Assembly: GCA_030602265.1 (NCBI GenBank)
Contig: JAUWAB010000038.1
Span: forward strand, 1-38,943
Direction of reading: 5' to 3'
DNA length: 38,943 nucleotides
Source of the DNA: Prolixibacteraceae bacterium
Lineage (GTDB): Bacteria; Bacteroidota; Bacteroidia; Bacteroidales; Prolixibacteraceae
Positions 1-38,943 of the stretch are shown here, piece after piece (within the stretch, counting starts at the first letter, position 1; every line of letters starts with the position of its first letter). Made by a program: the position numbers and the translations under genes. The notes below the pieces were generated by a model, which did no database searches, had not been told where the DNA came from, and worked only from the letters and a program-made list of their open reading frames with translations.

Positions 1-549
1 TTTGCCCATCCTCGCGATTTCACTCCGGTCTGCTCCTCGGAAATCCTCGAACTTGCCCATCGGCAGAAGGAGTTTAAAGACCTCGGGACGCATATCCTCG
101 TCGTTTCGGTCGACCGGATGGCTTCTCACCTGGCCTGGAAAGCCGATTTGGAAGATGTGAGCCTCGGTGGCCGTGAACGGGTAAAAATTGAGTTTCCGCT
201 GGTCGTTGACAGTTCGGCTGTCATTGCCCACCGGTATGGAATGATTGATACCAGATCGACTGGTAATCAAAGCGTCAGAGGGGTGTTCTTTATCGATCCG
301 GAAAATGTTATCCGGGCATTTCAGTTTTATCCGAATGAGGTGGGCCGAAATACCGATGAAATTCTGAGAACCCTCAAAGCTTTGCAGTATCATGCCGCAC
401 ACGATAATATTGTGATTCCGGCCAACTGGCAGCCCGATGATGACGTCATGATTCCCATGCTTACCACCGAAGATAAAGAGGAGTTGAAATCGCCTGATTC
501 AAAGATACACTTCATCAACTGGTATATGATTTTTAAAAAGCACCAATAG
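1..549 (+). CDS. 1-Cys peroxiredoxin (AhpC/TSA, Prx6-like), 5' end missing
   Basis: The frame is open from the first base of the window, so the gene begins upstream and only the last 182 codons are present. The motif HPRDFTPVCSSE is read at the very start; the Cys encoded at 31-33 is the peroxidatic Cys of the peroxiredoxin fold, which reduces hydrogen peroxide and organic hydroperoxides. The later stretches ending in ANWQPDDDVM and a C-terminal extension of about 60 residues are typical of the Prx6/1-Cys subfamily, whose members are usually 210-220 residues, so about 30-40 residues are missing. The ATG at 118 is internal and not a real start. No signal peptide is visible, so the protein is probably cytoplasmic. 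The next gene starts only 24 bases downstream, so the two may share a transcript, although no functional link is evident. Confidence 0.9.
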   Translation, partial: FAHPRDFTPVCSSEILELAHRQKEFKDLGTHILVVSVDRMASHLAWKADLEDVSLGGRERVKIEFPLVVDSSAVIAHRYGMIDTRSTGNQSVRGVFFIDPENVIRAFQFYPNEVGRNTDEILRTLKALQYHAAHDNIVIPANWQPDDDVMIPMLTTEDKEELKSPDSKIHFINWYMIFKKHQ

Positions 550-573
550 CCAAACTTACAAACAGGAAAAACA

Positions 574-3003
574 ATGTTAAAACATAGCTTATTTTTTCTC
601 ATTACACTCTTCTTCTGTTTATCCGCAAATGCCCAAAACGGAAGTTCACAAGTCAGGGGTTTCGTTTTCGGCCCCGGGAATGAACCGGCTTTATATTCAA
701 CTGTCGTACTGCTCAACAAAGATTCAGTGTTGGTTAAAGGTACTTTAAGCCAATTGGACGGATTGTTTCAGCTTGAAAAAGTGGAACCGGGGGATTATTT
801 CCTGCAAATCAGGAATATTGAGTTCAATACCTATACCTCCCGCAGGTTCACGGTAAAACAGGATGACCAGATAAACTTTGAAAACATACTGCTGGTCCCT
901 TCCAATACCCGGATCGACGAGGTGGTTGTCACGGCTCAGAAAGCGCTGATAGAAGTCCATCCCGACAAAATGGTTTTTAATGTCGCCAGCAGCGTCAATG
1001 CTTCGGGAAGCAACGGACTGGAACTGCTCGGAAAAACGCCGGGGGTTCTTCTTGATATGGACAATAACATCATACTGCAGGGCAAAAGCGGAGTCATCAT
1101 CTATATAAATGGCCGTCCTTCGCGGTTATCCGGTCAGGACCTGACCAATCTCCTCCAGGGAATGAGGTCTGACAACATAGAATCGGTGGAGATTATCACC
1201 AACCCCTCTTCGAGATACGATGCGGAAGGCACAGCCGGCATCATCAATATTGTGATGAAAAAGAATATGCGGGCTGGCTTTAACGGAAACATGATTTCCA
1301 GCTTTAACAGGGGCAATTACTCCAGGGGAAGCCTGGGGGCTACGTTTAATTACAATTCCGGCAGGCTGAGCTCAAATTCAGGAATAAGCCTGACCGGCGA
1401 TGATTTCTATGAAAGATTTGACGAACTTGCACAGCAAAGCGGCTATCTGCTTGATAAAGAGATTACGGCAGTAAACAACCGGAAGGGGATTAATTTTAAT
1501 TCAGGACTCGATTATACTTTAACCGAAAAAAGTACCCTCAGCTTCGACGGGCGCTTACTTCTTACCTACCGCGACAACCAACTGAAGAGCATTACCACCA
1601 TCACCGATCTGAGTAATCAGTTGCCGTCGGAAACATTGGTGGCGGAAACCCTGGATGATATACCCTCGCCAAACGTAAACCTTAATCTGAACTACCGGTT
1701 CCTCCCCGACAGTAAATCCAGTTTTTCGGCAGATATCAGTTATGGCAGGTTTTCGAGTGAAAAAGATACCTGGCAACCCAATACCTATTACGCCACCATC
1801 GATAATTCCATTTTAAGGACGGTAAACAGCCAGTTCGATTCGGATACTTATATTGACCTGTGGTCGGGAATGCTGGACTATGAGAACAAGATAGGCCGTT
1901 TTACGCTTTCCACCGGGACAAAATATTCGTATATCAGCACCGATAACCGCCTCGCATTTTACAACATTCTGGAAGGAAAACCTGTGTTTGACATTACCAG
2001 GAGTAACGAATTCACCTATCTGGAGAAAGTTGCGGCACTCTACGCGATAGTGAATGTAAAGCCTGCAACAAAAATCACCCTGAACGCCGGATTAAGGATG
2101 GAAAACACCTCATCCCTGGGTAGTCTGGACAGCACAGTACCCACCGAAGACAGTGAGGTTTCCAGAAATTACACAGATCTGTTTCCCAACATAGCCATTG
2201 CTTACAACGATGATAAAAACCATGCCATCAGTCTGAATTACGGGCGTCGTATTACCCGGCCCAATTACCAGTCGCTGAACCCATTTGAATCCCGCGTCAG
2301 TGAATTATCGGCATGGAAAGGGAATCCCTTCCTGAAACCCAATTACATCACCAATTACCAGGTCACCTACGCTTTTAAACGGAAACTGGTCATAGCCAAT
2401 ACGTACAGCATTACCCGCGACTTTTTTGCCACCATCTTTGAGATCGCCAATGAAAAAGGGAACCGGCTTATTCCCCGGAACATGGACAAAGCCACCAATA
2501 ACGGATTAACGGTGAGTTATCCATACCAGGTTACCAAATGGTGGGAATTTGCATCCTTCTTTGTGTACAACTATTCTACCTTTAAAGGCGACCTGGAAGG
2601 CACCGTGATTGACCTGAAAGCCCATATCTACAATTTCAGGTTTCAGAACAGTATAAAGCTACCCGAGGGAATCCTGATGGAATTAACCTATTATTGGAAC
2701 AGTCCATGGATTTGGAGGGGATCCGTTGAAATAGACAAACATCATGGATTGAATTTTGGCATCCGCAAAGATTTTATGAATAAAAAGCTGTTGGTGCAAC
2801 TTACCGGAAGCGACATATTCAGGACCGGCAGTGATTTCCACTACAAAAGCAACTATGGCGGAATGGTGGTAGATGGTATGGTAACCTTTGACAACCAAAG
2901 ATTTGGGGCCAGCCTTACCTACAATTTTGGCAATCAGCAGGAAAAAACGCGTAAAAGAGGCCGTTCAGCCATTGAAGATGAAATGAGAAGGATAAGTGAT
3001 TAA
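574..3003 (+). CDS. TonB-dependent receptor, outer-membrane beta-barrel family protein
   Basis: An 809-residue outer-membrane protein. Residues 1-20 are a signal peptide ending SANAQ. Residues about 25-110 are a carboxypeptidase-regulatory-like (CarboxypepD_reg) domain, followed by the sequence IDEVVVTAQ, which resembles the region just before the plug. The plug domain spans about 120-230, with GVIIYINGRPSRLSG and EIITNPSSRYDAEGTAGI as landmarks. The rest is a beta-barrel of the OMP_b-brl_3 type, rich in alternating aromatic residues. This family is common in Bacteroidota and takes up siderophores, peptides or other large ligands using TonB energy; the substrate cannot be read from sequence. 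It is not next to a SusD gene, so it is not a polysaccharide-utilisation SusC. It ends in a basic tail (KTRKRGRSAIEDEMRR), which is unusual because barrels often end in an aromatic residue. Confidence 0.9.
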   Translation: MLKHSLFFLITLFFCLSANAQNGSSQVRGFVFGPGNEPALYSTVVLLNKDSVLVKGTLSQLDGLFQLEKVEPGDYFLQIRNIEFNTYTSRRFTVKQDDQINFENILLVPSNTRIDEVVVTAQKALIEVHPDKMVFNVASSVNASGSNGLELLGKTPGVLLDMDNNIILQGKSGVIIYINGRPSRLSGQDLTNLLQGMRSDNIESVEIITNPSSRYDAEGTAGIINIVMKKNMRAGFNGNMISSFNRGNYSRGSLGATFNYNSGRLSSNSGISLTGDDFYERFDELAQQSGYLLDKEITAVNNRKGINFNSGLDYTLTEKSTLSFDGRLLLTYRDNQLKSITTITDLSNQLPSETLVAETLDDIPSPNVNLNLNYRFLPDSKSSFSADISYGRFSSEKDTWQPNTYYATIDNSILRTVNSQFDSDTYIDLWSGMLDYENKIGRFTLSTGTKYSYISTDNRLAFYNILEGKPVFDITRSNEFTYLEKVAALYAIVNVKPATKITLNAGLRMENTSSLGSLDSTVPTEDSEVSRNYTDLFPNIAIAYNDDKNHAISLNYGRRITRPNYQSLNPFESRVSELSAWKGNPFLKPNYITNYQVTYAFKRKLVIANTYSITRDFFATIFEIANEKGNRLIPRNMDKATNNGLTVSYPYQVTKWWEFASFFVYNYSTFKGDLEGTVIDLKAHIYNFRFQNSIKLPEGILMELTYYWNSPWIWRGSVEIDKHHGLNFGIRKDFMNKKLLVQLTGSDIFRTGSDFHYKSNYGGMVVDGMVTFDNQRFGASLTYNFGNQQEKTRKRGRSAIEDEMRRISD

Positions 3004-3065
3004 TACAAAACTGTCTATTTTGGTTGGAAACGACCATCAACCGACTATTATGGAATTTTAACGAC

Positions 3066-3101
3066 GCAGGTATAAATTTTAATACCTTTGGTGCAACCTG
3101 C
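3066..3101. terminator. Possible bidirectional terminator between convergent genes
   Basis: GCAGGT (3066-3071) is complementary to ACCTGC (3096-3101), and an alternative inner hairpin pairs GGTAT (3069-3073) with ATACC (3082-3086). The region lies between the end of the receptor gene and the end of the Crp/Fnr gene, which converge here. There is no clean U-tract, so the call rests on position and pairing only. Confidence 0.35.
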
Positions 3102-3127
3102 ATCTTTAAAATATTGAGATATTGGTA

Positions 3128-3829
3128 TCACCCCTTGAAACTGATCATTTCCAGTCTGGGATAGTCAAGGATTTCAATAGTATCATTATGAACATTTATC
3201 AAACCGTCATTTTTAAATTTGGTCAGACTGCGTGCCACACTTTCAATGGTCATACCGGTAAGTTCTGCCAAATCCTTCCGGGATAATTGCAGGGAAAAGC
3301 AGTTGGATTTATAAATACGGTTCGACAGACAAAGGAGTACGTCAGCAAAGCGGCCATATGTTTGTTTTTTTGTCAGACAGAAAAACCTTCCGCTAACGAT
3401 GATCATTTGTTCAGCCAATAATGCTACCAGTTTGCTGGCAAATATGGAGTTGGAAGCCATAAGCTGTTTTATGGCATTGATTTCAATCATACTCAGTCTG
3501 GAATCGATATATGCCTGCGCTGAACTAAACCTCATCTGGTTGCCTTCGCACAGTGAAGAAAGGCCAATGATGGTTACAGGGGAAAATATCTGAAGAATAA
3601 GATTCTCACCTATTCCTTCAATATAAGTTTTTATCAAACCCTCCTGCAGAACCATAATATTCCCGGCAAATGATCCCTGTTTAAAAACCACTTCACCTTT
3701 GCTATAGTATACATCAGCCATTCTGGTATAGAGAAAATCAAGCTCATCAGGGGTTAGCATACTGAAACAATCAGACTTATTAAACTCAAGAGCACAACTG
3801 CTTCTAACTACTTTCTGAGTTTGTATCAT
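3128..3829 (-). CDS. Crp/Fnr family transcriptional regulator
   Basis: A 233-residue cytoplasmic protein with the two-domain Crp/Fnr layout. Residues about 25-125 form a cyclic-nucleotide-binding-like beta-roll (KGEVVFKQGSFAGNIMVLQEG). A dimerisation helix follows, and a winged helix-turn-helix covers about 180-215 (LSRKDLAELTGMTIESVARS). The recognition helix keeps the Glu-x-x-x-Arg pair (E196 and R200) that in Crp and Fnr contacts TGA half-sites; the Ser of Fnr is Ala here. The N-terminal region has Cys12 and Cys21 but not the full Cys spacing of the Fnr iron-sulfur cluster, so the signal sensed is unknown. The gene is divergent from the octaheme cytochrome cluster, with several TTGAT half-sites between them, so it is the likely regulator of that cluster. 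Confidence 0.88.
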   Translation of the reverse strand: MIQTQKVVRSSCALEFNKSDCFSMLTPDELDFLYTRMADVYYSKGEVVFKQGSFAGNIMVLQEGLIKTYIEGIGENLILQIFSPVTIIGLSSLCEGNQMRFSSAQAYIDSRLSMIEINAIKQLMASNSIFASKLVALLAEQMIIVSGRFFCLTKKQTYGRFADVLLCLSNRIYKSNCFSLQLSRKDLAELTGMTIESVARSLTKFKNDGLINVHNDTIEILDYPRLEMISFKG

Positions 3830-3882
3830 TTCTTCATCGTTTATTTTCTAGGTTGGAAAATCATGATAAAAATAACAAATTT

Positions 3883-3935
3883 TTGATCTTTCCAAATCAA
3901 ATGATTATTTGATTTTCCAGGCATCAGTCCTTGAT
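3883..3935. promoter_or_regulatory. Candidate Crp/Fnr operator region with perfect palindrome
   Basis: Within 53 bases there are four TTGAT half-sites: 3883-3887, 3896-3900 on the other strand, 3909-3913 and 3931-3935. A perfect inverted repeat with 9-base arms, AAATCAAAT at 3894-3902 and ATTTGATTT at 3907-3915, is separated by four bases. The region lies between the divergent Crp/Fnr gene and the octaheme cytochrome gene. TTGAT is the Fnr half-site, but the spacing here (8 bases between the facing half-sites) differs from the E. coli N4 spacing, so binding by the neighbouring regulator is inferred. The region is very AT-rich, which raises the chance of accidental dyads. A possible -7 element TAATTTTG is at 3977-3984. 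Confidence 0.45.
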
Positions 3936-4052
3936 TTCGAAACCACACCAAATCAGGACAGGCTTCCACCATTTAATAATTTTGAACCGTCTGATAGTTC
4001 AATCTTTAATCCCGGAATTTACCGGGAGTGTAAAAACCGAAACTTATTCGAA

Positions 4053-5651
4053 ATGAAGAATTTTATTGAAAAACCTGTTACTCTTTTTCTGGTCCTGGTA
4101 ATGCCGCTGGTGGTATTATACTTCACCATACGCACAGGGCTCCACAAGGATGAAGTCAAACCTCTGGAATATGCAACCAGGGCAACCATTCCTGCCAAGG
4201 TTGATCACGCACAGTTTGCCATTCTTCAACAGGAATTCGTTAATCCGAGGGATGTTACAGCGGCATGTCTTTCATGTCACAATCAGCGCGATGATGAATT
4301 AATGGTCAGTTCGCACTGGACATGGGAAAGGGAAGCTGATATCCCCGGCAGGGGCAAAGTGACTATCGGCAAGAAAAACCTGCACAACAATTTTTGTACA
4401 GCCGCAGAAGGGAATAATGGATCGTGCATGCGTTGCCATATAGGTTATGGCTGGGCAGACAAATCCTTTGACTTTAATGACCCTAACAATATTGACTGCC
4501 TGGTTTGTCATGACAAAACAGATACCTATAAAAAGATAAAGGGAGGAGCCGGATGGCCTGCAACGGCAGAAAACGCAACCAAGGAGTTTCCTGTTCCGGA
4601 CTACAATTTTGTTGCACAGAACGTAGGGTTTCCCGACCGCGATAATTGCGGAGTATGTCATTTTTATGGCGGTGGGGGAAACAATGTAAAGCATGGCGAT
4701 CTCGAGGAAGCCTTGTTCAGTACCACCAGGAACATTGATGTACACATGGGTACCGATGGCCCAAATATGGCATGCGTCGACTGTCATAAGACAGAACGCC
4801 ACAATATTAAAGGTCGCGCATATTCGGTTTCTTCTGAAAATACCAACCGGGTAAGCTGTGAAAACTGTCACGGCGATGCACCACATAACGATATTGTCCT
4901 TGACCGCCACAACCACAAGCTGGCCTGCCAGACCTGTCATATACCGGTATATGCCAAAGTCAACGGCACCGTCATGTACTGGGACTGGTCCAAGGCCGGA
5001 AGAAGGGATGATAACGGAAATCCCATAACAGAATATGATGCCGATCACAATTACAGTTACCTTTCCATCAAAGGTAAATTCGTTTACGACAATATGGTTA
5101 AGCCTGATTATAAATGGTTTAACGGAACCGCCGATCATTTTCTCAACGAAGACACCATCTCAAGCGAACCAGTACAGATCAACACCCTGTTCGGGAGCTA
5201 TTCCGACCCGGATGCCAAAATCTGGCCGGTCAAAATCCACAGGGGCAAACAACCATATGATCCGGTACTTAAGCACCTGCTTTCTGTAAAACTATATGCC
5301 AAAGGTAAAGGAGAAGACGCCTTTTGGGAAGACCTGGACTGGGATTCGGCAATCAGGGCAGGTATGGAATACAATGAACGGGAATGGAGCGGGGAATATG
5401 ACTTTATTTCCACCGAAGTTTACTGGCCATTAAACCATATGGTTAGTCCGAAAGAAGAGACCCTGACCTGTACGGACTGCCATACCAGGAGTGAGAAAGG
5501 CCGGCTTGCCTCACTGCGCGATTTCTACCTGCCAGGACGCGACTATGCCAGGGCAGCAGACTATAGCGGGATAGGTATCATCCTGTTATCATTAGTCGGA
5601 ATTATAGGACACGCAGCAATGCGCATCATCGCTTTCATAAGAAACAAATAA
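4053..5651 (+). CDS. Membrane-anchored octaheme c-type cytochrome, tetrathionate reductase family
   Basis: A 532-residue multihaem cytochrome. Eight CXXCH haem-binding motifs are read, with the first Cys at residues 72, 125, 149, 199, 241, 269, 292 and 473. The block KKNLHNNFC followed by CMRCHIGYGW (about 107-135) is characteristic of the octaheme tetrathionate reductase (OTR) family, in which one haem carries a Lys ligand and forms the active site. OTR of Shewanella reduces tetrathionate and also nitrite and hydroxylamine in vitro, so the natural substrate is uncertain. A hydrophobic helix lies near each end (about 11-27 and 506-527), so the haem domain would sit in the periplasm anchored at both ends. 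I chose the ATG at 4053 because upstream codons (from a TTG at 3909) overlap the operator region and lack family features. Next gene: a membrane cytochrome b, the likely electron donor from the quinol pool. Confidence 0.88.
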   Translation: MKNFIEKPVTLFLVLVMPLVVLYFTIRTGLHKDEVKPLEYATRATIPAKVDHAQFAILQQEFVNPRDVTAACLSCHNQRDDELMVSSHWTWEREADIPGRGKVTIGKKNLHNNFCTAAEGNNGSCMRCHIGYGWADKSFDFNDPNNIDCLVCHDKTDTYKKIKGGAGWPATAENATKEFPVPDYNFVAQNVGFPDRDNCGVCHFYGGGGNNVKHGDLEEALFSTTRNIDVHMGTDGPNMACVDCHKTERHNIKGRAYSVSSENTNRVSCENCHGDAPHNDIVLDRHNHKLACQTCHIPVYAKVNGTVMYWDWSKAGRRDDNGNPITEYDADHNYSYLSIKGKFVYDNMVKPDYKWFNGTADHFLNEDTISSEPVQINTLFGSYSDPDAKIWPVKIHRGKQPYDPVLKHLLSVKLYAKGKGEDAFWEDLDWDSAIRAGMEYNEREWSGEYDFISTEVYWPLNHMVSPKEETLTCTDCHTRSEKGRLASLRDFYLPGRDYARAADYSGIGIILLSLVGIIGHAAMRIIAFIRNK

Positions 5652-5747
5652 ACCTGAGAGTTTCCATAGTTGAAGATACACTAAACAGTATAAAAAGTTC
5701 AAAACTGGAAGTTCCATTTCACCAATTAAAACAAGGCAAAATTATAT

Positions 5748-6368
5748 ATGAGAAAGACAAGAATATTTACACGATTTGAGCGCTTCTGGCACTGGACACA
5801 AATGGCGCTTGTTTTGCTGCTGACCTTAACCGGATTTGAGATTCACGGAAACTACGAAATGTTTGGATACGAAAACTCAGTCAGGATGCACAACTCCTCT
5901 GCATGGACTTTCATCGGGCTTGGTGTGATCTCCATTTTTTACATGATAATTTCCCGGTTGTACAAAAACTTCATACCCACCCGGAATAATCTTAAAGAGC
6001 AGATACTTTACTATACATCAGGTATCTTTAAAAATGAAACGCACCTCACGACAAAAACGCTGTACAACAAGCTCAACCCTTTGCAAAGGATAGTTTACGG
6101 CGGTTTGCTCATTATTGTATTCCCGGTACAGATTCTCACCGGACTGATTTATCTGTATTATCATTACCCGCAAAATCCTGTTGACGTTGCCGGCCTGAGA
6201 ATCGCTGCCGTAGCGCACACGCTCGGGGCTTTCCTGATGGTAGCTTTTATACTGGTACATATCTATATGACAACAACCGGCGAAAAAATTACCACCAACA
6301 TCAGATCCATGATTACCGGATTTGAAGAAAACCAGGAATCTGAAATTATTGAAGATAAAAAACAATAA
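5748..6368 (+). CDS. Di-haem cytochrome b (cytochrome b561 / FdnI-like membrane subunit)
   Basis: A 206-residue inner-membrane protein with four hydrophobic helices (about 17-31, 52-69, 115-135 and 152-174). The N-terminal motif RFERFWHWTQ (His15) and later His48, His157 and His171 match the haem-ligand pattern of the cytochrome b subunits of formate dehydrogenase-N, hydrogenases and related quinol-linked complexes. Such subunits exchange electrons between menaquinone and a periplasmic redox partner. It lies 96 bases after the octaheme cytochrome gene and 13 bases before the rhodanese lipoprotein gene, so it most likely passes electrons from quinol to the octaheme protein. The charged C-terminus (EENQESEIIEDKKQ) should face the cytoplasm. 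The family call is firm; the partner assignment is inferred from gene order. Confidence 0.82.
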   Translation: MRKTRIFTRFERFWHWTQMALVLLLTLTGFEIHGNYEMFGYENSVRMHNSSAWTFIGLGVISIFYMIISRLYKNFIPTRNNLKEQILYYTSGIFKNETHLTTKTLYNKLNPLQRIVYGGLLIIVFPVQILTGLIYLYYHYPQNPVDVAGLRIAAVAHTLGAFLMVAFILVHIYMTTTGEKITTNIRSMITGFEENQESEIIEDKKQ

Positions 6369-6381
6369 AAAATTGCATCAT

Positions 6382-6888
6382 ATGAGAAAACTGATAGTCT
6401 ATTTGCTGGCCTGCATTTTAATGGTTTCCTGCAACTCGGGAAAAGAATTTGAAAATGCCGACGAAATGGTAAACCTTGCTCTTAAGAGCGTTAAACTAAT
6501 TTCTCCCGAACAATTGGAAGAGCTTATGAAAGGGGAAGAAATCTACACCCTGGTGGATGTCAGGCAAGAAGTTGAACACTACTATGGGTATATTCCCGGA
6601 TCTGTGGTAATTCCAAGAGGAAGTCTTGAATTCAATATAGGTGATGATGAATTCTGGGACCATGTAGGGCTTTATAAACCCGAAAAGAATGAAAAAATCA
6701 TTGTTTACTGCAAAAAAGGGCAGCGGGGGATTCTGGCTGCTGAAACCCTTACAAAGCTGGGATATACGAATGTGTTAGCCCTTGATGGCGGCTGGAAAGC
6801 GTGGGAAGTCAAATATCCCGACATTTTTGAAAAAGATCTCGACAAACTCGGCGGCGGCGGTGCATCTGCCCCAACCGGAGGATGTTGA
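6382..6888 (+). CDS. Single-domain rhodanese lipoprotein with Gly-rich C-terminal Cys tail
   Basis: A 168-residue exported protein. Residues 1-16 form a lipoprotein signal with lipidation Cys17 (LMVSC). The rhodanese domain covers about 40-145: LVDVRQEVEHYYGYIPGS is the N-terminal landmark, and the active-site loop CKKGQRG has the catalytic Cys110 that carries persulfide sulfur. LDGGWKAW closes the fold. The last 12 residues are GGGGASAPTGGC, a flexible tail whose final residue is Cys168. This is unusual for a plain rhodanese and recalls the C-terminal Cys arm of the sulfur carrier SoxY (GGCGG), although no SoxY domain is present. I moved the start to the ATG at 6382, because it opens a proper lipoprotein signal and follows the cytochrome b stop by 13 bases; the longer frame would overlap that gene. 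Confidence 0.85.
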   Translation: MRKLIVYLLACILMVSCNSGKEFENADEMVNLALKSVKLISPEQLEELMKGEEIYTLVDVRQEVEHYYGYIPGSVVIPRGSLEFNIGDDEFWDHVGLYKPEKNEKIIVYCKKGQRGILAAETLTKLGYTNVLALDGGWKAWEVKYPDIFEKDLDKLGGGGASAPTGGC

Positions 6889-6926
6889 TCCTGAATATTA
6901 TCATTAACATTTAAAACCTTGAAAAA

Positions 6927-7871
6927 ATGAAAAAACTATCACTCTATCTGCTAATTCTCTTCTTAATACCTACTTTCTTGCTTACAGGTTGTAAAGAAGA
7001 CAACGAAGTTGAATTTGACGGGCAAAAGGCACTTACAGAATACCTTGTGGCGCAGAATCTCGACCTCAACAAAATTCTGGAAAACTTTGTGGTTGACTCC
7101 AGGCTTACCGGCGACGTAAGCAGTTTCTATATTCTCGACATACGTACTGCCGCTGAATATGCACAGGGACGTATTGCAGGATCAACCAGGATTGACTTTG
7201 CCAACCTGCTGACTGAAGCAGCCAAAGCAACTAAACCCATTCTGGTAGTGTGCAAAACCGGTCAAACTGCAACCTTTGCCGTTTCACTGCTCCGTCTGTC
7301 GGGTTATGATGCCAAAGCGCTGAAATGGGGTATGGCCGGATGGAATAAAGATCTGGATACCTGGACCCCGAATATTGGGAATATTTCAGTCGGGCACGCA
7401 AACTGGAATAAAGAAGCCGCTCCTGCCAATGTAACCAATTTAGCTCCGAAATTTACAAGCACAGATACAAATCCGGCCAATATCCTGAAAGCCAGAGTAG
7501 CAGCTGTAGTTGCAGAAGGATTTAAATCTGTCACTCCCGAAGATGTACTGAGCAATCCAGGCAACTACTTCATAAACAACTACTTCCCGGAAGCTGATTA
7601 TCTGAATTTCGGTCACATAAAAGGTGCTTACCGTATACAGCCCATGCTTGTAGGTGCAGGTCAGGTCAACTTCCTGGATCCAAAGAAAAAAATTGTAACC
7701 TATTGCTATACCGGTCAGACTTCGGGAGCGATTACCGCCTATCTCCGTGTATTGGGATATGATGCAGTTAGTATGCTCTGGGGAATGAACAAGTTGCATA
7801 ATGCCAGCACTGCCTGGACTTCAAACAAATGGGCTGCCGACATGGCCAAATCAAATCCTGTATCAAAATAA
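6927..7871 (+). CDS. Double rhodanese-domain lipoprotein
   Basis: A 314-residue exported lipoprotein with signal residues 1-21 and lipidation Cys22 (LLTGC). Two rhodanese-like domains are visible. The first (about 60-145) has LDIRTAAEYAQGRIAGS and an active loop CKTGQTA with Cys109. The second (about 195-295) has GHIKGAYRI and an active loop CYTGQTS with Cys260. Both Cys residues are kept and the two loops share the pattern CxTGQT, so an internal duplication with two working sites is likely. This differs from classical tandem thiosulfate sulfurtransferases, where only the C-terminal domain has the Cys. Its job is probably to accept or pass sulfane sulfur in the periplasm next to the octaheme cytochrome. 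The porin gene follows after only 8 bases. Confidence 0.85.
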   Translation: MKKLSLYLLILFLIPTFLLTGCKEDNEVEFDGQKALTEYLVAQNLDLNKILENFVVDSRLTGDVSSFYILDIRTAAEYAQGRIAGSTRIDFANLLTEAAKATKPILVVCKTGQTATFAVSLLRLSGYDAKALKWGMAGWNKDLDTWTPNIGNISVGHANWNKEAAPANVTNLAPKFTSTDTNPANILKARVAAVVAEGFKSVTPEDVLSNPGNYFINNYFPEADYLNFGHIKGAYRIQPMLVGAGQVNFLDPKKKIVTYCYTGQTSGAITAYLRVLGYDAVSMLWGMNKLHNASTAWTSNKWAADMAKSNPVSK

Positions 7872-7879
7872 TAAAAAGA

Positions 7880-8890
7880 ATGAGAAAAATAGTTATTGCC
7901 TTATTATTGATTTTGGGAACCGGCTCTGCCCGGCTTATGGCGCAGGGTTGCGGGACACCAGCTTCTGATGACGCACTTAAAGTATTCGGATTTTTGCAGT
8001 CGCAGTACGAATACTCTTTCGAAAATCAGCCAAAAAGCAGTTTCTCCTTCGAAAGGGCAAGGATCGGTGTAATGGGGTCCATCCCTTACGATTTTTCCTA
8101 CTATGTGGTAATGGAACTAAGTCCGTTTATTGCACCAAATCCATATCTCCTGGATGCTTTCATAACTTATGGCAGATTTAACTGGGCACGCGTATCGGCA
8201 GGGTCGTTCAAAACTCCCTTCGGACTGGAAACAAACACAGCGTGTAACAACATGCTGACAGTTTATCGTTCCACTTCTACCCTTCAAATGGTTGCTCCGT
8301 TCAGAGACCTTGGGCTTGTGTTCATGGGAGGCGACGAAACAACACGCTTGTCCTATCAGCTTGGCATCATGAACGGCAGTGGTTTGGGAAGGGCCGACAA
8401 CAACAAAATGAAAGATATCGTTGGCCGCATTCTGCTTAAACCTGTTGATTTTATTAAAGTCGGAGGTAGTTTCAGAACCGGATACCCATCCTACAACAAC
8501 AACGAAGATTCAAGAACGTCGCTTGCCGGGGAATTGCAGGCAAACTACAAAGGATTTACCTTACAGGCCGAATACCTGACCGACAAAGGCGACTACAACC
8601 GCGATCTTGGCGGCGGATGCAGCGGAAACCTCATCGACCTCGGGGAGAAGCGTAGCGGGGGTTTTGCCACCCTGGCCTATTTAACCAAATGGAATGTAGA
8701 ACCCGTTTTCAGGTTCGATTTCTTTGACTCAGGAAACGACAGGGGTTATAAAGAGAACAACATGACTTACGGTATCAACTACTATTTCAATGACTGGACC
8801 CGATTGCAGGTAAACTACATCTACAGAGCAGAGAAGCCAACTGAAGTCAAAAATGATGAACTTGTCCTGCAACTTCAGGTTAAATTTTAA
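7880..8890 (+). CDS. Outer-membrane porin, OprP/OprO-like
   Basis: A 336-residue protein with a signal peptide (about 1-22, ending LMAQG). The mature part is a beta-barrel: repeated amphipathic strands, FGFLQSQYEYSFE near the start, then FSFERARIGVMG and a stretch around WARVSAGSFKTPFGLE that is typical of phosphate-selective porin O/P family barrels of Bacteroidota. It ends LQLQVKF, with the C-terminal Phe usual for outer-membrane barrels. It presumably lets an anion cross the outer membrane, and by context that may be tetrathionate, thiosulfate or a similar sulfur oxyanion. I took the ATG at 7880 rather than the one at 7829, because it begins the signal peptide and lies 8 bases after the previous stop. 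Confidence 0.82.
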   Translation: MRKIVIALLLILGTGSARLMAQGCGTPASDDALKVFGFLQSQYEYSFENQPKSSFSFERARIGVMGSIPYDFSYYVVMELSPFIAPNPYLLDAFITYGRFNWARVSAGSFKTPFGLETNTACNNMLTVYRSTSTLQMVAPFRDLGLVFMGGDETTRLSYQLGIMNGSGLGRADNNKMKDIVGRILLKPVDFIKVGGSFRTGYPSYNNNEDSRTSLAGELQANYKGFTLQAEYLTDKGDYNRDLGGGCSGNLIDLGEKRSGGFATLAYLTKWNVEPVFRFDFFDSGNDRGYKENNMTYGINYYFNDWTRLQVNYIYRAEKPTEVKNDELVLQLQVKF

Positions 8891-8902
8891 TACTTACTGA
8901 AA

Positions 8903-9754
8903 ATGAGAAGATTACTTACCACATTTACTGCAATCATACTTGCAGCAATATTTTCAACCTTAACAGCGCAGGTTTTGATTTCGGCAAACGATCTGGCTGC
9001 CCAGGCAAAAAATCCGGATTACATTGTTGTTTCAGCTGAACTCGACTCTGAATATGCCAAAGTACATATCACCAACTCTGTAAATGTATCCTATAAGGCT
9101 TTTTATAAACCCGGGAACATTGAAGGGCTGATGGTATCTGATGCTGAAATTGCCAAAATCCTGGGTGATGCCGGAATTTCAGAAGGTAAAACCGTGGTGG
9201 TTTATGATGAGGGCGGCGGCAGATACGCAGGCAGGGTTTACTGGATCCTGAAATACATGGGTGTTGCCAATGCCAAAATTTTGGATGGCGGACTGGAGGC
9301 ATGGAAAGCCGGAAGAAAACCGGTTACCAAAAACCCGACCAATATCACCAAAGCAACCTTTAACGGTAAGCCCAACAAAGCAATGTTGGCCTCCATCGAT
9401 GAAGTGAAGGCTGCGGCAGGAAAGAGCCAGATTGTCCTGGTCGATTTGCGCGAAGCTGCAGAACATAAAGGCCAGGCCAACCAGAGCAAAGGCTTTATCC
9501 CTGGCTCAGTCAATGTTGACCATACAACCCTTCTCGATGCAAAAGGTTTATATAAACCCAAGGCAGACCTCGAAAAAATCTTTGCTGCACAGGGTGTCAC
9601 CAAGGACAAGACCATCATTCTCTATTGCGGCTCTGGAGTTCGCACCGGAAAGGGATATGTTGCACTGGTGAACATCATGGGTTATACCAACGTCAAAGTT
9701 TACGACGGGGGATATAATGAGTGGGTGGCTCTGAATAATGCCGTTACAAAATAA
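8903..9754 (+). CDS. Exported tandem-domain sulfurtransferase (thiosulfate/3-mercaptopyruvate type)
   Basis: A 283-residue protein with a signal peptide (about 1-22, ending LTAQV), so it should act in the periplasm. The layout is the classical two-domain sulfurtransferase. The N-terminal domain (about 25-140) has YDEGGGRYAGR where the active loop would be, with no Cys, as usual for the inactive half. The C-terminal domain (about 160-280) has LVDLREAAEHKG and the active loop CGSGVRTG with Cys242. These enzymes move sulfane sulfur from thiosulfate or mercaptopyruvate to a thiol acceptor or cyanide. A loop of the form CGSGVRT does not settle whether thiosulfate or mercaptopyruvate is used. It is the last gene of the octaheme cluster, 12 bases after the porin, and is followed by a strong inverted repeat. 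Confidence 0.87.
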   Translation: MRRLLTTFTAIILAAIFSTLTAQVLISANDLAAQAKNPDYIVVSAELDSEYAKVHITNSVNVSYKAFYKPGNIEGLMVSDAEIAKILGDAGISEGKTVVVYDEGGGRYAGRVYWILKYMGVANAKILDGGLEAWKAGRKPVTKNPTNITKATFNGKPNKAMLASIDEVKAAAGKSQIVLVDLREAAEHKGQANQSKGFIPGSVNVDHTTLLDAKGLYKPKADLEKIFAAQGVTKDKTIILYCGSGVRTGKGYVALVNIMGYTNVKVYDGGYNEWVALNNAVTK

Positions 9755-9757
9755 TAC

Positions 9758-9800
9758 AATTTACTGATTTGGTGGCTTTATGTCACCAAATCAGTAAATT
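9758..9800. terminator. Bidirectional terminator, perfect 17-bp stem
   Basis: Bases 9758-9774 (AATTTACTGATTTGGTG) are exactly complementary to 9784-9800, with a nine-base loop at 9775-9783. The stem ends in A/T runs on both sides, so it can serve as an intrinsic terminator in both directions. It lies between the convergent sulfurtransferase (plus) and TolC (minus) genes, which fits that role. Confidence 0.8.
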
Positions 9801-9816
9801 ACAACAGACATTTACC

Positions 9817-10995
9817 TCACAGTTCAATAGCCCTCAACTCAGCCAAAGACAGCCCAAGATCCCTTTTGGCCTCCAGCAGTTTATCCATCGTGCTGTAATA
9901 GTATTCCAGTTCCAGAAGATAGGTCAAAAGGGAAATTTCTCCGCCATGCAGGGCTTTCCGCAACAAATCTTCGTTACTGTATGTCGAAAGCGCATCAAGA
10001 TAACCATCGACATTTAGCTGCAGACTTCTGGATTGCTCATACATACTTTGCAGCTTGCCATAAATCCTGATTTTAGTATCTTCCAGCACTGCACCGGTAG
10101 CTCTCACCTGCATTTCTGCCTGTTTTACCCTGTTTTTGTTTTCCCACAAAGGGACCGACACCCCCATGGTTATCCCCTGGAATTTCTCACTGCCAACTCG
10201 TTCGCTCATATATCCGGCAGAAAACCTGGGAAGCCCTAATGCGCTGTTCAGTTTTACCTGATATTGCCCCACTTCCATCTGCCCCATTAAATGTTGCAGC
10301 AGAGGACTGCTCATCTCCACCGACGCATACCAGTCATCGAAATCTGCTGGTAACGGCTCGCCGAACATCTCTGATTCCGTAAAATCTATTTCCTTTCCCC
10401 CGTTTAAAGCCTTCAACTCCGATAAAAGGGATGATCGTTCCGTTTCAATCCGTTGGATGTCACTGCTTAAAACTGAAAGGTTAAGCTGAGCCTTGTTGAA
10501 CTCCAGGATACCCGTATCCCCCTTCTCAAACCTTTGCTTATAGGCATCGGCAATGCGACGGGCATTTATCAGCCTGCCGGAATATTCCTTCAACAGTGCA
10601 TTGTAATATACCAGCTCGATACAGGTCTGTTTGGCCAGCACCAACAGATTGATGCGCTCTGACTGGTATATCAGTCCGGCATTGGAGTTTTCCAATTTGG
10701 CAATTTTGCTTCTGTAACCATACACCGTCGGGAAATCAAAAGTCTGTGTAACACGGATGTCGTTTCTATTCCCTATCCGGGAAGGGCTCCCCCAGAGGTA
10801 ATTAAACTCTACCTCCGGATCTTGCAGGTATATTCCTGTCAGGTTATTCAGCTTCCGGGCTTCTGTCTGCTCACGTAATGCGTGCAGGGCAGTGTTGTTG
10901 GATTCGATTTCCTTCAGTACTGATTCTATCGCGGATTGTGCCCATACAGGAAATGCGATTGCCACAAGCAATATACTAACGAATAGCCTCTTCAT
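9817..10995 (-). CDS. TolC family outer-membrane efflux protein
   Basis: A 392-residue exported protein with a signal peptide MKRLFVSILLVAIAFPVWAQ. The mature chain has the alternating long amphipathic helices of TolC/CzcC/CusC proteins, for instance the repeats around LLVLAKQTCIELVYYNALL and LLRKALHGGEISLLTYLLELEYYYS. These proteins form the outer-membrane exit duct of RND efflux systems. The ATG at 10995 was chosen because it starts the signal peptide; the longer frame would add 15 residues without features. This start lies 20 bases inside the pump gene, so the two are translationally coupled. It is the last gene of the metal efflux operon. Confidence 0.87.
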   Translation of the reverse strand: MKRLFVSILLVAIAFPVWAQSAIESVLKEIESNNTALHALREQTEARKLNNLTGIYLQDPEVEFNYLWGSPSRIGNRNDIRVTQTFDFPTVYGYRSKIAKLENSNAGLIYQSERINLLVLAKQTCIELVYYNALLKEYSGRLINARRIADAYKQRFEKGDTGILEFNKAQLNLSVLSSDIQRIETERSSLLSELKALNGGKEIDFTESEMFGEPLPADFDDWYASVEMSSPLLQHLMGQMEVGQYQVKLNSALGLPRFSAGYMSERVGSEKFQGITMGVSVPLWENKNRVKQAEMQVRATGAVLEDTKIRIYGKLQSMYEQSRSLQLNVDGYLDALSTYSNEDLLRKALHGGEISLLTYLLELEYYYSTMDKLLEAKRDLGLSLAELRAIEL

Positions 10996-13900
10996 TTTTG
11001 TGTCTTCTTTTTTGTAATAACTCATACACAACCGGAACAATATAAATATTGAGCAGGGTGGAAGTCAACAACCCGCCCAGCACCACAACCGCCATCGGAC
11101 TTTGTATCTCATTTCCTGGCTTATCGCCGTTAACAACCAGAGGGATAAGGGCCAGCGCCGCGGTCAGGGCGGTCATCAGAATAGGATTAAGCCTGTCCAT
11201 GGAGCCCTGGAGTACCGTTTCACGCAAGGTATTGCCTGCCTGCTGCATCTGCTGGTATTTGGATATCAGGAGGATTCCATTGCGGGTAGCTATTCCGAAC
11301 AGGGTAATGAAACCGATAACCGAAGGGATGCTCACCACTCCGGAGGAGAGGTAAACCGCAAGTACCCCTCCAATCAGGGCTAATGGAAGGTTCAGCAGGA
11401 CAATGGCCGAAAGCGTCAGATTGCGGAACTCGCCGAAGAGCAGCAGAAAAATAACAAGGATGGCCATTACAGAAGTGACCAGCAAGGTTTGTGAGGCTCT
11501 TTGCGCACTTTCAAACTGTCCGCCGTATTCCACCCTGTACCCTTCCGGAAGGTTTATTTCATCATTAATTTTTTTCTTAATATCATCCACCACCCCTTTT
11601 AAATCACGGCCCGACACGTTTGCCGAAACAACCATTTTCCGCTGTACATTTTCACGGCTTATAGTGTTGGGCCCGCCCACAGATACAATTTCAGCAATTT
11701 CCTCCAGGGGAATTTTCCCGCCTGCTCCGGTATCAATCAGGGCAGACTTAACCTGTTCGATGCTTTCGGTGTAATTCCTGTTCAGTCGTAAAACCAAATC
11801 AAACCTGCGTTGCCCTTCATAAATATCGGACAGCTTCTCCCCTGCAAATGCCAGTTCGATAAACTTATTGAAATCTTCGACCGTAATACCGTGCCGGGCG
11901 AGCATTCCCCTATTGGCACGAACCTGCAGCTGAGGCGTTTCGGTCTGCTGGTCTACTGTAATGTCGACCAGGCCTTCGATTCCCTCAATGGCATGTTGGA
12001 TCTGGTTTCCAAGAATAAACATTTGTCCGAGATCGGTTCCAAATAATTTGATGGCGATATTCGCCCGGGTTCCGGAGAGCATATGATCTATCCGGTGCCC
12101 CAGTGGCTGTCCGATTGTAAATGCCATTCCGGGGACTCCTGCCAGTTTGTTTCGCACATCGGCCAGAAATTCATCCCTGTCCCGGCCAGATAAACTGAAA
12201 TTGACATCTAACTCCGCGGAGTTGCTGGGCTGAGCGTGCTCATCCAGCTCACCCCGGCCGGTACGTCTGGCGGTTCCGGTAACTTCAGGTATTTTCAGCA
12301 GTTCTTCCTCCATCAGGTTCCCCAGCCGGGCATTCTCCTCCAGTGAAACCCCAGGCTTTGTTACCGCTGAAATTACCAGTGAACCTTCGTTGAATTCAGG
12401 CAGGAAGCTCTTGCCCATGGTAAAAAACAGGGCAAGAGTGATCAGAAAAATGGTGAACGCCGGATACAACACTTTATTTCTGTTGGAGAGAACCCAGTTT
12501 AATGATTTACTGTAGAATGCTGAAAGATTCCGGGTTAGCCAGCTGGTTTTATCTTTTCTGTCCAGATATTTATCACTGGAAAGCATCATCCGGCATAGCA
12601 GCGGTGTAACCGACATGGCCACCAGCAATGACATGAACAGGGAAACAATATAGGCAACGCCTAAAGGTTTCAGCATTCGTCCTTCCATTCCGGAAAGAAA
12701 GAAAAGCGGAACAAAAGCCACAATTATAATCAGGGTGGCATTGAGGATAGACGCCCGGATCTCCCTGGATGCCTCAAATACAACCTTGAAGTCGGACTGG
12801 CGTTCCTCTTTCGGCAACTTGTGATTTTGGCGCAATCGTTTATACACATTCTCCACATCAATAATGGCATCATCTACCAGCGAACCAATGGCTATGCACA
12901 TTCCTCCGAGGGTCATGGTATTAATATTCATCCCCAGGAAATAGAGAATGATAACGGAACCCAACAGGGATAACGGGATGGCAATCACCGATATGACGGT
13001 AGTGCGGAAGCTTCCTAAAAACAGGAAGAGGATAATCACCACGAACAAGGCTCCTTCGATTAATGCCCAACCGACATTCCTTACCGAAGCCTCAATAAAA
13101 TCGGCCTGCCGGAATATCCGTGTATCCATTTTTACATCGGGTGGCAGGGTTTTCTGCAAATCTGCCAGATTCAGCTCAATATTCCTGGTTACATTCAGTG
13201 TGTTGATATTGGGCTGCTTGGAGACAGCCAGAATTACTGCCGGTGAAGCATTCTGGGAGGCGTCTCCCATTCTGACCGCACTTCCGATAATCACTTCTGC
13301 CACGTCGGAAAGCACTACCGGATTTCCATTTACGACTTTTAATACCGTTGACCCAAGCTCACCCAGATCGGTAGTTCTGGCCATCCCGCGAAGAACATAT
13401 TCATTGCCGAAGTCGCGGATTACGCCTCCTGCGGAGTTGGCACTGAATGTCCTTCCGGTTTCTTCCAGCAGGCTCATGGTAACACCATACACATTCATCC
13501 TTTGCGGATCGGCAAGGATCTGGTACTGTTTGTAATCCCCACCGATGATGGTGACCTGCGATACACCGCCGGTGGCCAGGATCGAAGGCTTTACAACCCA
13601 TTCGGCAATGGTCCTGACCTCCATCATGGAGGTGGAATCGGATTGAAGCCCGATTAACAGGATTTCGCCCATTACACTGGATTGCGGGGCAAGTACGGGA
13701 GTCACCCCGACGGGTAGTGACCCGCCAAGCGTAACCATTTTTTCGCTCACAATCTGGCGGGCCTTGAAGATGTCCGTTCCCCAGTCAAACTCTACCCACA
13801 CGAAAGAAAAGCCCTGAAGGGATGCCGACCGCACCCTGCGAACGTCGGTAGCACCATTTACGGCCGTTTCAACCGGGAAAGTCACCAGCCTTTCCACTTC

Positions 13901-14077
13901 CTCCGAAGCCATGCCATGCGCATCTGACATTACCACCACGGTAGGGGCCGTCAGGTCGGGGAATACATCAATATCCATCTTCCCCGCCAGATAGATTCCC
14001 CCTGCAACCAACAGTACAACTCCCAGCAACACAAAGAGTTTATTGCCGAGAGAAAACTCAATTATCCTGTTTAGCAT
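10976..14077 (-). CDS. CusA/CzcA family heavy-metal RND efflux pump
   Basis: A 1033-residue inner-membrane transporter, full length for the HME-RND family. It begins MLNRIIEFSLGNKLFVLLGV, the usual N-terminal helix, and shows the two-fold repeat of a large periplasmic loop followed by a six-helix bundle. In helix 4 the proton-relay segment reads SLVDDAIIDVEN (about 399-410) with Asp402, Asp403 and Glu409. It uses the proton gradient to export metal cations from the periplasm or cytoplasm through the adaptor and TolC. This relay lacks the DFG start of CzcA and is closer to CusA-like or mixed members, so whether it moves Cu/Ag or Zn/Co/Ni/Cd cannot be decided. The very His-rich partner proteins favour Zn, Ni or Co, as an inference. 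Confidence 0.9.
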   Translation of the reverse strand: MLNRIIEFSLGNKLFVLLGVVLLVAGGIYLAGKMDIDVFPDLTAPTVVVMSDAHGMASEEVERLVTFPVETAVNGATDVRRVRSASLQGFSFVWVEFDWGTDIFKARQIVSEKMVTLGGSLPVGVTPVLAPQSSVMGEILLIGLQSDSTSMMEVRTIAEWVVKPSILATGGVSQVTIIGGDYKQYQILADPQRMNVYGVTMSLLEETGRTFSANSAGGVIRDFGNEYVLRGMARTTDLGELGSTVLKVVNGNPVVLSDVAEVIIGSAVRMGDASQNASPAVILAVSKQPNINTLNVTRNIELNLADLQKTLPPDVKMDTRIFRQADFIEASVRNVGWALIEGALFVVIILFLFLGSFRTTVISVIAIPLSLLGSVIILYFLGMNINTMTLGGMCIAIGSLVDDAIIDVENVYKRLRQNHKLPKEERQSDFKVVFEASREIRASILNATLIIIVAFVPLFFLSGMEGRMLKPLGVAYIVSLFMSLLVAMSVTPLLCRMMLSSDKYLDRKDKTSWLTRNLSAFYSKSLNWVLSNRNKVLYPAFTIFLITLALFFTMGKSFLPEFNEGSLVISAVTKPGVSLEENARLGNLMEEELLKIPEVTGTARRTGRGELDEHAQPSNSAELDVNFSLSGRDRDEFLADVRNKLAGVPGMAFTIGQPLGHRIDHMLSGTRANIAIKLFGTDLGQMFILGNQIQHAIEGIEGLVDITVDQQTETPQLQVRANRGMLARHGITVEDFNKFIELAFAGEKLSDIYEGQRRFDLVLRLNRNYTESIEQVKSALIDTGAGGKIPLEEIAEIVSVGGPNTISRENVQRKMVVSANVSGRDLKGVVDDIKKKINDEINLPEGYRVEYGGQFESAQRASQTLLVTSVMAILVIFLLLFGEFRNLTLSAIVLLNLPLALIGGVLAVYLSSGVVSIPSVIGFITLFGIATRNGILLISKYQQMQQAGNTLRETVLQGSMDRLNPILMTALTAALALIPLVVNGDKPGNEIQSPMAVVVLGGLLTSTLLNIYIVPVVYELLQKRRHKNEEAIR

Positions 14078-14088
14078 TTTTTTTTGGT

Positions 14089-15591
14089 TTAATGGGCATG
14101 CCCGTGTGTATCCAGCTGACCAGCAACCTGTGCCAGTTTTACCAATATGGCACCCTTGCTCACCACACGCTCCGATGGTGCAAGTCCCTCCTTGATTTCG
14201 ATGCGGGATCCATCTGTTTTTCCGGTAAATACAGGGCGTTTCTCAAAATATTCGGGCGTAATCTGAACAAAAACAAAAAATGCCCCCATCTCTTCAACGA
14301 CAGACTCCCGGGTAACCGTAATGGCATGCTCGCCGCCTTGCAAACTGATATACATTTCAACAAAACTCCCGGGCAGCAGTCCGGCATTATTCTGTACCTG
14401 AAGGAAAAGCGGAATAAGCGGATTCTGCAGATCAACAGATTTTCCATACGAAACCACCCGGCCCTTCAAATCCTCCAGGGTATAGGTTGTGTTCCTGTTC
14501 AACACCCTGATGGTTGCAGTGCTTATGGTCGCCAATGCATCCGCATATTTTGGCTGAATATCGGCCCTGATCAAAAGGTCGTGGTTCCGGGATACAACCA
14601 GAAGAGGCTGGCCGGCCGCCACATATTCACCGTTGCGGACCAGCACCTGTTTCACAAATCCATCCATTGGAGAAGTGACCGACTGCTTCCCTGCTGAGAA
14701 ATTTCTCTGCAGAAGATTAAAGCTGGCTTCAGCCTGCCTGAATGCTGTTTCGGCTTCCAGGAGGTCCCTTTCTGAAACAATCCGGTCTTTGGCCAGTTCC
14801 TTTTTCCGGTCATAATCTGCCTGCGCCCTGTTAAACTCAGCTGCTGCCTCCTCATAACGGACACCCAGATTATTATCTGCAAGGTCACCGCTTTCAATGG
14901 TGAGCAGTAACTGCCTGCCGTTGACCGCCTGTCCGCCAACAACTCCATTCCCTGAAAATGAAATCAAACCACCAGCTTTAGCCACCACCACTTTCTCATC
15001 CCCCTGGGCTGGTTGTATTTGCCCAATGGTTCTGATTATCTGGCCAAAGGGCGCAAAACGGACCTCTTCTGTGGCGAAATCTACCTTCCAGCTTTGTTCC
15101 TTGGTAAATACGACGCCATTAGGGACCGACACAACGGCAACCGCGGCATCGTGCTGGGCATCATGTTCATTTTCGAAAATTTTAACGCGGGGAACGACAA
15201 GTTGGGAATGGCCATCAGAAGAATGTATGTCGAAGATTAATTTACCAGTCCCCATGGTTAAAGGCTTCAGTGAAAACTGAAATATGCCGTCCCTGACAGG
15301 ATTCTCCACACTCTGACGAATGCCTTCGGTACCCACGATCAGACTTACTGTGATTTTTCCCTCTTTTAAAGGCTTGAAGTCCTCAAGCCGGGTAAAATGG
15401 GCCAGAATATCACTGGGCTGTCCGACTACAAAAGGAGCTGCCTCGGCAAATACCTCAAATTCATTGTTGTATGCCGTGAGCCGCAGGCTTTCGTCATGTT
15501 CGTGTTCCCCGGATGAACTTTCGGGAGTTGGGACACAAGCTATCCAGGTAATTGCCGTCAGCAATACCCAAACCAGATTATTTGATTTCAT
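14089..15591 (-). CDS. RND efflux periplasmic adaptor (CusB/HlyD family), lipoprotein
   Basis: A 500-residue adaptor that joins the inner-membrane pump to TolC. The N-terminus is a lipoprotein signal with Cys19 (TWIAC), then a short acidic His-rich stretch (GEHEHDE). Residues about 200-330 contain the lipoyl-like half-motifs and the alpha-hairpin (AAEFNRAQADYDRKKELAKD, then MDGFVKQVLVRNGEYVAAGQ). Later residues form the beta-barrel and membrane-proximal domains. The C-terminus ends LDTHGHAH, a small His cluster that could bind metal ions, as metal-binding adaptors of this family do. It lies 11 bases after the small His-rich lipoprotein gene and 11 bases before the pump gene, so the genes form one operon. 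Confidence 0.88.
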   Translation of the reverse strand: MKSNNLVWVLLTAITWIACVPTPESSSGEHEHDESLRLTAYNNEFEVFAEAAPFVVGQPSDILAHFTRLEDFKPLKEGKITVSLIVGTEGIRQSVENPVRDGIFQFSLKPLTMGTGKLIFDIHSSDGHSQLVVPRVKIFENEHDAQHDAAVAVVSVPNGVVFTKEQSWKVDFATEEVRFAPFGQIIRTIGQIQPAQGDEKVVVAKAGGLISFSGNGVVGGQAVNGRQLLLTIESGDLADNNLGVRYEEAAAEFNRAQADYDRKKELAKDRIVSERDLLEAETAFRQAEASFNLLQRNFSAGKQSVTSPMDGFVKQVLVRNGEYVAAGQPLLVVSRNHDLLIRADIQPKYADALATISTATIRVLNRNTTYTLEDLKGRVVSYGKSVDLQNPLIPLFLQVQNNAGLLPGSFVEMYISLQGGEHAITVTRESVVEEMGAFFVFVQITPEYFEKRPVFTGKTDGSRIEIKEGLAPSERVVSKGAILVKLAQVAGQLDTHGHAH

Positions 15592-15602
15592 GCCGGTATA
15601 CT

Positions 15603-15878
15603 TTAATGTTTATGTGGTTTGCCATCGCCATGGTCATGCAGCTTGCCGTCGCCATGTTCGTGCGCGGGGTTTGCCGTAGAGGTGGTGCTGTCGGCCTCCA
15701 CCCTGAAAGTTTCCTGCTCCGGCGTGGCGGGAGCGGTTTCAGCAGGGTGGTCCTGATGAACCGTGCCATCCTCATGGGTATGCGTGCCGCTGTTCTTCTT
15801 TTTTGCCCCACCGCAAGCAGCAATACTTATACTGATGAATATCAGAATAATGAATGTAACTGATTTTCCTGATCTCAT
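15603..15878 (-). CDS. Small His-rich lipoprotein of the metal efflux operon
   Basis: A 91-residue exported lipoprotein with lipidation Cys22 (SIAAC). The mature part has ten His residues: four at 33-44 (THTHEDGTVHQDH) and six in the last 19 residues, where the unit HGDGK-L/P occurs twice (ending HGDGKPHKH). The sequence is low in hydrophobic residues and probably unfolded until metal binds. It matches no domain that I recognise. Gene order places it in the metal efflux operon, 11 bases before the adaptor gene, so a role as a periplasmic metal buffer or delivery protein for the adaptor is likely but inferred. Confidence 0.8.
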   Translation of the reverse strand: MRSGKSVTFIILIFISISIAACGGAKKKNSGTHTHEDGTVHQDHPAETAPATPEQETFRVEADSTTSTANPAHEHGDGKLHDHGDGKPHKH

Positions 15879-15981
15879 GATGTTAACGTTTTATATATCA
15901 ATATGTCTTTAAATGGGTAGAAAATAGTATGCCCCGTACATAATATGTCAGGTGGATAAAGACCAAATCTTCATGAAAACA

Positions 15982-16458
15982 TTAAGAAACAGGAGGACCT
16001 CTGAAACTAAGCGAATGTTGGAAGTAATTTGTGTAATGGATTGGAATATCTGTATCTGGTTTCAACACCGGTTCGCCATAATCCCTGGTTACATTTTGCT
16101 GAAAAATCGCAGCTATCGTGCCTGTATAGGCAGATTTACCGGCCGGACTATGGTCATCGGAAGAGGTTAATTGTTGTTTCCTGGAAAGCTTTTGGCGAAG
16201 ATATGCGTCATCCAGGAGGCATTTTTCACTACCGGTATCATCAGACTGATGGTCTTCCGGATGATGGTCATGGGAATGCTTGTGTAAATGAAGGTGGCCA
16301 TGGGCATGAGTGTGTCCGGCTTTCTGCTTATTTCCGTGGAAGGCAGTTTCACCTACACCCACAATGACCCTGTCATGATGATGGTGCGGGATGAATGCAT
16401 GGGCCAGGAATACCAGTGTAGCCAGTAAGATAAATAATATTCCTGCGGATCGTTTCAT
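15982..16458 (-). CDS. DUF6769-like His-rich membrane or exported protein
   Basis: A 158-residue protein starting at the ATG at 16458 (the triplet in frame before it is TTG). Residues 5-22 are a hydrophobic signal or anchor, followed directly by PHHHHDR. A second block at about 41-70 has twelve His residues alternating with other residues (GHTHAHGHLHLHKHSHDHH). A single Cys80 and a long polar C-terminal part follow. Small proteins of this type, annotated DUF6769, occur beside metal efflux systems in Bacteroidota. It should be the first gene of the metal efflux operon, about 100 bases before the small His-rich lipoprotein gene. Metal binding is plausible from composition; the biochemical role is not established. 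Confidence 0.7.
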   Translation of the reverse strand: MKRSAGILFILLATLVFLAHAFIPHHHHDRVIVGVGETAFHGNKQKAGHTHAHGHLHLHKHSHDHHPEDHQSDDTGSEKCLLDDAYLRQKLSRKQQLTSSDDHSPAGKSAYTGTIAAIFQQNVTRDYGEPVLKPDTDIPIHYTNYFQHSLSFRGPPVS

Positions 16459-16490
16459 CAATTCATTTTAACAACACAAACATTCAATGG

Positions 16491-16498
16491 CAAATATA
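16491..16498 (-). promoter_or_regulatory. Candidate -7 element before the metal efflux operon
   Basis: On the minus strand these bases read TATATTTG, a match to the Bacteroidota -7 consensus TAnnTTTG, about 33 bases before the DUF6769 start. No good TTTG is present about 20 bases upstream, so the promoter may need an activator. Confidence 0.4.
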
Positions 16499-16608
16499 GA
16501 AAATATGTCATTTATTGCATAATGATTCTTAAGAGGCAATCATTAAGAGGATCGGATTTGAATTGTTTGGAATAACAACATTTGCTAAACCCGCTGATGG
16601 TTCTTAAC

Positions 16609-16658
16609 TTTTACTCTAAAGAATAGATTTCTTCCAGAACAAATTATCCAGAGTAAAA
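16609..16658 (-). terminator. Weak candidate terminator after the serine hydrolase
   Basis: TTTTACTCT (16609-16617) is exactly complementary to AGAGTAAAA (16650-16658), with a 32-base loop. It lies about 100 bases beyond the serine hydrolase stop in the 292-base gap before the metal operon. The long loop makes it a weak terminator. Nothing else is evident in this gap except the candidate -7 element. Confidence 0.25.
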
Positions 16659-16750
16659 AAAACCTTATCCATACCAAAGAAACCAGAATCTTATCATAAA
16701 AGGCAGTTATAAACTGAAGAAGAATATAACGGAATCCATAAAGCTGGAAA

Positions 16751-18298
16751 CTAAAGATCACCCACTTTCTTAAACCATACATTCCTGACCCTTCCGGCCG
16801 ACACCCTGCATCCTATGATGGATTGACTCCCATCCCTTACAAATTCGGCCAGGCCAAAGAACCACTTATCCCCGGTGAAAGAATCGACCTTCTCAGGAGT
16901 CAGTTTTATATCGCTCAGCCGGGGATGGGTAGCCACCAGAACATCATTCTCCAGTACAAAAACATACTCCGTCGATAACTCCTCACTGTAGAACCGGCCG
17001 GTATATTCATCCGGATTAACCGGAGACTTGTCTGAAGGGACCTTCGTCGTGTTGGCACTCCCCGCTTTCTGTTCGATCCCGGGATCAGGAATAATTTCAT
17101 TTTCCAAACAGATATCGGCAACCTTCAGTGCGAGTGATCCGGGATTGCAGGAGGCATCATTACTGAACACCATAACAGAAAATTGCTGATCCGGGAATCG
17201 CGCCAGGAATGTCCGGTACCCGGCATCTGCACCACCATGGCTGATCATGGTTAGTCCTTTGTAATTTCCAACTACCTGACCAAGTGCATATTCGATGGTA
17301 TCGCCGTTGTTCAGTATACCTTTCTGACTCATTTTACTGATCAGTTCCCGATCACCCACCACAGGATCTTCAAAATTCAGCGCCCATAAACTCAAATCCT
17401 CCACCGTGGTGAAAAGACTCGTTGCTCCGGCGTTTGCATAGTTCAGGACACTCTTACGGTAACCATTTGCGTCACTTTTGTAAGAGTAGGCTCTGTTTCT
17501 GACAATCCGCTCATGGTCATCATAAAACAGCGTACTGGTCATGTTTAAAGGCTTAAAAATATATTCTTCAGTATATTCCGGAAATGTTTTTCCGGAAACC
17601 CTGGCCACCACCTCGGCTAAAAGCGTATATCCGGTGTTACAATATAAAAACTCCGCTCCCGGATCAAAATTCAGCTCTTTCTGCCTGCTGACCAGCTTTA
17701 AAATGTGCTCCCGCGTAATCACATCATCCATACGCCATCCGGCCATGGACAATAAATTCCATTGATCTCTCAGTCCGCTGGTATGGATTGCCAGATTCCT
17801 CAGGGTAATTTTCTTCCCAAAGTCCGGAACTTCCGGAAGATACATCCTGATATCATCGTCGAGGGATAATTTCCCCTCCTTCTCCAACAACAGGATCGCG
17901 AACGTTGTAAACTGCTTTGATACAGAGGCAATATGAAAGATGGTGGATGGGGTAACCGGAATATCGTATTCGAGGTTAGCCATACCAAAACCATTTTTAT
18001 ACACCATTTTGCCATTCCTGACAATGGCTATGGCTGCACCTGGCGTATTTTTTCCGGAGTATTTACTGAACAGCTGACTAATTTGTCTTTCCTGAGACCC
18101 GGTCATGGGATCAGTTTTTTCAGGTCCGGAGGAACATGCAGCTGAGTCTTCCTGACTTGGGGAAACTTCAATCTGGCATAAACCCGCCTTCGAAGAATCA
18201 AGCCTGAACGTATCAGGCCTACGGGCCTGGACCTCAACCGACAGAAGGAAGTTGAAGGCAATAAAAACAAGGGGGACGAGTATAGTAGAGACTCTCAT
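16751..18298 (-). CDS. Exported serine hydrolase, beta-lactamase class C / PBP4*-like family
   Basis: A 515-residue protein with an N-terminal signal segment (MRVSTILVPLVF...). The catalytic elements of class C beta-lactamase-like hydrolases are present: SxxK as SVSK (Ser125 and Lys128), YxN as YCN (Tyr219, Asn221) and HGG at His354. The family includes esterases, D-aminopeptidases and peptidoglycan-modifying enzymes as well as beta-lactamases, and the sequence does not say which. Residues after about 430 form a separate C-terminal beta-rich domain, as in many Bacteroidota homologues. The ATG at 18298 is used because the in-frame triplet further upstream is TTG. It is apparently transcribed alone: about 150 bases separate it from the DUF169 gene. 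Confidence 0.87.
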   Translation of the reverse strand: MRVSTILVPLVFIAFNFLLSVEVQARRPDTFRLDSSKAGLCQIEVSPSQEDSAACSSGPEKTDPMTGSQERQISQLFSKYSGKNTPGAAIAIVRNGKMVYKNGFGMANLEYDIPVTPSTIFHIASVSKQFTTFAILLLEKEGKLSLDDDIRMYLPEVPDFGKKITLRNLAIHTSGLRDQWNLLSMAGWRMDDVITREHILKLVSRQKELNFDPGAEFLYCNTGYTLLAEVVARVSGKTFPEYTEEYIFKPLNMTSTLFYDDHERIVRNRAYSYKSDANGYRKSVLNYANAGATSLFTTVEDLSLWALNFEDPVVGDRELISKMSQKGILNNGDTIEYALGQVVGNYKGLTMISHGGADAGYRTFLARFPDQQFSVMVFSNDASCNPGSLALKVADICLENEIIPDPGIEQKAGSANTTKVPSDKSPVNPDEYTGRFYSEELSTEYVFVLENDVLVATHPRLSDIKLTPEKVDSFTGDKWFFGLAEFVRDGSQSIIGCRVSAGRVRNVWFKKVGDL

Positions 18299-18444
18299 AT
18301 TGATCAAACTAAAAATTCACGGCAAGATACAACAAAAATATGCGGTTGTGTCAAGCATGACAGGACAGTTAACAAATGCAAATTCTGTTCATCAAGACAC
18401 TAAACTTGCCAGTGCGTTCTTTTCGTTCCGCAAACAATTTGAAA

Positions 18445-19197
18445 TTAATCCCTGCCGTTGATCCTTTTTCTGACCCTCTGCCAGGAGTCTGTGATCAGGA
18501 AACTCTCCTCCATAAACGACACCATCTCAACAAACCTTTTAAACGGTACGGCGAAGGTCAGCAGGTTTTCCTGAATATATGGCCTTGCGGAGACATCAAA
18601 CATGCCGATGACAGCGGCGGGCTTTTCCTTCACACTTTCAAGCAGGGGGTACTGGACAATAGATGCGCAACCTGCCCCGAATGGGGTTATGTTTCCGTAC
18701 ATATCTTCACGGTCGTACCCCGACAGGGTAAAAAGCCCTGATAAAACATCCGGGGATGCAAAGAAAACAACCACTTCGGGCTCATCGATTTCGGTGAGCA
18801 TATCCCAGCGTTTGAACACGATTTTAGAAGCCTTTGCCGGTATCCATGGTGCATTTTGCAGGAACTTTTTAACCAGCTCAGGAGATTGCAGGTAGCGTTC
18901 ACCCTCCATTTCGGAATTTCCGCACGAAAGGAAATATTCGAAGCCGGGGCGAAGATTTTGAGAGAACCCCAGGTATTTCTTTCCGCCGCCGCACGAAACC
19001 GCCTCCTGGTTAAAGGCCAGAGAGCGGCCCTTTCGAACTTTTGCCAGTTCACCAATAAAGCAGCCTTTCCTTTCAGCCTTTGCCACGGTTTCAGTATCAC
19101 CGGCATCATCAGCATAAAAGAACACGATAGGCAGTTCGGCATTACCGAAATATTTCTCCCAAAGTCGTTGAAAATGGTTTCTGAAATTTGTTTCCAT
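18445..19197 (-). CDS. DUF169 domain-containing protein
   Basis: A 250-residue protein with no signal peptide, probably cytoplasmic. It has the DUF169 pattern: LPIVFFYADD near residue 25, a conserved Cys46, then AVSCGGGKKYLGF (about 66-78), ITPFGAGCAS (about 168-177) and a C-terminal region ending FLITDSWQRVRKR. The conserved Cys residues and Gly-rich turns suggest a metal or cofactor site, but the function of DUF169 is not established. Neighbours are unrelated, so context gives no clue. A possible minus-strand -7 element, TAATTTTG, is at 19224-19231, about 27 bases before the start. Confidence 0.7.
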   Translation of the reverse strand: METNFRNHFQRLWEKYFGNAELPIVFFYADDAGDTETVAKAERKGCFIGELAKVRKGRSLAFNQEAVSCGGGKKYLGFSQNLRPGFEYFLSCGNSEMEGERYLQSPELVKKFLQNAPWIPAKASKIVFKRWDMLTEIDEPEVVVFFASPDVLSGLFTLSGYDREDMYGNITPFGAGCASIVQYPLLESVKEKPAAVIGMFDVSARPYIQENLLTFAVPFKRFVEMVSFMEESFLITDSWQRVRKRINGRD

Positions 19198-19223
19198 TTA
19201 TATTTAGTTAGAATATGTTGGAA

Positions 19224-19231
19224 CAAAATTA
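19224..19231 (-). promoter_or_regulatory. Candidate -7 element before DUF169 gene
   Basis: On the minus strand the bases read TAATTTTG, fitting TAnnTTTG and placing transcription start about 20 bases before the DUF169 ATG at 19197. No TTTG or TTG is seen at the -33 position, so support is partial. Confidence 0.35.
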
Positions 19232-19262
19232 AACAGAACTATTTATTCTGATCGTGGATACT

Positions 19263-19508
19263 TTAAAAGCCAGATAATATAATTGATTTATCAAAAAGAT
19301 GCGCTTTAAAACGGATAAAAAATCCCAATGAGTTTCCGGTTAGCTCAACCTGTTTATTGAATTTCAACGACATCATTTTTTTTGTGAAACCGAAAACTGA
19401 GACAGGAATGTCCAGCAGGTCGATCGGGCAAAATGCAAGGCTGTCATTAGTCTCAAGGATTCTGTCCACAGAAACTTTTTTTTTCCAGGATAGTTGTAAG
19501 AACATCAT
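19263..19508 (-). pseudogene. Possible remnant gene with frame break at a 9-base A run
   Basis: The interval 19198-19544 has no clear gene. On the minus strand an 81-codon frame (MMFLQLSWKKKVSV...) is open, but I do not recognise it. Just upstream another frame reads DSFFLKLRVLYDVLTTILEKK and meets the first one at a run of nine A (T on the plus strand, at about 19476-19484); shifting frame there would join the two parts into a peptide of about 100 residues continuing VSVDRILETNDSLAF. This suggests a decayed gene or a slippage site. No start codon or domain supports a working protein, so it may equally be non-coding sequence. Confidence 0.2.
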
Positions 19509-19544
19509 AAAGTACCCGCAGCTTCAGAAAAAACGAGTCAGAAA

Positions 19545-20783
19545 TTACTTTCTCATGGGTTGACTTTTCCCGTAGGTAAGCGTTCGCCATAACCATTCCA
19601 TTGGACCAAACTTAAAGTGGCTTAGCCACCATTTACTCAAAGGAATTTGTATACCAAATATGGCAACGGTTAGTAAAATTCCCTGCCAGATTTCAATTTT
19701 TCCGAATAAGCCGAATCCCCAACCCAGGAACAAAACAGAAGTTATCAACGACTGCATCAGGTAATTGGTGAGCGCCATGCGGCCAACGGGAGCAAGGAGT
19801 TGAACCATTCCTGCCGCTTTCCCCTTTGAATAAAGCAGTATGACCGATGAAACATAAAACGCTCCCAGGGCAATTCCTCCAATGGTATGAAACATGGCAT
19901 ACAACCACGACCATACATCCTGTGCCATCATATTCGCCTTCCGGTATGCCATAATGTAAATAATGTTCCCGGCCACACCGATGCCAAGGCCCCACCAGAA
20001 CGTCTTTCTGAAAAAGGGCAGATGCTGGTCATAATCTGCTATTATCCGGGTACGGGCAGCCCACATCCCCACCAGGAACATGGCCAGAACGACCGGATAA
20101 AAGAAAATTATTCCGGGCAAAAGGGCTCCGTATTCGGCAAACCGCATCGAAACCATTTCGCCAAAACCTCCGGAGGTATATGCTGCTGTTGCATTCGAAA
20201 GCAATTGGTTCATAGTGTCCATTCGTTGCTGAACGCCGGCCTCGATGGCCTCACGGGCTTCGGGTATGCCAGACATAAATCCAAAGAACAAAGACATCAA
20301 TCCGTTCAGCACGGTTGGAATCAGCGCTATACCTATTGCCCAGCCGATAATTTTGCGATTGGACGATTTCCTGAACAGGATCAGGATAAATCCGAACAGT
20401 GCATAAAATACCAGTATATCACCTGCCCACAGCAAAGCAATATGGGCCAGTCCGAATAGAAGCAAAAACATCAGCCGCCGCCGGTAAAGGGGGACAATCC
20501 CGCTTCCGTTATCCGTTGATTTGTTCAGGAAAAGCCAGAAACCGTAACCAAACAGGAAGGAAAAGATGACATAAAAATTCCCTTCAAAGAAGAATTTGAT
20601 AAACGATTCTGCTATCACATGCTGCAAAGGCATATCGGGTTTAGCCCCCATCAGTAATGATGAAATGGGTTCAAACATAACAGGCATATTTACCATCAGG
20701 ATTCCGAACAAGGCCAGGCCACGGAGGGCATCCAGCAGTAGAATTCGCTCGTTCTGGCCGACAGGTGTAAAGTTTGTTTTCAT
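19545..20783 (-). CDS. DUF418 domain-containing integral membrane protein
   Basis: A 412-residue inner-membrane protein with about 9-10 hydrophobic helices. The N-terminal signature ERILLLDALRGLALFGILMV is shared by DUF418 proteins (YeiB/YxaH-like) and the wider acyltransferase-3-like membrane group. The C-terminal DUF418 domain includes APVGRMALTNYLMQSL and ends WRTLTYGKSQPM, typical of the family. Proteins of this type are proposed to be transporters or acyl transferases, with no settled role. The gene stands alone between the DUF5916 terminator and the remnant region. Confidence 0.85.
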   Translation of the reverse strand: MKTNFTPVGQNERILLLDALRGLALFGILMVNMPVMFEPISSLLMGAKPDMPLQHVIAESFIKFFFEGNFYVIFSFLFGYGFWLFLNKSTDNGSGIVPLYRRRLMFLLLFGLAHIALLWAGDILVFYALFGFILILFRKSSNRKIIGWAIGIALIPTVLNGLMSLFFGFMSGIPEAREAIEAGVQQRMDTMNQLLSNATAAYTSGGFGEMVSMRFAEYGALLPGIIFFYPVVLAMFLVGMWAARTRIIADYDQHLPFFRKTFWWGLGIGVAGNIIYIMAYRKANMMAQDVWSWLYAMFHTIGGIALGAFYVSSVILLYSKGKAAGMVQLLAPVGRMALTNYLMQSLITSVLFLGWGFGLFGKIEIWQGILLTVAIFGIQIPLSKWWLSHFKFGPMEWLWRTLTYGKSQPMRK

Positions 20784-20849
20784 TGGTGTTGCTTTTATCG
20801 ATACAGAATATTAGTACATTTAGGAATGGGAAAATTACTGTTAAAATAA

Positions 20850-20869
20850 CCCCCGCTTCAAACCGGGGG
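20850..20869 (-). terminator. Intrinsic terminator after DUF5916 gene
   Basis: On the minus strand, CCCCCG and CGGGGG form a six-base G/C stem around an eight-base loop, followed by TTATTTT. It lies 18 bases after the stop of the DUF5916 gene. Confidence 0.65.
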
Positions 20870-20886
20870 AGGGGGGCAAAATCAAA

Positions 20887-23112
20887 TCAGAGCCGGAAAG
20901 TATGGGTATACTTAACCATAATGGTCCGTGTAAGGTAAGAGGGAATCCTGACTGTCCCGATGGAATCGCGGAAATCTCTCAGGTCATTGAATACCAGGTA
21001 GAAATCATCCCCGTCGCGTGGGTTGTACCGGAGCCTCAGGTTGGAAATGATCAGATGGTCCCTTTCATTAAGTTGTACATAGGAACTCACGGAAAGGTGG
21101 GTATTCAGCATATAGGTGAATTTCAGCCGTGCCAGATTATTGGCAAACAACTGGTTACGCCTGGAAAAGTGTACGCGGTCATATTTATAGGAACCTGAAA
21201 TCTGGAAACTGTTCGAAATATTGAAATCCGTTTCCAACTCAGCCGAGAAGCGATTTCCATCAAAAAATTCACCAAGCTCAAATCCCAGCATCGATGAAAC
21301 AGCCTTGTTGGATGGGGTGGAAATGTTGCCGAAGAAATTGATAAATGAATAGTCGCCGGCAGGAACAAACACATCCCTCGACAAATTAAAATCCCTCGCC
21401 ACCCCCTCTCTTAGAAAATTCAGGCTTGTAAACAGATTAAATCCGTTCTTCCACTGCATTAAATACTGGGGAGCAATTTCCATATTCTCCAGTTTTCCGT
21501 CTTCCAGCCGGTTGACCCGGGCAAAATCGAGGCTGAACCTTCTCCAAAAAACGGAAGAAGAAGATTCGGGAAAGATTCCGTACTGAACTTCACCCCTGAC
21601 TTCCTGAATCTCATGGTTAAACAAAAATCCCGTACCCGGGTTGAAATCCCTTCCAAACCAGGCATACTTGACCTGATAACCCAATCCCTTGTCGGACCGC
21701 CGTTCCCAGGCAAGCGAAAAAAAAGTCGGATTGAGTGATGCAATGTCTGGATTCATCCCGCTTTCCATGCTCTGTGCGAGCTTGATGTCCAAATAATCAT
21801 CCCCGAAGACGCGAATGATTCCGTCTATTCCGTAGGAAACATTGTAATCGCCTTCGAAACCTGCCCGTGACGAAATGATGGCACCTATGTATGAGTTTGG
21901 ATTAATAACCTGTTTCCTGGCTCGGACCACACCGAAGTTTTCGGCCGGATTACCGTTATATCGTGCTGTGTTCATATTCAGCACCCCCAGGTCCCATTTT
22001 CCCACGCGGCCAACCAGCCGGGCACCACCAAGGATTCTTACCGGTTGCCCCTGAGCAATCCCGATGTTCCGGCTGTAGAATAACTCCTGCGGACCACCCA
22101 GATTATAGCTGAAAATACCCGATCGCTCCTGAAAGAACAGCCTCTTCTCCGGAAAAAAAAGGGAATACCGCGTCAGGTTAACCTGCTGGTCGTCAGCCTC
22201 CACCTGCGCAAAATCGGTATTGGCGGTCAGGTCAAGCGTAAGATTGTTGGTGATGTTGTATTTCACATCGAGACCACCATTTAATTCAGGATGGTTCTCC
22301 CTCCCAAAGGCAGTGCCATCCTGGTCCAGGCTGTATTCCCGCGTATAGCCTGCCAGAAGATAGGGAGACACATAAACGGGATTGCGTGGCTGGATGCCTT
22401 CAAAAAAGACCTTGGCTGCCAGGGATGGCTTTAAACGGGCATTCGATCCGTAGGACCTGTCGATAAGCGGGTAAGTATCGATTTCGTTGCTGTGACTGAT
22501 CCTTCGGTTGATGATCAGTCCCATTTGGGCAATGTTGTTTATGCTCTGGAAGCGCAGGCTCGAAAAAGGAATTCGCATTTCCACATACCAGGCGTGTTCA
22601 TCACGGGAGGTCTTTACGTCCCAGTATGAATTCCATGTATAGTTTATAGTGCTGTTACCTGGTCCTCCCCCACCCCCGGCTGCATCGTTGGAGACCGCGA
22701 AGTCAATTTTCAGTCCCGAGGGCATGGTAAAAAAGGCAAGCGCATTTTCGTTATCATTAAAAGTATCTAAGATAATGCCAAATGAGTCAGAATTATCGGA
22801 GGTTTCATCCCTCTTTTTACTGGTGGAAACCATTCTTGAAATGTCTCTGTAGTACAGTATGGCCCCTACCCAAAGATAGTTCCGGTCGTATCCCATCCTG
22901 ACGTCGCTCTCTTCTGACGCCGGGTTTCCAAAGACCGGAAAATGCTGCATCAGCTCTAATTTTGGAAGAGATTGCCAAGCGCTTTCCGAAGGGATTCCGT
23001 CAAAATCAATTTCGCCCTGCAGCGGCATAATCTTTATTCCATCCTGTGCACAGGTCAGCAACGCCATTCCTGACAAAATGACCCACACAAATGCAGTTAC
23101 CATTAGTTTCAT
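20887..23112 (-). CDS. DUF5916 protein with CBM9-like N-terminal domain (outer membrane)
   Basis: A 741-residue exported protein. The signal peptide covers about 1-22 (ending LLTCAQ). Residues about 30-210 are a family-9 carbohydrate-binding-like beta-sandwich (EIDFDGIPSESAW, SDNSDSFGIILDTF, WYVEMRIPFSSLRF). The rest is the DUF5916 domain, predicted to be an outer-membrane barrel: INRRISHSNE, LTANTDFAQVEADDQQVNLT and FFPEKRLFFQERSGIF are landmarks. A Gly run (AAGGGGGPGNS, about 145-155) sits in a loop of the CBM9-like part. The function is not known; ligand binding at the cell surface is plausible. A second, diverged copy is at 32503-34701. A candidate promoter (TACCTTTG) lies 27 bases upstream. 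Confidence 0.88.
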   Translation of the reverse strand: MKLMVTAFVWVILSGMALLTCAQDGIKIMPLQGEIDFDGIPSESAWQSLPKLELMQHFPVFGNPASEESDVRMGYDRNYLWVGAILYYRDISRMVSTSKKRDETSDNSDSFGIILDTFNDNENALAFFTMPSGLKIDFAVSNDAAGGGGGPGNSTINYTWNSYWDVKTSRDEHAWYVEMRIPFSSLRFQSINNIAQMGLIINRRISHSNEIDTYPLIDRSYGSNARLKPSLAAKVFFEGIQPRNPVYVSPYLLAGYTREYSLDQDGTAFGRENHPELNGGLDVKYNITNNLTLDLTANTDFAQVEADDQQVNLTRYSLFFPEKRLFFQERSGIFSYNLGGPQELFYSRNIGIAQGQPVRILGGARLVGRVGKWDLGVLNMNTARYNGNPAENFGVVRARKQVINPNSYIGAIISSRAGFEGDYNVSYGIDGIIRVFGDDYLDIKLAQSMESGMNPDIASLNPTFFSLAWERRSDKGLGYQVKYAWFGRDFNPGTGFLFNHEIQEVRGEVQYGIFPESSSSVFWRRFSLDFARVNRLEDGKLENMEIAPQYLMQWKNGFNLFTSLNFLREGVARDFNLSRDVFVPAGDYSFINFFGNISTPSNKAVSSMLGFELGEFFDGNRFSAELETDFNISNSFQISGSYKYDRVHFSRRNQLFANNLARLKFTYMLNTHLSVSSYVQLNERDHLIISNLRLRYNPRDGDDFYLVFNDLRDFRDSIGTVRIPSYLTRTIMVKYTHTFRL

Positions 23113-23139
23113 AAAGTACGGTTTAGCTATAAATTAGAT

Positions 23140-23147
23140 CAAAGGTA
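23140..23147 (-). promoter_or_regulatory. Candidate promoter of the DUF5916 gene
   Basis: The minus strand reads TACCTTTG, a consensus -7 element, with a TTG 15 bases further upstream (23163-23165), slightly closer than usual for the -33 box. Transcription would begin about 20 bases before the ATG at 23112. Confidence 0.5.
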
Positions 23148-23183
23148 CAGATTTTGTCCATTCAACCTGCGGGAATACCCGGC

Positions 23184-23879
23184 TCAGGGATTTGCTCTTT
23201 TGTAGCTGATTAGCATCCCTCCGCCACGGGTGTCGAGCGTGGATTCATAATTTGGAAGGCTCCGGATAAATTCAAGGTAAGACATTCCCCCTGAATTCCC
23301 GCCTTGTCCACGGCTTGTCCCCCTGCTGCCTGGGTTGCGTTCCGATATGTTGTGGGTAGCATAGCACCCTCCCACTTTCAGCTTGGGGTCGACATCCAGG
23401 AAATAGTTTTTATACCAGTCCTTGTCGGCATCGCTGAAAACAAAGTCGAAGGGACCCTTCAGCTCTTTGACTAACTGATGGGCATCGGCCAGCCGTGCAT
23501 CGATATATTCCGACAGTCCGGCCTTACGGAAATTCTCGACAGCCGTTTTATGCCGCTGCTCATCAATTTCAATGGTGATCAGCTTTCCGCCGGTTTTACT
23601 GAGTGCCCAGGCGATATATATACCCGACAGCCCGGTGGAGGTTCCGATCTCCAGAGCCTGTTTATAGTTTCCCTTGATAACGAGGTCGTAAAGCAGTTGC
23701 CCGTCAACATGCGGCACATTCAGGTCCCACCAGCGGTTAGCCGGATCTGACAGAAACTGTTTTACCTTAGCATCAAGGTCCGGATTTTCTTTTACTGTTT
23801 GGGCAAATGTCGAGGAAAGTAATCCCGTCAGCAACAGGAAAATTCCCGCAATCCTGGTTATACCTTTTAATTTTTGCAT
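23184..23879 (-). CDS. Exported class I SAM-dependent O-methyltransferase-like protein
   Basis: A 231-residue protein that starts at the ATG at 23879 with a clear signal peptide (MQKLKGITRIAGIFLLLTGL, then SSTFAQ). The mature part has a class I methyltransferase fold of the catechol/caffeoyl-CoA O-methyltransferase type: motif I ALEIGTSTGLSGIYIA (about 76-91), the acidic ribose-binding end of strand 2 (LITIEIDEQR) and FVFSDADKDWYKNYF (about 145-159), where the Asp residues bind metal or the substrate. Methyltransferases use S-adenosylmethionine, which is cytoplasmic, so export is puzzling; the domain may bind another ligand in the periplasm. A Gly/Ser-rich insert (GSRGTSRGQGGNSGG) precedes the last strand. 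The longer frame from 23912 would put 11 residues before the signal peptide and is less likely. Confidence 0.82.
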   Translation of the reverse strand: MQKLKGITRIAGIFLLLTGLLSSTFAQTVKENPDLDAKVKQFLSDPANRWWDLNVPHVDGQLLYDLVIKGNYKQALEIGTSTGLSGIYIAWALSKTGGKLITIEIDEQRHKTAVENFRKAGLSEYIDARLADAHQLVKELKGPFDFVFSDADKDWYKNYFLDVDPKLKVGGCYATHNISERNPGSRGTSRGQGGNSGGMSYLEFIRSLPNYESTLDTRGGGMLISYKRANP

Positions 23880-24138
23880 AATCAAAGTTTTTATAATTCC
23901 TGAATACGGCACTGTCAGATGACCTTAAACACCAGGCTGAAATCCTGACAGCCAATACACTACTATGGACAATCGAACCAGCAAAAAGTTTAATCCCTGA
24001 AAGTGATAAACTTACCTGAGTGAAGTTTTGAACATAAGGATACAAAACAACCTAATGGCTATTGCTGAAAATCACCAATTATCTAGCAGAAAAACATCTG
24101 TAAAGCATCCTTCAGCAAAATGAAATACTGTGCCCGGA
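23880..24138. other. 259-base intergenic interval, no feature supported
   Basis: Between the methyltransferase start and the AraC gene stop. I see no convincing -7 element, hairpin with T-run or reading frame; the short frame on the minus strand (23773-24045) overlaps the methyltransferase and lacks features. Confidence 0.5.
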
Positions 24139-25053
24139 TTAATTGATCTGATTTCTGTATTCATTGGGTGAGAAACCTGTGCTTTTCTTAAACATCCGGG
24201 TAAAGTGCTGCGGATACTTAAAACCCAATTCATAAGCAATTTCGTTTACGGTTTTACTGTTGTCGGATGTCCTGATTTTGGCAGCAGCGATGATTTTATC
24301 CTGAATATAGTCCCTGGCCGACTTTCCGGTTTCCTTCTTTATCAGGTCGCCAAAGTAGTTGGCCGACAGGCAAAGTTCCTCAGCAAAATAAGCAACGGTT
24401 GGCAAACCATTCAGTTGGGGCATATCCGATGCAAAATAGTTGTTCATCAGTTCTTCAAACTTTTCCAGAATGCCCCGGTTAACATTGTCACGGGTGATGA
24501 ATTGCCGGTCGTAAAACCGGTCACAATAGTTCAGGAACAGTTCAATATTGGAAGCAATAAGTTTTTTACTGTGTTTGTCAATGTTTTGATGAAGTTCGGA
24601 TTCGATTTTCGAAAAACAATCCAGTACAATCTGTCTTTCGCGCTCCGAGATATGAAGGGCTTCGTTGGCCTTGTAGCTGAAAAAATGATAGTCGTTTATG
24701 CTTTTAGCCAGCGAAGTTCCCCGAAGCAGGTCGGCATGAAAAACAAGCGCATGGCCTTTGGGCTGATAAACCTGCCCGTCGGTTTCAATTTCCAGCACCT
24801 GGCCCGGCGCCACAAATACCAGCGTGCCCTCCTGGTAGTCGTAATAATTGCGGCCATATACCAATTCGCAACCTTTAACATCCTTCAGGAAAATACAATA
24901 CAAACCATAAAATACTCTGACCTTCTTCTGGCCTCCCCACGACCGGGGGTTTGCCTTCGAAAAATCAATCACGCTCACCAAAGGGTGCAGGGTTTCGTGA
25001 TTGTTTAAGGCATTATACTCAGCTACCGTTTCAAACCTGAAAATCTGTTCCAT
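24139..25053 (-). CDS. AraC family transcriptional regulator
   Basis: A 304-residue cytoplasmic protein. Residues about 1-180 are a cupin-like sensing domain (GTLVFVAPGQVLEIETDG, then PKGHALVFHADLL). Residues about 205-304 carry the two AraC helix-turn-helix motifs: FAEELCLSANYFGDLIKKE and VNEIAYELGFKYPQHFTRM, closing with the family signature FKKSTGFSPNEYR. Such proteins usually activate transcription when a small ligand binds the N-terminal domain. The gene is divergent from the exported-hydrolase operon, and a TCATTCATT direct repeat with 20-base spacing lies between them, so it most likely controls that operon. The ATG at 25053 gives the usual MEQIFRFE start; an ATG at 25080 would add nine residues. 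Confidence 0.9.
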   Translation of the reverse strand: MEQIFRFETVAEYNALNNHETLHPLVSVIDFSKANPRSWGGQKKVRVFYGLYCIFLKDVKGCELVYGRNYYDYQEGTLVFVAPGQVLEIETDGQVYQPKGHALVFHADLLRGTSLAKSINDYHFFSYKANEALHISERERQIVLDCFSKIESELHQNIDKHSKKLIASNIELFLNYCDRFYDRQFITRDNVNRGILEKFEELMNNYFASDMPQLNGLPTVAYFAEELCLSANYFGDLIKKETGKSARDYIQDKIIAAAKIRTSDNSKTVNEIAYELGFKYPQHFTRMFKKSTGFSPNEYRNQIN

Positions 25054-25086
25054 CGTTATAAAAGAGATTATTTGAAACAAATTTAG

Positions 25087-25115
25087 TCATTCATTATTTG
25101 TTAAAATCATTCATT
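25087..25115. promoter_or_regulatory. Candidate AraC-type operator (20-base-spaced direct repeat)
   Basis: TCATTCATT occurs at 25087-25095 and again at 25107-25115, a start-to-start distance of 20 bases, about two helical turns. Direct half-sites at such spacing are the usual target form of AraC-family dimers or of the two helix-turn-helix motifs. The repeat is between the AraC gene and the operon, about 70 bases upstream of the operon's -7 element. Assignment to the adjacent regulator is an inference. Confidence 0.45.
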
Positions 25116-25163
25116 TGTGCCAATCCGTAAAAATGGTAGAAGATTCCGTAATCCGTATAAGAA

Positions 25164-25190
25164 TTGCTGAATGACAAGTTCTTACCTTTG
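25164..25190 (+). promoter_or_regulatory. Candidate promoter of the exported-hydrolase operon
   Basis: TACCTTTG at 25183-25190 fits the Bacteroidota -7 consensus TAnnTTTG. A TTG is at 25164-25166, leaving 16 bases between the elements, a little short. Transcription would start about 20 bases before the ATG at 25218. Confidence 0.55.
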
Positions 25191-25217
25191 AGAAATAAAA
25201 ATTAATCCAATTATAAA

Positions 25218-26351
25218 ATGGAAAATCAAAGACTTAACAGGAACATTGCAGGGTTTATAACCTTGAAAACTGGCCTGATAAATTTCAGGGGTATTATACG
25301 TCTGTTCTTTCTCTTTATAATTCCCAATATCCTCTTTTCCTGTGCTGCCGATAATGAGAAAATTATTCAGATTGCAGATCAGGGAAGCTTTGCCGTTGGC
25401 GGCACCGTAATCACCAATCCCGGCACTTTCGACCCATATAATCAAACTCCGGAAGGACAAACCTATCATGGCGACCATGCCTATGCTTATTATCAGATTC
25501 CGGTGAATGCCCGACTGTATCCGCTGGTAATGTGGCACGGAATAGGTCAGTTCTCCAAAACATGGGAAACCACCCCCGATGGGCGCGAAGGTTTCCAGAA
25601 TATCTTTTTACGCCGGCGGTTTCCGGTGTATGTAATTGACCAGCCACGCAGGGGCAATGCTGCAAGGGGCACGGTCGAAGGCACCTTTAATCCCGTTCCC
25701 GACGAGCAGGGATGGTTTGGCACTTTCCGTATCGGAATATGGCCCGATTATTTTGAGGGGGTTCAGTTCTCCAAAGACCCGGAGGCGCTTAACCAATATT
25801 TCCGCCAGATGGTTCCCAATGCGGGGCCAATCGATATTACGGTAAATGTGCATGCGGTTTCAGCACTGTTCGATAAAATCGGTGATGGAATACTTGTTTC
25901 ACACTCCCATTCAGGGGGTATGGGCTGGCGTACTGCCATTAAAAACCAGAACGTAAAAGCCATTGTTTCCTATGAACCCGGTAGTGGTTTTGTATTTCCC
26001 GAAGGCGAAGTTCCGGCACCCCTGCCGAGTTCAGGAGGAACACTCGAAGCGGTTGGTATTCCAATGGCAGACTTTCAGCAACTCACAAAAATCCCCATCA
26101 TAATCTATTATGGCGATTTTATCCCTGAAGAACCCATTGCCAATCCCGGTCAGGATGGCTGGCGTGTTCGGCTCGAAATGGCCAGACTGTGGCGCGATTG
26201 TGTGAATAAACATGGTGGCGATGTTACGGTGGTTCACCTGCCCGAAATTGAGGTGAAAGGCAATACCCACTTTCCGTTTTCGGACTTAAACAATGTGAAA
26301 ATTGCCGATTTGATGTCGGATTGGCTAAAAGAGAAAGGATTAGACAAATGA
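25218..26351 (+). CDS. Alpha/beta hydrolase lipoprotein
   Basis: A 377-residue exported protein with a long N-terminal region, hydrophobic core at about 25-40 and lipidation Cys42 (LFSC). The fold is alpha/beta hydrolase: VMWHGIG (oxyanion hole, about 105-110), the nucleophile elbow SHSHSGG with Ser232 in a Ser-x-Ser-x-Gly arrangement instead of GxSxG, IIIYYGDF with candidate acid Asp300, and GNTHFPF with candidate catalytic His351. Hydrolases of this form cleave esters or related bonds; the substrate is unknown. First gene of the AraC-linked operon; its stop overlaps the next start in ATGA, so the two hydrolases are translationally coupled. Confidence 0.82.
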   Translation: MENQRLNRNIAGFITLKTGLINFRGIIRLFFLFIIPNILFSCAADNEKIIQIADQGSFAVGGTVITNPGTFDPYNQTPEGQTYHGDHAYAYYQIPVNARLYPLVMWHGIGQFSKTWETTPDGREGFQNIFLRRRFPVYVIDQPRRGNAARGTVEGTFNPVPDEQGWFGTFRIGIWPDYFEGVQFSKDPEALNQYFRQMVPNAGPIDITVNVHAVSALFDKIGDGILVSHSHSGGMGWRTAIKNQNVKAIVSYEPGSGFVFPEGEVPAPLPSSGGTLEAVGIPMADFQQLTKIPIIIYYGDFIPEEPIANPGQDGWRVRLEMARLWRDCVNKHGGDVTVVHLPEIEVKGNTHFPFSDLNNVKIADLMSDWLKEKGLDK

Positions 26352-27397
26352 GAAGTAATAAACTTTGCTTTATAGTGATTATGATTTCAGCTTTAAGCTT
26401 TATATCGTCAGCTCAAACTAAGCTTGAAAATCCGTTTGGGCTGGTTTATAACGATGCAATTATTGAAAATCTGCCGGGACGGGTGAATATCCATCCTGTA
26501 AGCTACCAACTGAATGGGATTGAAATTGCTGCCAATGTTTACACACCGGCCAATTATGACCCGTCAAAGAAATATCCGGCTGTAGTTGTGGCCCACCCCA
26601 ACGGAGGCGTGAAAGAACAGGTGGCCGGATTATATGCTCAGCGACTCGCCGAATCAGGCTACATTGCTATTGCAGCCGATGCATCTTACCAGGGTGCAAG
26701 CGGTGGGTTTCCGCGCAATATGGACAAGCCTTTCAACCGGATTGAAGATATTCGCGGAATGGCCGATTTTATTACCCATTATGCCGGAGTTGATGCCAGC
26801 CGTATGGGGGTTTTGGGTGTTTGCGGCGGCGGTGGCTACACATTGACGGCTGCTCAAACCGATAAGCGTTTTAAAGCCGTAGCTACTTTAAGCATGTTTA
26901 ATTCTGGAGTTGTTAGGCGCAATGGATATGTAAATTCCGGAGTTTCCACCATACAGGAACGGTTAAAACAGGCGACAGATGCACGTGCGCAGGAAGCCGC
27001 AGGAGGCGCGGTGCTTTATGCTGCAAATACAATAGCGACCGATGAAGAAGCAGACAAAATGCCTTTCGACCTTTACCGCGAAGGCCACTATTATTATCAC
27101 AGAACCCATGCACATCCCAATTCTACCTTTCGTTACACCATGAGCAGCCTGCTCGACCTGATGGCATTTGACGCATCCGCCAACATGGATCTGATAAATC
27201 AGCCCCTGTTGATGATGGCAGGTAGCAAAGCCGATAGCTACTACATGACGGAGGATGCTTTTAAAAAAGCAACCGGAACCAACAATAAGGAACTGTTCCT
27301 TATCCCGGGAGCCACCCACATTCAAACCTATTATGTTCCTGAATATGTGGAACAGGCGATGAGCAAGCTTAATAAGTTCTTTGGAAAATATTTATAA
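26348..27397 (+). CDS. Exported alpha/beta hydrolase with Cys nucleophile (YcjY/dienelactone hydrolase-like)
   Basis: A 349-residue protein with a signal peptide (MRSNKLCFIVIMISALSF, cleavage after SSAQ). Landmarks of the fold are AVVVAHPNGG (about 78-87), the nucleophile elbow GVCGGGG with Cys159 in place of Ser, AGSKADSYY with Asp296 and GATHIQTYY with His324. A Cys nucleophile occurs in dienelactone hydrolases and in the YcjY-like group, where the motif G-I/V-C-G-x-G-G is typical. The reaction may be ester or lactone opening. The start at 26348 overlaps the previous stop by four bases (ATGA), which decides the start over the longer frame from 26321. Followed 12 bases later by the NTF2-like gene. 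Confidence 0.85.
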   Translation: MRSNKLCFIVIMISALSFISSAQTKLENPFGLVYNDAIIENLPGRVNIHPVSYQLNGIEIAANVYTPANYDPSKKYPAVVVAHPNGGVKEQVAGLYAQRLAESGYIAIAADASYQGASGGFPRNMDKPFNRIEDIRGMADFITHYAGVDASRMGVLGVCGGGGYTLTAAQTDKRFKAVATLSMFNSGVVRRNGYVNSGVSTIQERLKQATDARAQEAAGGAVLYAANTIATDEEADKMPFDLYREGHYYYHRTHAHPNSTFRYTMSSLLDLMAFDASANMDLINQPLLMMAGSKADSYYMTEDAFKKATGTNNKELFLIPGATHIQTYYVPEYVEQAMSKLNKFFGKYL

Positions 27398-27408
27398 AAG
27401 ACTGAACA

Positions 27409-27879
27409 ATGAAAACAATTATTCTCGCACTTTTCCTGATTATTTCAGGCCTTCAAAGTTCTTTTGCACAAAATCCAGGAGCAAAAAAACACTCTGCTGC
27501 TGAACAGGAAATCATTCAACTCTCAAAAGATAAATGGCAATGGATGGCCGATAAGGATGTAGAAAAGCTTGCCCCACTTTTTCATCCAAAGGCAAAATTT
27601 GTCCACATGGGCGGTACCTGGACTACAGAAAGGGAACTTGAAATCATCAAAACCGGAAGTATCTGGTATAAAAAAGCTACAGTACACGACGTTGCAGTTG
27701 AGTTTATCGGAAAGACAGCCATCGTTTGGAACCGGATTACGCTTGAAGCCATAGTCAGGGATAATGAGGCAATAAATGAATTTACCGTCACCGAAGTTTA
27801 TCAGAAAGAGGGTAAAAAATGGAAAATGCTGGTATTTACATTCAGCAGTGTGAGGGATACCCATCGCATTGAACATTAA
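27409..27879 (+). CDS. Exported NTF2-like (SnoaL/DUF4440) protein
   Basis: A 156-residue protein with a signal peptide (1-20, ending SSFAQ). The mature part has the NTF2-like cone fold pattern: an N-terminal helix (EQEIIQLSKDKWQWMADKDV), KLAPLFHPKAKFVHMGG, and alternating strands ending with KKWKMLVFTFSSV. Family members are enzymes such as cyclases and isomerases or binding proteins; with no diagnostic residue I cannot say which. The position between a hydrolase and a carboxylesterase gene, with gaps of 12 and 24 bases, shows it is part of the operon. A similar NTF2-like lipoprotein is encoded at 35922-36425. Confidence 0.8.
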   Translation: MKTIILALFLIISGLQSSFAQNPGAKKHSAAEQEIIQLSKDKWQWMADKDVEKLAPLFHPKAKFVHMGGTWTTERELEIIKTGSIWYKKATVHDVAVEFIGKTAIVWNRITLEAIVRDNEAINEFTVTEVYQKEGKKWKMLVFTFSSVRDTHRIEH

Positions 27880-27902
27880 GCAACAATCTTAACAATAACG
27901 AA

Positions 27903-29537
27903 ATGAAAACAATAATTGCAGTTTTAGCCGTTTTAATCAACCTCAGTCTGTATGCACAGCCAACGGTTGAAAATACCTCTGCTGAAGCCACTCAGAAAGT
28001 CCGCACTGCATCAGGAGTTGTACGTGGCGTTTCCGATGGCGAAGTTGACAGTTTTAAAGGGATTCCTTATGCAGCACCGCCTGTTGGGGAATATCGCTGG
28101 CGTCCGCCTCAGCCTGTTGTTCCCTGGCAGGGAGAGTTGGATGCAAGCCAGTTTGGCGCAAGTTGTGCACAGGGTGGCTGGGGCGCTGCTCCGGGTACTA
28201 TTCAGGCCGGTTCGTCCGAAGATTGTTTATTTCTAAATATATGGCGGCCAGCAGGAATAAAACCGGAAGCCAAACTGCCGGTCATGGTTTGGATTCACGG
28301 AGGCGCTTTTGTGGGCGGTAACGGAAACACTTCGGGTGACCAGTTTGCCAAAAATGGGGTTATGCTGGTTTCCATCAATTACCGTTTAGGTCGCCTGGGG
28401 CATTTTGCATTTCCGGCATTGAGCAATGAACATCCCGAAGAGCCCAAAGGCAGTTATGCCTTTATGGATCAAATTGCGGCGCTTCAATGGGTAAAACTGA
28501 ATATTGCCTCATTTGGAGGCGATCCGGATAATGTGACCATATTCGGCTTCTCAGCAGGTGGGGTTTCTGTTCATTCACTTTTAACCATCCCCGCCGCAAA
28601 AGGCCTTTTCCAAAAGGCAATCAGTCATTCGGGTGGTGGCCGTGATGGCGTTTTAACAGGAAGGCCTATAATTAAAGAGAATGCTGATCCGCTCTACAAT
28701 GTTTCAGCAGAAACCATCGGGATAAATTTTGCCCGCAAACATGGAATAGAAGGCACCGATGCGGCTGCACTGGCCAAACTGCGTGCTTTGAGCGTAGAAC
28801 AAATTGTGGATGGTGGTCAGGAAACAGACGGACAGGGTGGGCCGCGCACCTATCCGGGCCCGATTCTCGACGGCAAACTGGTGGTTGAAACGGCTGAAAG
28901 CGCTTACAATGCCGGAAGACAGGCAAGTGTTCCGCTTATGATTGGGAGTTGTAGTGCGGAAATTGGTGGTGCATTTGTCAGTACAAGCACTACCAAAGAA
29001 GAATTGTTTTCACTTTTCGGTGATCTGGAAAGCAAGGCAAAAGCGGCTTATGATCCTGATGGCAACAAAGAATTTGCTGAAGTAATCACAAAATTTAATA
29101 CAGATTGGGTATGGGGCGAGCCCGCCCGGATGACAGCACGGGTTTTTGAAACCAAAGGCCAACCGGTTTTTATTTTTCAATTCGGATATGTTTCACCAGC
29201 TATGCGGGAACGGGCGAGATATGGCGCCGGTCATGGATCTGATGTTTCCTATGTTTTTAATACCCTCAATGAGCGCAGGGGAGCCGATGAAGCTTCACCC
29301 GAAGAAAAAGAGTTGGCGAAGATTATGAATGCCTACTGGGTAAATTTCGCTAAAACAGGGAACCCAAATGGCGAAGGTTTGCCGGTTTGGCCCACATATA
29401 ATTCTCAAAAAGATGAGATACTTGATATTGAGTTGGATGGGAAACCAGTTGGAAAATCCGATCCCCGGAAAGCAAGGTTTGATGTAATTGAAAAGGCTTT
29501 TAAGCATAGGGAAAGGATACAATCACGTGGAATTTAA
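27903..29537 (+). CDS. Exported type-B carboxylesterase/lipase
   Basis: A 544-residue carboxylesterase, about the usual family length. The signal peptide is residues 1-18 (ending LSLYAQ). SEDCLFLNIWRP (about 105-116) and VMVWIHGGAFVGGN (about 127-140) are type-B signatures, with the oxyanion hole in HGGAF. The nucleophile elbow is FGFSAGG with Ser217; most relatives have Glu where Phe216 stands (GESAG). The catalytic His lies in YGAGHGSDVSYVF, and the acid is probably a Glu near 350 (CSAEIGGAF). It hydrolyses carboxylic esters in the periplasm; substrate unknown. It is in mid-operon, 10 bases before the CMD-like gene. Confidence 0.9.
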   Translation: MKTIIAVLAVLINLSLYAQPTVENTSAEATQKVRTASGVVRGVSDGEVDSFKGIPYAAPPVGEYRWRPPQPVVPWQGELDASQFGASCAQGGWGAAPGTIQAGSSEDCLFLNIWRPAGIKPEAKLPVMVWIHGGAFVGGNGNTSGDQFAKNGVMLVSINYRLGRLGHFAFPALSNEHPEEPKGSYAFMDQIAALQWVKLNIASFGGDPDNVTIFGFSAGGVSVHSLLTIPAAKGLFQKAISHSGGGRDGVLTGRPIIKENADPLYNVSAETIGINFARKHGIEGTDAAALAKLRALSVEQIVDGGQETDGQGGPRTYPGPILDGKLVVETAESAYNAGRQASVPLMIGSCSAEIGGAFVSTSTTKEELFSLFGDLESKAKAAYDPDGNKEFAEVITKFNTDWVWGEPARMTARVFETKGQPVFIFQFGYVSPAMRERARYGAGHGSDVSYVFNTLNERRGADEASPEEKELAKIMNAYWVNFAKTGNPNGEGLPVWPTYNSQKDEILDIELDGKPVGKSDPRKARFDVIEKAFKHRERIQSRGI

Positions 29538-29547
29538 AAACTAAAAA

Positions 29548-30276
29548 ATGGGTATAAGAAAAATATTAATAATAGTAATTGCATTAGGTTGCCTAACCTT
29601 AAAGCTTAATGCTCAGAATGAAATGGGTATTAATTACTCATTGACAGAAAAACAACAAAGTATTGTTCAGATTGCAGCTCTAACATCCAAAGGCGAACTG
29701 GAAGCGTTAAAACCAGCAATTAATAAAGGGTTGGATGCCGGATTGACCGTCAATCAGATAAAGGAAGTCCTTGTTCACCTGTACGCATATTGCGGATTTC
29801 CGCGAAGCATCAGGGGGCTGCAAACCTTTATGGAAGTGCTGGACGAACGAAAGGCAAGAGGAATAATGGATGAATTGGGGGCAGACGCAACTCTTGTTCA
29901 GGGTGACAAAAGTAGATACGAAAGGGGCAAAGAAAATCTTGAAAAACTTACCGGAATACCTCAAACGGGGCCGCAAACAGGCTATGCAGCATTTGCGCCC
30001 ATAATAGAAATCTTCCTGAAAGAACACTTGTTTGCCGCCATATTTGAACGGGATGTTTTGACTTTTGCTGAAAGGCAGCTGGTAACTATTTCCGTTATCA
30101 GTACTATTGGCAAAGCCGAACCCATGCTGCGTTCCCATATGAATATCTGCCTGAATGTAGGTCATACACCGGAACAGTTACAACATTTCGTAACTATTAT
30201 TAAATCGACCATAGGTAAAAAAGAAGCCAAAGCGGCTCAAAAAGTTCTCGATGAAGTTCTTAATAGCAGGAGCTAA
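29548..30276 (+). CDS. Exported carboxymuconolactone decarboxylase-like protein (two CMD domains)
   Basis: A 242-residue protein with a signal peptide (MGIRKILIIVIALGCLTLKL, ending NAQ). Two CMD-like helical domains: about 35-105 with QIKEVLVHLYAYCGFPRSIRG and about 150-230 with ERQLVTISVISTIGKAEPML and HMNICLNVGHTPEQL. Classical CMD and AhpD proteins have a CxxC pair; here Cys82 in the first and Cys201 in the second lack a partner, so a thiol-disulfide role is unlikely. CMD family members often act with cupin partners, and a cupin gene follows 21 bases later. An exported CMD protein is uncommon, since the well-studied ones are cytoplasmic. Confidence 0.83.
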   Translation: MGIRKILIIVIALGCLTLKLNAQNEMGINYSLTEKQQSIVQIAALTSKGELEALKPAINKGLDAGLTVNQIKEVLVHLYAYCGFPRSIRGLQTFMEVLDERKARGIMDELGADATLVQGDKSRYERGKENLEKLTGIPQTGPQTGYAAFAPIIEIFLKEHLFAAIFERDVLTFAERQLVTISVISTIGKAEPMLRSHMNICLNVGHTPEQLQHFVTIIKSTIGKKEAKAAQKVLDEVLNSRS

Positions 30277-30297
30277 CTGACATAAATACAACACAAT

Positions 30298-30789
30298 ATG
30301 AAATTAATAAAAACAACCTTATTTGCATTGGCAATAACCGTTATACTGACCGGTTGCCATAATCATCAGCATGGGGCTGAAAGCGAACAGAAAGCAACAT
30401 CCGCTTTCCCGAAAGGCGAAAAAATTACCAATGACAACTTCGCCGGAACGGCATATTTGCACATGATGGGTGCAAGCGACACCTCGCTTCATGTGAGCTT
30501 TGGGAATGTAACTTTCGAGCCAAAAGCCAGAACCAACTGGCACTCACATCCGGGAGGTCAATTGCTTTTTATTACTGAAGGCAAGGGATATTATCAGGCA
30601 AAAGGCGAACCGGCACAATTAATAAAAAAAGGCGATTATGTTGAAATTCCACGAAATGTGGTGCATTGGCATGGAGCAGCCCCCGATAGCGAATTTGCCC
30701 ATATTGCCGTAAGCCTGAATACCGATGACGGTGGGGCAGTCTGGATCGGGCCGGTTACGGATGAGGAATACCATCAATCGACTAAATGA
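30298..30789 (+). CDS. Cupin lipoprotein with Mn hydroxynitrile-lyase-type metal site
   Basis: A 163-residue lipoprotein with lipidation Cys20 (ILTGC) followed by a short His-rich stretch (HNHQHG). The cupin core reads ARTNWHSHPGGQLLFITEG (about 77-95) and VVHWHGAAPD (about 121-130). His82, His84, Gln88 and His123 have the same spacing as the manganese ligands of bacterial cupin hydroxynitrile lyases, and His125 matches the second His of the HWH motif. Cupins of this group act on cyanohydrins or other small hydroxy compounds, and many are fused to or adjacent to CMD domains. The protein is exported, unlike the studied enzymes. It is the last gene of the tightly spaced part of the operon. Confidence 0.85.
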   Translation: MKLIKTTLFALAITVILTGCHNHQHGAESEQKATSAFPKGEKITNDNFAGTAYLHMMGASDTSLHVSFGNVTFEPKARTNWHSHPGGQLLFITEGKGYYQAKGEPAQLIKKGDYVEIPRNVVHWHGAAPDSEFAHIAVSLNTDDGGAVWIGPVTDEEYHQSTK

Positions 30790-30884
30790 TGTGTATTTAA
30801 AGCACGGTGAAATGCATAATATCTTTACCGCCTGATTATTAACTTAAAATATGTACCATAAATCAACTCTAAAACTGAAAGAAT

Positions 30885-32267
30885 ATGAAAACCAAATTGA
30901 TTTTTGCAACAATAGTTTTATTGATAACTTTTACAAGCAACCTTAATGCACAGGATTGGCCACAGTTTTTAGGACCTGAAAGAAACAGCACCTCGCCGGA
31001 AACCGGCATTTTGCGTACCTGGCCCGAAATGGGTCCTGAAGTATTATGGTCGGTAAACGTAGGGATTGGCTTTGGTGGCCCGGTAGTGAAAGACGGGAAA
31101 GTCTATCTGCTGGACCGCGACGATGAAAAAGGCGACAACCTTCGATGTTTCGACCTCACCACCGGAAAGGAACTCTGGAACTTTGCCTACGATGCGCCCG
31201 GGTCGGTAATGTTCCCCGGATCGCGCAGTGTGCCTGCTACCGACGGGAAACACATTTATACCTGCGGGCCATATGGAGACCTTTATTGTATTGATGTAAA
31301 CACACAAAAACCGGTTTGGAACAAAAATGTGTGGACCGATTTTGGCGGCGATCCCGGCAATGATGCGATTGATGAATCGGCAGGAGGAAGGGGTGGATTT
31401 GGTGGCCGCGGAAACTTTCCAATTTGGGCCATTTCTCAGTGTCCGCTGATTTATGGCGATTTGCTGATAATCGCCTCCATGGCTCCCGATGCCGGTGTTG
31501 TTGCCTATAATAAAATTTCAGGAGACGTGGTGTGGAAAACCCCGAATCTGGGAAATGAAACCTATGTCAGCCCAAACATGGTGAAAATTGATGGCAAGGA
31601 CCATATTGTAATGGTCACTTCACAAACCAATCCGGTAGGTCGCCCCGAATTGCCAAAAACTCCGGGGAATATTACAGGAATAGAACCACTTACCGGCGAA
31701 ATACTTTGGAACTTTTCTGGTTGGGAATGTCATATTTCGGTACCTCCGGCTATTGATGCCGGCAACAATAAGATTCTTGTGGTTGGAGGTTACGAATACG
31801 GAGCATTGATGATACAAGTGGAAAAGAAGGCCGATGGCACCTTTGAACCTAAAGAACTATTCAAAACGGTAGAGTACGGCGACCAGACCAAACCACCCCT
31901 GTTTCATAACGGCTACTTTTATGCCCAATACGGCACCAACAACCGGCGCGAAGGATTGGCATGTATGAACATGAACGGTGAGGTAATGTGGAAAACCCGA
32001 CGTGATCCCGATTTCAACAAGGGAAGTATGATCCTGGCCGATGGTTTAATTCTGGCAACTGATGGGGCAAGGAAGCTATACCTCATTGAGCCTGACCCAA
32101 CTGGTTTTAAACCCCTTGCCTCATCAGAATTACTTGCCGAACAGGCAGCCGGAGAAGGAATGAGTGCAAGGTTTGGTACCATGAACTGGGCGCCCATTGC
32201 CCTTGCCGATGGTAAGTTACTGATACGCGACCAGGCCCGGATGATTTGTGTGAAAGTGGCAGAATAA
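30885..32267 (+). CDS. Exported PQQ-binding-like beta-propeller protein
   Basis: A 460-residue protein with a signal peptide (1-22, ending SNLNAQ). It starts DWPQFLGPERNSTSPETG and shows repeated propeller blades: GGPVVKDGKVYLLDRDDE, LRCFDLTTGKELWNF, AYNKISGDVVWK and GILWNFSGW-like strands, with tryptophan docking residues. A Gly-rich insert (SAGGRGGFGGRGNF) is at about 165-178. This repeat type occurs in BamB and in quinoprotein dehydrogenases; the conserved Asp, Glu and Cys-Cys set of true quinoprotein dehydrogenases is not obvious, so it may be a binding or scaffold protein. It lies 95 bases after the cupin gene and may be transcribed with the operon or alone. Confidence 0.8.
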   Translation: MKTKLIFATIVLLITFTSNLNAQDWPQFLGPERNSTSPETGILRTWPEMGPEVLWSVNVGIGFGGPVVKDGKVYLLDRDDEKGDNLRCFDLTTGKELWNFAYDAPGSVMFPGSRSVPATDGKHIYTCGPYGDLYCIDVNTQKPVWNKNVWTDFGGDPGNDAIDESAGGRGGFGGRGNFPIWAISQCPLIYGDLLIIASMAPDAGVVAYNKISGDVVWKTPNLGNETYVSPNMVKIDGKDHIVMVTSQTNPVGRPELPKTPGNITGIEPLTGEILWNFSGWECHISVPPAIDAGNNKILVVGGYEYGALMIQVEKKADGTFEPKELFKTVEYGDQTKPPLFHNGYFYAQYGTNNRREGLACMNMNGEVMWKTRRDPDFNKGSMILADGLILATDGARKLYLIEPDPTGFKPLASSELLAEQAAGEGMSARFGTMNWAPIALADGKLLIRDQARMICVKVAE

Positions 32268-32268
32268 T

Positions 32269-32285
32269 TTCTGGTTATACCAGAA
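32269..32285 (+). terminator. Candidate terminator after the beta-propeller gene
   Basis: TTCTGGT (32269-32275) pairs with ACCAGAA (32279-32285) around a three-base loop, followed by TTTATTGT. It begins two bases after the stop of the propeller gene. The stem is short, so efficiency is uncertain. Confidence 0.45.
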
Positions 32286-32386
32286 TTTATTGTCTGTAAA
32301 TTACCCTTTGGTTCAAGGTTCCATTGTAGGCTTTCTCCTGCTAAAACCTACATACATTCCCAAGAATCTGCTATTCGTCGCAAGAA

Positions 32387-32418
32387 TTTGATTAAATCTG
32401 CTTTAGGAAATATGTTTG
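32387..32418 (+). promoter_or_regulatory. Strong Bacteroidota promoter before the second DUF5916 gene
   Basis: TTTG at 32387-32390 and TATGTTTG at 32411-32418, separated by 20 bases, match the -33 and -7 boxes of the Bacteroidota housekeeping sigma factor. The transcript would have a leader of about 80 bases before the ATG at 32503. A near repeat of CAAGAATYTG occurs at 32361-32370 and 32381-32390. Confidence 0.65.
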
Positions 32419-32502
32419 TCGGCCACATTGCGATTGGCCAAGGAAGCAATCCGTAACATTAAAACAATCAATTTCAAGACTGCTTAACAAAATCCGCCTG
32501 AT

Positions 32503-34701
32503 ATGAGATTAGTTTTTTCTTCACTCCTGCTGTTTTTCTTTTACACCCTTGCCACCGGCCAGGAAAACGGGAAGTCCATTCTTTTAAAATACATTAGCGA
32601 CCCCATTCACCTGGATGGAGTCCTGGATGAGGAAGTTTGGAAATCAGCCAATAAAATCAACGATTTCTGGCAGTTTTTCCCTACCGATTCTGTCAAATCA
32701 ATTAACCCTACCGAAGTCAGAATTTTATATGATGACCATGCCATCTATATCGGGGTGCGCGCTGAAGTAAAAACCAATAATTATGTGGTAGCTTCCCTTC
32801 GCCGAGATTTCAGCGGTACGAACAACGATAATGTGAGCTTAATGTTCGATACGTTTAAGGACGGGACCACCGCATTTCTGTTCGGCATGACACCCTACGG
32901 GGTTCAGCGTGATGCTTTCATTTCCGAAGGCGGATCGAACAGAAACGGTTTTAATACCACGTGGGACCAGAAATGGCAGGTAGAAAGTGTTATGCACGAT
33001 AATCACTATATCCTGGAAGCCTCCATACCCTTCAGCTCTATCAAGTTCAGGGAGGGTGACCAGTCGTGGCGGCTCAAGGTTTACCGCTGGGATATGCAAA
33101 CCAACGAGCAAAGTACCTGGGTACACGTGCCCCAAAACCAGTTACTGTCGAACCTGGCTTTTGCCGGTGAAATGATTTTTGAAAAACCTCTGGGAAAATC
33201 ACGTACCCCGGTTGCGATTATTCCATACATCAATGCCCTGACCTCTAAGGATTTTATTAACGGTGACCCCGGCAATAAATTTACTTTTGGCGGCGATACA
33301 AAAGTAGCCGTCGGAAACAGCATGAACTTAGATATCACCGTTAATCCCGATTTCTCGAATGTTGAAGTGGACGATATATTTACCAACCTGACCCGTTTTG
33401 AGGTTTTTCTCCCCGAAAAGCGACAGTTTTTTATCGACAACAACGATTTGTTCGGCAACTACGGCGACATGTTCAACGCGGCAAAACCATTTTTTTCGAG
33501 ACGGATAGGGCTGGCCAGGGCCAAAAACGGCAATCTTATTGAAAACCGTATCATTGGAGGTGTCCGCCTCAGCGGAAAACTGAACGAGGACTTGCGCCTG
33601 GGTTTTCTGAATATCCAGACTGCCGAAGACCTGATCAATGAGATCGCTTCAAACAACAACACCATGTTGTCGGTTCAGAAAAAGGTTTTCACCAGATCTA
33701 ACCTCGGTTTTTTCGCCATTAACCGGGAAACCTTTCAGGATTATGAATTTTTGCCTCCTTCCCGTGAATATAACCGGGTATTGGGCCTGGAATATAACCT
33801 GGCATCGGCCGATAACAGCTGGACTGGCAAGTTTTACCTGCATAAATCAATACAACCCGACGATAAGAAAGGCAACCTTTCATCGCAGGCTACTGTAACC
33901 TATAACACCCGCAAATTTTCGGCAACTGCCGACATTATGCATGTGGATGACGGATTCAGGGCCGACCTTGGATTTGTGCCGCGTACTGGCATTCTGAAGA
34001 ACGGCAATATGTACAGCTACAAAATATATCCTTCAGGCGGGAAAATAAGCCAGCATGGCCCGGGTGCCATGTTATTGTATTACTGGCGCCCCGATATGGA
34101 TCTTAAGAAAACAGACCATACCAATATGCTTTTTTACACCATAAACTTCACCGATCAATCCGTCCTGCGGCTGGATTTACAAAACCAATACGTTTTTCTT
34201 ACCCGAGGGTTTGACCCAACCCGTTCGGGGGGAGTTCCCCTTCCGGGAAATCAGGATTACTCATTTTACCAGTATAACCTGACCTACCAGTCGAACCCGG
34301 CAAAAGTACTATCTGTTGAAGCTTTGTCGTCAGGTGGCCAATTCTATAACGGAAATAACTTTTCGGCCTCCGGTATTTTGACATACAGGATCCAGCCATG
34401 GGTATCCCTCAGCCTGAATACCCGTTATGATGCCATCCGGCTGCCTGCTCCACATTCCAATGCCGACTTCTGGCTGATTACCCCCAAAATGGATGTTACT
34501 TTCAGCAAGTCGCTGTTTTGGTCAACATTGGTACAATACAGCAACCAACGCGACAACCTGGGTATCAATTCACGACTGCAATGGAGATATGCACCGCTTT
34601 CCGATTTGTACATAGTGTACAACGACAACTATTTCACAAAGGATTTTGGTCCGAAGTTCAGGTCAATAAACCTGAAACTAAGCTATTGGCTGAATTTGTA
34701 A
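32503..34701 (+). CDS. DUF5916 protein with CBM9-like N-terminal domain (outer membrane), second copy
   Basis: A 732-residue exported protein with a signal peptide (1-19, ending TLATGQ). It has the same two-part layout as the protein at 20887-23112: a CBM9-like beta-sandwich (about 28-210; HLDGVLDEEVWKSANK, NDNVSLMFDTFKDG, YILEASIPFSSIKF) and a DUF5916 barrel (LDITVNPDFSNVEVDDIFTN, FLPEKRQFFIDNNDLF, ending FRSINLKLSYWLNL). The two copies have diverged clearly but share all landmarks. Function unknown; surface binding of a ligand is plausible. It has its own promoter and so appears monocistronic. It converges with the HxlR gene downstream. Confidence 0.88.
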   Translation: MRLVFSSLLLFFFYTLATGQENGKSILLKYISDPIHLDGVLDEEVWKSANKINDFWQFFPTDSVKSINPTEVRILYDDHAIYIGVRAEVKTNNYVVASLRRDFSGTNNDNVSLMFDTFKDGTTAFLFGMTPYGVQRDAFISEGGSNRNGFNTTWDQKWQVESVMHDNHYILEASIPFSSIKFREGDQSWRLKVYRWDMQTNEQSTWVHVPQNQLLSNLAFAGEMIFEKPLGKSRTPVAIIPYINALTSKDFINGDPGNKFTFGGDTKVAVGNSMNLDITVNPDFSNVEVDDIFTNLTRFEVFLPEKRQFFIDNNDLFGNYGDMFNAAKPFFSRRIGLARAKNGNLIENRIIGGVRLSGKLNEDLRLGFLNIQTAEDLINEIASNNNTMLSVQKKVFTRSNLGFFAINRETFQDYEFLPPSREYNRVLGLEYNLASADNSWTGKFYLHKSIQPDDKKGNLSSQATVTYNTRKFSATADIMHVDDGFRADLGFVPRTGILKNGNMYSYKIYPSGGKISQHGPGAMLLYYWRPDMDLKKTDHTNMLFYTINFTDQSVLRLDLQNQYVFLTRGFDPTRSGGVPLPGNQDYSFYQYNLTYQSNPAKVLSVEALSSGGQFYNGNNFSASGILTYRIQPWVSLSLNTRYDAIRLPAPHSNADFWLITPKMDVTFSKSLFWSTLVQYSNQRDNLGINSRLQWRYAPLSDLYIVYNDNYFTKDFGPKFRSINLKLSYWLNL

Positions 34702-34825
34702 CTTCAGGGTGATTTTTGTGTAACCCGGACTCCCCTACTGATGTATAGCATTCATGAAGAAAGGTTTATGGGCAGTTTAATTTGATTGTACAAATAGGGA
34801 ACGCAGCCTGAGGAAATGCCACCAT

Positions 34826-34864
34826 GTGATTTTTGCCCAAAACGGCATTCAAGGCAAAAGTCAC
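34826..34864. terminator. Candidate bidirectional terminator between DUF5916 and HxlR genes
   Basis: GTGATTTTTGCC (34826-34837) is complementary to GGCAAAAGTCAC (34853-34864) with one mismatch and a 15-base loop. It lies in the 194-base convergent gap. A second small hairpin pairs TGCAGG (34872-34877) with CCTGCA (34888-34893). Confidence 0.45.
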
Positions 34865-34895
34865 CTGTTAATGCAGGATGTAAACCACCTGCAAG

Positions 34896-35231
34896 TTACG
34901 ACGTAACTTCCTCAAAATGAACCGACGCCCACTCGATCATAGGTTGCAGGGCAGGGATCAGGCTCTTCCCTGTCCGGCTAAGTGAATACTCCACCCGGGG
35001 AGGAATTTCCGGATAAGCTTTTCTGATGATCAAATGGTCCTCCTCCAGCCGCTTTAAAGTTCCCGACAACATTTTCTGCGAAATATCGGGTATTGAGGAC
35101 ATCAGTTCCTTGTATCGCAACTTTTCTTTTCCATGCAGGTTCAGTAAAATCAACAGCGACCATTTATCGCTGAAACGACTTAATACATTCCGGATCGGGC
35201 AGGTCGGATATCGCAAATCAGGCTCTCTCAT
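34896..35231 (-). CDS. HxlR family winged-helix transcriptional regulator
   Basis: A 111-residue cytoplasmic protein starting at the ATG at 35231 (the in-frame triplet upstream is TTG). The HxlR signature is clear: PTCPIRNVLSRFSDKWSLLIL (read in two overlapping parts, with Cys11 conserved), the winged helix LRYKELMSSIPDISQKMLSG and the wing VEYSLSRTGKSLIPAL. The conserved Cys11 in this family can act as a redox or electrophile sensor. The gene is divergent from the cupin operon at 35459, so it probably controls that operon and itself. A 17-base near-perfect palindrome, AAGTTACG-A-CGTAACTT, overlaps its stop codon at 34893-34909. Confidence 0.88.
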   Translation of the reverse strand: MREPDLRYPTCPIRNVLSRFSDKWSLLILLNLHGKEKLRYKELMSSIPDISQKMLSGTLKRLEEDHLIIRKAYPEIPPRVEYSLSRTGKSLIPALQPMIEWASVHFEEVTS

Positions 35232-35397
35232 TGTTCTATTTTTTATTGTTTCCAAAATTACAAAAATCCCTTAAAGAGAGTTACAATCTAAACAAAACTT
35301 TACATTCTATGATAAAGTGAATATTTCTTAAAATTTTATTTGAACGCAAATAGCTGATAATCTGCAATTCTAACCTTAATGGTGCGTAACATACCGG

Positions 35398-35429
35398 TTT
35401 GCAAAACAATTCTGAACGCCATAATTTCG
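35398..35429 (+). promoter_or_regulatory. Candidate promoter of the cupin operon
   Basis: TTTG at 35398-35401, 20 bases, then TAATTTCG at 35422-35429 (one mismatch to TAnnTTTG). This would start transcription about 22 bases before the ATG at 35459. The divergent HxlR gene makes repression here likely. Confidence 0.5.
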
Positions 35430-35458
35430 TACAGTTAAATCACTAAAAAAGGAAAAAA

Positions 35459-35896
35459 ATGAAAAAGCTTACCGTAAAAAATTACCATTCAATGGAAGGC
35501 CAGCTAATGGGCGAAGGTGGAAACCAATTTACAGTGAAACCAGTAATTCCTGCAGAAGAAGTTGGAAAATGCAGTGTGAATTTTGTTGAACTGCTGCCTG
35601 GAAATTATGCTTATGGTTACCATTACCACGAAGCAAACGAAGAGGTTTTTTATATCATCAGCGGTACCGGAATCGTTCGCACCCAAGGAGGGGAAATTAT
35701 CGTTAAAACGGGTGACGCCATCACTTTCCCAGCTGGACCTGAAGGAGCGCACGTTATCAGAAACGGATCGGAGACGGAAAAACTTGTATACATCGATTTT
35801 GGTGCAGTAACTGTTCCGGAAATTGTCCATTTACCCGATTTTGGCAAAATAATGGTGATTGGACAGACAGGAATGGGGATTTATGATGAAAAATAG
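35459..35896 (+). CDS. Cytoplasmic cupin domain protein
   Basis: A 145-residue protein with no signal peptide. A single cupin-2 domain: YHYHEANEEVFYIISGTG (about 56-73, metal-type His57 and His59 with Glu63) and ITFPAGPEGAHVIRNG (about 88-103). Small cupins of this kind bind a metal ion and a small ligand, and some isomerise or open rings; the substrate is not evident. First gene of an operon that continues with an NTF2-like lipoprotein and an unknown exported protein. Divergent HxlR gene upstream suggests control by redox or by an electrophilic compound. Confidence 0.82.
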   Translation: MKKLTVKNYHSMEGQLMGEGGNQFTVKPVIPAEEVGKCSVNFVELLPGNYAYGYHYHEANEEVFYIISGTGIVRTQGGEIIVKTGDAITFPAGPEGAHVIRNGSETEKLVYIDFGAVTVPEIVHLPDFGKIMVIGQTGMGIYDEK

Positions 35897-35921
35897 AATC
35901 AGCTTTTTAAAATGGAATTAT

Positions 35922-36425
35922 ATGAGAAAAGAAATGCTTTTTTATCTGGTATTATCACTGTTTTTTGCGGGTTGCAATTCCCAAAAAACTAAAAATTCTG
36001 AAGAGGCTCAAGCCGATACCCGGGCTGTAAAACTAGTGCTGGAGAATTATAAAATTTCTATTAACCAGGCAGATACTGCATTTGCTGGCACCTTCTGGCT
36101 AACCACTTCACAGTCACATTTTATTCATCCAAGGGGGCATGAAAAAGGATGGGAAGAAATTAAGTCGGGGATTTATGAGATGTTTGGAAGCAGGTTTGAA
36201 ACCCGCGATTTAAAGAGCTATGACGAAACTATACAGGTTTTTGGCGATATGGCGGTGGTGGTGTTCTATTGGATATTCGATGCCACATTTGCCGGTGAAA
36301 ATCCAACTCCCATGCAAACAAGGGGAAGAGAAACAATGGTTTTGAAGAAATTCGGAAAATCCTGGAAAATTGTTCATATACATTATTCAGGTATGCCTGT
36401 TACTGGGGCAAGAGAAGGATTTTAA
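35922..36425 (+). CDS. NTF2-like (SnoaL/DUF4440) lipoprotein
   Basis: A 167-residue exported lipoprotein with lipidation Cys18 (LFFAGC). The mature part has the NTF2-like pattern: a first helix (AVKLVLENYKISINQAD), FWLTTSQSHFIHPRG with a conserved His-Pro-Arg-Gly stretch, GWEEIKSGIYEMF and the final strands SWKIVHIHYSGMP. The start at 35922 was chosen because it opens the lipoprotein signal; the longer frame from 35859 overlaps the end of the cupin gene. It is 25 bases after the cupin gene. Related in fold to the NTF2-like protein at 27409-27879, but not closely similar. Confidence 0.82.
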   Translation: MRKEMLFYLVLSLFFAGCNSQKTKNSEEAQADTRAVKLVLENYKISINQADTAFAGTFWLTTSQSHFIHPRGHEKGWEEIKSGIYEMFGSRFETRDLKSYDETIQVFGDMAVVVFYWIFDATFAGENPTPMQTRGRETMVLKKFGKSWKIVHIHYSGMPVTGAREGF

Positions 36426-36468
36426 CAAACACTATAAATTAATATAACTTAATTTTAAAATATTACCA

Positions 36469-37221
36469 ATGAAAAGAGTATTTGCATTCATTATTATGCT
36501 GTTTGCTTTGAATATAACAGAAGTCAATGCCCAAAAAAAAGTGGTAGTCCTCGACATTTCGTGCGAAGCTAAGGAGGAATATTTAAAAGTAAGTCCCGAT
36601 ATTTTTAACAACTACCGCGAAATTATTGAGGATCAATTTGGGGCTAATCTGATAATCAATGAAGAAACGCAGGTTGACAGCAGCTTGCTGAAAAACACCG
36701 ACCTATTGATAATATTATCCACCTTATCGGGAACAACAGTTAAAAAGACCCGGTCGGAAAGTGAGATTAATTCTATCATCAATTTCGTAAAAAAAGGGGG
36801 CCGGCTCATCCTTTTTACCGATGAAAACAGGCGGGTGAATATGGAGGCTTTTGGCGCAAACCAACTTGTCGGTCCTTTCGGGATGGCCTTTGGCGACGAC
36901 CTTCCTATGCAGCGAAACGTGGGCGCCATCAGTTTTCCCGGGGAGTTTATTCAGGGCCGATATGAGTTGCCTTACAGCGGCAGCCGCGAGTTAAAGGGCG
37001 GTATCCCAATAAGTGTAATGAATGCTGAAGGTGGACATTTACATGGCGCTTATATTAAAACCGGTAATGGCGGAAAACTGGTTGCATTCGGTGAAACCAT
37101 GGTTGGCCTTTTTATCGGCGGGGTGGAGGCCAAAATGCCCGACGGATCTGCCCTGGTCTGGAAAGGCAAGGATAATTACCCGTTTATGAAAGAGCTTATC
37201 GGCTGGATGCTCAAAGACTGA
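36469..37221 (+). CDS. Exported protein with glutamine-amidotransferase-like fold, function unknown
   Basis: A 250-residue protein with a signal peptide (1-21, ending TEVNAQ). The sequence KKVVVLDISCEA, LLIILSTLSGTT, FVKKGGRLILFTDENRR and GGKLVAFGETMVG suggest a Rossmann-like alpha/beta fold similar to DUF4350 or the GldG/IFT52 class-I amidotransferase-like domains, with no catalytic Cys in the right place. It is probably a binding domain. Third gene of the operon, 43 bases after the NTF2-like gene. The frame stays open in phase immediately after the TGA stop (see the fragment at 37228). Confidence 0.65.
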   Translation: MKRVFAFIIMLFALNITEVNAQKKVVVLDISCEAKEEYLKVSPDIFNNYREIIEDQFGANLIINEETQVDSSLLKNTDLLIILSTLSGTTVKKTRSESEINSIINFVKKGGRLILFTDENRRVNMEAFGANQLVGPFGMAFGDDLPMQRNVGAISFPGEFIQGRYELPYSGSRELKGGIPISVMNAEGGHLHGAYIKTGNGGKLVAFGETMVGLFIGGVEAKMPDGSALVWKGKDNYPFMKELIGWMLKD

Positions 37222-37227
37222 AGATGG

Positions 37228-37509
37228 GTGCTACATCCCATTTTCATTAGGCTTGGCTATGGTAATTACACGTTAAACGTAAAAGTGAATGATGAAAGAA
37301 TGGAAAACTCGCTACGGGTTAGCAATGGTCAGGTTGAGGTAATTAATCAGCGTAAAGAAATTGAGCCCTTTTTCGCACTGAAAGGAGACCGTCTCGAACT
37401 GTCGTGGTTAAATTTCGCTAATGAAGACGCCAAACTCCTCATTTATAGCAACAATAGCCTTAAGAAAGATCAGGTTTTGGAAGTGACCAACACGAAAATA
37501 CTTCCGTAG
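37228..37509 (+). pseudogene. Fragment in frame with the preceding gene, beyond its stop
   Basis: A 93-codon open frame that follows the stop of the previous gene in the same phase: reading through TGA at 37219-37221 continues RWVLHPIFIRLGYGNYT. Only a GTG (37228) could start it, and no leader is visible. The sequence (YTLNVKVNDERMENSLRV, then FFALKGDRLELSWLNF) looks like a beta-rich domain that I cannot identify. It may be the lost C-terminal part of the previous gene after a nonsense mutation, or a remnant of another gene. The terminator 17 bases after its end suggests that it was, or still is, the end of the transcribed unit. Confidence 0.4.
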
Positions 37510-37525
37510 ATTTTAATTTTGATGG

Positions 37526-37554
37526 CCATTTCCTCTTTGGGGAATGGTTTTTTT
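37526..37554 (+). terminator. Strong intrinsic terminator
   Basis: CCATTTCC (37526-37533) pairs with GGGAATGG (37540-37547) including one G-U pair, around a six-base loop, and is followed by seven T (37548-37554). It closes the HxlR-linked operon and precedes the SWIM-SNF2 fusion. Confidence 0.8.
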
Positions 37555-37607
37555 ATGAACAATTAATTGATCATCGTTGCAAAAAAACTGAATTTTACGG
37601 TAATAAT

Positions 37608-38585
37608 ATGGCATCAACTTTTAGAAAATCCTGGAGGGGAGAACAATGGCTTAACTCCCTGAAAAACATAGATTACAGCAACCGGGGAATGTTGGGCAGT
37701 CTGAAGGAGTTTAACGATACATATGCTTCTCCGATAGAACAGCTCAACGACCATGAAACTGCTGAAAAACTGAAGAAAGTAACAAGCCCGTTTCTTATGC
37801 GAAGGCTAAAGTCGGATAAAACGATCATTTCTGACCTTCCGGATAAAATGGAAATAGACAGCTTTGCCCATCTTACCCGCGAACAGGCCGGACTTTATGA
37901 GACCACCCTTAAGAAAGCCATGGAAGAGATTGAAGGGATTAAGCACTCCGATCAGAAATCACTTTTTGTCAGGCAAGGACTGGTGCTGCAAATGATCCTG
38001 GCATTGAAACAAATCTGTAATCACCCTGCCCAGTTCTTGAAAAACGGACATCTGGATGCAGCGCACAGCGGCAAGCTCGATTTATTGTTTAACAAACTGG
38101 ATAGCATTATCGAAAGCAATGAAAAAGTGCTGATTTTCTCCCAATTTGCCGAAATGGGCAATTTGCTGCGCCATTTTATTACTGAACGCTACCGGGAGGA
38201 ACCACTCAATTATCATGGGGGATGTACGCTTAACCAATGCAAGGAGGTGGTGGATCGCTTCATGACCAACCATGCAGATAAAGTATTTGTACTGTCGCTC
38301 AAAGCAGCAGGGACCGGGCTTAACCTGACAGCGGCCAGCCATGTGATTCATTACAACCTCTGGTGGAACCCTGCCGTGGAATCACATGCAACGGACCGTG
38401 CTTACCGGATCGGAAAAAAGAACAAAGTCATGGTTCACCGGTTTATCACCAAAAATACTCTAGAGGAAAAAATCAATGTTATGATTCAACAGAAGAAAAA
38501 TCTAACTAAAATGTCAGTGGCCACCAGCGAAAACTGGATCGGAAACCTGAGTAATAAGGAACTCAGGGATATCTTTAGTTTATAG
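37608..38585 (+). pseudogene. In-frame fusion of SWIM zinc-finger gene start to SNF2 helicase C-terminal half
   Basis: The 325-codon frame is a chimera. Residues 1-26 (FRKSWRGEQWLNSLKNIDY, ending SNR) match the conserved N-terminus of bacterial SWIM zinc-finger proteins. From residue 27 (GMLGSLKEFNDTYASPIE) it is the C-terminal half of an SNF2/Rad54-like helicase: SPFLMRRLKSD (60-70), motif IV KVLIFSQFAE (173-182), motif V KAAGTGLNLTAA (232-243) and motif VI ATDRAYRIGK (261-270). The N-terminal half with the Walker A and DExH motifs is missing, so it cannot hydrolyse ATP alone. Full bacterial SNF2 proteins have about 900-1100 residues, and SWIM and SNF2 genes are often neighbours in that order, so one deletion of the intervening sequence would produce this. 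The conserved Arg expected after HGG is Cys211, another sign of decay. Confidence 0.75.
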
Positions 38586-38943
38586 GTAACAACAAAGCGC
38601 GGATAACAATAACTCATCACTTAATTGGGAATTAAGAAGACGAAATTCCCGGGAAATGTTGATGCAGAGCTTAAACAAGAACAAGTCGGGCTCCTTTTAA
38701 AACCTTTACTTGTTGACCGGTATTTGAATCGTCCCTCGCGATTGTGTATTGTATTGAGCACATATAAAAGCCAACAGCTAAGCATACTCAAATGTCAAAC
38801 ATTCAACAATTAAACCCATCACTTGTTATATCAGAAAACGATCCCGGTCACTGCAATCTGCAGACTTAGGGAAAGCCGTTACAACGTAAACTGAGATGTA
38901 TCAACCATTTTAATGAAAATAGTATGCCAGCAAAGGGACAAAT
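38586..38943. other. 358-base end region, no gene supported
   Basis: No reading frame with a credible start or recognisable product is seen; the 62-codon frame at 38625 begins with TTG and has no features. A short palindrome CTTAATT-GGG-AATTAAG is at 38620-38636, about 35 bases after the helicase remnant stop. Confidence 0.5.

Follow-up and report, generated by a model that had tools for sequence, protein, structure and literature searches.

Octaheme cytochromes of the OTR family have been given different physiological substrates by different papers; nitrite, hydroxylamine and tetrathionate are each named in the parts of those papers drawn on here (PMC4484225, PMC6896113, PMC5276818, PMC8528874). 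The Shewanella enzyme reduces nitrite and hydroxylamine as well (PMC4484225, excerpt). In an acidobacterium, otr transcription was up 36-fold after 8 days with tetrathionate, the change at day 1 not being significant (PMC8528874, excerpt). Caldithrix has an Otr, yet growth tests did not support the tetrathionate respiration that had been predicted from it (PMC5317091, excerpt). In another described system, Sud hands polysulfide sulfur to Psr (PMC2754497, excerpt).

The DNA considered here, called the window, is a whole stretch of 38,943 nucleotides from a Prolixibacteraceae bacterium. A sequence-only reading had pointed to six closely spaced genes on one strand, and our own check of the open reading frames finds all six where that reading placed them, with the family matches that it claimed. 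The lipoboxes and the signal peptide are assignments made by eye. The features are:

3128..3829, minus strand: Crp/Fnr-family regulator, divergent from the operon; domains HTH_Crp_2 and cNMP_binding
3897..3912, no strand: palindrome TCAAATGATTATTTGA, situated in the divergent promoter region and a candidate operator for a Crp/Fnr-family protein
4053..5651, plus strand: octaheme cytochrome c (OTR family) with an N-terminal signal anchor and a C-terminal transmembrane helix carrying a conserved His520
4395-4397 and 4689-4691, plus strand: codons of OTR Cys115 and Lys213
5748..6368, plus strand: b561-type cytochrome b (Ni_hydr_CYTB) resembling PhsC and the gamma subunit of formate dehydrogenase-N; predicted to be the partner that oxidizes menaquinol
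6382..6888, plus strand: RHO1, single-domain rhodanese lipoprotein with a flexible C-terminal arm; its Gly-Gly-Cys end is codons 6877-6885
6927..7871, plus strand: RHO2, double-rhodanese lipoprotein with KED after the lipid Cys
7880..8890, plus strand: outer-membrane porin (Porin_O_P), 16-stranded in the model, with three invariant Cys
7949-7951, 8243-8245 and 8618-8620, plus strand: codons of porin Cys24, Cys122 and Cys247 (in GGGC)
8903..9754, plus strand: RHO3, exported tandem rhodanese; the catalytic Cys is missing from its N-domain, and CGSGVR stands in its C-domain

Four catalytic rhodanese cysteines, as that reading had counted, can be recognized by eye: CKKGQR in RHO1, CKTGQT and CYTGQT in RHO2, and CGSGVR in RHO3. 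A PF00581 search of the organism's whole genome returns seven rhodanese-domain matches, and five of these lie in the three RHO genes. The neighbourhood comparison that had been suggested was run, and the full order OTR, cytochrome b, RHO1, RHO2, porin, RHO3 is found again in 10 of 80 named loci, a count that includes loci present in both genome collections; the lack of conserved order that would have spoken against that reading was not seen. Marinilabiliaceae bacterium N1Y90 shows this full order; Carboxylicivirga linearis and Mariniphaga anaerophila carry the YedE type of locus. Because of this conserved order and the concentration of rhodanese domains, the genes are clustered beyond chance, and chance clustering was rejected as an explanation.

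Judged by its sequence, the octaheme protein is a membrane-anchored member of the OTR family. It scores 577.5 bits against the OTR profile TIGR04315 (curated cut-off 375), and it matches the structure PDB 1sp3 (E 5e-124). Each of its eight CXXCH motifs is invariant in 101 of 101 OTRs, and Lys213 and Cys115 are invariant in all 195 distinct OTRs. These correspond to Lys153 and Cys64 of 1sp3, which we take to be a heme ligand and a residue at the active-site heme, respectively. Asp150 of the Shewanella enzyme, which presumably stands beside the active site, is Asn210 in the window. Since most OTRs that were retrieved and fit the family profile have Asn here (158 of 195, with Asp in 21), this replacement was not used to exclude the protein from the family. 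The C-terminal transmembrane helix is present in all 171 OTRs that have an adjacent cytochrome b561; none of the 16 OTRs lacking the helix has one. Assignment as an NrfA nitrite reductase was rejected, as the protein has no CXXCK and scores 22.4 bits against PF02335 (cut-off 24.1). On a tree of 101 OTRs the neighbourhood types cluster (12 changes, against 46.5 when shuffled); the window OTR is a long branch on it with no firm place.

The cytochrome b gene matches PF01292 (E 9e-26), and its product keeps His15, His48 and His99 in 167 of 167 proteins and His157 and His171 in 166, loci present in both genome collections being included. It does not belong to the thiosulfate reductase cytochrome b (PhsC) equivalog, scoring 77.7 bits where 204 are needed. 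Among the 195 distinct OTR loci, a cytochrome b is found no more than 500 bp away in 171, and a rhodanese or a YeeE/YedE sulfur transporter lies within 5 kb in 147. The latter share was 138 of 169 before 26 further matches were added and duplicates removed; 20 of those 26 have no rhodanese within 5 kb. In the remaining 48 loci no rhodanese or YedE gene lies on the same strand within 5 kb, some of these loci being at contig ends; 13 of the 48 (L121-L123, L339-L348) belong to a single family in which OTR is accompanied by cytochrome b only. PsrA is present in 9 of 181 OTR stretches, again counting loci found in both collections.

The rhodanese genes were as the sequence-only reading had described them; it had missed a Gly-Gly-Cys tail on RHO1 and three cysteines in the porin. 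RHO1 ends in -GGC, and residues 158-168 of this tail have pLDDT below 50 in the predicted model. Among the distinct rhodaneses and YedE-B proteins of OTR loci, 156 of 233 end in this way, as against 2 of 2,198 other open reading frames; one RHO1 relative (L192) ends in AGC, and the RHO2 and RHO3 of the window have no GGC tail. Among relatives not picked for OTR, with the open reading frame chosen by its reported length, 6 of 29 rhodaneses carry the tail; five of these six adjoin YedE, as against none of the 23 untailed. A Pfam scan of RHO1 at E 0.1 gives the rhodanese domain only, the SoxY domain (PF13501) being absent. A SoxY search of the organism's genome gave no match, the control genomes being likewise silent. 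RHO1 also matches PDB 1qxn (E 2e-4), which we take to be Sud.

In RHO2, the residues after the lipid Cys, KED, fit the surface-export signal of Bacteroidetes, K-(D/E)2 (PMC5080379, excerpt). Double rhodaneses beside the porin have the GGC tail in 0 of 36 cases and a surface-signal-like K[DEK][DE] in 22 of 36, whereas those elsewhere have the tail in 32 of 36 and the signal in 1 of 36. The strict K-(D/E)2 occurs in just 11 of 70 double-rhodanese lipoproteins, with a contrast (p = 0.019) that does not control for relatedness. The p values for the wider K[DEK][DE] (23 of 70, p = 2e-6) and for an even more permissive one (30 of 70, p = 1.3e-9) are descriptive, because these patterns were picked after looking at the sequences. 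The porin has OprP as its best PDB fold match. All 36 cassette porins have its three cysteines, and none of the 15 weaker homologues has a Cys at these positions; the predicted model has low confidence at all three.

Rhodanese, porin and rhodanese together form a portable cassette. It is found beside Psr/Phs reductases or YedE-Hdr genes as well (in L305 it immediately precedes PsrABC, and L315 and L316 have Psr genes close by), with YedE, DsrE2 and HdrA-like genes, and in places without OTR. Since it is separable in this way, it is not an OTR-specific subunit set. Of the claim that all six genes make one unit, the conserved unit stands; the rhodanese-porin part is not exclusive to OTR. In a search of open-licence PMC papers, neither the operon nor the GGC tail nor the Cys porin was found described.

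The divergent regulator has an N-terminal Cys12 that is invariant in 28 of 28 divergent homologues, and 10 of the 28 equivalent promoter regions contain an exact FNR-type TTGATN4ATCAA, against 0.04 expected. The window's own palindrome is not an exact FNR motif, and that motif is absent from the window.

What, then, might these genes do? They probably let an uncultured Bacteroidales-type bacterium breathe sulfur compounds, and similar gene sets are present in many of its relatives. The best reading, to which we give somewhat better than even chances, is a sulfur reductase of the periplasm that is fed by menaquinol and served by a sulfur-handling relay of its own; it is best because of the conserved unit, the co-occurrence of the anchor with cytochrome b (171 of 171) and the sulfur genes nearby (147 of 195). 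The path first proposed, from quinol through cytochrome b to the octaheme protein with rhodaneses at its side, survives in this form; the substrate and the relay are the parts that we infer. Menaquinol would be oxidized by the b561-type cytochrome b, and electrons would pass to the anchored octaheme protein, whose Lys-ligated heme would reduce an S-S compound. Tetrathionate, going to thiosulfate, is the likeliest candidate; polysulfide or a protein-bound thiosulfonate may serve instead. Sulfane sulfur may be captured outside and brought in by the putatively surface-exposed RHO2, the thiol-bearing anion-type porin, the soluble RHO3 and the GGC-armed RHO1. These proteins would keep it bound as a persulfide, either to be handed to the reductase or to be taken away from it.

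An ammonifying enzyme that acts on nitrite or hydroxylamine, with rhodaneses serving something else, would agree with the activities of the Shewanella enzyme (PMC4484225, excerpt), with the nitrite role proposed in passages of genome papers (PMC6896113, PMC5276818) and with the 48 loci without sulfur genes nearby, and an Fnr-type regulator suits any anaerobic respiration. We nevertheless consider it unlikely, as the organism's genome has a canonical NrfA-family gene (588 bits) that would make this role redundant, and as OTR is, cytochrome b apart, repeatedly accompanied by YedE and rhodaneses and at times by Psr. Geobacter presents another comparison, since its ext cluster brings a cytochrome b and multiheme cytochromes together with a rhodanese and a porin that resembles phosphate porins (PMC5877670, excerpt), and the window porin has a weak score against ExtI, as RHO3 has against ExtH. 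These scores (37.8 against 150, and 72.8 against 200) are far under the equivalog cut-offs, for which reason membership was rejected; the operon has neither a Rieske gene nor the multi-gene cytochrome set of ext, and neighbours in related loci are sulfur transporters and Psr. Selenite, tellurite or metal reduction is very unlikely.

The unit might also run oxidatively or in disproportionation, with sulfane sulfur or thiosulfate oxidized and electrons entering menaquinone. The cassette with YedE, DsrE2 and HdrA-like genes resembles the YeeE-rhodanese-DsrE-sHdr route of Hyphomicrobium (PMC11582611, excerpt), and, for a sulfur disproportionator, it has been proposed that polysulfide is imported by a porin/sulfurtransferase/YeeE set (PMC12142623, excerpt). 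A DsrA search of the organism's own genome gave no match, so the disproportionation that had been offered as one example is not favoured there, other routes being possible. The potential of menaquinone is well below +198 mV. That is the value of the tetrathionate/thiosulfate couple (PMC8528874, excerpt), making reduction by menaquinol downhill; oxidative operation seems unlikely. Finally, the rhodaneses might have a general part in detoxification or sulfur assimilation and simply be neighbours of the reductase, for rhodaneses are promiscuous and the cassette exists without OTR. This is very unlikely, given that the linkage to respiratory reductases recurs, that the order is kept in those 10 named loci, and that all four cassette proteins are predicted, by eye, to be exported.

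Beyond the sulfur reductase, a bolder reading is possible and should be taken as tentative: the parts may represent an unnamed, portable Bacteroidota sulfur relay, in which a surface rhodanese, a three-Cys porin and SoxY-like GGC-armed rhodaneses would take sulfane sulfur from outside the cell, move it over the outer membrane covalently bound from one thiol to the next, and hand it to interchangeable partners (OTR, Psr/Phs, or YedE with Hdr). If true, this relay would parallel the Sox carriers on the reductive side, and sulfur would at no point be free in the periplasm. The GGC arm and Cys porin would extend SoxY-type protein-bound sulfur carriage to anaerobic respiration and to outer-membrane transport, and would serve as a sequence marker for sulfur-respiring Bacteroidota in metagenomes. 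The sulfur neighbourhood in three quarters of the examined OTR loci points to sulfur for the clade and gives named isolates for testing.

Set against known systems, the locus resembles each in part. With the OTR of Shewanella oneidensis (1sp3, TIGR04315), which is presumably soluble, it shares the profile match, the eight CXXCH, the Lys ligand and the active-site Cys; its clade adds the C-terminal anchor, a dedicated cytochrome b561 and rhodanese partners, with Asn for Asp150. The ext cluster of Geobacter sulfurreducens (extHIJKLMNOPQS) groups similar kinds of genes, but with other cytochromes, sub-threshold similarity and other neighbours. Desulfurivibrio dismutans has a porin beside periplasmic sulfurtransferases and YeeE-YedE, proposed for polysulfide import; in the excerpts of its description these are discussed with Psr and Dsr rather than OTR. 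As in the Sud-Psr system of Wolinella, a periplasmic rhodanese is proposed to pass sulfane sulfur to a quinol-fed reductase, but here the reductase is an octaheme cytochrome rather than a molybdoenzyme, and lipoproteins, a GGC arm, a surface rhodanese and a Cys porin are added. The locus does not itself fit Sud-Psr, its operon partner being OTR with no molybdenum polysulfide reductase; another contig of the same genome has a Phs/Psr-type operon (PhsA model 437 bits, where 694 are needed), and behind it come a YedE pair and a rhodanese with the GGC tail. The SoxYZ carrier, lastly, has the C-terminal Gly-Gly-Cys arm, SoxY ending in GGCGG, which recurs exactly in the L310 cassette; in the window the arm sits on a rhodanese rather than a SoxY domain, and its proposed use is reductive.

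Six open reading frames (ORFs) share one strand between 4053 and 9754, and they confirm the grouping of octaheme cytochrome, cytochrome b, rhodaneses and porin in a single unit that the sequence-only reading had proposed. With the divergent regulator gene, the features are:

3128-3829, divergent from the six-gene unit: Crp/Fnr gene
4053-5651, first ORF: OTR-family octaheme cytochrome c (OTR; TIGR04315, 577 bits against a cut-off of 375; PF11783, E 1e-63; PDB 1sp3, the Shewanella OTR, E 5e-124)
5748-6368, second ORF: b561-type cytochrome b
Third ORF: RHO1, single-domain rhodanese lipoprotein
Fourth ORF: RHO2, double-rhodanese lipoprotein
Fifth ORF: Porin_O_P porin
Sixth ORF: RHO3, exported tandem rhodanese

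The contig belongs to a 4.41 Mb draft genome. Convergent with the operon on the minus strand (9817-15591) are three genes, named by eye as RND-efflux-like: an outer-membrane factor, a 1033-residue pump and a 500-residue fusion protein. An exact FNR-type palindrome occurs in 10 of 28 divergent regions (window 3830-4052 and 27 homologous ones) against 0.04 expected, and the N-terminal Cys of the divergent Crp/Fnr regulator is invariant.

The nearest named relatives of the OTR come from Bacteroidales and Bacteroidetes MAGs (70-73% identity over the best segment). Of the 295 genomes searched in the order to which the window belongs, 75 have an OTR match, its own genome counted, and a phylum search gave 67 other matching genomes, every one labelled as the same phylum only. 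Neighbourhoods were sampled from the order set, the phylum set and 80 named loci, with every non-own match above the cut-off examined. A cytochrome b within 500 bp and a rhodanese or YeeE/YedE sulfur transporter (YedE) gene within 5 kb accompany, respectively, 61 and 48 of the 68 distinct OTRs in the order set, 45 and 35 of 58 in the phylum set, and 74 and 72 of 79 in the named set. The neighbourhood is conserved: among 195 distinct OTRs, pooled with the window included, 171 have the cytochrome b, 147 a rhodanese or YedE, 135 both, and 15 the porin.

The most frequent layout is OTR, cytochrome b and two YeeE/YedE halves, with a rhodanese fused to the second half (PF04143, PF00581). The window's exact gene order, in which a rhodanese-porin-rhodanese cassette follows instead, recurs in 10 of the 80 named loci (L161, L162, L163, L165, L166, L167, L170, L171, L174, L185), one of them in the isolate Marinilabiliaceae bacterium N1Y90. 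In two relatives of the same genus (L061, L062) the YedE type stands in place of the window type; the two layouts therefore interchange between close relatives. In one family, of 13 loci (L121-L123, L339-L348), OTR and cytochrome b stand without any rhodanese or YedE gene closer than 5 kb. Either its sulfur partners are encoded elsewhere, or the OTR there uses another acceptor.

Unlike the OTR of Shewanella, which is soluble, OTRs of the window's clade carry a C-terminal transmembrane helix. This helix is present in 171/171 OTRs with an adjoining cytochrome b; the 16 OTRs that lack it have no adjoining cytochrome b (0/16), and in eight the helix is present with adjoining cytochrome b undetected. 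His520, within the helix, is kept in 179/195. Of all the evidence, this co-variation argues most strongly that OTR and its cytochrome b act jointly, as a membrane-bound quinol-to-octaheme unit. Lys213 and Cys115 of the window OTR, invariant in 195/195, correspond to Lys153 and Cys64 of 1sp3, which lie at the active-site heme, Lys153 as its ligand. The position of Asp150 (1sp3) holds Asn in 158/195 and Asp in 21/195.

Some OTR operons fuse the cytochrome b561 to one or two PAS domains (L063, 6577-7737; L066, 6428-7756), conceivably as a quinol-linked sensor; the window's own cytochrome b has no PAS domain. Three loci with YedE genes (L106, L110, L112) lack an adjoining cytochrome b but encode a nine-heme protein of 628 residues; L110, the one scanned, has a weak cytochrome b561 match.

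RHO1 ends in Gly-Gly-Cys, which is invariant in 21/21 aligned homologues, 20 of which keep the catalytic Cys; one further relative (L192) ends in AGC. In the predicted RHO1 model, pLDDT is below 50 over the final 11 residues. The OTR loci together encode 233 distinct complete rhodanese or YedE-B proteins: GGC forms the exact C-terminus of 156 and falls within the final seven residues of 182. These loci hold 2,198 further distinct ORFs that reach 150 aa or more; 2 of them have the tail, both directly 3' of a YedE-rhodanese gene. Among 29 control rhodaneses, one per relative and picked without regard to OTR, six are tailed; YedE halves adjoin 5/6 of these, versus 0/23 of the untailed.

Tail and export signal divide the lipoproteins. 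Directly past its lipid Cys, the window's RHO2 has KED, which matches K-(D/E)2, described as a surface-export signal in Bacteroidetes (PMC5080379). Double rhodaneses adjoining a porin have the GGC tail in 0/36 and K[DEK][DE] in 22/36; those without a porin have them in 32/36 and 1/36, a contrast that is weaker with the strict K-(D/E)2 motif, the broader pattern having been chosen after the sequences were viewed. RHO1-type lipoproteins have the tail in 40/44 and the signal in 0/44. From these motifs, the split fits a surface rhodanese with periplasmic GGC carriers. The porin has its own cysteines: Cys 24, 122 and 247 (the last in GGGC) occur in 36/36 cassette porins, and in 0/15 weaker homologues of the order, taken from 15 of the 27 genomes with such matches. 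Its model has 16 strands (mean pLDDT 71.8, low confidence in the Cys-bearing segments), with the anion porin OprP as top PDB match.

The cassette is portable, standing near OTR, Psr or YedE genes. The porin matched at E <1e-50 in 38 of the 295 genomes of the order; in these drafts, judged by contig number, porin and OTR matches share a contig in 8/38 (the own genome and one pair ~12 kb apart counted) and do not in 30/38. Twenty cassette stretches inspected from these matches include one with OTR (L311), three with Psr genes (directly downstream in L305, nearby in L315 and L316) and seven with YedE (L304, L310, L312, L317-L320); in nine, no recognised partner lies within the stretch. Four (L304, L310, L318, L320) share a cluster of YedE, RHO1, RHO2, porin, RHO3, RHO1 and further genes, which resembles a route for oxidising or transferring sulfur; the further genes, identified for L310 alone, are DsrE2, FlpD and HdrA-like and follow YedE. 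Psr-type catalytic genes lie near OTR in 9/181 stretches. In the own genome, two YedE halves and a GGC-tailed rhodanese come after a Phs/Psr-type operon.

Most economically, menaquinol would feed OTR, which would reduce an S-S compound, while the cassette would take up sulfane sulfur outside the cell and hold it on cysteine arms. The quinol-fed sulfur pathway proposed earlier stands in outline, through the conserved unit and the co-variation of anchor and cytochrome b; its substrate is a matter of inference. Tetrathionate is favoured, because Shewanella OTR is reported to reduce it (PMC4484225), because an acidobacterium given tetrathionate is reported to raise otr transcripts 36-fold by day 8 (1.8-fold, not significant, on day 1; PMC8528874), and because it yields thiosulfate, the compound handled by rhodaneses and by YedE (YeeE/YedE are described as thiosulfate transporters; PMC11582611). 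Nitrite, as the electron acceptor of OTR, is less likely, since the own genome already encodes an NrfA-family protein. The earlier suggestion of disproportionation is unlikely in its Dsr-based form, because DsrA found no match in the own genome.

New here are the GGC arms, the cysteine porin, the way in which the anchor co-varies with cytochrome b, and the finding that the cassette is portable. Known systems offer likenesses. Both single rhodaneses of the L310 cassette end in GGCGG, as does SoxY, whose Cys in that ending is described as binding sulfur substrates (PMC6067878). Reported precedents are the transfer from Sud to Psr (PMC2754497), a porin adjoining periplasmic sulfurtransferases and YeeE/YedE with a proposed role in polysulfide import (PMC12142623), and, in Dethiobacter, a SirA/Otr-like octaheme cytochrome that is clustered with rhodaneses and up on thiosulfate (PMC10376724).
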